Part shown: positions 1-64,000 of the stretch, one piece after another
Position numbering within the stretch: position 1 is the stretch's first letter
How the letters are laid out: each line of letters opens with the position of its first letter
Assembly (NCBI RefSeq): GCF_011297335.1
Contig: NZ_JAAOTJ010000004.1
Span: forward strand, 186,001 to 250,000
Direction of reading: 5' to 3'
DNA length: 64,000 bases
From: Catellatospora methionotrophica
GTDB taxonomy: Bacteria; Actinomycetota; Actinomycetes; Mycobacteriales; Micromonosporaceae
The notes under the pieces: generated by a model
Told to the model about the DNA's origin: nothing
Seen by the model: the letters and a program-made list of their open reading frames with translations, nothing else
Databases searched by the model: none
Translations under genes and position numbers: made by a program

Positions 1-730
1 TGATGCCCGCCGCTTCGGCGCGGGCGCAGCCGTGGGGGAGCCAGCCGAGCTGGGCGACCGCGTGGGCGTCGGAGTTGATCGCGAAGCGCAGGCCGTCCAC
101 CTTCGCCGCCTTGCGCAGCAGGTTCGACGGCGGGTCCAGCCGGTCCGGCCGCGAGTTGATCTCGATGGCTTTGCCGTGGCGGGCCGCCGCGGCGAAGACC
201 GCGTCCACGTCGAAGCTGCTGGGCGCTCGCCGTCGCGGTGCCCCGCCCCGCGAGGCGTGCCGGGCGTCGGTCACGACGGGCAGCTTGCGGCCGGTGCAGT
301 GGCCCAGGATGTCCAGGTGCGGATCGGCCAGCGCGGTGAGCAGCCGCCGCGTCATCTTCGCCCGGTCCATCCGCAGCTCGCTGTGCACCGAGCCGACCAC
401 GACGTCGAGCTGTGCCAGCAGGTCCGGCTCCTGGTCGAGGCTGCCGTCGGGCGCGATGTCGACCTCGATGCCGGTCAGCACCCGGAAACCGGTGCCCGCC
501 AGCGCTTCGTTGACCGCCGCGACGGCGTCGAGCTGGCGGCGCAGCCGGTGCGGGGACAGCCCGTGCGCGATCGTCAGCCGGGGCGAGTGGTCGGTCAGCA
601 CCACGTAGTCGTGGCCCTGCGCGGCGGCCGCCGCGACCATCGCCTCCAGGGTGTCGCCGCCGTCGGACCAGTCGGTGTGCACGTGGCAGTCTCCGCGCAG
701 CAGTTCCCGCAACCCACCTGGTCCACTCAT
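1..730 (-). CDS. PHP-domain phosphoesterase (partial, runs off left edge)
   Basis: Translating the minus strand from the ATG at 730 gives an open frame to the window edge, so the C-terminus is missing. The product starts MSGPGGLRELLRGDCHVHTD and carries PHP metal motifs: DCHVHTDWSDG (about residues 14-24), VLTDHSP (about 44-50), a GIEVDI segment, GSVHSE, and near the break INSDAHAVAQLG. This is the layout of the stand-alone PHP proteins related to the PolX C-terminal domain and to histidinol phosphatase; these are metal-dependent phosphoesterases. The substrate cannot be told from the sequence. Codon positions are strongly GC-rich as in the neighbours. The two long plus-strand frames over the same stretch are antisense shadows without any recognisable motif. 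Confidence 0.85.
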   Translation of the reverse strand, partial: MSGPGGLRELLRGDCHVHTDWSDGGDTLEAMVAAAAAQGHDYVVLTDHSPRLTIAHGLSPHRLRRQLDAVAAVNEALAGTGFRVLTGIEVDIAPDGSLDQEPDLLAQLDVVVGSVHSELRMDRAKMTRRLLTALADPHLDILGHCTGRKLPVVTDARHASRGGAPRRRAPSSFDVDAVFAAAARHGKAIEINSRPDRLDPPSNLLRKAAKVDGLRFAINSDAHAVAQLGWLPHGCARAEAAGI

Positions 731-936
731 CCCGCCAGGCTAGCCGCAGGCCCGTAAACCCCAGGCGGGGAAGGGGATTGTCGCCGCCGGAGGGCCGCGA
801 TATGGTCCCGCACGCCGCTTCGCCGAGCCACTGGAGGTGCTGCCGATGCCTGCCTGCGCATCTTGCCCGAGGTCGACGCCGTTCGCCGGGCGGTGACCTG
901 ATGCCGGTGGAGCCGATGCCGACGGGAGAGTTTCGC

Positions 937-1923
937 GTGATTGAGCAACGCCAGCCCGACCCGCACCACCCTGCCCCCTCGCCGCCGCCGTCGGGCGGCC
1001 TGGTCGGCAAGTTCGACTACGGCGAGCCCGCCCGGTCCGCCGCCCACGGCAGTGTGGTCGCCGCGGCGCACGAGGCGCAGGCCCATGAGGCGCGCGGTTG
1101 GTCCATCGGCGACTTCCGCCTGCTGACCATGCTCGCTGGTGCGGTCATCGGGGCGGGCATCGCCTGGAGCAGCCCGAAGCACCCGATGACGTTCGTGGTC
1201 GTGGCCGCGCTGCTCGGGGCCGCGGCCGGGGAGGCCTTCGGGTTCGGCCTGTCGCGGTGGGCGGAGGTACGGCGGCTGCACCCCATCGTGCGGCGGCGGG
1301 TGTGGTTCTCCGTGGGCACCGTGCTCGCGGTGGCCGGGGCACTGGTCTACGCGACGCCGTACGTGGTGCGCAGTGACGACGGTGTGGACAGCCTGACCGG
1401 GCGCGGGGTCGCGCTTTCGGCACTGGCCATCGTCGGCGGGCTGACCAGTGCGGCGACGCTCGGCGCGGTGAAGCAGGTTGTCGCCGATCCGCTGCCGGGC
1501 ACTCCCGGCCAGCAGCTGGACGCCCTGCTGCGGCTGCGCCGGATGTGCTCACGGATGCTGAGCCAGCTCGGCATCCTCGTGCTGCTCGTGATGGCGGTCA
1601 ACGCGGCGGCCCTCGACTGGGGCAACGAGCTCGACAAGGGCGTGGTGCTCTACTCCGGGGTGGTCGCGTCGTTCGTGGTCGGCACCATGTTCGCGCCTAC
1701 CGCGGCGACCCTGCGCCGGCGCGGCCAGCTCTACCTGGAGCGGCACTTCTCGCTGGACCAGGTGCCGACCGGCGAGCTGATCGAGGCGGCCGAGAACAAG
1801 GCGAAGCTGGAGAAGCTGCTCGGGCTGGACCAGACCACGTTCGGCGAGCTGAAGGCCGGTCTGGTGGTGCTGTCCCCGGTGGTGGCCGGCCTGATCGCCG
1901 TCATGCTCCAGAACATCAAGTAG
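937..1923 (+). CDS. Multi-pass membrane protein of unknown function
   Basis: I do not recognise a family. The frame is open from further upstream, but a GGGAGAG ribosome-binding site at 924-930 sits before the GTG at 937, giving VIEQRQPDPHHP and 328 residues; an ATG at 901 is the alternative. The N-terminal 60 or so residues are proline-rich and probably cytoplasmic. They are followed by about six hydrophobic stretches (LLTMLAGAVIGAGIAW, FVVVAALLGAAAGEAFGF, VWFSVGTVLAVAGALVY, and three more), the last close to the C-terminus (LSPVVAGLIAVML). A hydrophilic loop with charged helices (ELIEAAENKAKLEKLLG) precedes the last segment. It is followed by a strong bidirectional terminator. Confidence 0.7.
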   Translation: MIEQRQPDPHHPAPSPPPSGGLVGKFDYGEPARSAAHGSVVAAAHEAQAHEARGWSIGDFRLLTMLAGAVIGAGIAWSSPKHPMTFVVVAALLGAAAGEAFGFGLSRWAEVRRLHPIVRRRVWFSVGTVLAVAGALVYATPYVVRSDDGVDSLTGRGVALSALAIVGGLTSAATLGAVKQVVADPLPGTPGQQLDALLRLRRMCSRMLSQLGILVLLVMAVNAAALDWGNELDKGVVLYSGVVASFVVGTMFAPTAATLRRRGQLYLERHFSLDQVPTGELIEAAENKAKLEKLLGLDQTTFGELKAGLVVLSPVVAGLIAVMLQNIK

Positions 1924-1934
1924 CCCGGAACGCG

Positions 1935-1972
1935 AAGAGGCCCCAGCCGGGAGGATGGCTGGGGCCTCTTTC
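1935..1972. terminator. Bidirectional intrinsic terminator
   Basis: Perfect 14-bp stem, AAGAGGCCCCAGCC at 1935-1948 with its complement at 1957-1970, loop of 8, followed by T-rich sequence on the plus strand. It lies between convergent genes. Confidence 0.85.
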
Positions 1973-1988
1973 TACGTCCGGGACCGGA

Positions 1989-3173
1989 TCACCAGCCGGT
2001 GTCCAGGAAACCCGGGCGGTTGACCAGGTTGAACAGGGCGAAGCGGCGCTGCGCGTTGCCGTTGATGGCGGTGTACGCGCCTCCGGCCACGAGCTGGCCC
2101 AGGTCCCGGTTGGCGCTCAGCGTGTTCACGCCGACCGAGCCGTTGCCGTTCGCGGTCCACGGCAGCAGTTCGCCGGATAGGGTCACCGCGGCGAGCTTGA
2201 CCCGGCGGTTCGAGCCGTCGAGGCAGACGCCCTTGTAGCCGACGTTGGCGCTCTTGCAGACGTTGTCGAAGTGCCCGCCGAGGTAGACGGTGCCGTCGAG
2301 CACCGCGATGGCCTGTACGTCGCCGTCGGTGGTGATCGTCCACTTGGCGTTGCCGGCCAGGTCCATCGCGGTGGCCCGGCCGCCGCCGCCGTCGATCCCG
2401 GCGTACAGCATGCCGCCGTCCAGGGCCAGGTCGTGCACCATCGCCGTGACGTGCGACCAGAACCCGAGGTCGACCTCGCCCCGCGCCGGGTCGACCGCGG
2501 CGATCTTGCCGGTGCCCCTGAGCCAGTTCACCGCGTTGAAGCGCCCGCCGAGGTAGACCCGGTCGGGGGCGACCAGCACGGCCCGCACGATGTCGTTGAC
2601 GTGCGGGCGCCAGTTCGGGTCCAGCGCGCCGGTGGTGGCGTCGAACGCGGCGGCGCGGGTCCGCTCCTGCCCGTTCACGCTGGTGATGGAGCCGCCCAGG
2701 TAGACCCGGCCGTGCCCGACGGCGATCGCGTACGGCGTACCCGAGATGGAGTGCTTGAAGGTGCTCTGCACCGCGCCCGACGAGCTGATCTTGGCGATGT
2801 TGTCGCGGCTGACGCCGTTCACCTTGTGGAACGACCCGGCGGCGTAGATGCCCCCGCCGTCGGCCGTCAGCGCGGTGACCCGGGCGTCCGCGCCGGGGTT
2901 CCAGGGCAGCAGGGCGCCGGACCGGGCGTCGACGGCCGCCAGCCGGGCCCGGCCGATCGACTTGCCGTTGCTGGTGGCCGAGGTGAAGTCACCGCCGACG
3001 TAGATGGTGCCGCCCCAGTACGTGGTGGCGAGCACCTCCCCGTTGAAGGTGACCGAGGGTGCCGGGGCCGGGTTCACCGGGGCGGCGAGGACGGAGGTGA
3101 AGGCGAGCGGTGAGATCAGCACGGCCAGAGCCGCGGTCACCGTCATATTGCGCAATGTTGAACATTTCAGCAC
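1989..3173 (-). CDS. Secreted beta-propeller-like protein
   Basis: The 394-residue product has an N-terminal signal peptide (basic n-region with K3 and R8, hydrophobic TVTAALAVLISPLAFTSVLA, cleavage near APV). The rest is a series of imperfect repeats of about 45-50 residues with the theme VYLGG.F..VNG......A.D..TG....W.P, seen for example at IYVGGDFTSA, IYAAGSFHKVNG, VYLGGSITSVNG, VYLGGRFNAVN and VYLGGHFDNV. This is typical of secreted actinomycete delta-60/PQQ-like propellers, which are predicted binding or scaffold proteins. No catalytic motif is visible. GTG at 3173 is preferred to the ATG at 3146 because it keeps the positive n-region. It is divergent from tyrA with a 65-bp gap. Confidence 0.75.
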   Translation of the reverse strand: MLKCSTLRNMTVTAALAVLISPLAFTSVLAAPVNPAPAPSVTFNGEVLATTYWGGTIYVGGDFTSATSNGKSIGRARLAAVDARSGALLPWNPGADARVTALTADGGGIYAAGSFHKVNGVSRDNIAKISSSGAVQSTFKHSISGTPYAIAVGHGRVYLGGSITSVNGQERTRAAAFDATTGALDPNWRPHVNDIVRAVLVAPDRVYLGGRFNAVNWLRGTGKIAAVDPARGEVDLGFWSHVTAMVHDLALDGGMLYAGIDGGGGRATAMDLAGNAKWTITTDGDVQAIAVLDGTVYLGGHFDNVCKSANVGYKGVCLDGSNRRVKLAAVTLSGELLPWTANGNGSVGVNTLSANRDLGQLVAGGAYTAINGNAQRRFALFNLVNRPGFLDTGW

Positions 3174-3238
3174 GTCATGCCCAACGAGGCACCCACCGGG
3201 CCGACGCTCCCACGCTCACGGTGTGGCAGGCTGCCCGT

Positions 3239-4234
3239 GTGAACATCGCGGTGATCGGACTCGGACTCATCGGCGGATCACTCATGCGGGCCCTGTCCGC
3301 CGCCGGGCACCGGGTGCTCGGGTTCGACGCGGACCCGGAGACCCGGGCCACGGCCCGCAACGCTGCGGCCCGGGTTCCCGCAGCGCAGCGCTGGCAGATC
3401 ACCGCGACGATCCGCGACGCCGCCGCCGACGCCGAACTGGTGGTGCTGGCGGTGCCGCTGCCCGCCCTGGACGATGTGCTCGACGCGCTGACGGCCTGCG
3501 GCTACGCCGGGCTGATCACCGACGTCACCTCGGTGAAGGCCCCGGTGCGCGAGGCGGTCGCGGCCCGGCTGCGCCGGGCGGCCAACCCGCTGGCCGGGTT
3601 CGTCGGCGGGCACCCGATGGCGGGCAAGTCCGTGTCCGGCTTCGCCTCCGCCGATCCGGCCCTGTTCACCGGCTGCGCCTGGGTGCTGTGCCTGGACTCC
3701 CCGACCGGCCTGGACGACTGGCTGACGGTGGCGGGCCTGGTCACCGCGCTGGGCGCGCGGGTGGTCCCGTCGACCAGCGCCGAGCACGACCGCGCGGTGG
3801 CGGTCATCAGCCACGTGCCGCACCTGCTGGCCCTGGCGCTGGCGGCCACGGCCGCGGGCGACCCGCTGGCGCTGACCCTGGCCGCGGGCTCGTTCCGGGA
3901 CGGAACGCGGGTCGCGGGCAGCCGCCCCGAGCTGGTCGCCGCGATGTGCGGGGGCAACGCGGCGGCGGTGCTGACCGCGCTCGGCGACGTGCAGGACCGC
4001 CTCGACGAGGCGGCCAAGGCCCTGGAGGGGCGCGACCCGCTGCGCGCGGTGCGCGACTGGGCCAAGGACGGGCACACCGCCCGGCAGGCCTGGCCGCCCG
4101 CGCCGGGCCGCCCCGAGCAGGTGCCGGTGCGCGTGGACACGCTGCTGCGGCTGGGCCGCGCCGGTGGCTGGATCACCGAGGTCGCCGCGGACCGGCGTAC
4201 CGTCACGGCGTTCCTGCCGGTTGAAGGTGCGTGA
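3239..4234 (+). CDS. tyrA: Prephenate dehydrogenase
   Basis: This NAD(P)-dependent enzyme converts prephenate to 4-hydroxyphenylpyruvate in tyrosine biosynthesis. The N-terminus is a Rossmann fold, VIGLGLIGGSLMRAL at about residues 4-18. TyrA hallmarks follow: TDVTSVKAPV (about 95-104), GGHPMAGKSVSGF (about 122-134) and SAEHDRAVAVISHVPHLLALAL in the helical dimerisation domain. The GTG at 3239 places the Rossmann strand right at the N-terminus, as usual for the family, and gives 331 residues. The frame is open further upstream, but that part is unrelated and overlaps the divergent gene. There is no ACT domain; the C-terminus is a basic linker. The next gene starts within 80 bp and may be co-transcribed. 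Confidence 0.93.
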   Translation: MNIAVIGLGLIGGSLMRALSAAGHRVLGFDADPETRATARNAAARVPAAQRWQITATIRDAAADAELVVLAVPLPALDDVLDALTACGYAGLITDVTSVKAPVREAVAARLRRAANPLAGFVGGHPMAGKSVSGFASADPALFTGCAWVLCLDSPTGLDDWLTVAGLVTALGARVVPSTSAEHDRAVAVISHVPHLLALALAATAAGDPLALTLAAGSFRDGTRVAGSRPELVAAMCGGNAAAVLTALGDVQDRLDEAAKALEGRDPLRAVRDWAKDGHTARQAWPPAPGRPEQVPVRVDTLLRLGRAGGWITEVAADRRTVTAFLPVEGA

Positions 4235-4305
4235 GCGGGCGTAGCGCGCGAACCGGCTGGCGCAGTCTCTGGGCACGCCGTCCACGAGCGATACGAGGAG
4301 CAGGC

Positions 4306-4614
4306 GTGATCCCGTCTCGGACCCGTCCCACGCTGCGTGAACCCCATCCGGTGCGCCCCTGGGCGGTGGTCGCCGGGGCGCTGGGCGCAGGGGTGTGGCT
4401 GCTGTCGTTCGGCATGTTCGGGGTGACGCTGGGCGGCTACGTCGGCTGGACCGTGCTGGCGGGCCTGCTCGCCTGGCTCGCCGCGCTGGCCCTCATCCGG
4501 TACGGCGACCGCGGGGTCGCGGCCGGAGTGGCCGCGGCGACCGGCGTCGCCTGGACCGCGGCGGCACTCTCCGTAATCGCCGAGTGGATCCGCCGAGGAG
4601 CCTGGCCACTGTGA
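4306..4614 (+). CDS. Small membrane protein, four helices
   Basis: Unrecognised 102-residue protein. A GAGGAG ribosome-binding site at 4295-4300 selects the GTG at 4306; a longer frame back to 4231 would overlap tyrA and add only basic residues. Three or four hydrophobic segments are visible (WAVVAGALGAGVWLLSFGMFGV, YVGWTVLAGLLAWLAALALI, GVAAGVAAATGVAWTAAALSVIAEW). It sits directly behind tyrA in the same direction, so it is probably in the same transcript, but nothing in the sequence indicates a role in tyrosine synthesis. Confidence 0.65.
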   Translation: MIPSRTRPTLREPHPVRPWAVVAGALGAGVWLLSFGMFGVTLGGYVGWTVLAGLLAWLAALALIRYGDRGVAAGVAAATGVAWTAAALSVIAEWIRRGAWPL

Positions 4615-4747
4615 GTGACCTTGTGTTAAACCCCCGCGACATGCGTGCGGGCCGCACCGTGCTGAGAAGCAGTGGTCACGAAGCGTCACCATTCAACCGC
4701 ATTACCGGACTTGACGTGGGTCACACCGGCGCGGCACTCTCGGCTGT

Positions 4748-4945
4748 ATGTGGACGCCGCAGCAGCCAGACCCGGACCGTTGTCGCCGGCGCCTGGAGCT
4801 GCTCGCCGAGCTGTCCGGAGGCTCCGGCCGCGAACGGCTGCTGCCCGTCGCGAGGACCGCGCGTGCCGTCCGGGGGGCCGGCAAGATCGTCGCGTCCGAC
4901 AAACTCCGCGAGCTGATCGCGATGCGTCGGCGACTGGCAGGCTGA
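4748..4945 (+). CDS. Small basic hypothetical protein
   Basis: A 65-residue frame beginning MWTPQQPDPDRCRRRLELLA and ending IAMRRRLAG, rich in Arg and Leu with amphipathic helix character. It is the most gene-like frame in the 437-bp gap between 4614 and 5052. No ribosome-binding site stands out and no family is recognised, so it could also be chance. Nothing else in the gap is recognisable. Confidence 0.35.
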   Translation: MWTPQQPDPDRCRRRLELLAELSGGSGRERLLPVARTARAVRGAGKIVASDKLRELIAMRRRLAG

Positions 4946-5051
4946 CGGGTCGTTGTCAGATCAGGGTCTTCAGTACGGCGACCGCCGGCTGACGGCCGAT
5001 CTCACGGGCGGAGCTCGCCCGTAGCCCATATCGACACCATTTGGGGGGACC

Positions 5052-5561
5052 GTGTCGTACTTCGCCGCCGCGGTGGTCCGCGGCCGGTCCGGCTGGGCCG
5101 CCAGCGAACTGCACCTGCATGACGCGGCAGACGTGGACGAGGTAGCCGACCTGCTGCGCGACGCCGATCCGGGCGCCGACGTCTCCTTGATGTTCGTCGA
5201 GTCCGACGACGCCTACCTGGTCGTGCTGCGCCTCGACGAGGGCGAGGACCTGCGGATCTTCGGCTCCGACTCGGCCTTCGCCGACGAGTCCCGGCTCGGC
5301 AAGCTGCTGCTCGTCGACGTCGAGGCCCCGGTCGTGGAGATCGACGAGGTGGAGGCGGCCGACGACGACGAGGACCGGCCCGCCGCCGACCCGTCGGCCG
5401 ACCCGGTCGGCGACGCCGACCTGCTGGCCGACCTGGGCGTGTCCGCGCACAAGCTGCTGGCCCTGTGCGCCACCGACGGCCTGCTGCCCGCCGACGTCAC
5501 GGCCGAGGTGTGCCAGGCGATCGGCTGCGGCGACGAGGTCGAGGAGCTGCGGGAGTCTTGA
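5052..5561 (+). CDS. tRNA adenosine deaminase-associated protein
   Basis: Acidic 169-residue protein starting at GTG behind a GGGGGGA ribosome-binding site. The N-terminal part resembles the actinobacterial family annotated as tRNA adenosine deaminase-associated protein. The middle is a long Asp/Glu-rich linker (VEIDEVEAADDDEDRPAADPSADP). The C-terminus (ADLGVSAHKLLALCATDGLLPADVTAEVCQAIGCGDEVEEL) has two cysteines. Its TGA overlaps the start of tadA, so the two are translationally coupled; this fixed pairing in actinomycetes is the basis for the name. Biochemical function is unknown. Confidence 0.8.
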   Translation: MSYFAAAVVRGRSGWAASELHLHDAADVDEVADLLRDADPGADVSLMFVESDDAYLVVLRLDEGEDLRIFGSDSAFADESRLGKLLLVDVEAPVVEIDEVEAADDDEDRPAADPSADPVGDADLLADLGVSAHKLLALCATDGLLPADVTAEVCQAIGCGDEVEELRES

Positions 5562-6016
5562 GACCCCGGACGCGGCACGAGCAGTGGATGCGCCGCGCCC
5601 TCGACGTCGCGGCGGGCTGCGACGACAGCGCGGACGTGCCGGTCGGCGCGGTCGTGTACGCCCCCGACGGCACCGAGCTGGCGGTCGGCCGCAACGAGCG
5701 GGAGGCCGCCCACGACCCGACCGCGCACGCCGAGATCCTCGCCCTGCGCGCCGCCGCCGCCCGCCTAGGCCAGTGGCGGCTGGAGGGCTGCACCCTGGTC
5801 GTGACCCTCGAACCGTGCACGATGTGCGCGGGCGCGATCGTGCTCGCCCGCATCGGCACCGTGGTCTTCGGCGCCTGGGAACCCAAGACCGGCGCGGCCG
5901 GCTCCCTCTGGGACGTCCTGCGCGACCGCCGCCTCAACCACCGCCCCGAGGTCTACCCCGGCGTCCTCGCCGAGGAGTCCGCCACCCTGCTGCGCACCTT
6001 CTTCACCCGCCCCTGA
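5558..6016 (+). CDS. tadA: tRNA-specific adenosine deaminase
   Basis: Zinc-dependent deaminase converting A34 to inosine in tRNA-Arg(ACG). The CDA-fold motifs are complete: HAEIL (catalytic Glu and zinc His) and PCTMCAGAI (two zinc Cys), followed by the helix AGAIVLARIGTVVFGAWEPKTGAAGSL typical of TadA. The start is probably TTG 5558, overlapping the upstream stop, giving 152 residues; ATG 5588 is an alternative that would trim the first helix. It forms a two-gene operon with the deaminase-associated protein. Confidence 0.92.
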   Translation: MRPRTRHEQWMRRALDVAAGCDDSADVPVGAVVYAPDGTELAVGRNEREAAHDPTAHAEILALRAAAARLGQWRLEGCTLVVTLEPCTMCAGAIVLARIGTVVFGAWEPKTGAAGSLWDVLRDRRLNHRPEVYPGVLAEESATLLRTFFTRP

Positions 6017-6031
6017 CCCCACCAGCCGGGG

Positions 6032-6832
6032 TTACGTGGTGATGGTGCCGGTGAGGTGGGGTTTGGTGGTGCGGGTGTCGCGGAGGGTGAAGTCGCGGCC
6101 GGTGAAGGTGAAGCCGACCGTGGCGGGGAGCAGGATGGGTAGCTTGAAGGCCACGTCGACGGTGTAGGCGGAGGGCAGGCGGCCCTCCAGGGCGGCCAGG
6201 CAGCGGGCCTTGCTCCACATGCCGTGCGCGATGGGTTTCGGGAAGCCGAACAGGCGCGCGCCCGCCCACGAGGTGTGGATCGGGTTGTGGTCGCCGGAGG
6301 CCTCGGCGTACGCGGTGCCGGTCGAGGTCGGCACCCGCCAGGTGGCGTGCGGCGGGGACGCCGGGGCCGGTTCGCGGACCGGGCGCTCGCCCTTCGGCTC
6401 GCCCGACGGCCCTTTGCGCAGGTAGGTCGACACATCCCGCCACACCGGCTCACCACCCACGGAAGCGGTGGTGATCACGTCGTACTGGCGGCCGCGCGGG
6501 TGGTCGCGCAGGTCCTGGGCGTGCACCGTCAGGTCGAGCACGTCGGCGGCGGTGAGCTGCCGGTGCTGCTCGATCCGGTTGGCCACGTGCACCCCGCCGA
6601 CGACCGGGAACGGGAAGTCGCGCCGGGTCATCAGGTCCAGCTGCAGCCCGAAGCCGAGCACGTGCGGGTACGTGATCGGCAGCCGGTCGCTCAGGCCGAA
6701 CCCGCATACGCGCTGGTAGCGGGCCAGGTGCTCGGGGTCGGCGGTGACCGTGGCGGTCAGCGTGTCCTCGGGCAGCGTGCTGGGCCGGGGAAACGGCAGC
6801 ACCGACAGCGCCGCGCGCAGCATGCTCGGCAT
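6032..6832 (-). CDS. MaoC-like (R)-hydratase/dehydratase
   Basis: A 266-residue MaoC-family protein. The C-terminal half carries the hotdog hydratase signature YAEASGDHNPIHTSWAGARLFGFPKPIAHGMWS, with the catalytic Asp and His of (R)-specific enoyl hydratases. The N-terminal half looks like a degenerate second hotdog, as in the mycobacterial FAS-II/HTD proteins. Its ATG overlaps the stop of the upstream fabG-like gene by one base (TGATG on the minus strand), so the pair is an operon. With the reductase next to it and the divergent thiolase it would supply three of the steps of a fatty-acid elongation or degradation cycle. The exact substrate is not known. Confidence 0.85.
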   Translation of the reverse strand: MPSMLRAALSVLPFPRPSTLPEDTLTATVTADPEHLARYQRVCGFGLSDRLPITYPHVLGFGLQLDLMTRRDFPFPVVGGVHVANRIEQHRQLTAADVLDLTVHAQDLRDHPRGRQYDVITTASVGGEPVWRDVSTYLRKGPSGEPKGERPVREPAPASPPHATWRVPTSTGTAYAEASGDHNPIHTSWAGARLFGFPKPIAHGMWSKARCLAALEGRLPSAYTVDVAFKLPILLPATVGFTFTGRDFTLRDTRTTKPHLTGTITT

Positions 6833-8133
6833 CAGGCCCCCAGCAGCGACTGGCCGCAGACGCGCACCACGTTGCCGGTCACCGCGGCCGAACCGGGCGC
6901 GGCGAACCAGGCGACCGTCTCGGCGACGTCGACCGGCAGCCCGCCCTGGGACAGGCTGTTCATACGCCGTCCGACCTCGCGGATCATCATCGGCATCTTC
7001 GCGGTCATCGCGGTCTCGATGAAGCCGGGCGCGACCGCGTTGACGGTGACGCCCTGCGCGGCGAGCACGGGCGCGAGCGCGTGCACCCAGCCGATCACGC
7101 CGGCCTTGCTGGTGGCGTAGTTGGTCTGCCCCCGGTTGCCCGCGATGCCCGCGATCGAGGCGACGCCGACGATCCGCCCGCCCGCCGGGATCAGCCCCGC
7201 GTCGAGCAGCGCCCCGGTGACGTGCGCCGGGGCGATCAGGTTGACGTCGAGCACGCTGTCCCAGCGGGTGGTGTCCATGTTCGCCAGGGTCTTGTCGCGG
7301 GTGATGCCCGCGTTGTGCACCAGCACGTCGAGCCGCCCGTGCCGCTCCCGGACGTGCCCGGCCAGCCGCTGCGCGGCGTCGGCCCCGGTCAGATCCAGCT
7401 GGTACGCCTCACCGCGCACCTCGTTGGCGATCCTGGCCAGGTCGTCCCCTGCCGCGGGCACGTCCAGGCAGATCACCTGCGCCCCGTCGCGGGCCAGCAC
7501 CCGGGCCATGGCCGCGCCGATGCCCCGTGCCGCACCCGTCACCAGCGCTACCTTGCCGCTCAGGTCCTTGGTCTCCGGCGCGGGAGTCGCGTCCACGGAG
7601 ATCGTCTGCCCGCTGACGTACGCCGACTTCGTCGAGATCAGGAACTCCAGCGTCGAACGCAGCGCGGCGACGTCGGCCTCGGGGTGTACGCGTACCAGTT
7701 GGGCGGTGGTGCCCCGGCCGAACTCCTTGCCGACGCTGCGCACGAAACCGTCGAGGGCCTGTTGCGCCGCGGCCTGGCCGGGGTCGGTGGCGCTGCTCAG
7801 CGGGAGCCCGAGCACGATCACCCGCCCCGCCGGGGTCAGCGAGCGCGCCACCGGGTGGAAGAAGTCGTACAGCGCCCGCAGCCCGCCGGGCGTGGTGATG
7901 CCGGTGGCGTCGAAGACCAGCGCGTGGTGCTTTTCGCCGCCCTCGTTCGAGCCGAGCAGCGTGGCCAGTTCCTCGTAGCGCGGGCTGTCGGACGGCCCGA
8001 CGAGCACCGGCCCCGGGATGAGCGCGTCGCCCGACCGGTATCGCGGCAGCCGCGGCGGATCGGGCAGCCCGAGCCGCTTGACTATCGCCCGCCCCGGCCC
8101 GGACCTTGCGAAACTTGTGTAACGGTCGCTCAT
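6832..8133 (-). CDS. fabG: FabG4-type long 3-oxoacyl-ACP/CoA reductase
   Basis: A 433-residue two-domain short-chain dehydrogenase like mycobacterial FabG4. The N-terminal 200 or so residues are a flavodoxin-like, degenerate SDR domain. The C-terminal domain is complete: cofactor motif GKVALVTGAARGIGAAMA, VHNAGITRDKTLANM, and catalytic Ser-Tyr-Lys in VASIAGIAGNRGQTNYATSK. ATG at 8133 (MSDRYTSFARSGPG) lies just inside the palindrome at 8139-8162, so the operator must overlap the promoter. It reduces 3-oxoacyl thioesters and is the first gene of the fabG-maoC operon, divergent from the thiolase. Confidence 0.88.
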   Translation of the reverse strand: MSDRYTSFARSGPGRAIVKRLGLPDPPRLPRYRSGDALIPGPVLVGPSDSPRYEELATLLGSNEGGEKHHALVFDATGITTPGGLRALYDFFHPVARSLTPAGRVIVLGLPLSSATDPGQAAAQQALDGFVRSVGKEFGRGTTAQLVRVHPEADVAALRSTLEFLISTKSAYVSGQTISVDATPAPETKDLSGKVALVTGAARGIGAAMARVLARDGAQVICLDVPAAGDDLARIANEVRGEAYQLDLTGADAAQRLAGHVRERHGRLDVLVHNAGITRDKTLANMDTTRWDSVLDVNLIAPAHVTGALLDAGLIPAGGRIVGVASIAGIAGNRGQTNYATSKAGVIGWVHALAPVLAAQGVTVNAVAPGFIETAMTAKMPMMIREVGRRMNSLSQGGLPVDVAETVAWFAAPGSAAVTGNVVRVCGQSLLGA

Positions 8134-8138
8134 GCGGT

Positions 8139-8162
8139 AGACCTTACTCGCGAGTAAGGTCT
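8139..8162. promoter_or_regulatory. Perfect 24-bp palindromic operator
   Basis: AGACCTTACTCG followed at once by its exact complement, centred in the 46-bp gap between the divergent fabG-like and thiolase genes. The inner TTACTCGCGAGTAA is TetR-like in size and symmetry. No TetR gene is adjacent, so the regulator is encoded elsewhere. Confidence 0.75.
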
Positions 8163-8179
8163 GACACCAGGAGGCTGTT

Positions 8180-9442
8180 GTGACTGCCGAAGTGCGCAAG
8201 GTCGCTGTCATCGGCGGCAACCGCATCCCGTTCGCCCGCTCCAACAGCCGCTACGCGCGCGCCTCCAACCAGGACATGCTCACCGCCGCGCTGGACGGGC
8301 TCATCGCCCGGCACGGCCTGGCCGGGCAGCGCCTCGGCGAGGTCGCCGCGGGCGCGGTGCTCAAGCACTCCCGCGACTTCAACCTGACCCGCGAAGCCGT
8401 GCTCGGCACCGGCCTCGACCCGGCCACCGCCGCCGTCGACCTGCAGCAGGCCTGCGGCACCGGCCTCCAGGCGATCACCTACATCGCCAACAAGATCGCG
8501 CTCGGCCAGCTGGAGTCCGGCATCGGCGGCGGCGTCGACACCACGTCCGACGCCCCGCTCGCCCTCAACGAGCAGTTCCGCCGCATCCTGCTGCGCCTCA
8601 ACAACGCCAAGACCACCGGCGAGCGGATCAAGGCCGCGATGGCGCTTCGCCCGCTCCAGCCGTTCAAGCCCGAGCTGCCCCGCAACGCCGAACCGCGCAC
8701 CGGCCTGTCCATGGGCGAGCACGCCGCGATCACCGCCGAGCGCTGGGGCGTCACCCGCGCCGACCAGGACGAACTCGCGCTGGACTCGCACCGCAAACTC
8801 GCCGCCGCGTACGAGGCGGGCTTCTTCGACGACCTGGTCACCCCCTACCTGGGGCTGACCCGCGACCAGAACCTGCGCCCCGACAGCTCCCTGGAGAAGC
8901 TCGGCGCGCTCAAGCCCGTCTACGGCCTGCGTGGCAAGAACCCCACCATGACCGCGGGCAACTCCACCCCGCTCACCGACGGGGCCGCCGTCGTGCTGCT
9001 CGGCACCGACGAGTGGGCCGCCGAGCGCAAACTGCCGGTGCTGGCCCACTTCGTCACCGCGCAGACCGCCGCCGTCGACTTCGTACACGGCGACCCGGAG
9101 CCCGAAGGCCTGCTGATGGCCCCCGTGTACGCCGTCCCCCAGCTGCTGTCCCGCCTCGACCTCAAGCTCCAGGACTTCGACTTCTACGAGATCCACGAGG
9201 CGTTCGCCTCGCAGGTGCTCGCGACCCTGGCCGCCTGGGAGGCCAACGGCCTGGGCGCCATCGACCGCACCAAGCTCAACGTCAACGGCTCCTCCCTCGC
9301 CGCGGGCCACCCCTTCGCCGCCACCGGTGGCCGCATCGTCGCCACCGCCGCCAAACTCCTGGCCAAGAAGGGCCACGGCCGCGCCCTCATCTCCATCTGC
9401 GCCGCCGGCGGCCAGGGCGTCGTAGCCGTCCTCGAACGCTGA
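8180..9442 (+). CDS. Acetyl-CoA C-acetyltransferase (FadI/FadA-type thiolase)
   Basis: A 420-residue thiolase. The nucleophilic cysteine lies in DLQQACGTGLQAITYI, the active-site histidine in FYEIHEAFASQV, the C-terminal glycine/His region in NVNGSSLAAGHPFAATGGRI, and the second catalytic cysteine in ISICAAGGQG. The start is GTG 8180 behind AGGAGG. The sequence type (MTAEVRKVAVIGGNRIPFARS) is that of thiolases paired with FabG4/MaoC in actinobacteria, suggesting beta-oxidation of, or condensation with, long acyl-CoAs. Expression should be co-controlled with the divergent operon through the shared palindrome. Confidence 0.9.
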   Translation: MTAEVRKVAVIGGNRIPFARSNSRYARASNQDMLTAALDGLIARHGLAGQRLGEVAAGAVLKHSRDFNLTREAVLGTGLDPATAAVDLQQACGTGLQAITYIANKIALGQLESGIGGGVDTTSDAPLALNEQFRRILLRLNNAKTTGERIKAAMALRPLQPFKPELPRNAEPRTGLSMGEHAAITAERWGVTRADQDELALDSHRKLAAAYEAGFFDDLVTPYLGLTRDQNLRPDSSLEKLGALKPVYGLRGKNPTMTAGNSTPLTDGAAVVLLGTDEWAAERKLPVLAHFVTAQTAAVDFVHGDPEPEGLLMAPVYAVPQLLSRLDLKLQDFDFYEIHEAFASQVLATLAAWEANGLGAIDRTKLNVNGSSLAAGHPFAATGGRIVATAAKLLAKKGHGRALISICAAGGQGVVAVLER

Positions 9443-9458
9443 CCCCACCCACCACCAG

Positions 9459-9494
9459 CCCGCAGTTTTCCCGCAGCTTCGGGGAAACTGCGGG
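9459..9494 (+). terminator. Terminator after thiolase gene
   Basis: Stem CCCGCAGTTTTCCC (9459-9472) and GGGGAAACTGCGGG (9481-9494), followed by TTTCTC. A second short hairpin built from the same words, GCAGTTTC-CCC-GAAACTGC, follows at 9514-9532. Confidence 0.7.
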
Positions 9495-9586
9495 TTTCTC
9501 GTCGTGCGAGGGCGCAGTTTCCCCGAAACTGCCGGACGTGCAACCTCGCGACGCGCGGGGGCGGTCGGGCGGGTGGAGGTGAGGGG

Positions 9587-10084
9587 ATGACGAAGGCTGA
9601 AGAGGAGCGGTTCCGGGTGTTCGTCGCGGAGCGGATGGACCGCTGGCGGCGCACCGCGTACCTGCTCAGCAGGGACTGGCACCTGGCCGACGACCTGGTC
9701 TCGGTCGCCGTCGGCAGGATGTACCGGCACTGGCGCCGGGTCCGGGCCGCCGACAATCCCGACGCGTACGCCCAGCGGGTCCTGACCCGGGCCTGGCTCG
9801 ACGAGACCGTCCGCCCGTGGCGGCGCGAGCGGGCCACGGCCGAGCTGCCGGAACGCGCGGTACACGAGCCGCACGGCTTCCTCGACCGCGACGGCCTGAA
9901 CACCCTGCTGGGCACGCTCGGGCCCCGGCAGCGCGCGGTGGTCGTGCTGCGCTACTACCTCGACCACTCGGTCGAGGAGACCGCCGAGATCCTGGGCATC
10001 TCGGTCGGCACCGTGAAGAGCCAGTCCGCACGAGGCCTGGAGACGCTGCGTCGCCAGGCCGTACCGATGGGGGGCATGTCATGA
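9587..10084 (+). CDS. SigE-family ECF RNA polymerase sigma factor
   Basis: A 165-residue extracytoplasmic-function sigma factor. Region 2 is FVAERMDRWRRTAYLLSRDWHLADDLVSVAVGRMYRHWRRV (about 10-50). Region 4 is LGPRQRAVVVLRYYLDHSVEETAEILGISVGTVKSQSARGLETLRR (about 110-155), with a clear helix-turn-helix. The FRVFV start and short linker match the actinomycete SigE-family group. ATG lies behind GGTGAGGGG. Its last codons overlap the next gene (ATGTCATGA), so the two are translationally coupled, which is usual for a sigma/anti-sigma pair. No target promoter can be named. Confidence 0.9.
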   Translation: MTKAEEERFRVFVAERMDRWRRTAYLLSRDWHLADDLVSVAVGRMYRHWRRVRAADNPDAYAQRVLTRAWLDETVRPWRRERATAELPERAVHEPHGFLDRDGLNTLLGTLGPRQRAVVVLRYYLDHSVEETAEILGISVGTVKSQSARGLETLRRQAVPMGGMS

Positions 10085-10836
10085 CGCGGCAGTTGTTCGA
10101 CGAGGTCATCGGCGAGGTTCCGGCACCGGCCGTGGACGTCGACCGGATCATCCGCCGGGAGCGGCGCGGCGCGGCGGCCCGCCGGTTCGGCCTCGCCTCC
10201 ACGGGCGGCCTGGCCCTGCTCGCCGTCGGTGCGCTGGTGCTGGGCCAGGGCCTGGCGGGTGCGCCGACCCCGACCACGGTGCCGGCCACCAGCGACGCCA
10301 CTCCGGCGGTCACCGACGGGTTCCGGCTGGTGTACGCCACACCGGAGGAGGCGGCCCAGAGCGCCCGCCGGATCAGTGCGGAGCTTGACCGGGCGGTGCT
10401 CGCGGCGGCTCCGGACCGGCAGTGGCTGTTCTTCCCTTCCGCGCCGGGCGACCCGCAGCAGCCGGACGGGAAGCCGCCGGTGGTGAGGTTCGTGGACAAG
10501 CCGGTCGCGAACGGGGAGGAGTTGCAGCTGTTCGCGGGCCGCAGCGGCATCGCGTCCGGTGGCCGCAAGGGCTCGCTGTCGCTGTACGTCGCGCCGCATG
10601 CGGTCGGCGGGCCGCCCGTGCCGGTGACGACGCGGCGTGACGAGTCGGCGCCTGGTGGGGTGTACCTGTCCCACACGGTCAGCGTGATGCTGGCCGACGG
10701 CCGGGTGCTGGTGGTGGCGGTGCACAACCGGTCGTACACCCGCAAGCTGGCACCCGCGTTCCAGGAGGAGACGCCGCTGAGCGTCGCTCAACTCCAGGCG
10801 ATCGCGGACGCGGTCGCGGCGAAGGTGCTCGCCTAG
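10081..10836 (+). CDS. Putative membrane-anchored anti-sigma partner
   Basis: A 251-residue protein overlapping the sigma gene by 4 bp. A short cytoplasmic N-terminus (MTRQLFDEVIGEVPAPAVDVDRIIRRERRG, helical) is followed by one transmembrane helix (FGLASTGGLALLAVGALVLGQGLAG, about 37-61). A roughly 180-residue extracellular domain of unknown fold follows. No HXXXCXXC zinc motif is present, so it is not a classic ZAS anti-sigma factor. The role is inferred from position and topology only. Confidence 0.6.
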   Translation: MTRQLFDEVIGEVPAPAVDVDRIIRRERRGAAARRFGLASTGGLALLAVGALVLGQGLAGAPTPTTVPATSDATPAVTDGFRLVYATPEEAAQSARRISAELDRAVLAAAPDRQWLFFPSAPGDPQQPDGKPPVVRFVDKPVANGEELQLFAGRSGIASGGRKGSLSLYVAPHAVGGPPVPVTTRRDESAPGGVYLSHTVSVMLADGRVLVVAVHNRSYTRKLAPAFQEETPLSVAQLQAIADAVAAKVLA

Positions 10837-10854
10837 CGGATGGTGCCGGGCGGA

Positions 10855-10887
10855 GCGGGCCACCGGGCGGGCTGCCCGGTGGCCCGC
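10855..10887 (+). terminator. Terminator after sigma/anti-sigma operon
   Basis: Perfect 14-bp GC stem, GCGGGCCACCGGGC at 10855-10868 and its complement at 10874-10887, with a five-base loop (10869-10873), followed by TTG. Confidence 0.7.
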
Positions 10888-10949
10888 TTGATCACGTCGC
10901 CGTACGGCCTCGCCAGGGTCGTCGATCGGTGCGTGCGAGAATGAGGCAC

Positions 10950-12383
10950 GTGACAAAGCGCCCGCACGTTCCGAATGTCCTGGCCACCCGGTACGCCTCC
11001 GCCGAGTTGGTGACGCTGTGGTCACCCGAGGAGAAGGTCCGCGCCGAGCGGCGGCTCTGGCTCGCGGTGCTGCGCGCACAGCGTGATCTGGGCATCGCGC
11101 TGCCGGACGGCGTCATCGAGGCGTACGAGCGGGTGCTCGACACCGTCGACCTGGACTCGATCGCCCAGCGCGAGCGGGTGACCCGGCACGACGTGAAGGC
11201 CCGCATCGAGGAGTTCAGCGCGCTGGCCGGGCACGAGCAGATCCACAAGGGCATGACGTCGCGCGACCTCACCGAGAACGTCGAGCAGTTGCAGATCCGC
11301 GACTCGCTGCTGCTGATCCGGGACCGGATCGTCGCCGCGCTGACCCGGATGGCCGCCCGCGCCGCCGAGTACGACAATCTGATCATGGCGGGGCGCTCGC
11401 ACAACGTCCCGGCGCAGGCCACCACCATGGGCAAGCGGTTCGCGAGCGCGGCGCAGGAGATGCTCATCGCGTACGAGCGCCTCGACGAGCTGATCGCCCG
11501 CTACCCCCTGCGCGGCATCAAGGGCCCGGTCGGCACCTCGGCCGACCAGCTCGACCTGTTCGACGGCGACGCCGCGAAGGTCGCCGAGCTGGAGCGCCGC
11601 GTCGCGGGTCACCTCGGCTTCCAGCGGGTGCTGGACAGCGTGGGCCAGGTGTACCCGCGCTCGCTGGACTTCGACGTGCTCACCGCGCTGGCCCAGGCGG
11701 CGTCCGCGCCGTCGAGCCTGGCCACCACGATCCGGCTGATGGTCGGCCAGGAGCTGGCCACCGAGGGCTTCAAGCCCGGCCAGGTCGGCTCGTCGGCGAT
11801 GCCGCACAAGATGAACACGCGCTCCAGCGAGCGGGTCAACGGCCTGGCCGTGATCGTGCGCGGGTACGCGAGCATGGCCGGTGAGCTGGCCGGTGACCAG
11901 TGGAACGAGGGCGACGTGTCCTGCTCGGTGGTGCGCCGGGTGGCCCTGCCGGACGCCTTCTTCGCGCTGGACGGCCTGTTCCAGACGTTCCTGACGGTGC
12001 TCGACGAGTTCGGCGCGTACCCGGCCGTCATCAACCGGGAACTGGACCGCTACCTGCCCTTCCTGGCCACCACCAAGGTCCTGGTCGGCGCGGTCAAGAA
12101 GGGCGTCGGCCGGGAGACCGCACACGAGGCGATCAAGGAGCACGCGGTCGGCGTCGCGCTGGCGATGCGCGAGCGCGGCCAGGCCGACAACGACCTGTTC
12201 GACCGCCTCGCCGCCGACACCCGCCTGAACCTGTCCCGCGCCGAGATCGACGCCCTGGTCGCCGACCGCTCCGCCTTCGTCGGCGCCGCATCAGCCCAGG
12301 TGGCCGCAATCGTCACCCAGGTCGAGAAGATCGCCGCCCAGCACCCCTCCGCCGCCGCCTACACCCCCGCCGCCATCCTCTGA
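10950..12383 (+). CDS. purB: Adenylosuccinate lyase
   Basis: PurB cleaves SAICAR and adenylosuccinate in purine synthesis. The lyase signature GSSAMPHKMNTRSSERVNGL is intact (about residue 280). The catalytic histidine segment GMTSRDLTENVEQLQ and the substrate segment SHNVPAQATTMGKRF are also present. GTG 10950 (VTKRPHVPNVLATRYASAEL) gives 477 residues and the expected N-terminus; ATG 10941 and GTG 10929 are in-frame alternatives. It is transcribed alone, with a palindromic repeat downstream, 0.9 kb before the purSQL cluster. Confidence 0.93.
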   Translation: MTKRPHVPNVLATRYASAELVTLWSPEEKVRAERRLWLAVLRAQRDLGIALPDGVIEAYERVLDTVDLDSIAQRERVTRHDVKARIEEFSALAGHEQIHKGMTSRDLTENVEQLQIRDSLLLIRDRIVAALTRMAARAAEYDNLIMAGRSHNVPAQATTMGKRFASAAQEMLIAYERLDELIARYPLRGIKGPVGTSADQLDLFDGDAAKVAELERRVAGHLGFQRVLDSVGQVYPRSLDFDVLTALAQAASAPSSLATTIRLMVGQELATEGFKPGQVGSSAMPHKMNTRSSERVNGLAVIVRGYASMAGELAGDQWNEGDVSCSVVRRVALPDAFFALDGLFQTFLTVLDEFGAYPAVINRELDRYLPFLATTKVLVGAVKKGVGRETAHEAIKEHAVGVALAMRERGQADNDLFDRLAADTRLNLSRAEIDALVADRSAFVGAASAQVAAIVTQVEKIAAQHPSAAAYTPAAIL

Positions 12384-12400
12384 CCTGAGGTGCCCGCGAA

Positions 12401-12461
12401 GATCGCTGTTTGAGGTCGAAAGGTGAGGTCGGGCGCAGGGTTCTGACCTCAAACGGCGATC
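12401..12461. repeat. Palindromic interspersed repeat, copy A
   Basis: Arms GATCGCTGTTTGAGGTC (12401-12417) and GACCTCAAACGGCGATC (12445-12461) pair along 17 bp with one G-U. The loop shares the words GTGAGGTC and GCGCAGG with copy B at 19474-19534; copy C is at 42778-42838 in the opposite orientation. No coding function is seen. Confidence 0.8.
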
Positions 12462-12509
12462 ATCCCCGGCAGGCCACCCCGGCACCCGGTGAGCTGGGAG
12501 GATCGGCGG

Positions 12510-13112
12510 GTGGAGTTCCTTACGGCGTTGCTGGTGGCGTACGTCGCGATCGTGCCGGTCGAGCTGCCGGACAAGACGTTCGTGGCGACGCTCGTGCTGA
12601 GCACCCGCTACCGGCCGCTGCCGACGTGGCTCGGGGTGGTCGCGGCGTTCGGGGTGCAGTGCGCGATCGCGGTGGCCTTCGGCACCCTGCTGACCAGACT
12701 GCCGACCCGTCCGGTGCAGCTGGTGGCCGCGCTGCTGTTCGCGGTCGGGGCGTTCGTCCTGGCCCGGGGCGCGAAGAAGGCCGACGCCGAGGAGCAGGAG
12801 CAGGAGGCCGCGTTCGAGGCCAAGGCCGTCGAGCCGAAGCGGGGCTGGCGGGCCGCGGCGGCCAGCTTCGCGGTGCTGTTCACCGCCGAATGGGGCGATC
12901 TGTCACAACTGCTGTTGGCGGGCCTGGTGGCCAGCGGGCGGCCGATGCTGCCGACTTTTCTGGGCGGCTGGCTCGGTCTGGCGACGGTTTCCGGACTCGC
13001 GGTGCTCCTGGGTCGATGGCTGTTGAAACGGGTGAAGCTGGCAGTCATCCGTTACGTCGGCGCGGGGGTCTGCAGCGTCCTAGCGGTCGTGACCTTGCTC
13101 TCAGCTCTGTGA
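12510..13112 (+). CDS. GDT1/TMEM165 (UPF0016) family cation exporter
   Basis: A 200-residue membrane protein with two copies of the family motif E-x-x-D-[KL]-[TS]: ELPDKTF near the N-terminus and EWGDLSQ in the second half, each within a hydrophobic helix. There are about six transmembrane segments in two inverted halves, joined by a charged cytoplasmic linker (RGAKKADAEEQEQEAAFEAKAVEPKRG). Family members export Mn2+ or Ca2+. GTG 12510 follows a GGGAGG at about 8-nt spacing; an earlier GTG at 12489 lacks one. The gene stands alone between repeat copy A and the purS leader. Confidence 0.85.
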   Translation: MEFLTALLVAYVAIVPVELPDKTFVATLVLSTRYRPLPTWLGVVAAFGVQCAIAVAFGTLLTRLPTRPVQLVAALLFAVGAFVLARGAKKADAEEQEQEAAFEAKAVEPKRGWRAAAASFAVLFTAEWGDLSQLLLAGLVASGRPMLPTFLGGWLGLATVSGLAVLLGRWLLKRVKLAVIRYVGAGVCSVLAVVTLLSAL

Positions 13113-13231
13113 AAGCAGCCGACTCCTGATGCTTTTGACGCTCCCCTGAACAAGGGGCGAATCAGCCGACCGGTAATCTGTGCATGCCCGTGGCGGACAG
13201 GCAGACATAGAAAAAAGTCAGGAGTTTCCCC

Positions 13232-13474
13232 GTGGCTCGCGTCGTGGTTGACGTCATGCTTAAGCCCGAGATCCTCGACCCGCAGGGGCAGGCCGTCGCG
13301 AACGCGCTGCCCCGCCTTGGCGTCAATGACGTCGCCTCAGTGCGCATCGGTCGTCGTGTGGAGATCGATTTCGCTGGAGATGCCGACCTGGAGAGGGCTC
13401 GCGAGATCGCGGACAAGCTCCTCGCCAACCCGGTCATCGAGGACTACGAGATCCGGGTAGTCGAAGCAGCATGA
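13232..13474 (+). CDS. purS: FGAM synthase subunit PurS
   Basis: An 80-residue small subunit of the three-part phosphoribosylformylglycinamidine synthase. It shows the typical [17 protein letters not shown] start and the [11 protein letters not shown]...[19 protein letters not shown] ending. It bridges PurQ and PurL and assists ammonia channelling. The start is GTG behind AGGAG. Its stop overlaps the purQ start (ATGA), so purS-purQ-purL form one translationally coupled operon. The 120-bp leader contains only a weak hairpin (CCCCTGAACAAGGGG, 13142-13156). Confidence 0.95.
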
Positions 13475-14153
13475 GCAAGATCGGTGTGGTGACCTTCCCC
13501 GGTTCGCTGGACGACGGGGACGCGGCCCGTGCCGCACGCATCTCCGGAGCCGAGGTCGTACGGCTCTGGCACGCCGACCCGGACCTGCACGGCGTCGACG
13601 CCGTGGTGCTCCCGGGCGGCTTCTCCTACGGTGACTATCTGCGCTGCGGCGCGATCGCCCGGTTCGCGCCGGTGATGGAGACGATCGCCGACGCGGCCCG
13701 CGGGGGCATGCCGGTCCTGGGCATCTGCAACGGCTTCCAGATCCTCTGCGAGGCCCACCTGCTGCCCGGCGCGCTGACCCGCAACCAGCACCTGCACTTC
13801 CGCAACCGCGACCAGTGGCTGCGGGTGGAGAACTCCTCGACGGCGTGGACGAACCACTTCACCGAGGGGCAGGAGATCCTGATCCCGGTGAAGAACGGCG
13901 AGGGCTGCTACGTCGCCGACCGGCGCACGCTGGACGAGCTGGAGGCGGGCGGCCAGATCGTCGCGCGCTACATCCGCGGCAACCCGAACGGTTCGAGCCG
14001 CGACATCGCGGCGATCCGCAACGAGGCCGGCAACGTGCTGGGCATCATGCCCCACCCGGAGCACGCGGTCGAGGCGCTGACCGGCCCGTCGCTGGACGGC
14101 CTCGGATTCTTCTCGTCGGTGCTGAAGCACCTGGCCGACGCTAAGGCGGCAGC

Positions 14154-14157
<4 letters not shown>
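13471..14157 (+). CDS. purQ: FGAM synthase glutaminase subunit PurQ
   Basis: A 228-residue class I glutamine amidotransferase supplying ammonia to PurL. The nucleophile elbow is [20 protein letters not shown] (Cys at about residue 88), and the catalytic His/Glu are in [11 protein letters not shown] near the C-terminus. [19 protein letters not shown] is the conserved oxyanion region. It overlaps purS by 4 bp and purL by 4 bp. Confidence 0.96.
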
Positions 14158-16607
<2,450 letters not shown>

Positions 16608-16625
16608 TCACCGCTCATCCCGATC

Positions 16626-16665
16626 CGGGTGCCGCGTCCGCTGTCCACAGCGGAAGCGGCACCCG
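16626..16665. terminator. Bidirectional terminator between purL and the GT51-like gene
   Basis: Nested stem CGGGTGCCGC/GCGGCACCCG (16626-16635/16656-16665) with inner TCCGCTGT/ACAGCGGA, followed by TTTCG on the plus strand. Confidence 0.75.
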
Positions 16666-16683
16666 TTTCGTCTCGGCACACGT

Positions 16684-17340
16684 TCACCGCGAGATCGTGT
16701 TCGGCAACACCAGCCCGGTCCGTTCGTTGGCACTCAGCCAGCCGCGTTCGACCATGGTGTCGAGCACACGGTTCGCGACCGCCTGCACGTCTCCGGAGAC
16801 CGCGTCCAGGTGCGCTGCCAGCACAGCCGCTTCGGGGATCGTGAGGTCGCGCGGATGCTTGCCGAAGTACAGCATCGCGGCATCGGCGATGCCGACGGCG
16901 GATTCCCCGAAATACGCGGTGTTGAGATAGAAGTCGAGCAGCTGGGCCTTCGTGTACCAGCCTTCGAGCTTGTGCGCGCCGACGCGTACCCGCCAGCCGT
17001 CCAGGTTCTCCCAGGAGGCCCCCGTCGCGACCACGGTGTAACGCTTGGTGAGCTGCGACGACGGCCAGATGATCTCGTCAGACGACCCGTAGAAGGCCGG
17101 GTCGACGGCGGCCACGATCGCATTGGCGACGCCGGGTCGCAGGTTGTCTGCCCGGACCTGTGTGGCACCCGCGGTCTCCCGGGGGATGGGCACGCTCGCG
17201 TAGTAGTACTCGGAGAACCCGAAGCCGACGCCCGACACGAGCACGACCGCGACCACGGCCGCCACCAGCCGATGCAGCCCACGCTGCGACGAGGGTGGCA
17301 TGGCGGCTGCCGCGGACTTCGGGAGTTCGACAAGGGTCAT
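16684..17340 (-). CDS. Degenerate GT51 transglycosylase-like membrane protein
   Basis: A 218-residue protein with one N-terminal transmembrane helix (LVAAVVAVVLVSGVGFGFSEYYY, about 26-48) and a shortened GT51 (peptidoglycan glycosyltransferase) domain. Recognisable blocks are SQLTKRY, HKLEGWYTKAQLLDFYLNTAYFGESAVGIADAAMLYFGKHPRDLTIPEAAVLAAHLD. The block that should read A-E-D-x-x-F-Y-x-H reads AAVDPAFYGSS. The general-base glutamate is therefore replaced by valine and the histidine is lost, so catalysis by the normal mechanism is unlikely. There is no transpeptidase domain. It may be a regulatory or lipid II-binding pseudoenzyme. It starts at ATG 17340, downstream of soxR in the same direction. 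Confidence 0.75.
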   Translation of the reverse strand: MTLVELPKSAAAAMPPSSQRGLHRLVAAVVAVVLVSGVGFGFSEYYYASVPIPRETAGATQVRADNLRPGVANAIVAAVDPAFYGSSDEIIWPSSQLTKRYTVVATGASWENLDGWRVRVGAHKLEGWYTKAQLLDFYLNTAYFGESAVGIADAAMLYFGKHPRDLTIPEAAVLAAHLDAVSGDVQAVANRVLDTMVERGWLSANERTGLVLPNTISR

Positions 17341-17399
17341 TCCGATACGTTAAACGCATCGATGACTGTCCGCCGTCCGGAAACGACTCCCGACGGCGC

Positions 17400-17837
17400 T
17401 CAGCCCAGCAGTTTGCGCGGGCCGGGGCCCTGGGCGGCGAGGTCGTCGCCCGGGTTGTAGAGGCGGCACGACTGCAGGGACAGGCAGCCGCAGCCGATGC
17501 ACCCGTCGAGGGTGTCGCGCAGGCGCTGCATCAGCGCGATCCGTTCGTCGAGATCGGAGCGCCAGCGGGCGGACAGCCGGGTCCAGTCGGCCTTGGTGGG
17601 CGTACGCCCCTCGGGCAGTTCCTTCAGCGCGTCCCGGATGCGTTCCAGGGACACGCCGACCTGCTGGGCGATCCGGATGAACGACACGCGCCGCAGCTCG
17701 CCGCGCTCGTATCGGCGCTGGTTGCCGCTGGTACGGGTGGAGTGGATCAGCCCGCGCTCCTCGTAGAAGCGCAGCGCCGACGGCGCGACGCCGCTGCGGG
17801 CGGACAGCTCGCCGATGGTGAGTGTCGCTGTTTTCAC
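17400..17837 (-). CDS. soxR: Redox-sensing MerR-family regulator SoxR
   Basis: A 145-residue regulator with a MerR winged helix (TIGELSARSGVAPSALRFYEERGLI, RYERGELRRVSFIRIAQQVG), a dimerisation helix and the [2Fe-2S] cluster motif CIGCGCLSLQSC (four Cys, about 117-128). SoxR senses redox-cycling compounds and activates its targets when oxidised. In actinomycetes it commonly controls a few oxidoreductases and exporters. The divergent gene is a split transketolase, and the shared 50-bp gap holds a SoxR-like palindrome, so it may regulate that pair and itself. Confidence 0.93.
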   Translation of the reverse strand: MKTATLTIGELSARSGVAPSALRFYEERGLIHSTRTSGNQRRYERGELRRVSFIRIAQQVGVSLERIRDALKELPEGRTPTKADWTRLSARWRSDLDERIALMQRLRDTLDGCIGCGCLSLQSCRLYNPGDDLAAQGPGPRKLLG

Positions 17838-17854
17838 CGATCCCCCGGACTTGA

Positions 17855-17872
17855 GTTCAAGCGCACTTGAAC
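17855..17872. promoter_or_regulatory. SoxR-box-like palindrome
   Basis: GTTCAAG-CGCA-CTTGAAC, perfect 7-bp arms, between soxR and the transketolase N-terminal gene. The CTTGAA half-sites resemble known SoxR boxes (CCTCAAG...CTTGAGG). Confidence 0.6.
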
Positions 17873-17887
17873 TTGCAGGCTACTCCC

Positions 17888-18565
17888 ATGACGGTGCTTG
17901 AGGTTATGCCGCTGCTCACGCGGTTGACGGGGGACGAGAAGCACGCGCCCAGCGCGTTCTCCACCCTCGACGTGCTCTGGGTCCTCTACGACCGGGTACT
18001 GCGGGTCGACCCGCACCGCCCCGACGACCCCGACCGGGACCGCTTCCTGCTCTCCAAGGGACACGGCCCGGCCGCCTACTACGCGGTGCTGGCGGCCAAG
18101 GGCTTCCTGCCGCACGACTGGCTCGACGACCTGGCCGGGGCGGACAGCCCGCTCGGGCACCACCCCGACCGGCTGCGGGTGCCCGGCGTGGAGATCAGCT
18201 CGGGTTCCCTCGGGCACGGGCTGGGCCTGGGCGTGGGCACCGCGCTCGGGCTGCGCGCCCAGGGCCGCCTGGAGCCGCGGGTGTACGTCCTGCTCGGTGA
18301 CGCCGAACTCGACGAGGGCAGCAACCACGAAGCCATCGCCTACGCGGGTGCCACCGGGCTGGACACGATCACGGCCGTGGTGATCGACAACCGGAGCGCG
18401 TCCCACGGCTGGCCGGGCGGGATCGCGTCCCGGTTCGCGGTGCACGGGTGGACCGCGGTCACCGTCGACGGGCGCGACCACGACGCCGTCGAGGCCGGGC
18501 TGAAGCAGGCAGCAGAAGGCGCGCCGCACGTGGTCGTGGCGGTCGTCGAGACGAAGGGGAGCTGA
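17888..18565 (+). CDS. Transketolase, N-terminal (ThDP-binding) subunit
   Basis: A 225-residue half-transketolase. It has the N-terminal ThDP domain motifs: FLLSKGHGPAAYYAVLAAKGF, HPDRLRVPGVEISSGSLGHGLGLGVGTALG, and the pyrophosphate/Mg site GDAELDEGSNHEAIAYAGATGLDTITAVVIDN. The natural first ATG is 17888; an in-frame TTG at 17867 would lie inside the SoxR-like palindrome. The TGA is two bases before the partner gene. Split transketolases of this kind are often not the housekeeping enzyme but serve C2-unit transfer in secondary pathways; the substrate is unknown. Confidence 0.88.
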   Translation: MTVLEVMPLLTRLTGDEKHAPSAFSTLDVLWVLYDRVLRVDPHRPDDPDRDRFLLSKGHGPAAYYAVLAAKGFLPHDWLDDLAGADSPLGHHPDRLRVPGVEISSGSLGHGLGLGVGTALGLRAQGRLEPRVYVLLGDAELDEGSNHEAIAYAGATGLDTITAVVIDNRSASHGWPGGIASRFAVHGWTAVTVDGRDHDAVEAGLKQAAEGAPHVVVAVVETKGS

Positions 18566-18567
18566 TC

Positions 18568-19443
18568 ATGAGGCAGGCGTTCATCGACACGGCGAGTGCG
18601 CTGATCGAACAGGACCCGCGCACCGCGCTGGTGCTGGCCGACATCTCGGCGGCGGCATTCGAGCAGACGGCGCTCAAGCACCCCGACCGGGTGCTCAACG
18701 TCGGCATCCGCGAGCAGCTGATGATCGGCGTCGCGGGCGGGCTGGCGCTGACCGGCTTGCGCCCCATCGCCCACAGCTATGCCACCTTCCTGATCGACCG
18801 GGCGTACGAGCAGATCAAGCTCGACCTTGCCCACCAGGGCGTCGGCGCGATCCTGGTCAGCGTGGGCGCCTCCTACGACGGCTCGTCCGCCGGCTACACC
18901 CACATGTCACCGATGGACGTGCAGCTCATCGACACCCTGCCCGGCTGGACCGTGCACGTGCCCGGCCACCCCGGCGAGGTCGCCTCGCTCCTCACCACGG
19001 CCACCGCCCACGACGACCCCGTCTACCTGCGCCTGTCGACCCAGGCCAACGACATCGCGTACGCCGACGCGGGCCTGCTCCGCCCCGTACGCCACGGCAC
19101 GAAGGCCCTGGTCGTGGCAGTCGGCCCGATGCTCGCCCCGGTCCTCGAAGCAACCCGTGGCCTCGACGTCACGGTGGCGTACACCCACACCCCGCGCCCC
19201 TTCGACACCACCGGCCTGCGCGAACTGGCCGTCTCGGGGAACATCGCCCTGATCGAGCCCTACCTCGCGGGCACTTCCGCCCACGTGGTCTCCGCAGCCC
19301 TGGCCGACCGCCCCCACCGCCTGCTCAGCCTCGGCGTGACCCGCCGCGACCTGCACTCCTACGGCACCCCCGCCGACCACGCCCGCCAACACGGCCTCGA
19401 CCCCACCACCCTCCGCACCTCCCTGACCACCTGGCTCCCCTGA
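18568..19443 (+). CDS. Transketolase, C-terminal (Pyr) subunit
   Basis: A 291-residue partner of the upstream subunit. The Pyr domain carries the catalytic Glu environment LNVGIREQLMIGVAGGLALTGLRPIAHSYATFLIDRAYEQIKLDLA, followed by the transketolase C-terminal domain. ATG at 18568 follows the previous stop by 2 bp, behind AAGGGGAG. Together the two form a full heteromeric enzyme. Palindromic repeat copy B lies 30 bp downstream. Confidence 0.88.
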   Translation: MRQAFIDTASALIEQDPRTALVLADISAAAFEQTALKHPDRVLNVGIREQLMIGVAGGLALTGLRPIAHSYATFLIDRAYEQIKLDLAHQGVGAILVSVGASYDGSSAGYTHMSPMDVQLIDTLPGWTVHVPGHPGEVASLLTTATAHDDPVYLRLSTQANDIAYADAGLLRPVRHGTKALVVAVGPMLAPVLEATRGLDVTVAYTHTPRPFDTTGLRELAVSGNIALIEPYLAGTSAHVVSAALADRPHRLLSLGVTRRDLHSYGTPADHARQHGLDPTTLRTSLTTWLP

Positions 19444-19473
19444 CCCACCGGGTGGGTAGGCGCCAGCGGTGGA

Positions 19474-19534
19474 GATCGCTGTTTGCGGACGAAAAGTGAG
19501 GTCTGAGCGCAGGTTCTGACCGCAAACGGCGATC
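19474..19534. repeat. Palindromic interspersed repeat, copy B
   Basis: Arms GATCGCTGTTTGCGG (19474-19488) and CCGCAAACGGCGATC (19520-19534). The loop is closely similar to copy A (AAAGTGAGGTCTGAGCGCAGG against AAGGTGAGGTCGGGCGCAGG). It lies between the transketolase and purM 3' ends. Confidence 0.8.
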
Positions 19535-19648
19535 ATCCCCGCCCAACAAGATCGCGACGTCCAGTGCGGGAGGCTGGCGGGGCCGGTGGCCGTCCCCCAG
19601 CTGGCGCTGGATCGTCGCGATCTTGGTGGAGAGTGGTGCTGCGGTCTG

Positions 19649-20791
19649 TCAGCCGCGGGTGTGGGAGCCGAGCATGTGGACCTGGCCGGTGCCCTCGATG
19701 ATGTCGCCGACGTGCCAGCACTCGACACCACGGCCGGTGAGCAGGGCCATCGCGCGGTCGGCGTCGGCGGCCGAGACGACGGCGAACATGCCGACGCCCA
19801 TGTTGAAGGTCGACTCCAGGTCGTGCTGGTCGATGCGGCCCTTGCGCTGGATCAGGTCGAAGATGGGCTGCGGGGCCCAGGTCGACCGGTTCACCGTCGC
19901 GTCGAGGTGCTTCGGGAGTACGCGGACCAGGTTGCCGGGGATGCCGCCGCCGGTGACGTGGACCAGGGCGTGGACCTCGCACTCGGCGATCAGGCTCAGG
20001 CAGTCCTTGGCGTAGATCTTGGTGGGCGTCAGCAGTTCCTCGCCGAGGGTGCGCTGGTCGCCCAGATCCTCGATGACCGAGTCGAGCTTCAGGCGAGCCT
20101 GGCCGAGCAGCACGTGGCGGACCAGCGAGTAGCCGTTGGAGTGCAGGCCGGACGAGCGCATGGCGATGACGACGTCACCGGGCTGCACCCGCTCGGCACC
20201 GAGGATCATGTCCTCCTCGACGACGCCGACGCCGTTGGCCGACAGGTCGTACTCGTCCGGGCGCATCAGGCCGGGGTGCTCGGCGGTCTCGCCGCCCAGC
20301 AGCGCGCATCCGGCGTAGCGGCAGCCGTCGGCGATGCCCGCGCCGATCTCGGCGATCCGGTCCGGGACGACCTCGCCGCAGGCGATGTAGTCGAGCAGGA
20401 ACAGCGGCTCCGCGCCGCACGCGACCAGGTCGTCGACGACCATCGCGACCAGGTCGATGCCGACCGTGTCGTGGATGTTCATCTGCTGCGCGATGGCCAG
20501 CTTGGTGCCCACGCCGTCGGTGGAGGAGGCCAGCACCGGGCTGCGGTACTTGGAGGTGTCGAGCTTGAACAGGCCGGAGAATCCGCCGAGCCCGCCCAGC
20601 ACCTCCGGCCGGTGCGTACGCGCGACCTTGTCCTTCAGCATCTCCACGGCCTTGTCGCCGGCGTGGATGGACACGCCCGCGTCGGCGTAGGTGACGGTGC
20701 GGCGGCGGTTGGTGCTGCCCTCCGCCGTCCACAGCTGACGGTCTCCGTTCTCCGGTTGCCCGGATACGGGGCGCTCGGTCACGTGCGTCAC
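19649..20791 (-). CDS. purM: Phosphoribosylformylglycinamidine cyclo-ligase (AIR synthetase)
   Basis: A 380-residue ATP-dependent cyclase making AIR from FGAM. Conserved blocks: SSTDGVGTKLAIAQ, DYIACGEV, LLGGETAEHPG, SSGLHSNGYSLVRHVL, HVTGGGIPGNLVRVLP and FNMGVGMFAVV. GTG at 20791 has AGAGGAG seven bases upstream. An N-terminal extension of about 35 residues (TERPVSGQPENGDRQLWTAE) precedes the usual TYADAGVSI start. It lies 64 bp behind purF in the same direction and is probably co-transcribed with it. Confidence 0.95.
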   Translation of the reverse strand: MTHVTERPVSGQPENGDRQLWTAEGSTNRRRTVTYADAGVSIHAGDKAVEMLKDKVARTHRPEVLGGLGGFSGLFKLDTSKYRSPVLASSTDGVGTKLAIAQQMNIHDTVGIDLVAMVVDDLVACGAEPLFLLDYIACGEVVPDRIAEIGAGIADGCRYAGCALLGGETAEHPGLMRPDEYDLSANGVGVVEEDMILGAERVQPGDVVIAMRSSGLHSNGYSLVRHVLLGQARLKLDSVIEDLGDQRTLGEELLTPTKIYAKDCLSLIAECEVHALVHVTGGGIPGNLVRVLPKHLDATVNRSTWAPQPIFDLIQRKGRIDQHDLESTFNMGVGMFAVVSAADADRAMALLTGRGVECWHVGDIIEGTGQVHMLGSHTRG

Positions 20792-20855
20792 GGTATTTCT
20801 CCTCTTGGTGCGCGGCACCGCTCTGGGAAGGGTCGCGGTGCCGTGACGAGTGGTA

Positions 20856-22376
20856 CTAGGACCGGCTCAGTTCCGTCGTCGGAGCTGAGGCCTGGTCGCC
20901 GCTGAGCTCCTCGGACCCGACCCGGCGGCCGACCCCTTCGAGCACGTGTTTTCCGATCAGGTTGCTGGCCGGCAGCTTGATCGGGTATTCGCCGTCGAAA
21001 CAGGCCCGGCACAGGCGGTTCTTCGGCTGCTCGGTGGCCGAGATGAGGCCTTCGAGCGACACGTAGCCGAGCGAGTCGGCACCGATGGAGCGGCGGATGC
21101 CCTCCATGTCCATGCCGTTGGCCAGCAGTTCGGCGCCGGTCGCGAAGTCGATGCCGTAGAAACACGGCCACTTCACCGGCGGAGAGGAGATGCGCACGTG
21201 CACCTCCAGCGCGCCCGCCTCGCGCAGCATGCGCACGATGGCGCGCTGCGTGGTGCCGCGCACGATGGAGTCGTCGACCACGACGAGGCGCTTGCCCCGC
21301 ACGTTGTCGCGCAGTGGGTTCAATTTGAGGCGTACGCCCAGCGCGCGGATGGTCTGCGACGGCTGGATGAAGGTGCGGCCCACGTAGGCGTTCTTCATGA
21401 AGCCCTGGCCGTACGGGATGCCGGAGGCCTCGGCGTAGCCGATCGCGCCCGGCGTGCCCGACTCGGGCACGGGGATGACCAGATCGGCGTCGACCGGGTG
21501 CTCGGCGGCCAGCCGGCGGCCGATCTCCACCCGGGTCGAGTACATGTTGCGGCCGTTGATGGTCGCGTCGGGGCGGGCCAGGTAGACGTACTCGAACAGG
21601 CAGCCCTTGGGGTCCGGGGCGGCGAAGCGCGAGGAGCGCAGACCGTACTCGTCGATGGCGATCAGTTCGCCGGGTTCGACCTCGCGGACCACGGACGCGC
21701 CGACGATGTCGAGGGCGGCCTGCTCGCTGGCGACGACCCAGCCGCGCTCCAGGCGGCCCAGCACCAGGGGGCGTACGCCGTGGTGGTCGCGGGCGGCGTA
21801 GAGGGTGTTCTCGTCCATGAAGACGAAGCTGAAAGCGCCCTCGACGGTCGGCAGCACCTTCATCGCGGCGGCCTCGACGGACAGGTCCGGGTGACCGGCC
21901 AGCAGCATCGTCACCAGGGTCGTGTCGTTGGTGGAGCCGCGGCTGTCCATGCCGAGCTCGGCGGCGCGGCGGGCCAGGTCGGCGGTGTTGACCAGGTTGC
22001 CGTTGTGGGCCAGTGCGATCGTGGTGCCCGAGGTGGTCGACTGCAGCGTGGGCTGAGAGTTCTCCCAGGTCGAGTCGCCGGTGGTCGAGTAGCGCGCATG
22101 CCCGATGGCGAGGTGCCCGCGCAGGCTGGCCAGCGTCGGCTCGTCGAAGACCTGGGCGACCAGACCGACGTCCTTGTAGACCACCACGCCGGATCCGTCG
22201 CTCACCGCGATCCCGGCGGCCTCCTGGCCGCGGTGCTGCAGCGCGTACAGGCCGAAGTAGGTGAGCTTGGCAACCTCTTCACCAGGAGCCCAGACACCGA
22301 AGACGCCGCATGCGTCTTGCGGGCCTGGCCGGTGGGGGTCGAGTTCGTGGCTCAACCGGCCGTCGCCTCGGGGCAC
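20856..22376 (-). CDS. purF: Amidophosphoribosyltransferase
   Basis: The first committed enzyme of purine synthesis. The N-terminal Ntn glutaminase uses the Cys in PQDACGVFGVW, preceded by a short propeptide that must be removed (MPRGDGRLSHELDPHRPGPQDA). The phosphoribosyltransferase domain carries VVVDDSIVRGTTQ. Four cysteines in the C-terminal half (including KWPCFYGID and NRLCRACFDGEYPI) match the [4Fe-4S]-type PurF. GTG 22376 follows AAGGAG at seven bases. Length is 506 residues. It is followed by purM. Confidence 0.95.
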   Translation of the reverse strand: MPRGDGRLSHELDPHRPGPQDACGVFGVWAPGEEVAKLTYFGLYALQHRGQEAAGIAVSDGSGVVVYKDVGLVAQVFDEPTLASLRGHLAIGHARYSTTGDSTWENSQPTLQSTTSGTTIALAHNGNLVNTADLARRAAELGMDSRGSTNDTTLVTMLLAGHPDLSVEAAAMKVLPTVEGAFSFVFMDENTLYAARDHHGVRPLVLGRLERGWVVASEQAALDIVGASVVREVEPGELIAIDEYGLRSSRFAAPDPKGCLFEYVYLARPDATINGRNMYSTRVEIGRRLAAEHPVDADLVIPVPESGTPGAIGYAEASGIPYGQGFMKNAYVGRTFIQPSQTIRALGVRLKLNPLRDNVRGKRLVVVDDSIVRGTTQRAIVRMLREAGALEVHVRISSPPVKWPCFYGIDFATGAELLANGMDMEGIRRSIGADSLGYVSLEGLISATEQPKNRLCRACFDGEYPIKLPASNLIGKHVLEGVGRRVGSEELSGDQASAPTTELSRS

Positions 22377-22568
22377 CCTGTTGCTCCTTGCGCTTGTCGC
22401 TTCAGTAGCTGCCTAGATGCCCTGCTCAGTGAGCCGGCATCGGTGGTGTGTGTCGGCGTCCGGCGGCGATCGCCGCCGCAGCTCAGTGTACGTGACCCGG
22501 CAGGGCGGCCACCTCGGTGGCCGGAGTGTGTGCTACGTGACGGAATGCCGACTGCCCGTCGATGGTCA

Positions 22569-22925
22569 CTAGACAATAGGGAAAAGTGAACTGATATCGG
22601 ACCTGATACCGCTGGCCCGAATCCGCCCATCCGCGACGGCGGTGACCCATTCCACTCGGCCTGCGGCGAGTAGCAGGAACGTCACCGGGTCCGTTTCGAC
22701 GAGGTTCGGGGGCGTGCCTCTGGTGTGCGTGGGCCCCGCGACGCACTGAATCGCGCCATAAGGGGGAATGCGCACCTCCACCGAACGGCCAGGAGCCGTG
22801 GCCGCAAGATGTGCCAACAGTGCCCTAACCGCATCGCGGAGCGTCAAACGTTCCGGAGTCTGGCCGGTGGCCAGGCAGTCCAGAGCCGCCGTCACGGCGG
22901 GGGAGATTTCCGGCGAGGGGGACAT
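22569..22925 (-). CDS. SCP2-like sterol-carrier family protein
   Basis: A 118-residue protein (MSPSPEISPAVTAALD...) of the small actinobacterial family annotated as sterol carrier protein that is habitually found upstream of purF. A C-terminal SCP2-like fold is suggested by VRIPPYGAIQCV, ETDPVTFLLLAAGRVEWVTAVADGRIRASG and DISSLFPI. The ligand is unknown. It lies in the same direction as purF with a 192-bp gap holding no recognised signal. Confidence 0.7.
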   Translation of the reverse strand: MSPSPEISPAVTAALDCLATGQTPERLTLRDAVRALLAHLAATAPGRSVEVRIPPYGAIQCVAGPTHTRGTPPNLVETDPVTFLLLAAGRVEWVTAVADGRIRASGIRSDISSLFPIV

Positions 22926-23080
22926 AAGCGGACGATACAAGATGACTTCCACTCACTTTGTCTCGGCCCTGGGTCGCGCAACCCTTGCTTCGCAAGGCAT
23001 AGTTGCGGTCGGTGTATTCCCGCAGCGCCCCCCACACCCCGATCGCTGTGGGATATCGAGGAGCTTGGAAGGCGGTGGCC

Positions 23081-25105
23081 GTGACTACCCAGCGACGGTC
23101 CTGGTTGGCACGCGTCGGAGTGGTAGCGATGGTGTCACTCGGCACTCTCGTCGGCGTCTCCGCTCCTGCTTTGGCGGCGACCACGGTCTCCGCGGCTGGC
23201 GTATCCGTCGAGGCGGGCGGCGCGGAGAAGGCGGCGAACGTCACGATCGCGGTCGGCACGGCGGCGGAAGACGTCGACCTCAACAACGTCGACATCAAGC
23301 TGGAGAACCTGCCCAGCGGTGTTGTCTGCTCCTCTGGCTGCAGCGCGCAGTTCAGCGTCACCAAGGGCAATTCGGTGACCCGGGCGATCAAGTTGAAGGC
23401 TGCCTCGAACGCCGCGATCGGTTCGTCATCGGCGACGGTCAAGGTCGGCTCGCTGACCGCGAACATGCAGATCACCGTGGCCGAGCGCGTGCAGCAGGCC
23501 GAGACGACCGGGAAGATCTCCGGCGTGGTACGCGACCAGAAGACCGGCGACCCGATCAGCGGTGCCATCGTGCAACTGTCTGATGGCGACGGCAAGGAGT
23601 TCCCGACCAAGACGACGGGCTCAGCCGGCACCTTCCTGTTCGACCCTGCCAAGCTCGGCCCGATTGGGCCAGGCTTGATCGTCGTGACCGTCAGCAAGGA
23701 CCCGTACACGCTGAAGTCCGTGTCGGTGACCCTGAACAACGGGCAGTCCAAAGCTGACGTCAACGTCTCGATGGTCGACCCGACTGCGGCCAGCGCCTCG
23801 CCGAGCCTGGGATCGCCTCCGCCGGAGGAGAGCCCGCTCGCCGAGGAGTCCAGCGACACCAGCGGTGAAACCGTGACCACGGATGCGGCCTCCAACTCGG
23901 AGGACGAGGGTCTCGGCACGATGACCTGGGTCATGATCATCCTGGGTGGCCTGCTGGTCGCGCTGGGCATCGGCGCGATCGTGCTGCTCGTGATGAAGCG
24001 TGGCGGCGATGACGACGACGATGACGATGATGACGACGACGATGACGACGAGCCGGTGCGCGGCCGTCCGGTGCGTCCCGCCCAGCAGCCCGTTCGCGCG
24101 GGTGCCGGAGCCGGTGCCTACGGCGGTGGCGCCGCCTACGGCCGCCCCGCCGACCCGACGATGGTGGCCCGCCCGGGTGCCTCGGACGCGACGGTGATGC
24201 ACCGTCCCGGCGAGTACGGCGGCGTGCCCGCGCAGCGCGGCCCGCAGCAGCCCTACGGTGCCCCGGCCCAGCCGACGCAGCAGTACGGCGGCTACGGCTC
24301 CCCCGCCCAGCCGACCCAGCAGTACGGCGGCTACGACGCCCAGGCGGGCGGCGGCTACGGCGGCTCCCCGGTCGCACCGACCAGCGGCTACGGCAGCCCG
24401 GCGCCCACCAGCGGCTACGGCAGCCCGGCCCCGACGTCGGGCTACGGCAGCCCCGCCCCGACGTCCGGCTACGGCAACCCCGCGCCGACCAGCGGCTACG
24501 GCTCCCCGTCCGACGCCTACGGCTCGACGACCCCGACCTCTGGCTACAGCGGCGGTCAGCCCAGCTACGACCAGGGCTACGGCCAGCAGGCGGGCTACGG
24601 TCAGCAGCAGCCGGCGTACGGCCAGGAGCAGCCGGCGTACGGCCAGGAGCAGTACGGCCAGCAGCCGGGCTACGGCCAGCAGCAGCAGGGCTACCAGGGC
24701 CAGTACGACGAGCCCACGCACTACGCGGGCCCGACGTCCGGCGGTAGCGCCTACGGCCAGCAGCAGCCCGGCGGGTACGGGCAGCAGCAGCAGCCGGGAT
24801 ACGGGCAGGAGCAGTACGGCCAGCAGCCGGCATACGGCCAGCAGGACCCGTACGGCGCGCCCCAGTCCGGTGGCGGATACAGCGGCGGCCAGCAGCAGCC
24901 GGGCTACGGCCAGCAGGACCCGTACGGCCAGCAGCCGGGCTACGGCCAGCAGCAGGACCCGTACGGCACGCCTCCGGCGAGCGGCTACGGCCAGCAGGAC
25001 CCGTACGGCCAGCAGCAGGGCGGTTACGGCCAGCAGGGCAGCGGTTACAACGACGACCGCCGCAGCAACCGCGACAACCGCCGTCTCGACTGGCTCGACG
25101 ACTGA
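23081..25105 (+). CDS. Membrane protein with extracellular Ig-like/CarboxypepD_reg part and prion-like Gly-Tyr-Gln tail
   Basis: A 674-residue protein from GTG 23081. Its order is: signal peptide ([25 protein letters not shown]); an extracellular beta domain (about 30-150); a carboxypeptidase-regulatory-like domain ([25 protein letters not shown], about 155-230); a Ser/Glu-rich stalk; one transmembrane helix ([25 protein letters not shown], about 280-304); then KRGG and 14 consecutive Asp. The remaining 350 residues are presumably cytoplasmic low complexity built from PTSGYGSPA units and then [16 protein letters not shown] units, ending in a basic [15 protein letters not shown]. The tail resembles eukaryotic FUS-type prion-like domains in composition. 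The family is not recognised. Confidence 0.8.
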
Positions 25106-25125
25106 GCCACGGCCCTCGTGACGAA

Positions 25126-25158
25126 CAGACGCCCCCCGGGAATCCCGGGGGGCGTCTG
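25126..25158. terminator. Strong hairpin terminator
   Basis: Perfect 15-bp stem CAGACGCCCCCCGGG (25126-25140) and its complement (25144-25158) with loop AAT, 20 bp after the preceding stop. There is no U-tract, as usual in actinomycetes. Confidence 0.8.
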
Positions 25159-25246
25159 CGTGTGCGGGACACCTCCCCCGGCGTGTCGGTGCGCACCGGG
25201 CGCGGGAGGGGAGACAGGGGGCGGGGAGGTTTGCTGGAATGGTGGG

Positions 25247-26365
25247 GTGACCACCGTCAACGGCATGCGCGGGGTATCGCGCGTGCCGGCTTATGTGGTG
25301 ATGCAGCCCACGACCCTGTGCAACCTGGACTGCGTCTACTGCTACCTGCCCCTGCGCGCCCAGGACCGCCGGATGCCGGTGGAGGTGGCGCGGGCGGTGG
25401 CCGCCGACGCGAACCTCTGGGCGGCCCGCGAGCGCTTCTCCGTGGTCTGGCACGGAGGTGAGCCGCTGGCGGCCGGCAGGGAGCACCTGGCGGCGCTGAT
25501 GGCCCCGTTCGACCCTGGCGTGGAGCAGCACGTGCAGACCAACGCGACGCTGCTGGACGACGCCTGGTGCGAGTTCTTCGCCGCCCGGCGGGTGCGGGTG
25601 AGCGTGAGCGTGGACGGGCCCGGGGACCTCAACGGGCAGCGGATCTCGCGGGCGGGGCGGCCCGCGTACGACCGGATCGTGCGGGGGATCGCGGCGCTGC
25701 GCCGGCACGGGCAGCCTTTCGCCGCGCTGTGTGTGGTGGGGGATCCGCGGCCGGGCGTGGCGTCCCGGCTGTACGAGTACTTCCTCGAGCTGGGCTGTGA
25801 CACGCTCGGCATCAACATCGAGGAGCGGGAGGGCGTCAACGAACGTCCCAACTCCCATGACCCGGATGCGGTGCGGGCCTTCTGGGCCGAGCTGGTCGCG
25901 GCGTGGCGGGCCGATCCGCGGATCCACGTCCGCGAGCTGGAGTGGAGTCTGCGCTATGTCGGCGCGGTGCTCGACGGCACGTCCGGCGACCTGCTGCCGC
26001 GGGAGCTGGACCCGATTCCGACCGTCGGGCACGACGGCGCGGTGGTGCTGCTCTCGCCGGAGCTGGCCGGGTTCCACGATCCGGTGCACGGCGACTTCAG
26101 CAGCGGCAACGTGTTGCGCACGCCGCTGTCGCGGCTGCTGGCCGAGCCGGGGCGCACCAGCTGGGTGCCGGAGTTCCTCAGCGGGGTCGAGGCCTGCCGC
26201 GACACCTGCCCGTACTTCGGCTTCTGCGGTGGCGGGCACGCCGCCAACAGGTACTTCGAGCACGGAAGGTTCGACGGCACGGAGACCGAGCACTGCCGCA
26301 ACAGCAAGATCAACCTACTGGAGGGAGTGCTCGACCATGTCCGACTCGCTGGAACGAGTGGCTGA
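25247..26365 (+). CDS. amcB: Radical SAM/SPASM cyclophane-type peptide maturase (AmcB-like)
   Basis: A 372-residue radical SAM enzyme. The cluster motif is CNLDCVYC (CxxxCxxC) in PTTLCNLDCVYCYLPLRAQ, followed by VVWHGGEPLAAG, VQTNATLLDDAWCEFF and SVSVDGPGDLN, as in anSME-like peptide maturases. The C-terminal SPASM part has EACRDTCPYFGFCGGGHAANRYFEHG and a final TEHC. GTG 25247 is taken; ATG 25265 is also possible. The 3' end overlaps a 64-residue gene with RiPP-precursor features, so the enzyme probably installs Csp2 aromatic crosslinks in that peptide. The AmcB assignment is by resemblance of enzyme plus precursor to the actinobacterial multiple-cyclophane RiPP family as I recall it. Confidence 0.82.
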   Translation: MTTVNGMRGVSRVPAYVVMQPTTLCNLDCVYCYLPLRAQDRRMPVEVARAVAADANLWAARERFSVVWHGGEPLAAGREHLAALMAPFDPGVEQHVQTNATLLDDAWCEFFAARRVRVSVSVDGPGDLNGQRISRAGRPAYDRIVRGIAALRRHGQPFAALCVVGDPRPGVASRLYEYFLELGCDTLGINIEEREGVNERPNSHDPDAVRAFWAELVAAWRADPRIHVRELEWSLRYVGAVLDGTSGDLLPRELDPIPTVGHDGAVVLLSPELAGFHDPVHGDFSSGNVLRTPLSRLLAEPGRTSWVPEFLSGVEACRDTCPYFGFCGGGHAANRYFEHGRFDGTETEHCRNSKINLLEGVLDHVRLAGTSG

Positions 26366-26531
26366 CCGGATCCGCGACGCGCGTGGCGAACTGGCTCCCC
26401 TGCTGGAGGAGGCCCGGCTCGCCCGACTGGCCCGAAGCGAAGTGCCAGGCGCAGACAGCAGTGCTGTCTGCGCCTGGAACCACTTCGAGAACATCCCGAC
26501 GTTCTTCAACTGGAACAACCGGCCACGCTGA
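26337..26531 (+). CDS. amcA: RiPP precursor peptide (AmcA-like)
   Basis: A 64-residue gene overlapping the maturase by 29 bp, with GGAGGGAG upstream of ATG 26337. The leader is an amphipathic helix (SDSLERVADRIRDARGELAP LLEEARLARLARSE). A linker (VPGADSSAV) leads to the C-terminal core CAWNHFENIPTFFNWNNRPR. The core places aromatic residues two before Asn (W-N, F-x-N, F-F-N, W-N-N), the pattern radical SAM enzymes crosslink as three-residue cyclophanes. No transporter or protease gene is adjacent. A perfect 15-bp stem-loop lies within the gene at the leader/core boundary. Confidence 0.82.
   Translation: MSDSLERVADRIRDARGELAPLLEEARLARLARSEVPGADSSAVCAWNHFENIPTFFNWNNRPR
26445..26477 (+). promoter_or_regulatory. 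Intragenic stem-loop at the leader/core junction of the RiPP precursor
   Basis: CCAGGCGCAGACAGC (26445-26459), loop AGT, then the exact complement (26463-26477). It encodes most of the PGADSSAVCAW junction. Fifteen uninterrupted pairs with a 3-nt loop inside a coding sequence is unusual; it could limit read-through or time core translation, but this is inference. Confidence 0.6.
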
Positions 26532-26551
26532 GGCGGCCGTCGTTCAGGAAG

Positions 26552-26800
26552 TCAGCGGCGGGGAGTCCAGTCCTTACCGTCGTCGTCATCGTCGTCGTCG
26601 ACGGCATAGTTCCCGTACGGGTCGTACGGGTCCGGCTCGTCGTCGTCCGGCTGTTCCTCGACAACAGCACTGCCGCTGCCGCTGCTGAGCTCGCTACCGG
26701 CAAGCTCGCGCTGCAAGGCGGCGAGGTCGGTGTTCGGGGAGTGGTACTTCAACTCCCGGGCCACCTTAGTCTGCTTGGCCTTAGCTCGGCCGCGCCCCAT
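26552..26800 (-). CDS. DUF3073 family small acidic protein
   Basis: An 82-residue protein starting MGRGRAKAKQTKVARELKYHS, the invariant start of DUF3073, a family confined to Actinobacteria. The N-terminus is basic, the middle SPNTDLAALQRELAG is helical, and the C-terminus is acidic (EEQPDDDEPDPYDPYGNYAVDDDDDDDG). Function is unknown. GAGGGGG precedes the ATG. It converges on the RiPP precursor with 20 bp between the stops. Confidence 0.9.
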   Translation of the reverse strand: MGRGRAKAKQTKVARELKYHSPNTDLAALQRELAGSELSSGSGSAVVEEQPDDDEPDPYDPYGNYAVDDDDDDDGKDWTPRR

Positions 26801-26952
26801 GGCCGACCCCCTCGCACATGAATGACGGGGCTACCCGAAGGCGGGCCCCGATGACGTCAGACATCTCTCGTGGGTCATACGGTACATGGGAGGAGGCCAC
26901 TTCGGCATCTCGGGTTACCGGGTGTCTGGCAGCACATCGGAACCTGTCCGTT

Positions 26953-26990
26953 TTATTACTGGTAAGGACTAATTCGCGCCCCAGTAATAA
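26953..26990. repeat. Inverted repeat upstream of DUF3073 gene
   Basis: TTATTACTGG (26953-26962) and CCAGTAATAA (26981-26990), an AT-rich perfect 10-bp pair in the 319-bp gap between DUF3073 and the amino-acid dehydrogenase. The rest of this gap holds only the second inverted repeat below; no gene is seen. Confidence 0.5.
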
Positions 26991-27035
26991 CGCCCCAGCC
27001 GCGCGACCAGCGCCGGAACGCGTCCTTGATCGCGG

Positions 27036-27094
27036 AAGTTGCCTGGCAATCGGGCGAATGACTGCTCAAGATACGCACGATTGCCAGGCAACTT
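27036..27094. terminator. Long hairpin downstream of amino-acid dehydrogenase gene
   Basis: AAGTTGCCTGGCAATC (27036-27051) and its exact complement (27079-27094), a 16-bp stem with a 27-nt loop. It sits 26 bp past the stop of the minus-strand dehydrogenase gene, so a terminator role is likely. A regulator operator cannot be excluded. Confidence 0.5.
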
Positions 27095-27119
27095 GAATGA
27101 TCTAGATCCGGGCGTGGCG

Positions 27120-28244
27120 CTAGATCCGGATGGTGCGCAGGCGGCCGACCTCGGCCATGCGCTGCTCGGCGAGGCGGTCGGCGGCGGTGGCCGGCGAGAT
27201 GCCCTCGGTGTCCGCGAGCTGCAGAATCCGCTTGGTCGTGTCGTAGATCTTGGTGGCGCGCAGCTTGGCCCGGTCGAAGTTGAAGCCGTCGATCTCGTCC
27301 GCGACCTGGATCACACCGCCCGAGTTGACCAGGTAGTCGGGTGCGTACAGGATGCCGCGGTCGAGCAGCAGCTTCTCGATGCCGGTGTGGGCGAGCTGGT
27401 TGTTGGCCGCGCCCGCGACGATCTGGGCCCGCAGCGCGGGCACGGTGTCGTCGTTGAGCGCGCCGCCCAGCGCGCAGGGCGCGTAGACGTCGATGTCGCT
27501 GGTGATCAGCGCGGTGGCGTCGGCCACCAGGCTCACCTGCGGGTACGTCGCCTGCGCCCACTCCAGGGCCTTCGGGCTGACATCGGTGGCCACGACCTCC
27601 GCGCCGTCCTCGACCAGGTGCGCGACCAGGTACTTGCCGACCTTGCCCAGGCCCGCCACGCCGACCCGCCTGCCCTTGAGCGACGGGGTGCCCCAGCGGT
27701 GCTCGGCCGCGGCGCGCATGCCCTGGAAGACGCCCCAGGCGGTCAGGATGGAGGAGTCGCCGGCGCCGCCGTACTCCACGCTGCGGCCGGTGACGAACTG
27801 CGTCTCCCGGGCCACCACGTCCATGTCCTGCACGTACGTGCCGACGTCGCAGGCGGTGTAGTAGCGCCCGCCGAGGGACTGCACGAAGCGGCCGTACGCG
27901 CGCAGCAGCTGCTCGGACTTGATCTGGTCCGGGTCGCCCCAGATGACGGCCTTGCCGCCGCCCAGGTCGAGCCCGGCGAGGGCGTTCTTGTACGCCATGC
28001 CGCGGGACAGGTCCAGCACGTCGTGCAGGGCCTCCTCCTCCGACGCGTACGGGTAGAAGCGCGTGCCGCCCAGGGCGGGCCCCAGCGCGGTCGAGTAGAT
28101 GCCGATGATCGCTTTCAGGCCGCTGGCCCGGTCCTGGCAGAACACGACCTGTTCGTGACTGCCGTCGGTGAATACGCCCACTGCTGGCTCCAAGGTGACG
28201 TCGATGGCCCTTGTGAGGTCATCCTGCTCGGTCTCGCGGACCAC
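27120..28244 (-). CDS. vdh: Valine/leucine dehydrogenase (Glu/Leu/Phe/Val DH family)
   Basis: NAD-dependent oxidative deaminase of branched-chain amino acids, supplying precursors for branched fatty acids and polyketides in actinomycetes. Substrate and catalytic blocks are [19 protein letters not shown], the [27 protein letters not shown] segment with catalytic lysines, and [18 protein letters not shown]. The Rossmann motif is [17 protein letters not shown] and [10 protein letters not shown] follows. GTG 28244 gives 374 residues, near the usual length; the frame is open back to 28310 through an Arg-rich stretch. Valine versus leucine preference cannot be read from the sequence. Confidence 0.88.
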
Positions 28245-28361
28245 GGCGCGCCGCCGGCGAGTGACAGCTCGCCGGCCGACTCCCCGCCATCCGCCGAGGG
28301 GTCGGGCCACGCCGCGGTAGCGACGCTCCCGCTGACAGCCTAATCGTGGGAGGATCGCGAG

Positions 28362-29189
28362 GTGCCGTCACAGTTCGCCGCGTACCTGAGGGTCTACGAG
28401 CCGCTCACCGCGTTCGCGCCGGAACGTGAACGATTCTGGCGTCGATACGTCGACGAGGGGCGGGCCGTCGGGGTGTCCGACGGGCCCGGCCGCCAGCGCG
28501 CGACGGTGCTCGAGGCGCTCGGCGCGGGCTGGTCGCGGCTGCCGGACCTGCCCGATGAGGCGTATGTCATGCAGGGGCTGACCGGCCAGACCGACGTGAC
28601 CCTGGTCTGCCCGTGGAACCTGCGGGTGCGGGTGGCCGAGGCGGCGCTGCAGGCGCGTGACGGGGTGCCGCAGGTGCTGGCCGACGCGTTCGTGCCGCCG
28701 GTGCTGGTGGACCTGGCACAGACCGTGGTCGAGCAGACCCGGGCCGAGGACCGCATGCACGAGCAGGTCGCCACCTGGGGCGTGCCGTTGCGCTGGTTCG
28801 TGCTGGTCTCGCCGGCGGAGCGCGACCTGGTGCTGGAGCCGACCCGCCGGGTGCTGCGCTACCGCACCGAGATCGGCAAGGCCCGCCAGCGGGCCCACAA
28901 GGGGCTGCGCGTGCTGCGCCGGACCCTGGGCGACGTGCCCATCACCGACTCGCTGCGGGAGACCGCCCGCTGGCTGGAGTCGTTCCACCCGGGCTCGGTC
29001 GTCGAGCTGGACTACGGCGGCCTGACCGGGCTGCTGTCCGAGGACGCGCTGCGTGACGACGACTCCGTCGAGCTGGTCGCGACGGGTCTGGCCGGGCTGG
29101 AGCGCGAGGACGGCGACGCGGCCACGGCGGCGTACGAGCAGCTGGTGCAGCGGTGGCGGGCGATCCAGCTGATGGAACGCAGCAACTGA
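28362..29189 (+). CDS. Conserved actinobacterial hypothetical protein
   Basis: A 275-residue soluble protein starting [30 protein letters not shown]. It looks all-helical with a long basic helix in the centre ([24 protein letters not shown]) and an acidic C-terminal third. There is no signal, membrane segment or metal motif. I do not recognise a domain. It is divergent from vdh and upstream of bldC in the same direction. Confidence 0.75.
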
Positions 29190-29406
29190 CACTGAGTAGT
29201 TTTCAGGTCACGTGTAGTGATCGAAAGCTATGAAATTACTGTCTTCATCCGCTAAAAGCAGACATGTCGTTCATTCATCATCCGTCCATCCACGGACCTT
29301 CACCCGTTCGGCCCATGTCGGACATCGGGGACTAGCCGGACTATGGGTAGCGCGTTGGCCGGCGGGACCCCGGCCTACGTCTATAGGTACTTGTGGAGGA
29401 GACCGC

Positions 29407-29616
29407 ATGGCGTCGCGTACGCACGAACCAGAACCCCTGCTCACCCCGGCAGAGGTCGCATCGATGTTCCGCGTCGACCCGAAGACGGTGACCCGGTGGG
29501 CCAAGGCGGGCAAGCTCAGTGCGATTCGCACGCTGGGCGGCCACCGTCGCTACCGTGAGTCGGAGGTGCGCGCTCTGCTCCAGGGTCAGATCCCGCACCA
29601 GCGTCAGGGCGACTGA
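29407..29616 (+). CDS. bldC: Developmental regulator BldC
   Basis: A 69-residue MerR-like DNA-binding protein consisting of a single winged helix-turn-helix: LLTPAEVASMFRVDPKTVTRWAKAGKLSAIRTLGGHRRYRESEVRALLQGQ. It is near-identical in pattern to Streptomyces BldC, which binds head-to-tail on repeats and delays entry into development. ATG 29407 sits behind GGAGGAG. The 217-bp upstream gap is AT-rich for this genome (AAAGCTATGAAATTACTG around 29224-29241) and is probably the promoter region. A large hairpin follows the gene. Confidence 0.95.
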   Translation: MASRTHEPEPLLTPAEVASMFRVDPKTVTRWAKAGKLSAIRTLGGHRRYRESEVRALLQGQIPHQRQGD

Positions 29617-29656
29617 GCTGCAACAACGGAGGGCTGACGCCTTCCTGCATACCCCC

Positions 29657-29713
29657 CAATAGTCAAGGCTCCGCCTTCGCTGCCCCCGCAGCGGGACGGA
29701 GCCTTGACTATTG
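29657..29713. terminator. Bidirectional terminator between bldC and ABC operon
   Basis: CAATAGTCAAGGCTCCG (29657-29673) and its exact complement (29697-29713); a 17-bp stem located between convergent genes. Confidence 0.85.
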
Positions 29714-29718
29714 CCGGA

Positions 29719-30396
29719 TCAGGGGACCAGTGCGCCGTCGCGGAGGGTGACGACCCGGTCGGCCATCTCCATCAGCGCGGCGTCGTGGGTGGCGACCAGG
29801 GCGGTCATGCCCCGGGCGTGGACCAGGGCGCGGAGCAGGTCCATGATCTGGCGGCCGGTCTCGGAGTCGAGCTGGCCGGTGGGTTCGTCGGCGATGAGCA
29901 GCTGCGGATCGTTGGCCAGTGCGCGGGCCACCGCGACGCGCTGCTGCTGGCCACCGGACAGCTCGTACGGCCGCTGGTTGGCGTGCGCGCCGACCCCGAC
30001 CAGCTCCAGCAGTACCGACACGCGCTGCTCCCGCTCGGCGGGCGGCACCTTGGCCAGCCGCAGCGGCACGCCCACGTTCTCGGCCGCGGACAGGATCGGC
30101 ACGAGGCCGAACGACTGGAACACGAACCCGATCACGTCCCGGCGCAGCGTCACAAGCTGCGGCTCGGCCGCGGAGGTGACCTCCTGACCGGCGATGAAGA
30201 CCTTGCCCGACGTCGGCCGGTCCAGCCCGCCGATGATGTTGAGCAGGGTCGTCTTGCCCGCCCCGGAACGCCCGCGCACCGCGACCAGCTCGCCGCGCCC
30301 GGCGGTGAACGACACGTCGCGCACCGCGTGCACGACCTTGCCGCCTCGGCCGAAGTCGCGGCAAATGTTCTCCACCCTGACCAGCTCGTCAGCCAC
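29719..30396 (-). CDS. ABC transporter ATPase (MacB/LolD-like)
   Basis: A 225-residue ATPase with Walker A GRSGAGKTT, Q-loop FVFQSFGLVPIL, signature LSGGQQQRVAVARALA, Walker B LLIADEPTGQLD and the switch His in VATHD. This class pairs with FtsX-type permeases in mechanotransmission or lipoprotein/antimicrobial peptide export. GTG 30396 overlaps the stop of the upstream ATPase gene by 8 bp. It is the last gene of the four-gene minus-strand operon. Confidence 0.9.
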   Translation of the reverse strand: MADELVRVENICRDFGRGGKVVHAVRDVSFTAGRGELVAVRGRSGAGKTTLLNIIGGLDRPTSGKVFIAGQEVTSAAEPQLVTLRRDVIGFVFQSFGLVPILSAAENVGVPLRLAKVPPAEREQRVSVLLELVGVGAHANQRPYELSGGQQQRVAVARALANDPQLLIADEPTGQLDSETGRQIMDLLRALVHARGMTALVATHDAALMEMADRVVTLRDGALVP

Positions 30397-31348
30397 GGCG
30401 CACCTCCACATGGTCGGACTCCAGGTTCAGCTTCACCCGGTCCTTGAGTTCCAGTTCCTGCACGAACGACTGCGGCAGCTGCATCCGGCCCGCCCGGTCC
30501 AGCACCGCGTACTCCTCGCTGACCAGCTCCGTGCCACCGTCGGCGGTGACCCGCGCACTGCGGCGCACCTCCGAGGCCAGCCGCCCGTCGCGGATCGCCA
30601 CGGTACGCCGCACCTGCGTGGAGACGTTCGGGTCGTGGGTCACCACCACCACCGTCACACCCAGCTCGGCGTTGATGGTCTGCAGCGCCTTGAACACGTC
30701 CGCCGCCGTCGACTCGTCCAGCTCACCGGTCGGCTCGTCGGCGAACAGCACCTCGGGGTCGTTGGCCACGGCCAGCGCCACCGCGACGCGCTGCTGCTCG
30801 CCGCCGGACATCTGATCCGGCCGCCGGTCCGCGCAGTAGCCGACGCCGACCATCTCCAGCAGCTCGTACGCCCGCTGCCGGGCCGCCCGGCCGGACCGGG
30901 TGCCGGCCAGCCGCATCGGCGTGATCACGTTCTCCAGCGCGGTCAGGTACGGCAGCAGGTTGCGGCCGGTCTGCTGCCAGACGAAACCGACCATGTGCCG
31001 CCGGTACGACAGCCGCCGCCCTGCCTTCATGGTGAGCAGGTCGTACTCGCCCACGCGGGCGATACCCGCCGTCGGCACGTCGAGCCCGGACAGGATGTTG
31101 AGCAGCGTCGACTTGCCCGACCCCGACGCACCCACGATCGCCAGCAGCTCACCGCGGTCCACCACCAGGTCCAGGCCCTGGAGCGCGACCACCTCGACAC
31201 CCTCGGTCTTGTAGATCCGCACCAGCCCGTCACACACCAGGTGTCCACGCAGCCGGTCCGCGCCGCCCGCCCGGTCGGCGGCCCGCTGCGCGGCCCGTGC
31301 CTGCAGCGTGGCCAGATCCGGCGCGCTCGTCATCTCACTAGTCGACAT
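30389..31348 (-). CDS. ABC transporter ATPase with C-terminal AbrB-like extension
   Basis: A 319-residue protein. An N-terminal Ala-rich helix (about 1-35) precedes a full ATPase: Walker A GASGSGKST, Q-loop FVWQQTGRNLLPYL, signature MSGGEQQRVAVALAVA, Walker B VLFADEPTGELD, switch VVTHD. After the ATPase there are about 70 extra residues, including EYAVLDRAGRMQLPQSFVQELELKDRVKLNLESDHVEVR, which reads like an AbrB/MazE swapped-hairpin barrel. Its ATG overlaps the stop of the 884-residue permease gene. Confidence 0.88.
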   Translation of the reverse strand: MSTSEMTSAPDLATLQARAAQRAADRAGGADRLRGHLVCDGLVRIYKTEGVEVVALQGLDLVVDRGELLAIVGASGSGKSTLLNILSGLDVPTAGIARVGEYDLLTMKAGRRLSYRRHMVGFVWQQTGRNLLPYLTALENVITPMRLAGTRSGRAARQRAYELLEMVGVGYCADRRPDQMSGGEQQRVAVALAVANDPEVLFADEPTGELDESTAADVFKALQTINAELGVTVVVVTHDPNVSTQVRRTVAIRDGRLASEVRRSARVTADGGTELVSEEYAVLDRAGRMQLPQSFVQELELKDRVKLNLESDHVEVRRG

Positions 31349-34002
31349 CAGCTCTCTCCCGCATCGGAACCAAGCCGCAGCACCTCACCGAGGCGCAACC
31401 GGCGGTTGAACAGCGTCTCCACCGCAAGCGCGGTCAACATCCCGACCAGCACCAGCGCCAGCGAGGCGCCGACGACCAGCGGGTCGAACGTGACACCCAC
31501 CGACAGGCCGTCGGTGAACGTCGACAGGCCCAGTGCGGGCGCGATCAGGTGCGGCACGGCCATACCGATGACCGCGCCGGTCAGCACCGCCACCGTCACC
31601 ACCGGCATCAGCTCCACCAGCAGCAGGCGGCGGCCCTGACCCCGGGACAGGCCCATGGTGCGCAGGCGCGACAGCACCGTGCCCCGGCCCCGCGCGCCGG
31701 AGACCACCGCGAACCCGATCGCCAGCAGGGCCAGCACCACCCCGGCACCCGCCCCGATGCCGTACGCGAAGGTCACCACCGCGTTGATGGACGAGTCGTC
31801 CAGCTTCGCCCGCGCCTGCTCCCAGGTCGTGACCTGGGTGACCTCCTCGTACGCCCGCGGCCGGAAGCCCTCGTTGGCCCAGCGTTCCTGCCCGGCGGCA
31901 CCGACCTCGCGCACCTTCTCCGGGTCGGGGTCACCGGCGATCAGGAAACCGCTCGGGTTGAGCGCCTGCTGCGCCTCCACGGGCACGGCCTGCCACGGCA
32001 CGATGATGAAGTTCGACGCGCCGTTGGCGATCGGCGGGAACCCGTCGACCACCGCCGCGACCCGGAAATCGTAGTTGCGGCCGCGCAGCGAGACGGTGCC
32101 GTGGTCGGTGCCGAGCTGCTTGGCCACGCCGGGCGAGACCAGCGCGGGCACCGGGAAACCGGGTGCCGCGTCGGTGAACACCGCGGGCGGGGTGAAGTCG
32201 ACGCCCGAGGCGGCCACCACCCGCGCGTACGCCTGACCGTCGAGCACCAGCGAGTACACCGTGCCGAGCCGCTTCTGGTCGACGACCAGGTCGCTCGCCC
32301 CGTCGACCATGTACTGGGTGACGGCCCGCACGCCTGGTACCGCGGCCAGCTCGGCCTCGGTGGTCTTGTCGAAGTAGTAGCCGTCCACCTTCATGTCCGC
32401 GGCCATCCGCAGGTCGGTGGCCCGGTCACGGCCCTCGGCGATGGTGCTCGCGACGGCCACGCTGAACACGGCCGTACTGACCGCCACGACCAGCACCGCG
32501 ACCGGCCCGATGACCGCGCCGGCGGTGCGTCCCGACCGGGACAGGCCCAGGAAGCCCACCGCGCCGCGCCCGCGGGCGGCCAGCCTGCTGAACCGGCCCA
32601 CCACCGGCGGCACCAGCCGCACCATGACCACCGCCGCACCGGCCGCCAGCAGCGCCGGCACCGCGGCCAGGTAAACGTCCACGCCCTCGCCGGCGCTCAG
32701 CCCCCGCTGGCGCAGCAGCCACACGCCCAGCCCGGCCAGCACCAGCAGGCTCAGCTCCGCGGTGCGCCGCTTGAGGCCCACCCGGGCGACGGCCACGTCG
32801 GAACGCTCGCCGGAGAAGGACGGGTCACGCGCGGCGCGCATCGTCATCACCGGCACGGCGAGAACCGCCAGCAGGGTGAACGCCACCTGCACCGGCCAGG
32901 TGACCGAGGGGCGGCCGGGCAGCGCCGCGCCCAGCAGCGCGCCGATCACCGCGCCCGGCACCACCAGCAGCGATTCCAGCAGGGTGTATCCGCCGATGGT
33001 GGCGATGGCTCCGCCGCGCGCCCGCAGCAGGGCGAACTCCGCACGCCGCCGCGACACCGCGACCCGGGCCGCGAGCAGCACCAGTCCGGCGAGCGTGAGC
33101 AGCGTGCCGACCTGGACGACGGCCAGCAGCGCCGCACCGGCGCGGGCGCGCTTCTCGAACTCCGCCAGTTGCGAGTCCAGGCTGGTCAGCAGGCTGCTTT
33201 CCAGCCCCTGCCGCCGGGCGACGGAGACCGCCTCGACCATGCCGGGCAGCACGCCCATGTCTAGCCGGTCCATGTCGACCCGGTACCGGAACTCGTAGAT
33301 GATGCCCGCCATTTCGGGCAGCCGCTCCAGCCCCGGATCGTCGGTGAAGACGATCGCGCGCCACGGGTCGCCGTCGTCGTTGGGCAGGTACGCCCGCAGC
33401 GCCAGCGGCATCGGCTCCCAGAAGGTGCTGTTCTCGTCGTGCGGCCGGATGATGCCGACGACCTCCATCGGCAGCTCGTCCTGGAACTTGAAGGTGCTGC
33501 CGACGTGCTGGCTCAGCTTGTCGGCGTTCCACTCGGTGAGCACGACCTCCAGCGGTCCCTTGCCCAGCTGCTGGGTCTCCGGCCAGCGGCCCTCGATCAG
33601 GTCGGCCTGCTCCCGCAGCCCACTGCCGGTCCGGACGCGGAACTTCACGTCCGTCGTCTTGGCGGGCAGCCCGGTGCCGGTCACCCAGGACTCGTCCTGC
33701 GAGCTGGTCGCCGCCCACCAGGACGCCTCGACCCGCTCGTTCAGCGTCGGGTAGAACACCTTCTGCTGCGCCTTCAGCCGGTCGGCCGGGCGCCAGTTGG
33801 CGCCCTTGTCCCGGGGCCCGCGGTAGGTCAGGTCCCGCGCGGTGTAGGCCAGCTGGGAGATGTCGTTGCGCAGGCCCTCGTCGGTCAGCCGGTTGGCGAC
33901 CCGGGGTGCGCCGACCACCAGGATTCCGGCCAGCAGTGCCAGCGTGCCGAGCAGCGCCAGCGGCCCGGCCGTGGTCCGTACCCGGGCGATCCAACCCTTC
34001 AC
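31348..34002 (-). CDS. FtsX-like ABC transporter permease (884 aa)
   Basis: A large permease. An N-terminal transmembrane helix (GPLALLGTLALLAGILVVGAP) is followed by an extracellular MacB-like periplasmic core. Then come FtsX helices (AALLAVVQVGTLLTLAGLVLLAARVAVSRRRAEFALLRARGG, the conserved loop), more helices, a second extracellular domain and a terminal three-helix FtsX unit (VALLLA, VTVAVLTGAVIGMAVP, VGASLALVLVGMLTALAVE). This duplicated 8-10 helix layout is typical of actinobacterial exporters. It overlaps its neighbours on both sides by 1-4 bp. Confidence 0.85.
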   Translation of the reverse strand: MKGWIARVRTTAGPLALLGTLALLAGILVVGAPRVANRLTDEGLRNDISQLAYTARDLTYRGPRDKGANWRPADRLKAQQKVFYPTLNERVEASWWAATSSQDESWVTGTGLPAKTTDVKFRVRTGSGLREQADLIEGRWPETQQLGKGPLEVVLTEWNADKLSQHVGSTFKFQDELPMEVVGIIRPHDENSTFWEPMPLALRAYLPNDDGDPWRAIVFTDDPGLERLPEMAGIIYEFRYRVDMDRLDMGVLPGMVEAVSVARRQGLESSLLTSLDSQLAEFEKRARAGAALLAVVQVGTLLTLAGLVLLAARVAVSRRRAEFALLRARGGAIATIGGYTLLESLLVVPGAVIGALLGAALPGRPSVTWPVQVAFTLLAVLAVPVMTMRAARDPSFSGERSDVAVARVGLKRRTAELSLLVLAGLGVWLLRQRGLSAGEGVDVYLAAVPALLAAGAAVVMVRLVPPVVGRFSRLAARGRGAVGFLGLSRSGRTAGAVIGPVAVLVVAVSTAVFSVAVASTIAEGRDRATDLRMAADMKVDGYYFDKTTEAELAAVPGVRAVTQYMVDGASDLVVDQKRLGTVYSLVLDGQAYARVVAASGVDFTPPAVFTDAAPGFPVPALVSPGVAKQLGTDHGTVSLRGRNYDFRVAAVVDGFPPIANGASNFIIVPWQAVPVEAQQALNPSGFLIAGDPDPEKVREVGAAGQERWANEGFRPRAYEEVTQVTTWEQARAKLDDSSINAVVTFAYGIGAGAGVVLALLAIGFAVVSGARGRGTVLSRLRTMGLSRGQGRRLLLVELMPVVTVAVLTGAVIGMAVPHLIAPALGLSTFTDGLSVGVTFDPLVVGASLALVLVGMLTALAVETLFNRRLRLGEVLRLGSDAGES

Positions 34003-37000
34003 CGGTCAGCTCCGATCCGCAGCTGGGCCGCGGCCAGCCGCTGCCGCATGGTGGTGGCCACCAGCCCGGCCATCACCAAGGTGAGGGCGAGCAGGGCGGC
34101 AGCGGTGCCCAGTACGGGCCACCAGTCCGTCGTGGTGAGCGCGGGCGGCACCGGACGGCTCGCGCTCGGGGTCAGAATCACCAGCGGGCCGGTCGTCCGG
34201 GCAACCAGCATGCCGACCGCCAGGCCGACCGTCACACCGAGCCCGGCCAGGAATGCCTGTTCGAACATGAGGGCGCGGGCCAGCAGGTTCGGCGTCGCGC
34301 CGAGCGTGTTGAGCACAGCGAGTTCCGCGACCCGCCGGCGGGCGGTCGCCCGCACGTCGACGGCGACGCCGACCAGCGCCAGGAGGATCGCGCCGAGCGC
34401 GGCGATGAACAGGGCGATCCGGGCGCCGGCGCCGAACGGGTCGTCGGCCGCGTGCACGGCCAGCGCCTTGCGGTCGATCACCTGCAGCCCCTCCAGCGGG
34501 GCCGCCCCGGCGGCGGCCTGCGCGTGCATGGCCGGGTCGGTCTGCACCCACCATTCGGCGACGTTGGGTGGCCGCCAGCCGGTCTGCTGGAGGTGCTTAC
34601 TCAGGGCGGGCATGTCCACCAGCAGCGCCGCCTGCTCCATGTCGCCGGGCAGCGCGCCGATCTGCCCGATGACGTGCACGTCGGTGGCGGAGCTCCACAG
34701 CGGGATGGTCAGCTTCGCGCCGACCGTGGTGTGCAGCGCGGCCAAGGCCTCCGCGGTGGCCAGCACCGGTACGACGACCCGGTCGCTGTCGGGGCGCGCG
34801 GTGAACGAGTAGCGCAGGTGCCGGTAGCTGTCGACGACCAGCATCTGCACCCGGGCCGTGTTGCCCTTGACGGACATGGTCCCGTCGGCCGCCAGCGCGG
34901 GCAGCGCCCAGGCGGTGCCCCCGGCGTCGAGGTTCAGCGGCGCGGCCGAGCCGCCCGCGCCGACCGTGGCGAGGCCCTTGAGCTGCCACACGATCGGTAG
35001 GCCGGTCGGCATTTCGGGCCCGTCCACGGCGAAACCGGTCAGCCGCATCCCCGCGGTGCGGGGCAGCGGGATCTCGAACGCGTAGGGGTCGGTGCCGGTG
35101 CCTCCGGCCAGCGACAGCCGGTGCACCGCACCGTGCACGTCGGTGAGCAGGGCGAACGTCGCCTCGCGCGGCCTCTCCATGAACTCGCCGAACGGGCTGG
35201 TGATGCGTACGGAGCCGCGCAGTGCCGTCGCCCCGGCCGGCAGGTCCATGCCCGGCTGGCGGCTGCTCTCCGGGGCCCCGGCGGCCAGCAGGGCCCGCAC
35301 GTCACCCAGGTCGGAGCGCAGCCGCAGCACGTCGCCGGCGGCTGCCATGTCGATGGCCAGTGCCGTGGTGGGCGTGGCCTTCTCGCCGGTCTCCATCCGG
35401 ACGCGCCACGCCGGCACGGCCGAGGTGACACCGGGCAGTTCCCCGACCTGGTCCATCCGCAGCGGGGGCACCGACCAGGCCGACTCGACCAGGCGCAGAT
35501 CCGCGCCGGCGGTGTGGTCGGCCTGGTCGATCTGCGACTGCCGGGCGGTCGCGGCGAGCGTCCACGCCAGCGTGCTGACCGCGACGGCCAGGGCCAGCAG
35601 CAGCACCGGCCCGGCGTGCGGGCGGCGTCCGGCCTGCCAGACGCCGAGTTGCGCGGCGAACCACGGGCGGCGGTCCACCAGCCGCTCCAGCAGCCGGGTC
35701 AGCGGCGGCAGCAGGCGCAGCGCGAGCACCGCGCCGGCGAGCACGCCGAGCGGCCCGGCCGCCGCCAGCATCGGGTCGATGCCGAGCTGCCCGGCGACGC
35801 CGGACAGCGGCGAGTCGTACTGCTGGAGCTGGAACCAGGCCAGCACCGCGAAGCCGATCAGGGCCAGGTCCAGGCCCGTGCGCTGGGCCGCGGCGACGCG
35901 GCTCGGCCGGGACCGGGCCGCGAGGTCCGCCACGTAGGTGCCGCCGCCGCGCATGGCGGGCAGCAGCATCGCCAGTACGCAGCCGAGCCCGGCGGCCGCC
36001 GCGACGATGATGGTCGTCGGGGTGATCCCGGCTTCCAGGTTCAGGCTGACCGAGCTCAGCGCGGGCAACCGCTTGACCAGGCCGAGCAGCGGGACGATCA
36101 GCAGCGGGGCGAGCACGGCGCCGGGCGCGGCGATCAGCAGCGCCTCGCGGGCGGCCAGCCCGGTGAGCTGGCCGCGGGACGCGCCACGGGCGCGCAGCAG
36201 CGCGGTCTCCGCCCGGCGGCCCTCGGTCAGCAGCGCGGCGAGCAGCAGCAGCGCGTACCCGCCGAGGATGGAGATGAGCAGCAGCGGGGTGAGCAGGTCG
36301 GACCGGCCGACGAGGCTGGCCTGCTGGATCCGGTCGACCAGCCGCTCCAGGTGCGTCCCTGCCTGGCCGCCCTCGCCGAAGCCCAGTTCCTTGGGCACCT
36401 CGTTGAGCGAGCTCACTGCCGCGCGAGCGGCCGTGAGCTGGGAGACCTCGGCCCGGGACAGGTCGGGTGTCACCACCCAGCCGCTGTTGCCGAGGTAGGA
36501 CCAGCCGGCAAAGAAGTCCTCGCGCGGCAGCACCAGGGGGCCGTACGTGCTGCGCCCGGTTTCGACGCCGTTGGCCATCTCGGGCACCAGCAGCCAGTAC
36601 GGGTCGTCCTCGTCCTTCATGGCGAAGACGCCGCTGACGGTGACCCGCTCGTTCTTCTTGGTGATGCCGTTGGCGAGCGGGATCTCGGAGCCCGTCGTCA
36701 GGCCCAGCGCCTGCGCGGCGGCCTCGCCGACGACGACCTGCCGCGACCCGGCCACCGGCCAGTCACCGGAGACCAGCCGGGAGTGCTCGGCGAGCTCGTC
36801 CAGGAACATGACGCGGGCGTACACCACGCCGTAGCTGTCGGGCGTCGCGCTGCCGGTGTCACCGGTGAACCGGAGTCCACTGGCGTACCCGGCGGAGGAC
36901 ACCGTGAGGTCGGTGTCGCCGAAGCGGGTGGCGAACGCCTGCCGCAGCTTCGTGTCCGTCTCCCCCCAGGACGCCGCCGAGAATGACTTGTCGACCTCGG

Positions 37001-37223
37001 CGCCGCTGGAGGACCAGCCACTGCCACCGGTACGGGAAGGCAGGCGTACCTGCACGGCGCGCTCGTCCGGAGGGGCCGCGGCGACGGCCGCGCGGGCGCC
37101 CGCCTCGATCACCGCCCCGCTGTAGCTTGCCAGCCCCACCAGTAGCGTCGTCGAGATCAGTGCTGCCGCTGCGGCGGCAGTCAACAGGCCTTTGGCGCTA
37201 TAGGCCCGCCGACGTGCCAGCAT
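33999..37223 (-). CDS. FtsX-like ABC transporter permease (1074 aa)
   Basis: First gene of the operon; second and larger permease. An N-terminal helix (LLTAAAAAALISTTLLVGLASYSG) is followed by an extracellular domain. The FtsX core includes LLLISILGGYALLLLAALLTEGRRAETALLRARGASRGQL, then a second extracellular region and the last helices (ALFIAALGAILLALVGVAVDVRATARRRVAELAVLNTLGATP and later). RRVAELAVLNTLGA is the FtsX signature loop. Together with the 884-residue protein and the two ATPases it likely forms one heteromeric exporter; the substrate is unknown. An imperfect palindrome lies just upstream. Confidence 0.85.
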   Translation of the reverse strand: MLARRRAYSAKGLLTAAAAAALISTTLLVGLASYSGAVIEAGARAAVAAAPPDERAVQVRLPSRTGGSGWSSSGAEVDKSFSAASWGETDTKLRQAFATRFGDTDLTVSSAGYASGLRFTGDTGSATPDSYGVVYARVMFLDELAEHSRLVSGDWPVAGSRQVVVGEAAAQALGLTTGSEIPLANGITKKNERVTVSGVFAMKDEDDPYWLLVPEMANGVETGRSTYGPLVLPREDFFAGWSYLGNSGWVVTPDLSRAEVSQLTAARAAVSSLNEVPKELGFGEGGQAGTHLERLVDRIQQASLVGRSDLLTPLLLISILGGYALLLLAALLTEGRRAETALLRARGASRGQLTGLAAREALLIAAPGAVLAPLLIVPLLGLVKRLPALSSVSLNLEAGITPTTIIVAAAAGLGCVLAMLLPAMRGGGTYVADLAARSRPSRVAAAQRTGLDLALIGFAVLAWFQLQQYDSPLSGVAGQLGIDPMLAAAGPLGVLAGAVLALRLLPPLTRLLERLVDRRPWFAAQLGVWQAGRRPHAGPVLLLALAVAVSTLAWTLAATARQSQIDQADHTAGADLRLVESAWSVPPLRMDQVGELPGVTSAVPAWRVRMETGEKATPTTALAIDMAAAGDVLRLRSDLGDVRALLAAGAPESSRQPGMDLPAGATALRGSVRITSPFGEFMERPREATFALLTDVHGAVHRLSLAGGTGTDPYAFEIPLPRTAGMRLTGFAVDGPEMPTGLPIVWQLKGLATVGAGGSAAPLNLDAGGTAWALPALAADGTMSVKGNTARVQMLVVDSYRHLRYSFTARPDSDRVVVPVLATAEALAALHTTVGAKLTIPLWSSATDVHVIGQIGALPGDMEQAALLVDMPALSKHLQQTGWRPPNVAEWWVQTDPAMHAQAAAGAAPLEGLQVIDRKALAVHAADDPFGAGARIALFIAALGAILLALVGVAVDVRATARRRVAELAVLNTLGATPNLLARALMFEQAFLAGLGVTVGLAVGMLVARTTGPLVILTPSASRPVPPALTTTDWWPVLGTAAALLALTLVMAGLVATTMRQRLAAAQLRIGADR

Positions 37224-37247
37224 GACGCCTCCCTGATCGTTTGCACT

Positions 37248-37267
37248 TCAACTTCTGTATGAGTTGA
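37248..37267. promoter_or_regulatory. Possible TetR operator upstream of the permease operon
   Basis: TCAACT-8 bp-AGTTGA, 25 bp ahead of the first permease ATG and 75 bp past the end of the TetR gene. A CATTCAAGTTC at 38024-38034 upstream of the TetR gene shares only part of it, so the assignment is weak. Confidence 0.35.
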
Positions 37268-37342
37268 GACGACCAGGTGCTGGTTCGCAGACTGTGGCGG
37301 CTGTTACCCGAATGTGATGACCAACGGGGCAGTTTGCCCCTT

Positions 37343-37945
37343 TCACCCCGGTGGGCGAATACCCACAGTGAGCTGCGCGAATGCCGAGCGGCGTACGCCG
37401 GCCAGATCGGGGCTGTGTCCGCCCGCCCACGACCAGAGCGCGCTGTCCCAGGCCGCGCGGGCCGCCCCGGCCACCAGCAGCGGGTAGGGGTGCGCCGCGG
37501 GCAGCCCGCAACGCGCCGCGACGAACCCGCTCACCAGCGCGTGCAGTTCCTCACTGATCACGAGATAGGTGCTGAGCAGCGACGGCTGCGCGCTGAGCAG
37601 GCTCAGCCGGGAGCGGATCTGCGCGAGTTCGCCCTCGTCGGTGACGTCGGTCTCGTCCAGCACGACGCGGACGGACTCCAGCGGCGGCTCCTCGGCCGGG
37701 CGGGCGGCCAGCGCGCTGCGCAGCCGGTCGACCCGCTCGTGGGCGACGTCGCCGAACAGCACGTGCTGCTTGGACGAGTAGTACCGGAAGAAGGTGCGCA
37801 CCGAGACCCCGGCCTCGGCGGCGATGTCCTCAGCGGTCGTCTGCTCGTAGCCCTGCCGTACGAAGAGTGCCAGCGCCGCGTCCTCCAGGGCCACCCGCGT
37901 ATGCCGTTTGTGCTGTTCCCGCCGGTTGATCACTCGTCCGGTCAT
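37343..37945 (-). CDS. TetR-family transcriptional regulator
   Basis: A 200-residue regulator from ATG 37945. The DNA-binding domain is RVALEDAALALFVRQGYEQTTAEDIAAEAGVSVRTFFRYYSSKQHVLFG (about 16-65), of the AcrR-like type. The ligand domain is divergent. It lies directly upstream of, and in the same direction as, the FtsX-type ABC operon, so it is the probable regulator of that exporter. Confidence 0.88.
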   Translation of the reverse strand: MTGRVINRREQHKRHTRVALEDAALALFVRQGYEQTTAEDIAAEAGVSVRTFFRYYSSKQHVLFGDVAHERVDRLRSALAARPAEEPPLESVRVVLDETDVTDEGELAQIRSRLSLLSAQPSLLSTYLVISEELHALVSGFVAARCGLPAAHPYPLLVAGAARAAWDSALWSWAGGHSPDLAGVRRSAFAQLTVGIRPPG

Positions 37946-38053
37946 CCACCCATCCTGAGGGCGTCGCCGCGCACCGTCAAAGCGCCCCAGCCGCCATCGC
38001 GGGGTTGGTCGATATAGCAGCATTCAAGTTCTATGCCCGGCTACGGTCGGACC

Positions 38054-38608
38054 ATGGTCGCCCATCGGCTGGTGCGGAACCTGCTGGGAGGGGCAGCGGT
38101 GCTCGCTGCCCTGCTGCTCGTCGTGTTCGGGCTGCCTGCCGTCAACCGGGCCGTGCCGACCGACCGCTCCCTGGCCGGGCAGCACTACGACGTGGGCGCG
38201 GGGGTCAGCGTCCAGCCGCCGCCCGGAGCCCGGGTCGACGCCAGCAAGACCCGCCCGGGCCAGGATCGGGCCGCCGTGCTGTTCCTGGTCGGCGACGTGC
38301 GCTACGCGATCGTGGTGCAGCCGTTCGCCGGGCCGATCGCCGAGGCCGCCGACCGGCTCCGTACGAAGATCAAGGCGACCCAGGGCTACCAGGTCACCGG
38401 CGACGAGGGAGCCGTCGACACGGCCAGCGGGCTGGCCGGGCTGTCCGGCGGGTACACCGCGCCGGGGCGGTGCGGCCGCTACGCCGTGTTCCTGGCCGAC
38501 GGCCGGTCGATCGAGGTCACCGTCAGCGGCGCGCAGCTCGAACTGCAGCGCGAACTCGCCGGCATCGACGACTCGATCAGCTCCATCCGGTACGGCGGTG
38601 TGCGATGA
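38054..38608 (+). CDS. Membrane-anchored or secreted hypothetical protein
   Basis: A 184-residue protein from ATG 38054 (MVAHRLVRNLLGGAAVLAALLLVVFGLPAVN, one signal-anchor helix). An extracytoplasmic alpha/beta domain follows with no recognised motif (GVSVQPPPGARVDASKT, AVLFLVGDVRYAIVVQPF, DDSISSIRYG). Its stop overlaps the start of the PrsW-like protease gene, suggesting joint function, perhaps as a partner or substrate; this is inference. Confidence 0.65.
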   Translation: MVAHRLVRNLLGGAAVLAALLLVVFGLPAVNRAVPTDRSLAGQHYDVGAGVSVQPPPGARVDASKTRPGQDRAAVLFLVGDVRYAIVVQPFAGPIAEAADRLRTKIKATQGYQVTGDEGAVDTASGLAGLSGGYTAPGRCGRYAVFLADGRSIEVTVSGAQLELQRELAGIDDSISSIRYGGVR

Positions 38609-39930
38609 CGGTCGCGGGCCGCTCCGGTGGGCGGCGCTGGCGGTTCTCCGTACGCCCGACGCCCCGCGCGGCGCGTGCGCTCAAGTCGCTGCAGCTGCCC
38701 GCGTTCTGGCTGCTCGGCCTGATCATGCTGGCCGGGATCGTGCGCCTGCTGGAGATCCTGCGCACCGACCTGGCCCGGTTCCCCGTCGCCACGACATCGG
38801 CAGTGCTCCTGTTCGCCCTGTACGCCGTGCCGTTCTGGCTGTTCATCGCCTCCATGGACTTCCTCGAACGCGAGCCGCCGCTGCTCATGGCGACCGCGTT
38901 CGCCTGGGGCGGCGCGGTGGCCACCACCGCCGCCATCCCCGGCACCCAGGCCGCGCACGACCTGATCGCCAAACTCATCTCCCCGGCCTTCGCCGCGACC
39001 TGGGGCTCGGCCATCGCCGGACCGACCATCGAGGAGCTGCTCAAGGCGCTCGGCGTCGTGATGATCGTGCTGGTCGCCCGCAAGCAGCTCAACAGCGTGC
39101 TCGACGGCATGGTCTACGGCGCGCTCATCGGGCTCGGCTACCAGGTGGTCGAGGACATCATCTTCGCCGTCAACGCGGTCGCGCTGCGCGGCCAGGGCGA
39201 CGGCATCGGCCCGGTCGTGGCCACGTTCTTCCTGCGCGGCTTCCTCGCCGGGCTGTGGAGCCACACCCTGTTCACCGCGCTCGCCGGGGCGGGCATCGCC
39301 TGGTTCGTGGTGCGCACCGACAAGCCGATGTGGTGGCGGCTCGGCGGTCTGGGCCTCGGGCTCGGGCTGGCCTGGCTCACCCACTTCGTGTGGAACTCGC
39401 CCCTGTTCGCCGACGGCCTCGGCTCCGGGGCGGCCGGGGTGCTGCTCGGCATGCTCGGCAAGGGCCTGCCCGCGCTGGCGATGGTGCTGGCCCTGCTGTG
39501 GGTGGCCCGGCACCGCGAGGCGCACTACTACGTCGCGCAACTGGCCCGGCTGCACGATCCGCAGATCGCCACCCCCGGCGAGCTGCAGATCATGGGCCAC
39601 GGCCACCTGCGGGCCGACGCCCGCCGCTACGGCAAAGCCCGCTGTGGCCGGGCCGGCGAGCGCGCGGTACGCGGACTGCAGACCGCCCAGGCCAGGTTCG
39701 CGGTGGAGCTGAGCCGGGTCGACCACATCACCCCCGGCGACATGCTCCTGGTGCACTGCCGCGACGAGGTGCTCGCCCAGCGCCAGCGCCTGGTCGCCCT
39801 CGGCCACCCCGAAGCACTCGTCTCCCCCATGCGCCCCGCCATCCCCCGCGTAGTGGTCCTCGGCGCCCTCTTCGCCGTAGCCCTCTTCCTCCTCATCTGG
39901 CAAGCCCTCCGCCACATGAACGCCGCCTGA
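38605..39930 (+). CDS. prsW: PrsW-family intramembrane metalloprotease
   Basis: A 441-residue M82-type membrane protein with about eight transmembrane helices. The EExxK motif lies in GPTIEELLKALGVVMIVLVAR. The second family block is VYGALIGLGYQVVEDIIFAVNAV, and the metal-ligand histidines are in LAGLWSHTLFTALAGAGIAWFV and LAWLTHFVWNSPL. PrsW proteases cleave membrane substrates such as anti-sigma factors. The C-terminal 130 residues are a cytoplasmic, Arg-rich helical region ending in another helix (PRVVVLGALFAVALFLLIWQAL). ATG 38605 overlaps the upstream gene by 4 bp. Confidence 0.9.
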   Translation: MTVAGRSGGRRWRFSVRPTPRAARALKSLQLPAFWLLGLIMLAGIVRLLEILRTDLARFPVATTSAVLLFALYAVPFWLFIASMDFLEREPPLLMATAFAWGGAVATTAAIPGTQAAHDLIAKLISPAFAATWGSAIAGPTIEELLKALGVVMIVLVARKQLNSVLDGMVYGALIGLGYQVVEDIIFAVNAVALRGQGDGIGPVVATFFLRGFLAGLWSHTLFTALAGAGIAWFVVRTDKPMWWRLGGLGLGLGLAWLTHFVWNSPLFADGLGSGAAGVLLGMLGKGLPALAMVLALLWVARHREAHYYVAQLARLHDPQIATPGELQIMGHGHLRADARRYGKARCGRAGERAVRGLQTAQARFAVELSRVDHITPGDMLLVHCRDEVLAQRQRLVALGHPEALVSPMRPAIPRVVVLGALFAVALFLLIWQALRHMNAA

Positions 39931-39951
39931 CCCACCCACCCCCCTTTCCCG

Positions 39952-40010
39952 CAACTCTTAAAAAGTCGCGCCCTCCGGGAGCTCCGGAGGGCGCGACTCT
40001 TCAAGAGTTG
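39952..40010. terminator. Large double-stem bidirectional terminator
   Basis: Inner perfect 15-bp stem AGTCGCGCCCTCCGG/CCGGAGGGCGCGACT (39964-39978/39984-39998) inside an outer CAACTCTT/AAGAGTTG pair (39952-39959/40003-40010). It lies between convergent genes. Confidence 0.85.
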
Positions 40011-40019
40011 TGCAGGGGG

Positions 40020-40256
40020 TCAGCTGGGGGCGTGGCCGCCGTCGCCGTCGACCGTGATCTCGGGGGTGCCGTCCTGGTCGAGGTCGACCAGGGTGATGTC
40101 GACCTTGCCGTCGTGGTCGGTGTCGAACTGGAACAGGTCGGCCTTGCCGTCACCGTCGGTGTCGGACACCCACACATCGGTACGGCCGTCGTTGTCGGTG
40201 TCGCCCTTGATCAGGTCGCGGCGGTCGTCGCCGCGGGTCTCCACGGTCTCGCTCAT
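40020..40256 (-). CDS. Calcium-binding D-x-D-x-D-G repeat mini-protein
   Basis: A 78-residue protein with strong AAGGAGAA ribosome-binding site. It is made almost wholly of calcium-loop repeats: DTDNDGRTDVWV, DTDGDGKADLFQF, DTDHDGKVDITLV, DLDQDGTPEITVD. Spacing is 12-13 residues, as in dockerin/thrombospondin-3-like or FG-GAP loops rather than paired EF hands. There is no signal peptide. A small cytoplasmic calcium buffer or sensor is possible; function is unknown. Confidence 0.75.
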   Translation of the reverse strand: MSETVETRGDDRRDLIKGDTDNDGRTDVWVSDTDGDGKADLFQFDTDHDGKVDITLVDLDQDGTPEITVDGDGGHAPS

Positions 40257-40290
40257 GACTTCTCCTTATCGGGGGTCGTACCGCAACACG

Positions 40291-41619
40291 TTAGTGCCGG
40301 ATGTTCGCGCCCGCCGCAGCGAGCGCCTTGATCGCCCCGGCGGACTCGGAGTAGCCGATGACCAGCACGCCGTCCGGCCGCGTCGGGACGACCTGACTCG
40401 CGATCCGGGTCAGCTCGGCCTCGTCCTTGACCTCGCCGCCGTCGGTGATCTGATAGACGTAGGTCTGCACGCTGACCTCGCTGATACCCGCCTTGACCAG
40501 CTCCTTGGTGACACCCTCGGCGAGTTTCTTGCCGTAGTTGTCACTGTGCGTGACGATTGCGATCTTCTGCAGGCCGTCGCGCAGCATCACGTCGGCCAGC
40601 GCCCGCGCCTGCAGCACGTCCGACGGGGCGGTGCGGAAGTACAGGCCCTTGTCCTCGAAGCCGGTCAGGTCGGGCGAGGTGTTGCAGGGCGAGAACATGA
40701 CCATGCCGTACCTGATCGAGTCAGGCAGCGAGGCCAGCGCGACACCGGACGCGCCCGGGCCGATCAGCACCTGGACCCCGGCCGCGTGGTGGCTCTCGAT
40801 GGTTGCCTTGGCCTTCACCGGCGAGGTGCCGTCGTCGCCGTCGATCCACTTCACCGGCTTGCCGAGGACGCCGCCCGCAGCGTTGACCTCCGCGACCGCG
40901 AGCAGGGCGCCCGCCTCCATCGGCGGCGTGGTGTACGCCAGCGCGCCGGTCTTGGGCAGCAGGCCGCCGAACGTCAGCGGCTTGGTGGTCGTGCCGCCCT
41001 TGACCGGGGTCGGCGGCTTCTGGCCGGTCACGTCGCGCTCGTTGCCGGTGCCCAGGTACTCCGTCTTGCCGCCGTCGAGCTGGTTGGCGGAGTCGAAGTG
41101 CACGGTGCCGTAGCTGGTGGTCGCGGGCTCGCCGGCCTCCGCGAAGCCGTACCGCACGGTGACGCCACGGTAGGAGATCGGCCTGCCGGCCTCGGCGAGG
41201 GTGAGGCACTGCTTGACGGTGCGGCAGATGGTGCCCCCCACGGTGACCGCGTTGATGTACTTGGCGATCTTGGCGGGCTCGGTGCTGCCGGCCTGCTGTG
41301 CGGCCAGCGCGCTGATCACGACCGCGTCGTACGCCTCACCGGCGAACAGCAGGTCCTTCAGGCCCGGCTTGACCGACCGCAGCCGCTGCAGGAACGACTC
41401 GTCGAGCTCGGTCAGCGGCATCGTGCCCTTCATGCCGCTGAGCAGGCCCGGCTGCTCCTTGAAGATCGCGCCGAACTCGTTCGCCATGTTGCCGTCGGTG
41501 CCGTAGAGGTAGGCCCCCTGATACGCGGAATTCTGGGAGTCGTCTGGCCCTGAGCTGCAGGCAGACAGGCTGAACAGCGATACGCAGGCAGCGGCGATGA
41601 CAGCTCGCGAGAAACGCAT
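40291..41619 (-). CDS. Substrate-binding lipoprotein with circularly permuted type 1 PBP fold
   Basis: A 442-residue lipoprotein with lipobox LSAC (Cys21) and GGAGG before the ATG. The family is that of Leu/Ile/Val-type periplasmic binding proteins, but the order of blocks is reversed. Residues about 33-200 match what is normally the C-terminal half (AYLYGTDGNMANEFGAIF, LFAGEAYDAVVISALAAQQAG, ISYRGVTVRYGFAEAGEP, GTVHFD). Residues about 210-442 match the normal N-terminal half (FGGLLPKTGALAYTTPPMEAGALLAVAEVNAAGGVLGKPV, VLIGPGASGVALA, MVMFSPCNTSPDL, IAIVTHSDNYGKKLAEG), and the protein ends at DGVLVIGYSESAGAIKALAAAGANIRH. No permease or ATPase gene is adjacent. Confidence 0.85.
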   Translation of the reverse strand: MRFSRAVIAAACVSLFSLSACSSGPDDSQNSAYQGAYLYGTDGNMANEFGAIFKEQPGLLSGMKGTMPLTELDESFLQRLRSVKPGLKDLLFAGEAYDAVVISALAAQQAGSTEPAKIAKYINAVTVGGTICRTVKQCLTLAEAGRPISYRGVTVRYGFAEAGEPATTSYGTVHFDSANQLDGGKTEYLGTGNERDVTGQKPPTPVKGGTTTKPLTFGGLLPKTGALAYTTPPMEAGALLAVAEVNAAGGVLGKPVKWIDGDDGTSPVKAKATIESHHAAGVQVLIGPGASGVALASLPDSIRYGMVMFSPCNTSPDLTGFEDKGLYFRTAPSDVLQARALADVMLRDGLQKIAIVTHSDNYGKKLAEGVTKELVKAGISEVSVQTYVYQITDGGEVKDEAELTRIASQVVPTRPDGVLVIGYSESAGAIKALAAAGANIRH

Positions 41620-41747
41620 GAGGGTGCCTCCATGGCGATGGTCCAACGGGCACCTTAGCGTTGTTCACTCGATTGGGGGAGGGGCCAATACGCCCGATGG
41701 GCGGCGAACGCTCCGGTACGGTTGCCGCCGCCCGTTAGGCTCCCACC

Positions 41748-42137
41748 GTGACCGTCGATCCAGACCATTCCTTCGAGGACGCCGCACTCGTGCTTGACCA
41801 GGCACTCGCCGGTGACGGCAGAGCGGTGGCAGGCACCCTCGACAAGGTGGTGAGCCGCGACGGCAGCTCGGGCGCCTACAACGTCGCCTGGTGCCTGGCC
41901 GGTGAGCTGGCCGGGGACGGTGTCCGGGCGGGCGCCTGGGCGCTGGAGTACCCAGGCATAGACGAAGCTCCCTACGACACCCGCTGGGTGGCCCGCTTCG
42001 TCAGCGCGTACGTCAACCGCGACGAGCCCACCGGCGAGGCCCTGATCGGGGCTGCGCTCGCCGACGGACTGCTCCCCCAGTGCCTGCTGACCCTGGCCGG
42101 CTCCACCGTCGCCACCAAACGCCGTCGCGAGTCCTGA
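41748..42137 (+). CDS. Hypothetical protein
   Basis: Unrecognised 129-residue soluble protein from GTG 41748, mostly helical (DAALVLDQALAGDGRAVAGTLDKVV, GAYNVAWCLAGELAGDGV, TRWVARFVSAYVNRD). It ends 4 bp before the convergent acetyltransferase stop. No motif suggests a role. Confidence 0.6.
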   Translation: MTVDPDHSFEDAALVLDQALAGDGRAVAGTLDKVVSRDGSSGAYNVAWCLAGELAGDGVRAGAWALEYPGIDEAPYDTRWVARFVSAYVNRDEPTGEALIGAALADGLLPQCLLTLAGSTVATKRRRES

Positions 42138-42141
42138 CCCG

Positions 42142-42669
42142 TCAGTCCAGGGTGATCCAGTAGCGCCTGGTCGGGCCGAGCGTCGTTTCGCGCACGTCCT
42201 CCAGCACGCCACCGTTGCCCTCGATGACCCGGGCCGAGGCGGTGTTGGCGTCGTCGCAGGTGATGAGGACCCGGTCCAGGCCCATCCGCCGGGCGTACGC
42301 CAGCACCAGCCCCACGGCCCAGGTGGCCAGACCGCGTTTCCGGGCCGAGGGGCGCACCGAGTATCCGATGTGACCGCCCGCGGCGAGCAGGAAGTCGTTC
42401 AGCCGGTGCCGGAGCGAGATCGAGCCCAGCACCGCGCCGTCCTCCACGATCCACCAGTACGTGGCGTGCACCCTGTCGTCCGCCACGGGCACCGACTCGT
42501 CCGCGCTGACCTCCAGCCGCTTCACCCAGGCGGCGAACGACTCGGCGCTGTCCACGCCCGCCGCCTCGTGCAGCCCGCTGCCCGGCTGCACAACGTCGCG
42601 TCCCCACTCGTCACGCGCGTCCAGCCAGGCACGGTGCAACGAAACGGCGGGTGCGACCAGCTCAGCCAT
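42142..42669 (-). CDS. GNAT-family N-acetyltransferase
   Basis: A 175-residue GNAT protein. The acetyl-CoA loop region is IGYSVRPSARKRGLATWAVGLVLAYARRMGL, followed by DRVLITCDDANTASARVIEGNGGVLED (motif B). The TYWWIVEDGAVLGSISLRHRLND strand precedes it. The substrate is unknown. It is the last chromosomal gene before the integrated element. Confidence 0.85.
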   Translation of the reverse strand: MAELVAPAVSLHRAWLDARDEWGRDVVQPGSGLHEAAGVDSAESFAAWVKRLEVSADESVPVADDRVHATYWWIVEDGAVLGSISLRHRLNDFLLAAGGHIGYSVRPSARKRGLATWAVGLVLAYARRMGLDRVLITCDDANTASARVIEGNGGVLEDVRETTLGPTRRYWITLD

Positions 42670-42777
42670 GCGCCGAACCTAGTACCGCCCACTCCCGCCC
42701 GCCACGGATTTCCGGCACCGCCCGCCGATCCGGCGGCCGACCGCACCTCGCGCCGCCCGCGCCGTGCGGCCGCTGAT

Positions 42778-42838
42778 GATCGCCGTTTGCGGTCAAGATC
42801 TGCGGTCCGGCCACATGTTTTGCCCGCAAACAGCGATC
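42778..42838. repeat. Palindromic interspersed repeat, copy C (inverted)
   Basis: Arms GATCGCCGTTTGCGG (42778-42792) and CCGCAAACAGCGATC (42824-42838). Its reverse complement aligns with copies A and B, including the GCAGATCTTGACCGC end. The rest of the 42670-42880 gap holds nothing recognisable. Confidence 0.75.
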
Positions 42839-42880
42839 ATGCCGCCACCGGGTCGCGCAGCCCCGCCGGAGCGCGAAAAA

Positions 42881-42921
42881 GCCCCGAGCCGCGGCCAGAT
42901 TTCTCCGGCGCAGTTCGGGGC
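42881..42921 (-). terminator. Residual tRNA-Phe terminator at attL
   Basis: GCCCCGA (42881-42887) pairs with TCGGGGC (42915-42921); AAAAA at 42876-42880 is the U-tract on the minus strand. It is the original chromosomal terminator, now cut off from the tRNA by the element. Confidence 0.6.
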
Positions 42922-42991
42922 GACAAAGCCCGGCGAAGAGCTTTGGTGGCCAGGGGCGGGGTCGAACCGCCGACCTTCCGATTTTCAGTCG
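42909..42991 (-). repeat. attL: 83-bp direct repeat (3' half of tRNA-Phe)
   Basis: Identical over 83 bp to 58607-58689. It contains the 3' part of tRNA-Phe from the anticodon stem to the encoded CCA, plus the distal arm of the tRNA terminator. Homology stops inside the anticodon stem, the usual crossover zone for tRNA-targeting tyrosine integrases. Confidence 0.95.
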
Positions 42992-43048
42992 CGAGCATTT
43001 CAGCAGCTCGGAAACATGATCATCGGACGCGTGCGATGGTGCGTGCGA

Positions 43049-44182
43049 TTACGGGCTCATGGTGACCCGCTTCGGCAGCCGTGCGATATCCCCATGTGCA
43101 GCGAGGTCTGACAGCGCCTTGGCGATCTCCGCGTCGCGGCCCTCGACGGCGTGTAGGTACCGCTTCGCCGCGACCATGGTCGAGTGGCCGAGCCGTCGCA
43201 TGAGGTCAGCCATAGTCGCGCCGGCCTGGGCCGCGAGCGTCTGTCCCGTGTGACGCATGTCGTGGACCGTGAACTCTTCCAGCCCGGCTATCTTCCGGGC
43301 GCGGACAAATGCCTGGTAGAGCGTGTTGCCGCGCAGCGGTGAACCGTCACGGCTGATGAAGAGACGATCCTTGCCCGCGAACTGGTCCAGATGCAGCACG
43401 ACGATCGGCATCACGTGGGGCGGAATGGTGACGGTCCGCTTTCCTGCCTCGGACTTCGGGTCCCCATCGAACGCCTGCCCAGGAGCGGCAAGCGGCTCGA
43501 TCCGGTTCTTCCGCACGGTGATCGTGTGGGCGGTCAGGTCGACATCTGCTGTCCGAAGACCGGCGATCTCGCCACGGCGCAGGCCGCACCACGCGGCGAT
43601 CAGTACGGCTGTGCGGTAGCGCGGGTTTATGGCCTCGACAAGAGCGGTCACCTGGGCGGGAGTGGCGACCGGGCGCTCAGCCGACTTGGTGACACCGGCC
43701 CCTTTCACCTGGCACGGGTTGCGAGCGATCAGCCCTTCACGGACGGCCACGTTCATCACCATCCGCAGGAAGCGGTAGGTCTGCGAGATCGATGTCCGGC
43801 CACCGTCGCCACGGAGAGCCGCCGCGTACCACTCGCGTACTCGCAGAGGCGTGACCGTGCGGAGCGGGAGTTCCAGCAGCGGAGCCAGGTGTAGCCGCAT
43901 GTTTCGCTCGCAGGTCTCCCGCCAACGCACGCCGACAGTCTCGCTGTCGCGCAGCACGGCCCGTGCGTAGTCGCCCAACTTGACCGCGCCCCCCTTCCCG
44001 TCCAGCCATGTTCCGCGCGACAGGTCGGCTTCGACGATGGAGAGCCAGCGGCTCGCATCGGGCTTCGTCCGAAACGTCTCTGGAGCTGTCTGCCGTTGGC
44101 CGGAAGGGTCGATGAAGGACGCCTGAAAGCGGCCCGAGGGCAGCTTTCGGATGTAGCCGAACTGCCGACGTTTCGCAGCCAT
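43049..44182 (-). CDS. int: Tyrosine site-specific integrase
   Basis: A 377-residue phage-type integrase. It has an N-terminal AP2-like arm-binding domain (YIRKLPSGRFQASFIDPSGQRQTAPETFRTKPDASRWL), a core-binding SAM-like domain (about 70-170), and a catalytic domain with Arg in WCGLRRGEIAGL, His-x-x-Arg in FTVHDMRHTGQ, His in RLGHSTM and nucleophile Tyr in AKRYLHAVEG. It lies 57 bp from attL; its start overlaps the end of xis. It catalyses integration at, and with Xis excision from, tRNA-Phe. Confidence 0.95.
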   Translation of the reverse strand: MAAKRRQFGYIRKLPSGRFQASFIDPSGQRQTAPETFRTKPDASRWLSIVEADLSRGTWLDGKGGAVKLGDYARAVLRDSETVGVRWRETCERNMRLHLAPLLELPLRTVTPLRVREWYAAALRGDGGRTSISQTYRFLRMVMNVAVREGLIARNPCQVKGAGVTKSAERPVATPAQVTALVEAINPRYRTAVLIAAWCGLRRGEIAGLRTADVDLTAHTITVRKNRIEPLAAPGQAFDGDPKSEAGKRTVTIPPHVMPIVVLHLDQFAGKDRLFISRDGSPLRGNTLYQAFVRARKIAGLEEFTVHDMRHTGQTLAAQAGATMADLMRRLGHSTMVAAKRYLHAVEGRDAEIAKALSDLAAHGDIARLPKRVTMSP

Positions 44183-44403
44183 CAGGCCACCACCCGTCCG
44201 CCAGCCCAGTTGACCCGGATGGGGTCGACGGTGCCGCTCGCGATGAACTCCCGAAGCGCACTCTCGGGGATGCGGACGTGCCGGCCACCGAGCTTCACGA
44301 AGCGGATACGTCGCTCAGCGATGAGTCGTCGCGGGAACCTGGGTTTGGTGCCGAGGACTGCCGCAGCCTCATCGACGGTCAGCAGGCGATCGATTGTGCT
44401 CAT
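44182..44403 (-). CDS. xis: Excisionase (MerR-like HTH)
   Basis: A 73-residue protein with a winged helix-turn-helix: LLTVDEAAAVLGTKPRFPRRLIAERRIRFVKLGGRHVRIPESALREFIASG. It overlaps the integrase start, the standard AICE arrangement. It would bend att DNA to direct excision. Confidence 0.88.
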   Translation of the reverse strand: MSTIDRLLTVDEAAAVLGTKPRFPRRLIAERRIRFVKLGGRHVRIPESALREFIASGTVDPIRVNWAGGRVVA

Positions 44404-44423
44404 GTTCTCCTCATCTCCCCTGG

Positions 44424-45932
44424 TCAGTCGGCTGATGGTTGGGTGCTTAGCGGTCGGCGCTGCCGTGCCGCGTCTGCGGCCATGGCGGCGAGGGCAGCGT
44501 CACCGGAGGTGCGCCAGCCGTTGCCGACGTGCTGCCAGTGGTTGATCACGAGGACCGTGTAGTCGTCGGCGGTGTCGGCGACGTCGACCGGGTCCCCAGG
44601 GCCGATGGCGTGGACGGTCGCGCCGTCTCGGTGCTGCGGTCGGCGTGCTAGACGGAGTGCGCCCATGGTGGTGGAGTAGCGGCGGCTCTTGGTGGCGAAG
44701 TGGCCGCCGAAGCCGAGCATGTGTGCCCAGCGGCGCAGCCCGATCCAGCCGTCTGCCGCGCCGAGGTTCCAGCAGGCTGTGATCAGTCGGTTGGTGTGCC
44801 GGGCCGGGTCGGCGTAGGCGTCCATGGAGTCCGCGGTGACCCGTCCGGCGTTGACGCCGGTGATCTCGGTGGCCTTGGTGGCGTACTTGGCGAGGTAGCC
44901 GGCGACGTGTTGCTCGGTCATGACTTCACCGGGCAGGCCCGAGCGCACGACCTTGACGTCGACCTGCTTGCCCCAGCGCAGCACCCATCCGGCGGGTTGG
45001 TCGGGGTGCGGGGCGGTGTTGAGCGCGGTGGACGCGGCGGCGACCTCGACAGCGGTCTTGAGCATTGTGGCGGTGTAGAGCGCGACCTGGTTGCCCTGCG
45101 GGTCGATGCCGAACGGCGGTGGGGCGATGGTGTGCGGGTCGCCGGGCAGGTTCGCGTCGAGGCGGAGCAGGGCGTGGAGGTGGACGACGCCGCGCCGCTG
45201 GTATTCGGCGACCTTCGCGTACCGGAGCTTGACCCAGCCTTTGGGGGTCGCGCCGATGTTCCGGCGGACAGCGAGCATGGTCCGGTCCCACAGTTTCGCA
45301 ACCAGGTGGTTCCAAACGACCTGGTGGTCGTGGTCGTAGCAGTCCAGGCAGAGCGGTTGCCCGAGCCGGGCGTCACCCTCGCCGTGTACGGCGTTGCAGG
45401 ACATCGGCTTGCCGTGGGCGCAGGCGGGGCGTTCACGGCGGACGCGGCAGGGCTGGGGCTTGTCGTTGCGCACCACGCGGGTGTGCACGACCCCGAACGA
45501 CGGCGCGGTGAGAGTGACGAACACAGCCGGGTGCAAGGCGACCGTCTCGGGCACGCCTTTGCCGCCGGCCAGACCTGCCTTGATGAGCTGATAGGTGTCG
45601 TAGCGGTAGGTGGTGGCGCAGGCCGGGCACAGCGAGGCGATGCGCGTGCCGCACGGCTTGTAGAGCACGTTGTCGGGGAGCGTGTCGGTGGAGAACCGTT
45701 CGAGTACGGCGCCAGTGGCCGCGGACACGGTGAGGACTTCACCGCGTAGGCGGACGGGGCGGGTGCAGCCGCGGGCGCGGGCGGCGGCGTCGAGCCAGCG
45801 GCCGAAGCCGGGCTTGGCGGCGCGGTCGAGGAGCCCGAAGCGGTCGTCGGCGGGGAGTTCGTCCAGGCCGACGAGGTCGGCCAGGAGGTGCCCGGTGATG
45901 GTCTGCGGGCTGTTTTCGGGTGCAGTGATCAC
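44424..45932 (-). CDS. RepSA-type rolling-circle replication initiator
   Basis: A 502-residue protein of the actinomycete RepSA family. It has a zinc-ribbon-like cysteine set (SLCPACATTYRYD, PACAHGKPMSCNAV, LCLDCYDHDHQ), the first motif FVTLTAPSFGVVHT, the HUH motif GVVHLHALLRLD and the catalytic tyrosine block VAGYLAKYATKATE. It would nick the element's double-strand origin to start rolling-circle replication after excision. It is followed by xis-int and preceded by the methyltransferase gene 58 bp away. Confidence 0.88.
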   Translation of the reverse strand: MITAPENSPQTITGHLLADLVGLDELPADDRFGLLDRAAKPGFGRWLDAAARARGCTRPVRLRGEVLTVSAATGAVLERFSTDTLPDNVLYKPCGTRIASLCPACATTYRYDTYQLIKAGLAGGKGVPETVALHPAVFVTLTAPSFGVVHTRVVRNDKPQPCRVRRERPACAHGKPMSCNAVHGEGDARLGQPLCLDCYDHDHQVVWNHLVAKLWDRTMLAVRRNIGATPKGWVKLRYAKVAEYQRRGVVHLHALLRLDANLPGDPHTIAPPPFGIDPQGNQVALYTATMLKTAVEVAAASTALNTAPHPDQPAGWVLRWGKQVDVKVVRSGLPGEVMTEQHVAGYLAKYATKATEITGVNAGRVTADSMDAYADPARHTNRLITACWNLGAADGWIGLRRWAHMLGFGGHFATKSRRYSTTMGALRLARRPQHRDGATVHAIGPGDPVDVADTADDYTVLVINHWQHVGNGWRTSGDAALAAMAADAARQRRPLSTQPSAD

Positions 45933-45990
45933 AGGGCACCTCCTTCCGAGGTGTCGCAGCAGGTGAAGCGGAGGTTGGGGTGAAGCGCCG

Positions 45991-46770
45991 TCAGGAGGTG
46001 AGAACGGCCGCGTGATCGGCGAGGATCAGTCGGCCGATGTGCTCGATGAGCTGTGGGACGACGGCGTTGCCGAGGGCGTGGAGCCGGTCCAGTTGGTGGG
46101 GAATCCCATGAGCCAGTCGAGCCACTGAGGGTTGACGTTCCAGCCAGTCATCCGCTGCCCGCCTGCGGTGATGTGCTGCCAGGCCAGGAAGTCCTCCAGC
46201 TGCGAGCGGTGCGCGCCTGTCTCGGCCCGTTTCCAGCAGATTCCGTGGGCTCCCATCGACGCTCTCGGGGTGGGCCACGAGGAAGAGCCGTTCACGCGGG
46301 TGCGGCGCGCCGAACTCTGCCGCTGATAGCACCGACCACTCCGCATCGAACCCGAGCGCGGCCAGGTCACCGAGGATGATCCCGAAGGCGTCTCGGTCGG
46401 CAAGCAGAGCTGCGACGTTCTCCAGCAGGAAGTAGCGCGGTCGAAGAACGCGAAGGGTGTCGACGACAGCCGGCCACAGCCACCGCTCATCCCTGACGCC
46501 GCGTCGCTTGCCCTCGACGGAGAAGGGCTGGCAGGGGGCACCGGCACAGACCAGGACAGGGGAAGCATGTCCGGTGCCGGTCCACGCCTGCGGGAACGTG
46601 TTGACGTCGTCATGGCGGATCACCTCCGGGAAGTGGCGGGACAGGACGGACTGGCAGAACTGGTTGATCTCGACCTGGTGCGTGATCTGGAATCCGGCGC
46701 GCGTCAGGCCGAGGCTGAACCCGCCGATCCCGGCGAACAGGTCCACCGCAGTGGAGCGAGGCGCGTTCAT
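45991..46770 (-). CDS. DNA (cytosine-5) methyltransferase
   Basis: A 259-residue C5-methyltransferase. Motifs: I DLFAGIGGFSLGL, IV GAPCQPFSVEGKRRG with the catalytic Cys, VI LLENVAALL, VIII PRERLFLVAHP, and X HALGNAVVPQLIEHI. The target-recognition part between VIII and X is short (about 60 residues), which makes it smaller than typical enzymes. No endonuclease gene is adjacent. Its ATG overlaps the stop of the SpdB-like gene (4 bp), so it is part of the transfer/replication operon. It may protect the element from recipient restriction during transfer. Confidence 0.9.
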   Translation of the reverse strand: MNAPRSTAVDLFAGIGGFSLGLTRAGFQITHQVEINQFCQSVLSRHFPEVIRHDDVNTFPQAWTGTGHASPVLVCAGAPCQPFSVEGKRRGVRDERWLWPAVVDTLRVLRPRYFLLENVAALLADRDAFGIILGDLAALGFDAEWSVLSAAEFGAPHPRERLFLVAHPESVDGSPRNLLETGRDRRAPLAAGGLPGLAAHHRRRAADDWLERQPSVARLAHGIPHQLDRLHALGNAVVPQLIEHIGRLILADHAAVLTS

Positions 46771-47681
46771 CGGGCCGCCTCCGGTAGCGGCGTGCCGTTG
46801 ACCGACGCGATCGAGGTGCGCGGGGCGGTTAGGCCCAGGGCGCGCATGATCTGGCCGGTGGTGTCGTTGCTGACCCGCAGCACCGCCCGCAGCTCATCGC
46901 GTGTGATCGGCCGACCGTTGGCCTGCTCGTGCTCGGCAGCCGCGGCGCGGGCGCGGTCGAGCAGATCTGCCGGCAGCGGCGGCGCTGGCCAGTCGGAGAC
47001 TCGGCCACCCAAGGCGGGCACGTTCGTCATGACCGGCGCGATAGCCCGCACCACGGCTGCGGGGACGGCGGGGACTGGCTCAGGACGGTCCTGGACGACC
47101 GGGACGGCCGGGGGCGTTTCCGGGACGGCCGGGACGGGCTGGGGGCGTTCGTCCGGGACGGGCAGGGACGCCGGGGACGGCGCGGGGACGTCCTGGGGAC
47201 GGGGACGGGGACGGACGTCCGGGGCGTCCTGGGTCGTGGGGTTGGTGTCCGTGGCGGTCGTGGTGGAGGTGCGGTGGCCGATGACCAGTAGCGCCCCGGT
47301 GGCCATGATCATGAGGCCGTCGATGGCGAGGGGGCCGAGTGCGGAGACCAGGCGGTCCTCGCCGTAGTAGGTCAGCAGGGACGACAGGTGCCGGTAGGAC
47401 ACGACGCCGGCGACGAGGGCGACGGGGATCATGCCGCCGAAGCGCAGCACGGCCCACTGTCGGCCGACCGGCCAGGCGACGCGGACAAGGATTTCGATCG
47501 CCACGAACAGGATCACGGGCCAGACGATCGAGCCGACGACCGCACCGGGCATCGGCTGCCAGTCGGCGGGGGCACCGGCCGGAGGGATGTAGGAGTGGGC
47601 GACGTTGGCGGCCACGGAGATGACGCCGCCCAGCAGCGCGCCGAAGCGCGACCAGCCACGACCACGGGTGTCGGTGTTCAT
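46767..47681 (-). CDS. SpdB/DUF2637-like membrane protein with C-terminal HTH
   Basis: A 304-residue protein from ATG 47681. It has four N-terminal transmembrane helices (FGALLGGVISVAANVAHSYI, GAVVGSIVWPVILFVAIEILV, GMIPVALVAGVVSYRHL, LAIDGLMIMATGALLVIGH), a long Pro/Asp-rich linker with repeated RP/VP words, and a C-terminal helix-turn-helix (RPITRDELRAVLRVSNDTTGQIMRALGL). Proteins of this type accompany TraB-like translocases in AICEs and are linked to spread of the plasmid through mycelium. Two bases separate it from the translocase gene. Confidence 0.82.
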   Translation of the reverse strand: MNTDTRGRGWSRFGALLGGVISVAANVAHSYIPPAGAPADWQPMPGAVVGSIVWPVILFVAIEILVRVAWPVGRQWAVLRFGGMIPVALVAGVVSYRHLSSLLTYYGEDRLVSALGPLAIDGLMIMATGALLVIGHRTSTTTATDTNPTTQDAPDVRPRPRPQDVPAPSPASLPVPDERPQPVPAVPETPPAVPVVQDRPEPVPAVPAAVVRAIAPVMTNVPALGGRVSDWPAPPLPADLLDRARAAAAEHEQANGRPITRDELRAVLRVSNDTTGQIMRALGLTAPRTSIASVNGTPLPEAAR

Positions 47682-47683
47682 GG

Positions 47684-48892
47684 TCAGTGCTCCTGTCCGG
47701 CGTAGGCGGGCGTGTACTCGGCGACGAGGGCGTCTATGTCGGCGTCGGTCGGGTAGCCGATGCGGATGCGTTCGGGGTCGGCGTCGCCGTCGACCACGTA
47801 GCCGACCCCCGGCATGGACCTCGGGATGAGGTCGCACAGCGCGCCGCGGTCTCGGGCGTTCTCGCCCAGCACCAGGTCCACCTCGGCGGGCTCGACCATG
47901 CGCAGCCCGACCCGGATCGCGAACAGGTTGCGCAGCGGTACGACCTCCTTGCGGCCGTCCTGGACCAGGGCCACGACGTGGATACCGGCGGCGCGGCCCT
48001 TGGTCAGGATCAGCGCCAGTGCGGCCTTGACCCGGTCGGTGGTCTTCTTGTCGCCGTAGGCGGTCAGCGTCGCCAGCTCGTCGATGAGGATGATGCGCTT
48101 GGGCTCCTCGACCGTGGCGACGTGCTGACGGGTCCGGCCGCGCAGCGCGACGGTGCGCTCGTTGAGCACCGTGACCTCTTCCTCCAGGGCGTCGGCCATC
48201 TCTGCGGCACCATCGCACAGGAACCGGGCCAGCAGCGGCGCGACGCCGGCCATCTCCATGCCGCCCTTGGGGTCGAACCCGACCACCCGGACCGTGCCCG
48301 CGGCGATGCCGCCGGCGACCGAGCGCATGAACGACTGGACGAACGAGCCCTTCCCGGCATCGGACGCGCCGACGACCAGGCAGTGCCCGCCGTGCAGCCG
48401 CAGGGTCCACGTCTGGCCGGACTCGCGGCGGCCCATCGGCAGAGCGGTGAAGTCGGGGACCATCGGCACCGGCAGCGGCTTGACGACCGCGGACAGGGGG
48501 TCGCCCTGGTGCAGGTGCAGCACCACCAGACCCGGCTTGAGCCCGGCGCGGACCGTGACCCGGCGTACCCCGAATGTCTCGGCCATGCGGGAGATGTGGC
48601 GGGCGTAGTCCGCGCGGGTCTGACCGGGCACGACCGCGATGGTGAGCACGTCCAGGCCATCACGGGAGTAGATCCCGACGATGCGCGGGGTGTAGAGCGT
48701 GCCGTAGTGCCGGATCGTGAGCTTGCACGCGGTCATGAGCTGCGGCCACAGCGGCTCGATCTCATCCAGGCGGAACTTCGCGAACTGCGCGCACGGACGG
48801 CACAGGCACCACGAGCGGTGGTAGTCGCGCGGGTGGACCCACGCACCGCACAGGCACTTGATCATTTCGATGCGGGCACCGCCGAACATCAC
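47684..48892 (-). CDS. FtsK/SpoIIIE-type DNA translocase (TraB/TraSA-like)
   Basis: A 402-residue translocase. Walker A is in LVVGASDAGKGSFVQSFMRS, the middle FDPKGGMEMAGVAPLLARFL block is FtsK-like, and Walker B is RIILIDELATL. Four cysteines at the N-terminus (KCLCGAW, WCLCRPC) could form a zinc finger. It moves double-stranded element DNA between hyphae in the single-protein conjugation of actinomycetes. It is shorter than Streptomyces TraB and lacks a clear C-terminal gamma winged helix. It overlaps the upstream small gene by 4 bp. Confidence 0.88.
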   Translation of the reverse strand: MMFGGARIEMIKCLCGAWVHPRDYHRSWCLCRPCAQFAKFRLDEIEPLWPQLMTACKLTIRHYGTLYTPRIVGIYSRDGLDVLTIAVVPGQTRADYARHISRMAETFGVRRVTVRAGLKPGLVVLHLHQGDPLSAVVKPLPVPMVPDFTALPMGRRESGQTWTLRLHGGHCLVVGASDAGKGSFVQSFMRSVAGGIAAGTVRVVGFDPKGGMEMAGVAPLLARFLCDGAAEMADALEEEVTVLNERTVALRGRTRQHVATVEEPKRIILIDELATLTAYGDKKTTDRVKAALALILTKGRAAGIHVVALVQDGRKEVVPLRNLFAIRVGLRMVEPAEVDLVLGENARDRGALCDLIPRSMPGVGYVVDGDADPERIRIGYPTDADIDALVAEYTPAYAGQEH

Positions 48893-49287
48893 CGATCACC
48901 GCCGATCGCGGTCAGCAGGTCGAGCTGAGTGTCGTTGTCGGCAGGCCACGTGGGGGCGGGCCGGATCTCGGTGGGGCGGGCGGGGACCGGGACCGGGCGG
49001 ACCATCGTCGGCAGCCACGAGCCACGGCCGAGCACCGCGCGGGCGTCGACCGGGGTAGTCACCTGGAGCATCACCGACCGCAGGTCGACGTGACCGGCCA
49101 GGGCGATCTGACGGGCCATCGCGGCGGCAGCGCCGGCGACCTCGATCAGCGTCGCGACCCGCAGCTCATCGGTGAACCCGGCCGTGAACAGCGACCGCGA
49201 CGCCAGGATCGCGGGTGCCGCGAGGGACGACACGAGCGCCGACGAGTCTGCAGCGTGATCGGGCGCGGGGTTGGGTAGCGTGGACAT
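48889..49287 (-). CDS. Small AICE protein of unknown function
   Basis: A 132-residue protein, Ala-rich and helical in its first half (ADSSALVSSLAAPAILASRSLFTAG, IEVAGAAAAMARQIALAG) with a Pro-rich C-terminus. Conserved position between the Pra-like and Tra genes suggests a minor role in transfer or regulation. No domain is recognised. Confidence 0.6.
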   Translation of the reverse strand: MSTLPNPAPDHAADSSALVSSLAAPAILASRSLFTAGFTDELRVATLIEVAGAAAAMARQIALAGHVDLRSVMLQVTTPVDARAVLGRGSWLPTMVRPVPVPARPTEIRPAPTWPADNDTQLDLLTAIGGDR

Positions 49288-49376
49288 GACGAACCTCCCC
49301 TTTCGAGGTGAGGAGTCAGCACGCGGGACCGGGCGAATCTTGGCGGAGGAGACCGGTCCCGCGTGGCGTGTGAAGA

Positions 49377-49763
49377 TCAGGAGTTGGCCGCATCGGCGGC
49401 GACCATGTCACGGGCCATGTACGACCAGGCCAGACGCGCCCGGCCACCGTTGTCGGAGATGTACGGCGTCGCGGTCATCTCGGTGAACTCCACCGGCGTG
49501 AACGGCGAACCCGTGACAGCGTTCGGCGGAACCGGCTGGTACGCCGCCGCGAGCTTGACCTTCGCGACCGTCTGCGCGCCCTTGAGCGACCGGTCACCGT
49601 CGATCACGGTCACCTCCCACAGCAGCTCCCCCGTCACCGGGTGCTTCTTCTGCGAACCGCGCTTGCCGTTCTCGAACTCGAACACCGGCTCGACATCCGA
49701 GTTCAGGTACGCCCCGAACGGGAACACCTGCTCGAACCGGACTGCGATCGGACCCTTCAGCAT
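49377..49763 (-). CDS. Pra-like activator of replication/excision
   Basis: A 128-residue protein from ATG 49763 (MLKGPIAVRFEQVFPFGAYLNSDVEPVFEFENGKRGSQ). This type of small protein stands at the KorSA-controlled promoter in AICEs and is annotated after pSAM2 Pra, an activator of replication, integration and excision. It is divergent from the GntR gene, and three palindromes lie in the shared 158-bp gap. The assignment rests mainly on position and general resemblance. Confidence 0.65.
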   Translation of the reverse strand: MLKGPIAVRFEQVFPFGAYLNSDVEPVFEFENGKRGSQKKHPVTGELLWEVTVIDGDRSLKGAQTVAKVKLAAAYQPVPPNAVTGSPFTPVEFTEMTATPYISDNGGRARLAWSYMARDMVAADAANS

Positions 49764-49810
49764 CTGCCCACTCCGTTCGATTGGCTTGGGCCTCCCAATT
49801 GGGCCGCCCA

Positions 49811-49870
49811 CTTGGTACCTACCAAGGCTATATCACATTGGTAGGTACCACAAGGCTTGGTCCGTACCAA
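49811..49870. promoter_or_regulatory. Three operator palindromes of the GntR repressor
   Basis: CTTGGTA-CC-TACCAAG (49811-49826), TGGTA-GG-TACCA (49839-49850) and TTGGT-CCG-TACCAA (49857-49870) share the TTGGTA/TACCAA half-site. They fill the gap between the divergent Pra-like and GntR genes, consistent with joint control and autoregulation. Confidence 0.8.
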
Positions 49871-49921
49871 AACCCGGTAAGCTTCGAGGAACCTCGGAAC
49901 GGCAACACTTGGAGAACCGCC

Positions 49922-50707
49922 ATGAGCACCACACCGAGCCAGCCAGCGGAAACGCCAGTGCCGCTTCATGTGACTCTCGCCAACACGCTTCGCGACGCGA
50001 TCCAGCGTGGGGAGTTCTCGCCTGGAGAACGGCTACCCGCAGAGCGCGACCTGGCCGACAAGTTCAACGCCTCCCGCACGACCGTGCGGTTGGCGCTGTC
50101 CGCGCTGAAGTCTCAGGGTCTAGTTGGCTCAGGCCAGGGACAGGGCACCTATGTCCGCAAGTCGAGGCCGATCCGAGTCATGGCGATGGACCAGGACCGC
50201 CGCGCGCGCCGGGCGGCCAACCATGCGGCCACGTTCAACGCAGAGATCGCGATGCAGGGCCGGATAGGCCGACAGGTCATCCGAGCGGTGCAGCCCGAGC
50301 CGGCGACGGCAGAGGTCGCGAAATGGCTCGGTGTGCCGGAAGGAAGCGCCGTCCTTGCCCGGCGGCGTCTCATGCTGGTCGACGAGGAGCCGTACCAGCT
50401 GGGTGACAGCTACTACCCGCATGACCTGGTGTCGGACACCCCCATCGCGGTTGCCGCGCCCGTCGAGGAAGGCGTGCTGGCCGTCCTGGAGCGTGTCCAC
50501 GGCCAACCGATCTCATACTTCATCGACGAGCTGAGCTTCCGCATGCCGACGCCAGACGAGGCATCCATCCTGCGACTTGATCCGGGAGTGAGCGTGGTTC
50601 GCGTCGTTCGCATCGCCTACGACCGTGACGAAAAGCCGTTGGAAGCGTTCGATCAGCTTCTCGCGGGAGACAAGCACGTGCTCGTGTACGAGGTGTCGGC
50701 TGAATGA
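49922..50707 (+). CDS. GntR-family (HutC/UTRA) repressor, KorSA-like
   Basis: A 261-residue regulator from ATG 49922, chosen because the in-frame sequence upstream runs through the operators. The N-terminal winged helix is LANTLRDAIQRGEFSPGERLPAERDLADKFNASRTTVRLALSALKSQGLVGSGQGQGTYVRK. A C-terminal UTRA ligand domain follows (about 90-255). In AICEs this type (KorSA) represses pra and keeps the element integrated. The start of a GNAT gene overlaps its stop. Confidence 0.88.
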   Translation: MSTTPSQPAETPVPLHVTLANTLRDAIQRGEFSPGERLPAERDLADKFNASRTTVRLALSALKSQGLVGSGQGQGTYVRKSRPIRVMAMDQDRRARRAANHAATFNAEIAMQGRIGRQVIRAVQPEPATAEVAKWLGVPEGSAVLARRRLMLVDEEPYQLGDSYYPHDLVSDTPIAVAAPVEEGVLAVLERVHGQPISYFIDELSFRMPTPDEASILRLDPGVSVVRVVRIAYDRDEKPLEAFDQLLAGDKHVLVYEVSAE

Positions 50708-51306
50708 GCCTGATGGAGATCACCGCATCGACGCTCGAAGGTCAGCGGATTCGGCTCGAACCCCTCGCCGTCGCGCACCTGGAGTCCTTGGCGGCAGCCG
50801 CAGGGTCGGCAGAGGTCTGGACCTACCTCGACGAGGCCACGCCAGACGTCAACGCGGTCGCATCGCTCATCGCGGAGGCGCTTGAGGAGCAGGACCAGGG
50901 CGTGCGCGTGCCCTACGCCATTGTCGAACGTCAAACAGGTGCGGTGATCGGCAGCATCAGCTTCATCGACATCCAGCGGCGGCACCGCGGCGTCGAGATC
51001 GGCTGGGCATGGGTAACCCCCAGCAAGTGGCGCACCGGCGCTGCGCGCGAGGCCTCCTACCTGCTGATGCGTTACGCCTTCGACGTAGCCGGTGCGATCC
51101 GCGTCGCATTCAAGACCGACAGCCGGAACGAACGCTCACAGCGCGCCATTGAAGCCCTGGGCGCAACGCGGGAAGGGATGTTCCGCAACCACCGCATCCT
51201 GCGTGATGGCTACGTCCGTGACTCGATCTACTACAGCGTGATCGCCGAAGAGTGGCCGCAGGTGCGACGGACCTTGGAGGTTCAGCGGAGCGACGCCGAG
51301 GTGTGA
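50704..51306 (+). CDS. RimJ/RimL-type GNAT acetyltransferase
   Basis: A 200-residue acetyltransferase: IRLEPLAVAHLESLAAAAGS start, ERQTGAVIGSISFIDIQRRHRGVEIGWAWVTPSKWRTGAAREASYLLMRYAF with the CoA region, and VAFKTDSRNERSQRAIEALGATREGMFRNHRILRDGYVRDSIYYSV, the standard ending. It is coupled to the repressor gene by a 4-bp overlap, so expression follows the repressor. The substrate is unknown. A UUCG-capped terminator follows. Confidence 0.85.
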   Translation: MSLMEITASTLEGQRIRLEPLAVAHLESLAAAAGSAEVWTYLDEATPDVNAVASLIAEALEEQDQGVRVPYAIVERQTGAVIGSISFIDIQRRHRGVEIGWAWVTPSKWRTGAAREASYLLMRYAFDVAGAIRVAFKTDSRNERSQRAIEALGATREGMFRNHRILRDGYVRDSIYYSVIAEEWPQVRRTLEVQRSDAEV

Positions 51307-51317
51307 GGACCATGCAG

Positions 51318-51343
51318 AAACGGGACCCTTCGGGGTCCCGTTT
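51318..51343 (+). terminator. UUCG-tetraloop intrinsic terminator
   Basis: AAACGGGACCC (51318-51328), loop TTCG, GGGTCCCGTTT (51333-51343), followed by a partial T tract (TGTGTTGG). It ends the GntR-GNAT operon. Confidence 0.85.
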
Positions 51344-52073
51344 GTGTTGGTTGCTAGGCCGCTCCGTCAACCGTTCTCCAAACCAGGGGTCCCCAGAGCC
51401 ACAACAGGCGGAAGGGGGAACGCTGAGCGGTGCGAGACGACACCAGCCTACGAGCCCACACCGACACCACCACGACGCAACACCGACGCCAAGACCAGTA
51501 GCCGCAACGACTCTCTGCCATGCGATCTCCCACCGCATCTCGATCACGCCGCCGACCAGCCGGCCACTCATGCCATTGGCATGTGTCGAAACTTTCCCTA
51601 CGAGGTCAAGGCGGCGCTGAAGCGCCGCGCCGGGTCCGGGCACTGGGCCTCGGCGCTCTGCCTCCGGCCGCGCCAGGCCCGCGCCCGACCCGGCAGCCAG
51701 TAGCAACGCCATACCTCGACTGAGTAGATCGACATTGCCGAAGGCCAAGAGTTACCGCAGGTCAGCACTTCGATCAACGCGGTCGGTGATCGACCGGCCG
51801 ACGTTGCGGCCATGGCCAGCGACGACGCGCGTCAGAGCGTGCCGAAGTGATCAAGCTAAGGATGACCGCTCAGCGAAGAGAGATGATCTTTTGTCGACAG
51901 GATGATGATAGCGACGAAGATCATTTATTGTTTGATTTATGATCATTTCTTCGCACGTCAGCCGGACTAACTGACCGCAGCTCCCGCCGCCGTCGCATCC
52001 GCGATCATCGCGGCTAGAACGGTAGACCTTGGGGCTCCGCCCCAAACCCCGGCCGACGCTCGGGGATCAGCAA
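51344..52073. other. Non-coding stretch of the AICE with AT-rich island
   Basis: No convincing gene in this 730-bp stretch. Positions 51858-51955 form an AT-rich island with repeated GATCAT words in both orientations (GATGATC, AGATCATTT, ATGATCATTT). At 52031-52043 a small hairpin GGGGC-TCC-GCCCC precedes the nested inverted repeat. A promoter for the minus-strand genes to the right, or part of an origin, is possible. Confidence 0.5.
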
Positions 52074-52236
52074 GATCCCCTCAGCCTGTCGCCATAGGTA
52101 AGCACGGGGCGGGGCCACTCCGTGCCAGCCACTCCAAGATTTTTTCTAAACGCTCCGCAGAAAAAATCTTGAAGCCTCGGCAGGCACTCCGGACCCCGCC
52201 CCGTGCTTAGGCATAGCCCGCCAGTCCGAGGGGATC
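52074..52236. repeat. Nested 163-bp inverted repeat (candidate origin or structured RNA)
   Basis: Four concentric arms: GATCCCCTC/GAGGGGATC (52074-52082/52228-52236), TAAGCACGGGGCGGGG and its complement (52099-52114/52194-52209), GTGCC/GGCAC (52122-52126/52183-52187), and CAAGATTTTTTCT/AGAAAAAATCTTG (52135-52147/52159-52171) around an 11-nt loop. GC-rich outer and AT-rich inner stems occur in one axis. It lies between the end of the GntR-GNAT operon and the end of the XRE-ImmA gene. Confidence 0.8.
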
Positions 52237-52254
52237 AGCGGCCGGCAAGTCCAC

Positions 52255-53406
52255 TCACTTCACTCTGTACAACGTGGGCTTGCCAGGCGGCGGCTCGATT
52301 GTTCCCGCAGAGGATCCACGTGTAGAGCTTGTAACAGGTAGCACAGTTAGACCCATTAGTGCCTCAGTCAGATCTTGACGCGAAAATCCCAGATCTTTGG
52401 CGATCCGGTCGACACTCCAGCCGTCCTCTCGCGCAAGCCCCAAAATCTGCTTCAAGAGGCTTGATTGCTCCGGTTGTATTCCGTCCGGCTCGTTAGAACG
52501 AAAGCCCTTCTCGCTCAGACTCACCATCCATGAACGGTATTGCCAATCGCTGAGCCGTCCAAGCTGGTTAAGCCTACGTACCATGGCGGTTGCCGACACC
52601 AACCAATACTTCTTCAGGCGCATTACGTTCTCAAGCGTGGGCCGGCCAACAAGCTGCGGCAGCAACCCCGCCGTAGGCATCAAGAACGCGCTTGCGAAGC
52701 TGTTAGCGTCAAGTTCAAACTGTCGATTGCGATTAGTGTTGATGTCACGATGCATGCAAAGATGGCCCAACTCGTGGGCCAAATCAAAGCGGAGACGCTC
52801 GGCGCTCTTAGTTGTGTTCAAGAATATAAGCGGCAGGTCTTCATGCCAGAAGGAAAATGCGTCGACCTCTCGGTCATGACCGGGTAGACCAAATACCCGA
52901 ACGCCTTTGCTCTCCAGTAGCGCGAGTAGATCCTTGATTGGTCTTGCGCCGAGTCCCCACATTGCCCTCATCGATTCCGCAGCTTCGACGGGAGATGGTT
53001 CAAGGTTCGTGATCGATGCAGTAAGTTCTTCAATCGACGGCAGGTCTACCGCAGGCGTTGCGTAACGAACGTCAATCCACGATGAGAATGTACGCATGAG
53101 GGAGGCATGGGCGAGTACCCTGTTCGCTTGACGAACAGACATGCTAGACAGAGCCCGAAAACTAACCGCTGACTCCGCCACCTCATCGATGCTGTCGCCA
53201 AAGAAGAAGGCCGCCGGAAAATCCAGTACTTGCCCGATTTTTTCAACGGGAGGTGCCTCTACACGCCCAGACTCCCAATCCGACACGGCGCGCCTACTCA
53301 CACCGCACAGTTCGGCTAGACCTTCCTTTGTCAGCCCTCGGCGCTCTCTGGCAAGCCGGAGCTTATCGGGATTAAACTCCGGCTTGTAGCTACTTACGTC
53401 CAACAT
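52255..53406 (-). CDS. XRE regulator fused to ImmA/IrrE metallopeptidase
   Basis: A 383-residue two-domain protein. The N-terminal Cro/CI helix-turn-helix is FNPDKLRLARERRGLTKEGLAELCGVSRRAVSDWESGRVEAPP (about 10-52). The ImmA/IrrE zinc peptidase domain has HELGHLCMHRD with HExxH and FELDANSFASAFLMP (about 225-260). A C-terminal 110-residue part ends with a second HTH-like segment (WSVDRIAKDLGFSRQDLTEALMG). Such proteins cleave or bind repressors, as ImmA does in ICEBs1. The start at 53406 (MLDVSSYKP) is chosen because upstream codons lie over the end of the next gene; 53421 is an alternative. GC content is clearly lower than in the transfer genes. Confidence 0.85.
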   Translation of the reverse strand: MLDVSSYKPEFNPDKLRLARERRGLTKEGLAELCGVSRRAVSDWESGRVEAPPVEKIGQVLDFPAAFFFGDSIDEVAESAVSFRALSSMSVRQANRVLAHASLMRTFSSWIDVRYATPAVDLPSIEELTASITNLEPSPVEAAESMRAMWGLGARPIKDLLALLESKGVRVFGLPGHDREVDAFSFWHEDLPLIFLNTTKSAERLRFDLAHELGHLCMHRDINTNRNRQFELDANSFASAFLMPTAGLLPQLVGRPTLENVMRLKKYWLVSATAMVRRLNQLGRLSDWQYRSWMVSLSEKGFRSNEPDGIQPEQSSLLKQILGLAREDGWSVDRIAKDLGFSRQDLTEALMGLTVLPVTSSTRGSSAGTIEPPPGKPTLYRVK

Positions 53407-54070
53407 GGATTTGCGGTTCATCGCCATTGTCATCGTCGTGGTGGTCATCGAGCGAAATGCCGTTGAGCTGCATCGGCTCCAGAATGATCCGCTCCCTCCA
53501 CAGAGCGATCTTTCCGTCAGCGCCCATCGACATCGGGAGCGAGAGCTCTCGGTATAGCGAGCCATTCCTTTCTTTCAGAAGCAAGAACCAGGTGACACAG
53601 CCCTCGTCGTCGACGGGCGGTTCAAGATCCGGACTGAGCGCCATCTGGCCCTCGATGATGTTCCGGCTAACGCGCTTCGCCGTCACGGGACCCCGCTTGC
53701 GGCGCGTCTTCGGAGGCTTAAATCCGACTACGCCGGTGTTGGCATCCCCACCGACTACCACGATCGCGATGTTGTGCCCGAGGTGGTACGAGGTCTCGTA
53801 ACCCCGAGTCTGGCCGATCTGCCATTCGCGGTCGAGGGAGAGCAGCACAGTGCGGAGCCCGGCAGTCGTCTCCGCCCACAGAAGCCATCCCCCGAAGATC
53901 TTGGGGTGAGCCGGCGTGGCCCTGGCCGCGGCGTCAAGCCCCGAGCTGATAGCCGCGTCGAAGTAAGACTCGCGGAGCCCGAGATCGGCCAAGCGCCTCT
54001 GCGCCGCCTCCCCCTGAGAGACGCGGCACTCCTCGAACCAATTTCCAGACTGTGCGGGACTTACCGTCAC
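53390..54070 (-). CDS. Unknown partner of the XRE-ImmA protein
   Basis: A 226-residue soluble protein overlapping the XRE-ImmA start by about 17 bp, so translationally coupled. Visible features: an alpha/beta pattern (KIFGGWLLWAETTAGLRTVLLSLDREWQIGQ, YHLGHNIAIVVVGGDANTGVVGFK), a basic stretch (KPPKTRRKRGPVTAKRVSR) and an acidic His-rich tail (DDHHDDDNGDEPQIH). No family is recognised. The pairing suggests either a target of the peptidase or a toxin/antitoxin-like partner; this is inference. Confidence 0.65.
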   Translation of the reverse strand: MTVSPAQSGNWFEECRVSQGEAAQRRLADLGLRESYFDAAISSGLDAAARATPAHPKIFGGWLLWAETTAGLRTVLLSLDREWQIGQTRGYETSYHLGHNIAIVVVGGDANTGVVGFKPPKTRRKRGPVTAKRVSRNIIEGQMALSPDLEPPVDDEGCVTWFLLLKERNGSLYRELSLPMSMGADGKIALWRERIILEPMQLNGISLDDHHDDDNGDEPQIHVGRK

Positions 54071-54567
54071 CGGTCATCGCCTTCCTTGGGCACATCAACT
54101 TCCCGAAAAATTACCACACCTGCGGTGAGATTTGAGGAAGTTGGCCATGTGTTCGGCGAGCGCAGATGGGTGACAGGCGACGATCGCACAAAGATCTTGT
54201 GCCACTACTATGTGTAGTTGCACTTGCGGTAGTCGGCAGCGACACGCGGCCGACAGAAGCGTTGAAGGCGGGAACGCGGTGCAACTGCTGTACAGCAGCG
54301 TAATACGGCAACGATGGCGCCTTCCCTGACCGTTGCTGACGACATCAGCACCCGCGGCTCGCGCCCGACCGTCACCGACCAGCCGCATAAATCCGTAAGT
54401 TCAGGATCTGAATGCTGTGCTGGCAACGTCCAGACTGCGTCGTGTCCTCTTACGGGCTAACCCGGCGACCTGAGGTGATCCGGAACACTTGGACGTTGCC
54501 AGAGTGTCCATTGGGGTAAAATCGCAGTACGCCAGTGGGTGTCTTGCGCAAAAGAAACTTCACATCT

Positions 54568-54591
54568 ACCCTGTGACATAGGTCACAGGGT
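54568..54591. promoter_or_regulatory. Crp/GlxR-type palindrome
   Basis: ACCCTGTGAC-ATAG-GTCACAGGGT, perfect 10-bp arms; 54572-54587 matches TGTGA-N6-TCACA exactly, the Crp/GlxR consensus. It lies in the 714-bp gap between the 226-residue gene and DUF3800. About 50 bp to the left is a TTGCCA...TAAAAT promoter-like pair on the plus strand (54501-54527). No gene is seen in the gap. Confidence 0.5.
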
Positions 54592-54668
54592 TTCGGCGTT
54601 GCTCGCGTCTGACACGATATGTTGACTAAACGGGCAAGTACGACGGCGAACCCCTTGCGTTAGGCGCT

Positions 54669-54788
54669 ACTCTTACGAACAGAGAAGGCCTCCTGGAGGT
54701 CTCGGGGATCAAGTCAGGTCTGTCACCAGGCCCTTTTAGCGTTTGGCTAGATGAGGCTCCCCGGGCCTCCAGGAGGCCTGACTCTTAC
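54669..54788. repeat. Inverted repeat with flanking direct repeats, 3' of DUF3800
   Basis: AGGCCTCCTGGAGG (54686-54699) and its complement (54766-54779), with ACTCTTAC directly repeated outside (54669-54676 and 54781-54788). The right ACTCTTAC contains the DUF3800 stop codon. The 66 bases between the arms contain further short complementarity. It may be a structured RNA or a small mobile unit rather than a plain terminator. Confidence 0.6.
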
Positions 54789-55567
54789 AGGCCCTCAGCT
54801 GGCCACCATGGCAAAGCCTCAAGGCCGCCAGGTAGTGCGAATGCTTTAAACCCAGCCCCCCAGCACCGCCCGTCGGGGCGCCGGCGGATCTGCTCTCGGA
54901 TCCGCATGAAGTGGTGCTCCTCGAACTGGCCAAACTCGTCGGGAGAGATCGCCGCCTTCAGCATCCCGGCATACTGGTCCGCAGCCTGAAGACCGTCATA
55001 GTCGCCGATGGCTTTGAACTTCACGTTGCCACGGTGAAGGTGCCAGGGCGCACGTCGCGTACCGCGTGATCTCGCCTGCTTGATCGCAAAGTAGGTCAAG
55101 GTGTCGGTGTGGTCGAAGCCTCTCACGTGCGCGAACTTGACCGCGATGTCACGCGGACCGTCGGGCCAGTTTCGTGCAGCGTGCAGCATCCGCTCCATCA
55201 TCACGCCGGCCGCGAAGTTGTAGAACTTGGCGTGGTTCCCGTACAAGGTGGATGTCGCAGGGATTGCTGCCTTCTGGAACAGCACATAGTTGACGCGAAG
55301 CGTCGTCAGTTGGAGCAGCTCACTTGTGATCATCTGGCGTCGCGAGTACGAGCGAGCGTGCTCCGACCAGTGGAACGCTTTAACGCGCGGCACATTGATC
55401 TTGGTGCGGCAGTTGTTCATGGCCTGGTGGACAAGCGGGTCGTCCTCCTCCGGAACGATCACGCCAGCCAGTCCGAAGTAGGGCGACGACTGCGCCTTGA
55501 TACCTCGGTCTCCGGTTTCGTCCACGTAGCCCAACAACAGCTTTCGCGCGTTCAACGTCGCCTGCAC
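54785..55567 (-). CDS. DUF3800 domain protein
   Basis: A 260-residue protein with the DUF3800 start LLLGYVDETGDRGIKAQSSPYFGLAGVIVPEED (RNase H-like fold, first acidic residues in YVDETGD). Central block: KAFHWSEHARSYSRR; later ARDWPDG-like helix and KFKAIGDYDGLQAADQYAGMLKAA, which carries the conserved DxxQxADxxA motif. DUF3800 proteins are predicted nucleases, often on mobile elements and often near structured RNAs. It starts at GTG 55567. Gene is isolated, with about 450 bp of non-coding DNA upstream. Confidence 0.85.
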   Translation of the reverse strand: MQATLNARKLLLGYVDETGDRGIKAQSSPYFGLAGVIVPEEDDPLVHQAMNNCRTKINVPRVKAFHWSEHARSYSRRQMITSELLQLTTLRVNYVLFQKAAIPATSTLYGNHAKFYNFAAGVMMERMLHAARNWPDGPRDIAVKFAHVRGFDHTDTLTYFAIKQARSRGTRRAPWHLHRGNVKFKAIGDYDGLQAADQYAGMLKAAISPDEFGQFEEHHFMRIREQIRRRPDGRCWGAGFKAFALPGGLEALPWWPAEGL

Positions 55568-55789
55568 CTTCGTCTATGCGCATGGACCGAAGGCGGGGGC
55601 GTCTGCGTCTGAGGTCCACCATGCGCGGTGCCACACCTGCAGCACTTGCCATCCACTTTATCGTCCCGACGCGACATGGACAGCAGCATGTTGAGCCACT
55701 TGTGCTCAAGTCCGTGTGACGTTTCACGTTTCGCAGCGCAGCCCGTTGGTATTTTGCCAGGTCACAGCAATGATCGCGCCAAGAGGTGA

Positions 55790-55815
55790 TTGTCCACAGG
55801 GGACACTTATCCACA
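55790..55815. promoter_or_regulatory. Pair of DnaA boxes
   Basis: TTGTCCACA (55790-55798, the form preferred in actinomycete origins) and TTATCCACA (55807-55815, the E. coli consensus), same orientation, start points 17 bp apart, in the 454-bp gene-free gap 55568-56021. Elsewhere in the gap only two TTTTGCCAG words (55753-55761, 55914-55922) stand out. Confidence 0.7.
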
Positions 55816-56021
55816 GGGTGGCGCGTCCCGAGCTGCCTCCATGGGTGTGGTTCGGCCGCGTTCCGTTGCGCCTTCCGGCGATATACATCGAGGGAATTAA
55901 CTAGATTCTCTGTGTTTTGCCAGCGTAAGACGATTGAGTGAACATCGTGGATGCAGTGGCATATCAGAAACGCGATGAGTATTCGATTAGACAGATCTAG
56001 GACAGAACAGCCTGTGGCGGC

Positions 56022-56945
56022 CTAGTCGTCGAGGTCCTGGGTTGTCAGTGCTTGGATACGTCGACTCGTTGCGGGAATGAAGGCTGGCAGGCGGAGAGCT
56101 GAGGGCTGCAAGCGGTAGACGTTGCGGAATCTTCTGAAGTCGAAACTGTCGTTGGCGACGAGTTCGCGGCGGCGAACGGTGATGATCCCGGCCAGCTGAA
56201 GCTCCCGCAGGCCTCTCGTGCGAGTCTCCTCCGCCAGAACGTAGGTCTGTGTGGCGTAGTCAGGTGCGATCCAAAGTTCCTCGCCCTCCGGGTCCTTGGT
56301 GCCAGTGTGCGTGTAAAGGATGATCAGCATGGCCAGGGCGGAGGCACTGAGTACGGCCATCCAGCCCGACGTCCAGAGTTCCGGCGGCAGTTGGATGTAG
56401 CGGTGTCGTCGTGCCGCAGGTGAGCCCTTCTGGCTGAGCCTGTTATACGCCGCGCCTGGAAGCTCGTAGGGCTTGCCGCGTCCATCGTCACTTAGTAGAT
56501 GAACCACATTCGGAGTGCCGGCACGGTTCTCGACTTCGATGAAGCCGTTCTTCTCCAGCCATCGCACCGCGTCGGCGACCCGCCGCGCGCCAGAGTTGCT
56601 GGGGTCTTCTAGATCGAGCAACTCGGCCCACGCGCGTGCGGGATACGCCAACGAGTGTGGCGGCGCTGCCCCGAGCCACAGGTAGGACATATACAGCCTT
56701 AGCCGTACCGAGCCACCGCGGCCCCCGCGAAGCATCCGCGCTAAGGGCGTCAGCTCGCCTGAGTTGTCGGGTCGTTCGGAGAAAGACCGTCGCAGGGGCA
56801 TGTTCCGGCCGTTGTTGCGCTGAGCGACCTGACCGGCGACCGCCATGGCCCGTGCGGAAGGTGTACGGGCCTCCCTGAGCGGTTTCGCGTCATCTGACGT
56901 CGCTTGCGTAGGGGCGGCCTGCTCTTGTGTGTCATCTAGCGTCAT
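56022..56945 (-). CDS. Probable DNA-binding protein with two winged helices
   Basis: A 307-residue basic protein. One winged helix appears at about 80-150 (VRLRLYMSYLWLGAAP...RAWAELLDLEDPSNSGARRVADAVRWLEKNGFIEVENR), the other at about 185-270 (RYIQLPPELWTSGWMAVLSASALAMLIILYTH...YVLAEETRTRGLRELQLAGIITVRRREL). This resembles plasmid/phage replication or partition-type wH pairs, but no named family is recognised. The DnaA boxes lie about 200 bp downstream of its end, which fits a replication-linked role; that is inference. Confidence 0.65.
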   Translation of the reverse strand: MTLDDTQEQAAPTQATSDDAKPLREARTPSARAMAVAGQVAQRNNGRNMPLRRSFSERPDNSGELTPLARMLRGGRGGSVRLRLYMSYLWLGAAPPHSLAYPARAWAELLDLEDPSNSGARRVADAVRWLEKNGFIEVENRAGTPNVVHLLSDDGRGKPYELPGAAYNRLSQKGSPAARRHRYIQLPPELWTSGWMAVLSASALAMLIILYTHTGTKDPEGEELWIAPDYATQTYVLAEETRTRGLRELQLAGIITVRRRELVANDSFDFRRFRNVYRLQPSALRLPAFIPATSRRIQALTTQDLDD

Positions 56946-57377
56946 TAAATAGTCATCCTATAGTGCCCGGAGGTAGGGGGGGTGATACCCCTGCACTAAC
57001 GTAGGGGTGACTACGTGTGTAGGTGTAGGTTACCCCCGCGCAACCGTACCCTGGCGGGGCTTGTAAGCGCGGCTGTTGTCCATCACTTGGTGGTAGTCTT
57101 CGTCTAGCCCGAAGCGGGAAGATCGCGCGGCGAGGGGACGTGTCCTCGCTTACCGGCCTTGATGGTTCAGGTCAGGCCAGGAACGGCGGTGCCGGTGGTG
57201 TTCCTCACCAGCGACAGAGGCGGGCCGGCACCAAGGCAGGTACGACCGCACGAGGCAGTCCTCTCCGGGTACCGACTGTGGCGCCATTCCTTCCCGGCTG
57301 CATGAGGCGGTGGGTGCTCTCAAGAGAGTGCCCACCGCCTGGTGTTTGAGAGCGTAGATCGATCTCTCCGGCTCGGC
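56946..57377 (+). other. Gene-free stretch with repeats and candidate small transcript
   Basis: No protein gene is convincing here. Positions 56970-57050 carry repeated GTAGGGG/GTAGG words and their complements (ATACCCCT, TTACCCCC), possible operators for the minus-strand gene at 56945. Positions 57100-57340 have several stem-forming blocks, including GCGAGG...CCTCGC around 57131-57150, and end in a strong terminator, compatible with a plus-strand small RNA. No riboswitch class is recognised. Confidence 0.35.
57305..57340 (+). terminator. 17-bp stem terminator
   Basis: AGGCGGTGGGTGCTCTC (57305-57321), loop AA, GAGAGTGCCCACCGCCT (57324-57340), with two G-U pairs, followed by GGTGTTTGAG. It is 38 bp past the stop of the minus-strand nuclease gene and could also serve that gene. 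Confidence 0.7.
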
Positions 57378-58373
57378 CTAGCCCTTCATGACGGTGGCAC
57401 GCCACAAGTGCTGCATCGCGTCGCGTACCGCGTCCGGCGCCGGGTGTCTGATGAAGCTCTCGTCCCCATCCCAGTGGAGGCAGTCGACACCGTAGGCGTG
57501 TAGAAGCCTGATGTCGCAGGCGGCAGGCGCCGCCGGGAAGAGGGCGGTGAGCCGGTGTACGGGAACCGTCACGTTGACGGCGTAGTCCAGGAGCTGGCCG
57601 AGCGCATCGCGAACGTATCGATGGCTGGCCCCGCTCTTAGCTTCGATGATCTCGCCCTCTCTGCTCAGGTAGAGATCGGTGTGGCCGACCGCCGACCGTA
57701 GGCGGTGGTCACCGGAGCCCGAGATGCTGTGGCGGTAGCGGCTGACCAGGGCAGCCTCGGCACGGAGAACGACCACGGTGGCCGCCGCGCGCTCGTAGGT
57801 CGCTGAGGTTACGTGGCTCTTCTCGGCCTCGACGATCTCGGTAAGAACGCCCAGGGCAGCGAGCAGGTCGACTGCTGCCGACTCGTCCTGTGCGGCCACG
57901 TCCGGCTGAGGGATCAGGCCGGTCGCCAAATCGGCGGCGAGGCGGTCAGCATCGTCGATGCCGTACCCGGGAACTGTGAGTCGCAGCCGCGTCCGCTTGG
58001 TGCTGTTTCCGGCGTGGCGTGCATCCGGTGCCTGACCAACGGTCTTCTGTCGATTCGTGAGCCGCAGGCGCAGCGCGGCGACGTCGGGCACGTCCGATAG
58101 CCGGACCGGGGCGGCCAGCAGCGCGCGATCGGCCTCTGAGAGCTGCCTGCGCTGGGTGATCAGCGAGTCGACGACCGCAGCTTCGACTACGGCGCCGAGT
58201 TCCTTGAGCCGCCTTAGCAGAAGGTCGAGCGCGGCGCGGTAGTCCGTGTTGCGCTCGCCCCGGCCGGCGGCTCTCCCGCTCCTACTTTCGAGAATGACTG
58301 CAAGATGATCGCCGTCTGCCTCGACGGCGTATTCCGCATCGAGTGTCTTGCCCAGGTCGTCGATCGGCTGCAT
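57378..58373 (-). CDS. PD-(D/E)XK endonuclease-like protein
   Basis: A 331-residue protein at the right end of the element. The C-terminal half carries a PD-(D/E)XK core: VGHTDLYLSREGEIIEAKSGASHRYVRDALGQLLDYA (about 228-264), with Asp in HTD, Glu-x-Lys in IEAKSG and the Q in GQLLDY. The N-terminal part (LAVILESRSGRAAGRGERNTDYRAALDLLLRRLKELGAVVEAAVVDS) resembles N-terminal modules of McrA/McrB-type modification-dependent nucleases. ATG 58373 is the only start after an in-frame stop at 58404-58406. It may be a restriction or defence nuclease. Confidence 0.72.
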   Translation of the reverse strand: MQPIDDLGKTLDAEYAVEADGDHLAVILESRSGRAAGRGERNTDYRAALDLLLRRLKELGAVVEAAVVDSLITQRRQLSEADRALLAAPVRLSDVPDVAALRLRLTNRQKTVGQAPDARHAGNSTKRTRLRLTVPGYGIDDADRLAADLATGLIPQPDVAAQDESAAVDLLAALGVLTEIVEAEKSHVTSATYERAAATVVVLRAEAALVSRYRHSISGSGDHRLRSAVGHTDLYLSREGEIIEAKSGASHRYVRDALGQLLDYAVNVTVPVHRLTALFPAAPAACDIRLLHAYGVDCLHWDGDESFIRHPAPDAVRDAMQHLWRATVMKG

Positions 58374-58583
58374 GTGGGCAAGCTTGGCATGGCGGTCAGG
58401 GAGTCATACGGAGCGGTGTTGAAGGCCGGTCCGAGAACCGTGATGTGGCGCTCCGGCGCAGCAGGGTTCGGGTGGTCCTCGGCTGTGATCTTGCGTGCGA
58501 TCTGCGTGCGATTAGCCCCGGCGATCGAGGGGGGAGTGCGGTACGTCACGGTCACTCGATCGTGGTGGCCGAACCATGATGCG

Positions 58584-58619
58584 AAAAAGCCCCGAACCTG
58601 CGTTTCCGCAGTTCGGGGC
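58584..58619 (-). terminator. tRNA-Phe terminator (supplied by the element)
   Basis: On the minus strand: GCCCCGAA/TTCGGGGC stem (58612-58619/58589-58596) with inner CTGCG/CGCAG (58598-58602/58607-58611), followed by UUUUU (58584-58588). Confidence 0.85.
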
Positions 58620-58689
58620 GACAAAGCCCGGCGAAGAGCTTTGGTGGCCAGGGGCGGGGTCGAACCGCCGACCTTCCGATTTTCAGTCG
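58607..58689 (-). repeat. attR: 83-bp direct repeat (inside the intact tRNA-Phe)
   Basis: Identical to 42909-42991. Here it supplies the 3' half of a complete tRNA-Phe and half of its terminator; the 5' half to the right is chromosomal. Confidence 0.95.
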
Positions 58690-58718
58690 GACGCTCGTAC
58701 CAACTGAGCTACCTGGCC
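58645..58718 (-). tRNA. tRNA-Phe (GAA)
   Basis: Cloverleaf with acceptor GGCCAGG...CCTGGCC, anticodon loop CTGAAAA (anticodon GAA at 58684-58682), T-loop GGTTCGACCCC and encoded CCA at 58644-58642. It is the integration target and is regenerated intact. Confidence 0.95.
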
Positions 58719-58748
58719 GAAACCATCCGGGGGATGGTCGAACATTGG

Positions 58749-58822
58749 CGGTCCTGACGGGACTTGAACCCGCGACCTCCGCCTTGACAGGGCGGCGAGC
58801 ACTCCAACTGCTCCACAGGACC
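58749..58822 (-). tRNA. tRNA-Asp (GTC)
   Basis: Acceptor GGTCCTG...CAGGACC, anticodon loop CTGTCAA (GTC), T-arm GCGGGTTCAAGTCCCGT; CCA encoded at 58748-58746. It is 30 bp upstream of tRNA-Phe on the same strand. Confidence 0.93.
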
Positions 58823-58871
58823 TTGCTACTTGCTCTTCCTTGCTCCGGAGACCTTATCAGGTCTCCGTCCG

Positions 58872-58944
58872 TGCCCCCAACGGGATTCGAACCCGTGCTA
58901 CCGCCTTGAAAGGGCGGCGTCCTAGGCCGCTAGACGATGAGGGC
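58872..58944 (-). tRNA. tRNA-Glu (TTC)
   Basis: Acceptor GCCCTCA...TGGGGGC, anticodon loop CTTTCAA (TTC), T-arm CACGGGTTCGAATCCCGT; no encoded CCA. It is first of the Glu-Asp-Phe tRNA cluster. Confidence 0.93.
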
Positions 58945-59073
58945 GGCCGAACCATCATCGCACACAGCTGCTCAAAGCTTGCAGCTGCCCGTGATGCTGG
59001 CTGTTGCTCCCATCCGGCCCCGCCGGAGGCTCGGAAAGCATATGTGACCAGCCACCGTTCCGCCAAATCGGGG

Positions 59074-59889
59074 TCACAGCGTGTCGGGGAGCCGGATCAG
59101 GCGGTACTTCGCGCGCAGGCCGGAGATGATGCTGGGCAGTGCGGCCAGGGTCTGGGCGCGGTCTCCGCCGGCGTCGTGGAGCAGCACGACACCCCCGGCG
59201 CGGGTGCCCTTGACGACCCGGCTGGAGATGGTGGAGGCGGCGGGGCGGCGCCAGTCCTGCGGGTCGACGGTCCAGTGCAGGGGGCTCATGCCGAGGCTGC
59301 GGGCGACGCGTACGGCGGCCGCTGTCCAGTTGCCGCCCGGGTGCCGGAAGTAGCGGATCGGGACGCCGGGCACGGCTTCGTGGATGGCGTTGTTGGTGGC
59401 CCGCATGTTCGAGCTGATCTTGGCATCGGAGTAGGTGCCGAGCTTGAACTCGTGGTTCCAGCTGTGGTTGCACAGGGTGTGCCCGTCGGCGACGATCCGC
59501 CGGACCAGGTCCGGGTGTCCCTTGACCTGGGTGCCGACCAGGCAGAAGGTGGCCTTGACGCCCCTGGCGCGCAGCGCGTCGAGAACGCGGGGGGTCCAGG
59601 TCGGGTGCGGGCCGTCGTCGAACGTCAGCGCTACGCCGGACGAGCCGCTGGTGCGCTGGAGGACGTATGACTTCTCGGTGGTGGGCCGGGTGGTCGGCGT
59701 CTTGCTGGGAGTGGGGCTCGCCGACGGGCTGGGACTGGGCGACGGGCTCGGCGAGGGTGACGGCGAGGCCGAGGGTGAGTTGGACGGTGACGGTGCGGCG
59801 GTGGGTGATCCGCCGCCGCAGCCCGTTGCCGCCAAGAGTGTGAAACCGGTCACCACGACGACGAGGCCGTGGGCGCGCCGCAGCTCCAT
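59074..59889 (-). CDS. Polysaccharide deacetylase (NodB/CE4) lipoprotein
   Basis: A 271-residue protein. Lipobox LAATGC (Cys about 24) is followed by a Ser/Pro-rich spacer (SPSPSPSPSPSASPTPSKTP). The CE4 domain has motif 1 ALTFDDGPHP (catalytic Asp-Asp), motif 2 HSWNHEF (zinc His), motif 3 RHPGGNW, motif 4 HWTVDPQDWRRP and motif 5 GGVVLLHDAGGDR. All catalytic residues are present. It probably removes N-acetyl groups from peptidoglycan or chitin-like polymer at the cell surface. Confidence 0.92.
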   Translation of the reverse strand: MELRRAHGLVVVVTGFTLLAATGCGGGSPTAAPSPSNSPSASPSPSPSPSPSPSPSASPTPSKTPTTRPTTEKSYVLQRTSGSSGVALTFDDGPHPTWTPRVLDALRARGVKATFCLVGTQVKGHPDLVRRIVADGHTLCNHSWNHEFKLGTYSDAKISSNMRATNNAIHEAVPGVPIRYFRHPGGNWTAAAVRVARSLGMSPLHWTVDPQDWRRPAASTISSRVVKGTRAGGVVLLHDAGGDRAQTLAALPSIISGLRAKYRLIRLPDTL

Positions 59890-59974
59890 CGCCGCTCCCC
59901 AGGTCGGTCCACCCCCGTGGAGACCTCAGGGTGCCACAGTCACGCTCGTGGCGAAATGGGGCGAGGATTGCGGT

Positions 59975-60526
59975 TCAGGGCACCTCGCCGAGCGCGGGGA
60001 CCGCCACCGCGGTGACCCCGGCGAGCCAGGGGGCGTAGTCGTCGGGACGTTCGTCCAGCGAGGCGAGCAGATCGGTGGGGTGCACCCAGCGCAGCGCCGC
60101 GACCTCGGCCGGATCGGGGCGCGGGGGCTCCGTGCCGGGGCCGAGGATGCCGAGCAGCACGTGGTCGTACTCGTCCTCGACGCGGTCGGTGGACGGGTCG
60201 ACGGCGCGGTAGGCGTACACGCCGATCTCGGTGAGGGTGACGCCGCGCACGCCGATCTCCTCCGCCAGGCGGCGGGCGGCGGCGGTGACCAGGTCCTCGC
60301 CGGGGCCGGGGTGGCCGCAGGCCGCGTTGGCCCAGCGCAGCGCGAACCGGGTCTTCACGGCGGCGCGCTGCTGGAGCAGCAGGCGGCCCTGCGCGTCGAG
60401 CAGGTGCACCGAGAAGGCGCGGTGCCGGATGCCGGGGGCGGTGTGCGCGTGGGAGACGGTGGCCTTGCCGCAGGGCGCGCCGTTGTCGTCGACCAGCTCG
60501 ACCAGATCTTCTTCCCGTGACCTCAT
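59975..60526 (-). CDS. idi: Isopentenyl-diphosphate delta-isomerase, type 1
   Basis: A 183-residue Nudix-fold enzyme interconverting IPP and DMAPP. Blocks: HRAFSVHLLDAQGRLLLQQRAAVKTRF, the catalytic Cys in WANAACGHPGPGED, LAEEIGV, and the catalytic Glu pair in VEDEYDHVLLG. Its start overlaps the end of crtI (ATGA, 60523-60526), so it is co-expressed to supply isoprenoid precursor. Confidence 0.93.
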   Translation of the reverse strand: MRSREEDLVELVDDNGAPCGKATVSHAHTAPGIRHRAFSVHLLDAQGRLLLQQRAAVKTRFALRWANAACGHPGPGEDLVTAAARRLAEEIGVRGVTLTEIGVYAYRAVDPSTDRVEDEYDHVLLGILGPGTEPPRPDPAEVAALRWVHPTDLLASLDERPDDYAPWLAGVTAVAVPALGEVP

Positions 60527-61938
60527 GCGCGTGCTCCGACCACTCGGCGGGCCGCGGAACGGCCCGAGATCAGCACCATGGGAACGCCGACGCCGGGGCG
60601 GGTGCCGGACCCGGTGAAGACGACGTTACTCAGGGTTGGATGAAGGTTACCCGGTCGCAGGGGCCCGCTCTGACGCAGCGTGTGGGCGCTGGCGAACGGC
60701 GTGCCGTGGGCCATGCCCTGGCGGGCCCAGTCGTCGGGGGTCACCACATAGGACAGCGCCAGGTCGGCGCCGATGTCGAGATAGCCCCGGGCTTCGAGGG
60801 TGGCCAGCAGCTCCCCGGCGTAGCGGCGGCCGACCGGCCCGTCCCAGCGCACGGGTGCGGTGCGCAGGTTCGGCACGGGCGCGACCACCTGGTAGGTCTG
60901 GCGGCCGGGCGGGGCGGCCGTGGGGTCGGTCCGGCTCGGGTTGGTGACCAGGATCGACGGGTCGCTCATCAGCTCGCCACGGTTGACGACCTCGTCGAAG
61001 GTCTGCCGCCAGGAGCGGCCGAAGTGCAGGTTGTGGTGGGCGATGCGCTGGTAGCCGCCACGGTCGTCGCGGGTGCCCAGGTGCAGCACGACGCACGACG
61101 GCGACGGGGTCAGCCGCCGCAGCCGGGCGGGCGGCAGGCCGGGCAGCAGCCCGTACGCGGCGGGCAGGTCGGGGTTGAGCACGATGGTGTCGGCGGTCAG
61201 GCGCTCGCCGTCGGCGGTGTGCACCGCGACGGCCCGCCCCGCGCGGGTCTCCACCGAGGTCACGTCGGTGTGGTAGCGGAAGTTCACGCCGTGCTTCTCG
61301 GCCGCGGCGGCCAGCGCCTTGGGGACCGCGTTCATGCCGCCGCGCGGGTACCAGACCTCGGTGACGGTGTCCAAGTAGGACGCGGACTGGTGGTCGCGGC
61401 CGGTGAACAGGTTGCGGAAGGAGAACAGCCGCTGCGTACGCGGGTCGTCGAAGAACTCGGTGAGCCGCCGCCGGGCCCCCTCGGTGGCCAGGGTGCGCCA
61501 GTGGCCGGCCGGGTCGCGCCGCTCGAACTGCTGGAGCCGCCGCGCCCAGCGCAGGAAGCGCAGGTAGCCTGCGGCCTCCTTGCCGCCGCAGAGCTTCGCG
61601 ATGGCCGCGACCATCCTGTCCGTGTCGGCGTGCACGTCCAGCGTGGTGCCGTCGGGGAAGTGGGCCCGGTAGGCCGGGTCGAGGCGGATCAGCTCGATCC
61701 AGTCGTGCAGGTGCTCGCCGACCGCGGCCAGCGGTTCGGCCAGCAGGTCCGGTGCGGTGATCATCGTGGGGCCGGTGTCGAACCGGTGCCCGTCGAGTTC
61801 CAGCACGCCGACCTGGCCGCCGGGGTTGCCGGAACGCTCGATCACGGTCACCTCGCGGCCTGCCCCGGCGAGGTGCAGCGCGCAGGACAACCCACCCAAT
61901 CCTGCGCCGACGACAATCACATGATTTGTCGGCCCCAT
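60523..61938 (-). CDS. crtI: Phytoene desaturase/CrtI-type carotenoid oxidoreductase
   Basis: A 471-residue FAD enzyme from ATG 61938 (MGPTNHVIVVGAGLGGLSCALHLAGAG, dinucleotide motif; VTVIERSGNPGGQVG). HRFDTGPTMITAPDLL is the conserved CrtI block near the N-terminus, and GNLHPTLSNVVFTGSGTRPGVGVPMVLISG is the C-terminal FAD block. It desaturates phytoene or a related carotenoid. No phytoene synthase gene is in the window to its right, but idi is coupled downstream. The long in-frame N-terminal extension beyond 61938 is not conserved-looking and is left out. Confidence 0.88.
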   Translation of the reverse strand: MGPTNHVIVVGAGLGGLSCALHLAGAGREVTVIERSGNPGGQVGVLELDGHRFDTGPTMITAPDLLAEPLAAVGEHLHDWIELIRLDPAYRAHFPDGTTLDVHADTDRMVAAIAKLCGGKEAAGYLRFLRWARRLQQFERRDPAGHWRTLATEGARRRLTEFFDDPRTQRLFSFRNLFTGRDHQSASYLDTVTEVWYPRGGMNAVPKALAAAAEKHGVNFRYHTDVTSVETRAGRAVAVHTADGERLTADTIVLNPDLPAAYGLLPGLPPARLRRLTPSPSCVVLHLGTRDDRGGYQRIAHHNLHFGRSWRQTFDEVVNRGELMSDPSILVTNPSRTDPTAAPPGRQTYQVVAPVPNLRTAPVRWDGPVGRRYAGELLATLEARGYLDIGADLALSYVVTPDDWARQGMAHGTPFASAHTLRQSGPLRPGNLHPTLSNVVFTGSGTRPGVGVPMVLISGRSAARRVVGARA

Positions 61939-62119
61939 TACGCTTCGCACGAAATCATGGTGGCACGTTCGGCCGGACTGACACGCCAAACAGGCGGCGA
62001 TGTGTGCCGTTTGCCCGATATCTGACATGTCGCGAAAAGCCCTCCGCCGCACCCGGATCGGTGCGATACCGGTCGGACCGACCGGCGATCCGGGCGCGAC
62101 GGAGGGTTGTTCATGCAGG

Positions 62120-64000
62120 TCAGTGAGGTTCGCCGACGATGATGCCGCGGCCGTTGGTGCCCACGTAGACCCGGCCGTGCACCCGCGGGTCGCCGATGAC
62201 GACCGCCCCGGTCCACGCCCACTGGTGGCGGTCGTCGTTCAGCCGGATCCAGTGCCGTCCGGCGTCGTCGGAGCGGAAGATCCCACGGACCCCGCGGACC
62301 TTGGCGCTGGTGAAGATCGCCGGATACGGCCGGTGCGGGGCGGCCTTGCCGAAGCCCACGTTGTCGGCCTCGTCCACGCCCGCGACCTGTGTGAACGTGC
62401 TGCCGCCGTCGGTGGAGCGCCACATGCCGTACACCCCGCCGGTCTTGCCGCCCGCCAGCCAGATGTGCCCGGCGAACCCCGGCACCGCCTGGAAGCGCAC
62501 ATCGCCCTCGGCGGGCAGGCCGGTCGCCCCGGCGGTGAAGGTGGCCCCGCCGTCCGCGCTGACGTGGAACGTCCCGGCGGCGAAGGCGTACATCCGGGCG
62601 GGGTCGACCCGGTCCGCCTCGACCCGTACCCCGGCGGGCACGCCTGAGCTGGGCGCCCAGGTCGCGCCGCCGTCGGTGGAGCAGTGCACGGCCACGCCGT
62701 CGGGCGACCAGAGCACGCGGGTGCCTTCGGCGTTCACCGCGACCTTGCCGCCGCCGGTGATGCCGTCCGGCTGCGACGCCGCCGGGGTCCAGGTCGCGCC
62801 GCCGTCGTACGAGATGCCGAAGCGCTCGCCGCCCGTCGGGTTGCCCACCCGCACCACCGTGCCCGGCACCAGCGCGGCGAAGTCCAGGCCGGTGGTGCTG
62901 CCGTGGGTGGGATTGGCGAACATCAGGCCCGGCTGCGCGAAGTCGTGGTGCACGAAGCCGCCCACGTCGCCGAGCGCCGAGATCAGGTGCGCGCCCACCG
63001 GCGGGCTGACCAGGTCGAGCACCGCCGTCTCCTCCAGGCCACGGGCCCGCACCTCGATGTGTACGGTCCCGCCGGTGTCCCAGTCGGTGAGGTTGTCCGT
63101 CGCGTAGACCGTCGCACCGGTGCCGTAGAGCAGCCGGTCCGAGTCGAACGGGTCGATCTCCAGGGACTCCGTCATCCAGCCCAGCTTCGGTGCCTCCTCC
63201 GGCAGCGGCGGGGTCGCGTTCCAGGTCAGCCAGGGCGCGTCGGTGATGTCGAGGTCGTAGCGCTTGATCCGGTTCGGCCAGTCGCCCCAGTCCCACGACC
63301 GGGTCCAGCTCGCGCCGCCGTCGGTGGTGCGGAAGAACACCACATCCGGCCACCAGGCGATCTGCGTGGCGACGAGCAGAGTGCCGGGGCGCTGCCGGTC
63401 GATCGTCAGACCGGAGTAGCCCCAGCCGCCGTTCTCCGGGGTCACGTCGGTCCAGGCGTCGGTGGCCGTGTCGAGCTTCCAGACCTTGCCCGAACCGCCG
63501 TCGTACGGCCCGCCGGTATCACTGGTGGCCAGGTAGAGGTACCCGCCCACGTGGTCGAGCACGCCCTTGTGCGGCACGTGCCCGGTCGGCGCGCCCGGCA
63601 CCGCGGCCCAGCTGACCCCGCCGTCGGTGGAGCGGTAGAGCGGGTTGTCCTTGTCGGCCACGCCCGCGTAGATCGTCTGCGTGCGCCGCCGGCGGCCCCC
63701 GGTACGCGGGTCGAACACCACCCAGACCACGCCCTGCAGGTCGCTGGAGTAGCCGCTGGTGTCGTTCGGGTCCGCCCGGTACGTGCCCGGATTCGGGAAC
63801 GCGGTGACCCGCGCCCAGCGCTCGCCGTGGTCGGTGCTGCGCCACAGCCCTTGCCCGCTCGGCGCGCCCAGGTAGAGCACCTCGTTGCGGTGCGGGTCGA
63901 TGGCCAGGCGCTCGCCCATGCCCCGGCCAGGCATGTTGCCGCCCAGCTTGAACGGCAGCTCGGTGACCTTCCAGGTGCGGCCCCGGTCACGCGAGCGCAG
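62120..64000 (-). CDS. GH74 xyloglucanase (partial, runs off right edge)
   Basis: Open to the window edge, so the N-terminus is missing. Visible in order: GRTWKVTELPFKLGGNMPGRGMGERLAIDPHRNEVLYLG, DDTSGY-like NDTSGYSSDLQGVVWVVFDP, then repeated WRSTDGG/FRTTDGGASW/SYDGGATW Asp-box-type propeller repeats, ending GRVYVGTNGRGIIVGEPH. This is the two-propeller GH74 fold of endo-xyloglucanases. The usual catalytic Asp of the N-terminal propeller lies upstream of the window or near its edge; the second is probably in the visible part. No carbohydrate-binding module follows the C-terminus. It points to plant cell-wall use. Confidence 0.92.
   Translation of the reverse strand: MRSRDRGRTWKVTELPFKLGGNMPGRGMGERLAIDPHRNEVLYLGAPSGQGLWRSTDHGERWARVTAFPNPGTYRADPNDTSGYSSDLQGVVWVVFDPRTGGRRRRTQTIYAGVADKDNPLYRSTDGGVSWAAVPGAPTGHVPHKGVLDHVGGYLYLATSDTGGPYDGGSGKVWKLDTATDAWTDVTPENGGWGYSGLTIDRQRPGTLLVATQIAWWPDVVFFRTTDGGASWTRSWDWGDWPNRIKRYDLDITDAPWLTWNATPPLPEEAPKLGWMTESLEIDPFDSDRLLYGTGATVYATDNLTDWDTGGTVHIEVRARGLEETAVLDLVSPPVGAHLISALGDVGGFVHHDFAQPGLMFANPTHGSTTGLDFAALVPGTVVRVGNPTGGERFGISYDGGATWTPAASQPDGITGGGKVAVNAEGTRVLWSPDGVAVHCSTDGGATWAPSSGVPAGVRVEADRVDPARMYAFAAGTFHVSADGGATFTAGATGLPAEGDVRFQAVPGFAGHIWLAGGKTGGVYGMWRSTDGGSTFTQVAGVDEADNVGFGKAAPHRPYPAIFTSAKVRGVRGIFRSDDAGRHWIRLNDDRHQWAWTGAVVIGDPRVHGRVYVGTNGRGIIVGEPH

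Follow-up and report, generated by a model that had tools for sequence, protein, structure and literature searches.

An AMC type 3a triceptide pair with a near-invariant core at a fixed chromosomal site in the Micromonosporaceae, and a putative signal-like role of its product

The amcB and amcA genes, located in a 64,000-nucleotide stretch of a Catellatospora methionotrophica contig [NZ_JAAOTJ010000004.1] (hereafter the window), form, to judge from their sequences, an AMC (multiple cyclophane) triceptide pair of type 3a, an already catalogued kind. In our main reading, to which we assign a probability of about 0.75, the precursor core would acquire three cyclophanes, and the product would be a signal or regulator with a conserved partner in the producers themselves. 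AMC triceptides were reportedly described by Phan and Morinaka in 2022 (ACS Chem Biol 17:3284). The site fixation, the core invariance and the incongruence between core types 3a and 3b are comparative results of the present analysis, and what makes the pair interesting is how constant its core and site are, together with the apparent exchange of the two core types.

Table 1. Features of the amcB-amcA pair (positions in the window)
Feature	Position	Strand	Basis
amcB, cyclophane-forming radical SAM/SPASM maturase, 366 aa	25265..26365	+	NF041718, Pfam Radical_SAM, conserved Cys
amcA, 64-aa precursor peptide, type 3a	26337..26531	+	NF041722; frame kept in relatives
amcB end/amcA start overlap, 29 nt	26337..26365	+	sequence; overlapping ATG in 106/108 relatives
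GGAGGG, likely amcA ribosome-binding site	26320..26325	+	read from sequence
AmcA leader, residues 1-42	26337..26462	+	column conservation, 100 type-3a precursors
AmcA core, residues 43-64, AVCAWNHFENIPTFFNWNNRPR	26463..26528	+	near-invariant; pN 0.0053, pS 0.302
Triad 1, F50-E-N52, predicted crosslink	26484..26492	+	F-x-D or W-x-D in 3b relatives
Triad 2, F56-F-N58, predicted crosslink	26502..26510	+	F-x-Q or F-x-E in 3b relatives
Triad 3, W59-N-N61, predicted crosslink	26511..26519	+	F-x-N in 3b relatives

AmcB passed the curated model NF041718 (508.8 bits; cut-off 425) and AmcA passed NF041722 (AmcA_3a; 111.8 bits; cut-off 65), while AmcA remained below the cut-off of the type 3b model NF041723 (22.7 bits; cut-off 65). 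The scores of AmcB were also insufficient for TIGR04261 (GrrM/OscB; 227.8 bits; cut-off 310), TIGR04269 (FxsB; 88.9 bits; cut-off 370) and the XyeB model (59.4 bits; cut-off 450), of which XncB is presumably a member; among the best 25 of 57 models for AmcB, none besides NF041718 exceeded its own cut-off. As in other AMC members, the precursor adjoins the maturase (with the 29-nt overlap) and contains three aromatic-x-Asn motifs with i/i+2 spacing. All three cysteines of the CNLDCVYC motif are conserved in 111 of 112 aligned AmcB relatives (the remaining one has a gap), and C102, C311, C315, C321 and C344 in all 112. The initial annotation had proposed a SPASM radical SAM maturase with an overlapping 64-residue precursor, of the kind that forms three-residue cyclophanes, and had named AmcA as a lead; the open reading frames, the overlap and the two family models agree with it in each of these respects. 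Its prediction of a new multicyclic product did not hold, since the pair is catalogued and the same core is shared across relatives.

The amcB gene was taken to start at the ATG at 25265, with a GTG at 25247 as the alternative, and its stop codon ends at 26365. The complete AmcA peptide is MSDSLERVADRIRDARGELAPLLEEARLARLARSEVPGADSSAVCAWNHFENIPTFFNWNNRPR. Its frame forms the tail of a 266-codon mechanical ORF (25731-26531), so that the gene is indeed hidden, as had been claimed, inside a longer meaningless frame. It probably is translationally coupled to amcB via the overlap, and the putative ribosome-binding site lies 11 nt upstream of its ATG. An in-frame amcA ATG lying inside the final 52 nt of amcB was found in 106 of 108 related loci with a pattern-recognised precursor (108 out of 109; L181, by reading, was dropped, its ending lying outside the precursor pattern). 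Thus, the frame proposed as absent from homologous loci if the claim were wrong is present in relatives and the claim stands. Since AmcA passes a curated precursor model and the core is under purifying selection in relatives, the amcA frame goes beyond chance. The leader has the conserved pattern L-x2-LL-x-EA-x2-AR-x2-R-x-E in the 100 type-3a precursors, and this pattern may serve in recognition by AmcB. An Rfam scan of 24000-29500 gave no match at gathering score, and no promoter or terminator was found in a scan of 25080-26900. Conserved blocks are visible in the upstream alignment among relatives, and we attach no regulatory meaning to them. By eye, an inverted repeat is seen near 25126-25158, 3' of the upstream gene, without a T run.

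The pair is widespread in its family. Matches to the AmcB family (E 1e-50 or better) were revealed in 35 of 44 genera, namely in 260 of the 300 family genomes, a count that includes contig-edge pieces and at least one genome (G041) with a type-1 pair elsewhere only; in 258 of the 300 genomes the matches were over the NF041718 cut-off. The precursor search gave matches in 247 of 300 family genomes, of which at least four are type 3b and a minority had their precursor sequences read; the 3b precursor model was exceeded in 11 of 300. Precursors from seven Catellatospora records are 80-94% identical to AmcA of the window. Close AmcB matches become sparse beyond the family: 38 of 249 genomes at the order level (36 of them from the same family) and 6 of 246 at the class level (three from the same family) were over the AmcB cut-off. 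FDN/WDN type-1 precursors accompany AmcB in eight of 12 loci drawn from the order and class matches and from family genomes that carry a second copy, and all three of those tested pass the AmcA_1 model. The window's genus is represented by 11 genomes, and four of them (G016, G051, G071 and G129) each have two AmcB matches.

The order amcB, amcA, DUF3073, vdh is kept in all 80 named loci, and the nearest upstream query gene is purM in 70 of them; in eight the upstream block is inverted (the Catellatospora-type order) and in two no upstream query gene is present on the contig. In the window's group, the inverted block (19649-25105) comprises purM, purF, SCP_3 and a YQ-rich gene, in contrast to the 70 named loci. 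At 23003-25105, a frame of 700 residues combines a CarboxypepD_reg domain with a run of Asp residues and a long tail rich in GYGQQQ. In the 3b loci L192, L194, L233 and L234 it is the DUF3073-vdh-g28362-bldC segment that is inverted, and bldC adjoins the amc pair. BldC is encoded by a regulator gene; the bldC near the pair was named by similarity.

About 3.2 kb downstream of the pair, beside bldC, two ABC ATPase genes are located (29719-31348). Together with two large frames extending to 37223 they resemble an exporter of the MacB/FtsX type. The first ATPase was found in nine and the second in eight of the 80 named relatives' loci, and another three loci (L238, L242 and L246) have both; the ATPases are therefore no constant partner of the pair, and we set them aside as its dedicated exporter. 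The earlier statement that neither transporter nor peptidase lies nearby thus has to be corrected for these ATPases; a scan of nine neighbour proteins detected no peptidase.

In the flanking-gene tree of 59 rows, the amc-bearing rows group together provided that L253 is included with them; this locus, whose contig starts inside amcB and contains a 3b precursor, had been entered as a row without the pair. The remaining 13 rows that lack the pair fall outside this group. G041 was kept among them, since its contig has another gene beside DUF3073, with no AMC precursor in the frame read there, and its AmcB (43.6% identical, with a type-1-like precursor) lies in a different place. A single basal gain without any later loss in the sampled rows would be compatible with this tree, in which gain and loss are by themselves indistinguishable and a number of rows have sparse data or long branches.

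In the AmcB tree, the 3b rows form one group with support of 100/99.6 (8 rows), whereas the flanking genes place the 3b lineages separately and reject a single 3b group (AU p 0.007 with 8 rows; 0.0004 with 7 rows, a set picked after seeing the tree). Conversely, the flanking genes join four 3b rows to the Catellatospora group, an arrangement that the AmcB data weakly reject (AU p 0.035). Long rows were left out deliberately, seven from the flanking-gene test and two from the AmcB test. Since lineages that the flanking genes keep apart carry type 3b at one and the same site, the simplest reading suggests that the amcB-amcA cassette was replaced between lineages at a constant site. Strictly vertical descent of the two core types is disfavoured by the conflict between the two trees. 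Convergence of the 3b maturases under the influence of a similar core, with no cassette exchange between lineages, would be another explanation: the enzyme must fit its core, so that parallel changes are possible, and the AmcB data speak against the flanking-gene grouping only at the weak level given above. We consider it rather unlikely in view of the strong support for one 3b group in AmcB and of its rejection by the flanking genes in both sets of rows.

The 3b cores, exemplified by GWRPFEDAFPTFYQFTNRPR, GPRPFEDAFPTFYQFSNRPQR, GWRAFSDAFPTFWEFSNRPR and RWTDVFTTQFTEFSNRPR, also bear on the number of crosslinks. Several acceptors, aromatic residues and spacers as well as the linker are altered in them, and three aromatic-x-N/D/Q/E triads are kept, giving over both types the consensus F/W-x-N/D, F-x-N/Q/E and W/F-x-N. 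As these three triads are retained, three crosslinks (F50-N52, F56-N58 and W59-N61) are predicted with better support than four. The initial annotation had counted four aromatic-to-Asn pairings; the core contains only three i, i+2 triads, W47-N48-H49 not being one. Four cyclophanes were accordingly set aside, W47 being gone in four of 12 3b cores. It might be supposed that AmcB of the same pair adds to the three triads a fourth modification, at W47 (W47-N48-H49) or C45, given that W47, N48, H49 and C45 are invariant across the 79 distinct type-3a core sequences. However, 3b cores read W-R-P or W-R-A at this place, or have P instead of W (4/12), and lack the Cys, even though they sit with a related AmcB at the same chromosomal site; a fourth link is thus not general, and we regard such a modification as improbable. 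A shortened core, TYYNWNNRSR, without triad 1 was observed at L249:6600-6940, alongside a diverged AmcB at the usual site.

Within type 3a the core is almost unchanging. The 79 distinct core DNA sequences encode the peptide AVCAWNHFENIPTFYNWNNRPR in 64 cases, its F57 form in 13 and two single variants. The same 22-residue core (F or Y at position 57) was found in all 30 loci of the set collected by whole-peptide similarity and in 20 of 25 further matches of this kind, the weakest included; among the five exceptions, one differs at its end only and four are type 3b. In the 100 type-3a loci (out of the 106 whose ATG lies in the required range), pN/pS is 0.017 for the core (pN 0.0053, pS 0.302) and 0.59 for the leader (pN 0.277, pS 0.468); for AmcB, calculated from the first 60 of these loci, it is 0.30 (pN 0.114, pS 0.377). 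It should be mentioned that the 80 named loci and most of the 100 pN/pS loci were found by core patterns, which biases them towards invariance; in 17 loci picked without core patterns the mean identity of the core is 0.969. For comparison, seven neighbour proteins yield 1814 windows of this length (22 residues), of which 62 reach 0.975 and 56 reach 0.98, the latter all in PurM and BldC, while the best window of AmcB has 0.921. By this measure, the core comes close to the most tightly conserved regions of the housekeeping proteins nearby and is under stronger constraint than its own maturase. Since PurM and BldC windows are equally conserved, conservation alone is no proof of signalling.

Taken together with the wide distribution, the fixed site and the apparent exchange of 3a and 3b cassettes, this constraint favours a conserved signal-like or housekeeping peptide rather than an antibiotic. 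The near-invariant core, the drifting leader and the single chromosomal site make it most likely that the product has a conserved binding partner in the producers themselves and not a target in competitors. That the pair makes an ordinary antimicrobial or competition peptide for secretion, some crosslinked radical-SAM RiPPs such as darobactin and dynobactin being antibiotics (PMC11002830), seems very unlikely, given a near-invariant core present in most of the family at a fixed site and neither exporter nor peptidase among the neighbours common to the relatives and the window.

More tentatively, AMC type 3 might represent a clade-wide housekeeping or signalling RiPP of the Micromonosporaceae that was acquired a single time and became fixed between the purine genes on one side and DUF3073, vdh and bldC on the other. 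A conserved partner would recognise its nearly invariant three-ring core, and its 3a and 3b alleles would have been exchanged between lineages. This is possible, and we would put it somewhat below even odds. If true, exchange of the 3a and 3b cassettes would resemble a change of signal type. The two alleles at one site offer a natural test of specificity, and a crosslinked peptide that is nearly letter-perfect across many genera, near bldC, gives a good handle on the role of such peptides. The chemistry of triceptide enzymes is known from other members. For the AMC group we found no description of a role, and none of its role or conservation in the Micromonosporaceae was recognised in the literature covered, a weak absence as most subscription journals lie outside that coverage.

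According to the proposed scheme, AmcB would bind the AmcA leader and abstract the beta-hydrogen from N52, N58 and N61, and each Asn beta-carbon would be joined to the aromatic ring two residues earlier (F50, F56 and W59, respectively). The modified core would then contain three three-residue cyclophanes, with a total mass change of -6.05 Da. It would subsequently be cleaved off, cleavage and any export being provided by genes elsewhere, or the peptide might stay intracellular. We infer leader binding, the radical at the Asn beta-carbon and the bond to the ring for AmcB and AmcA by analogy with the triceptide mechanism outlined in PMC12026744 and with the products of XncB and OscB (PMC11002830).

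Among known systems, the pair is alike to the AMC triceptides (NF041718 with AmcA types 1, 3a and 3b): both genes exceed the curated cut-offs, the core is of type 3a, and no defining difference was found. The GrrM/OscB and XncB maturases are radical SAM/SPASM enzymes like AmcB and, as described in PMC11002830, bond an aromatic carbon to the beta-carbon of the i+2 residue, often Asn; AmcB is set apart by score from GrrM/OscB (227.8 of 310 bits) and XyeB (59.4 of 450). With regard to the role, which we derive from the constancy of core and site, a parallel may be drawn with the SCIFF ranthipeptides, which are clade-wide in Clostridia and, in a review (PMC8326336), are considered unlikely antimicrobials and listed under quorum sensing. 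SCIFF and AMC peptides would thus be alike in their way of working only, as clade-wide radical-SAM peptides, whereas SCIFF peptides differ in having Cys thioether links and an unrelated precursor and in belonging to another clade.
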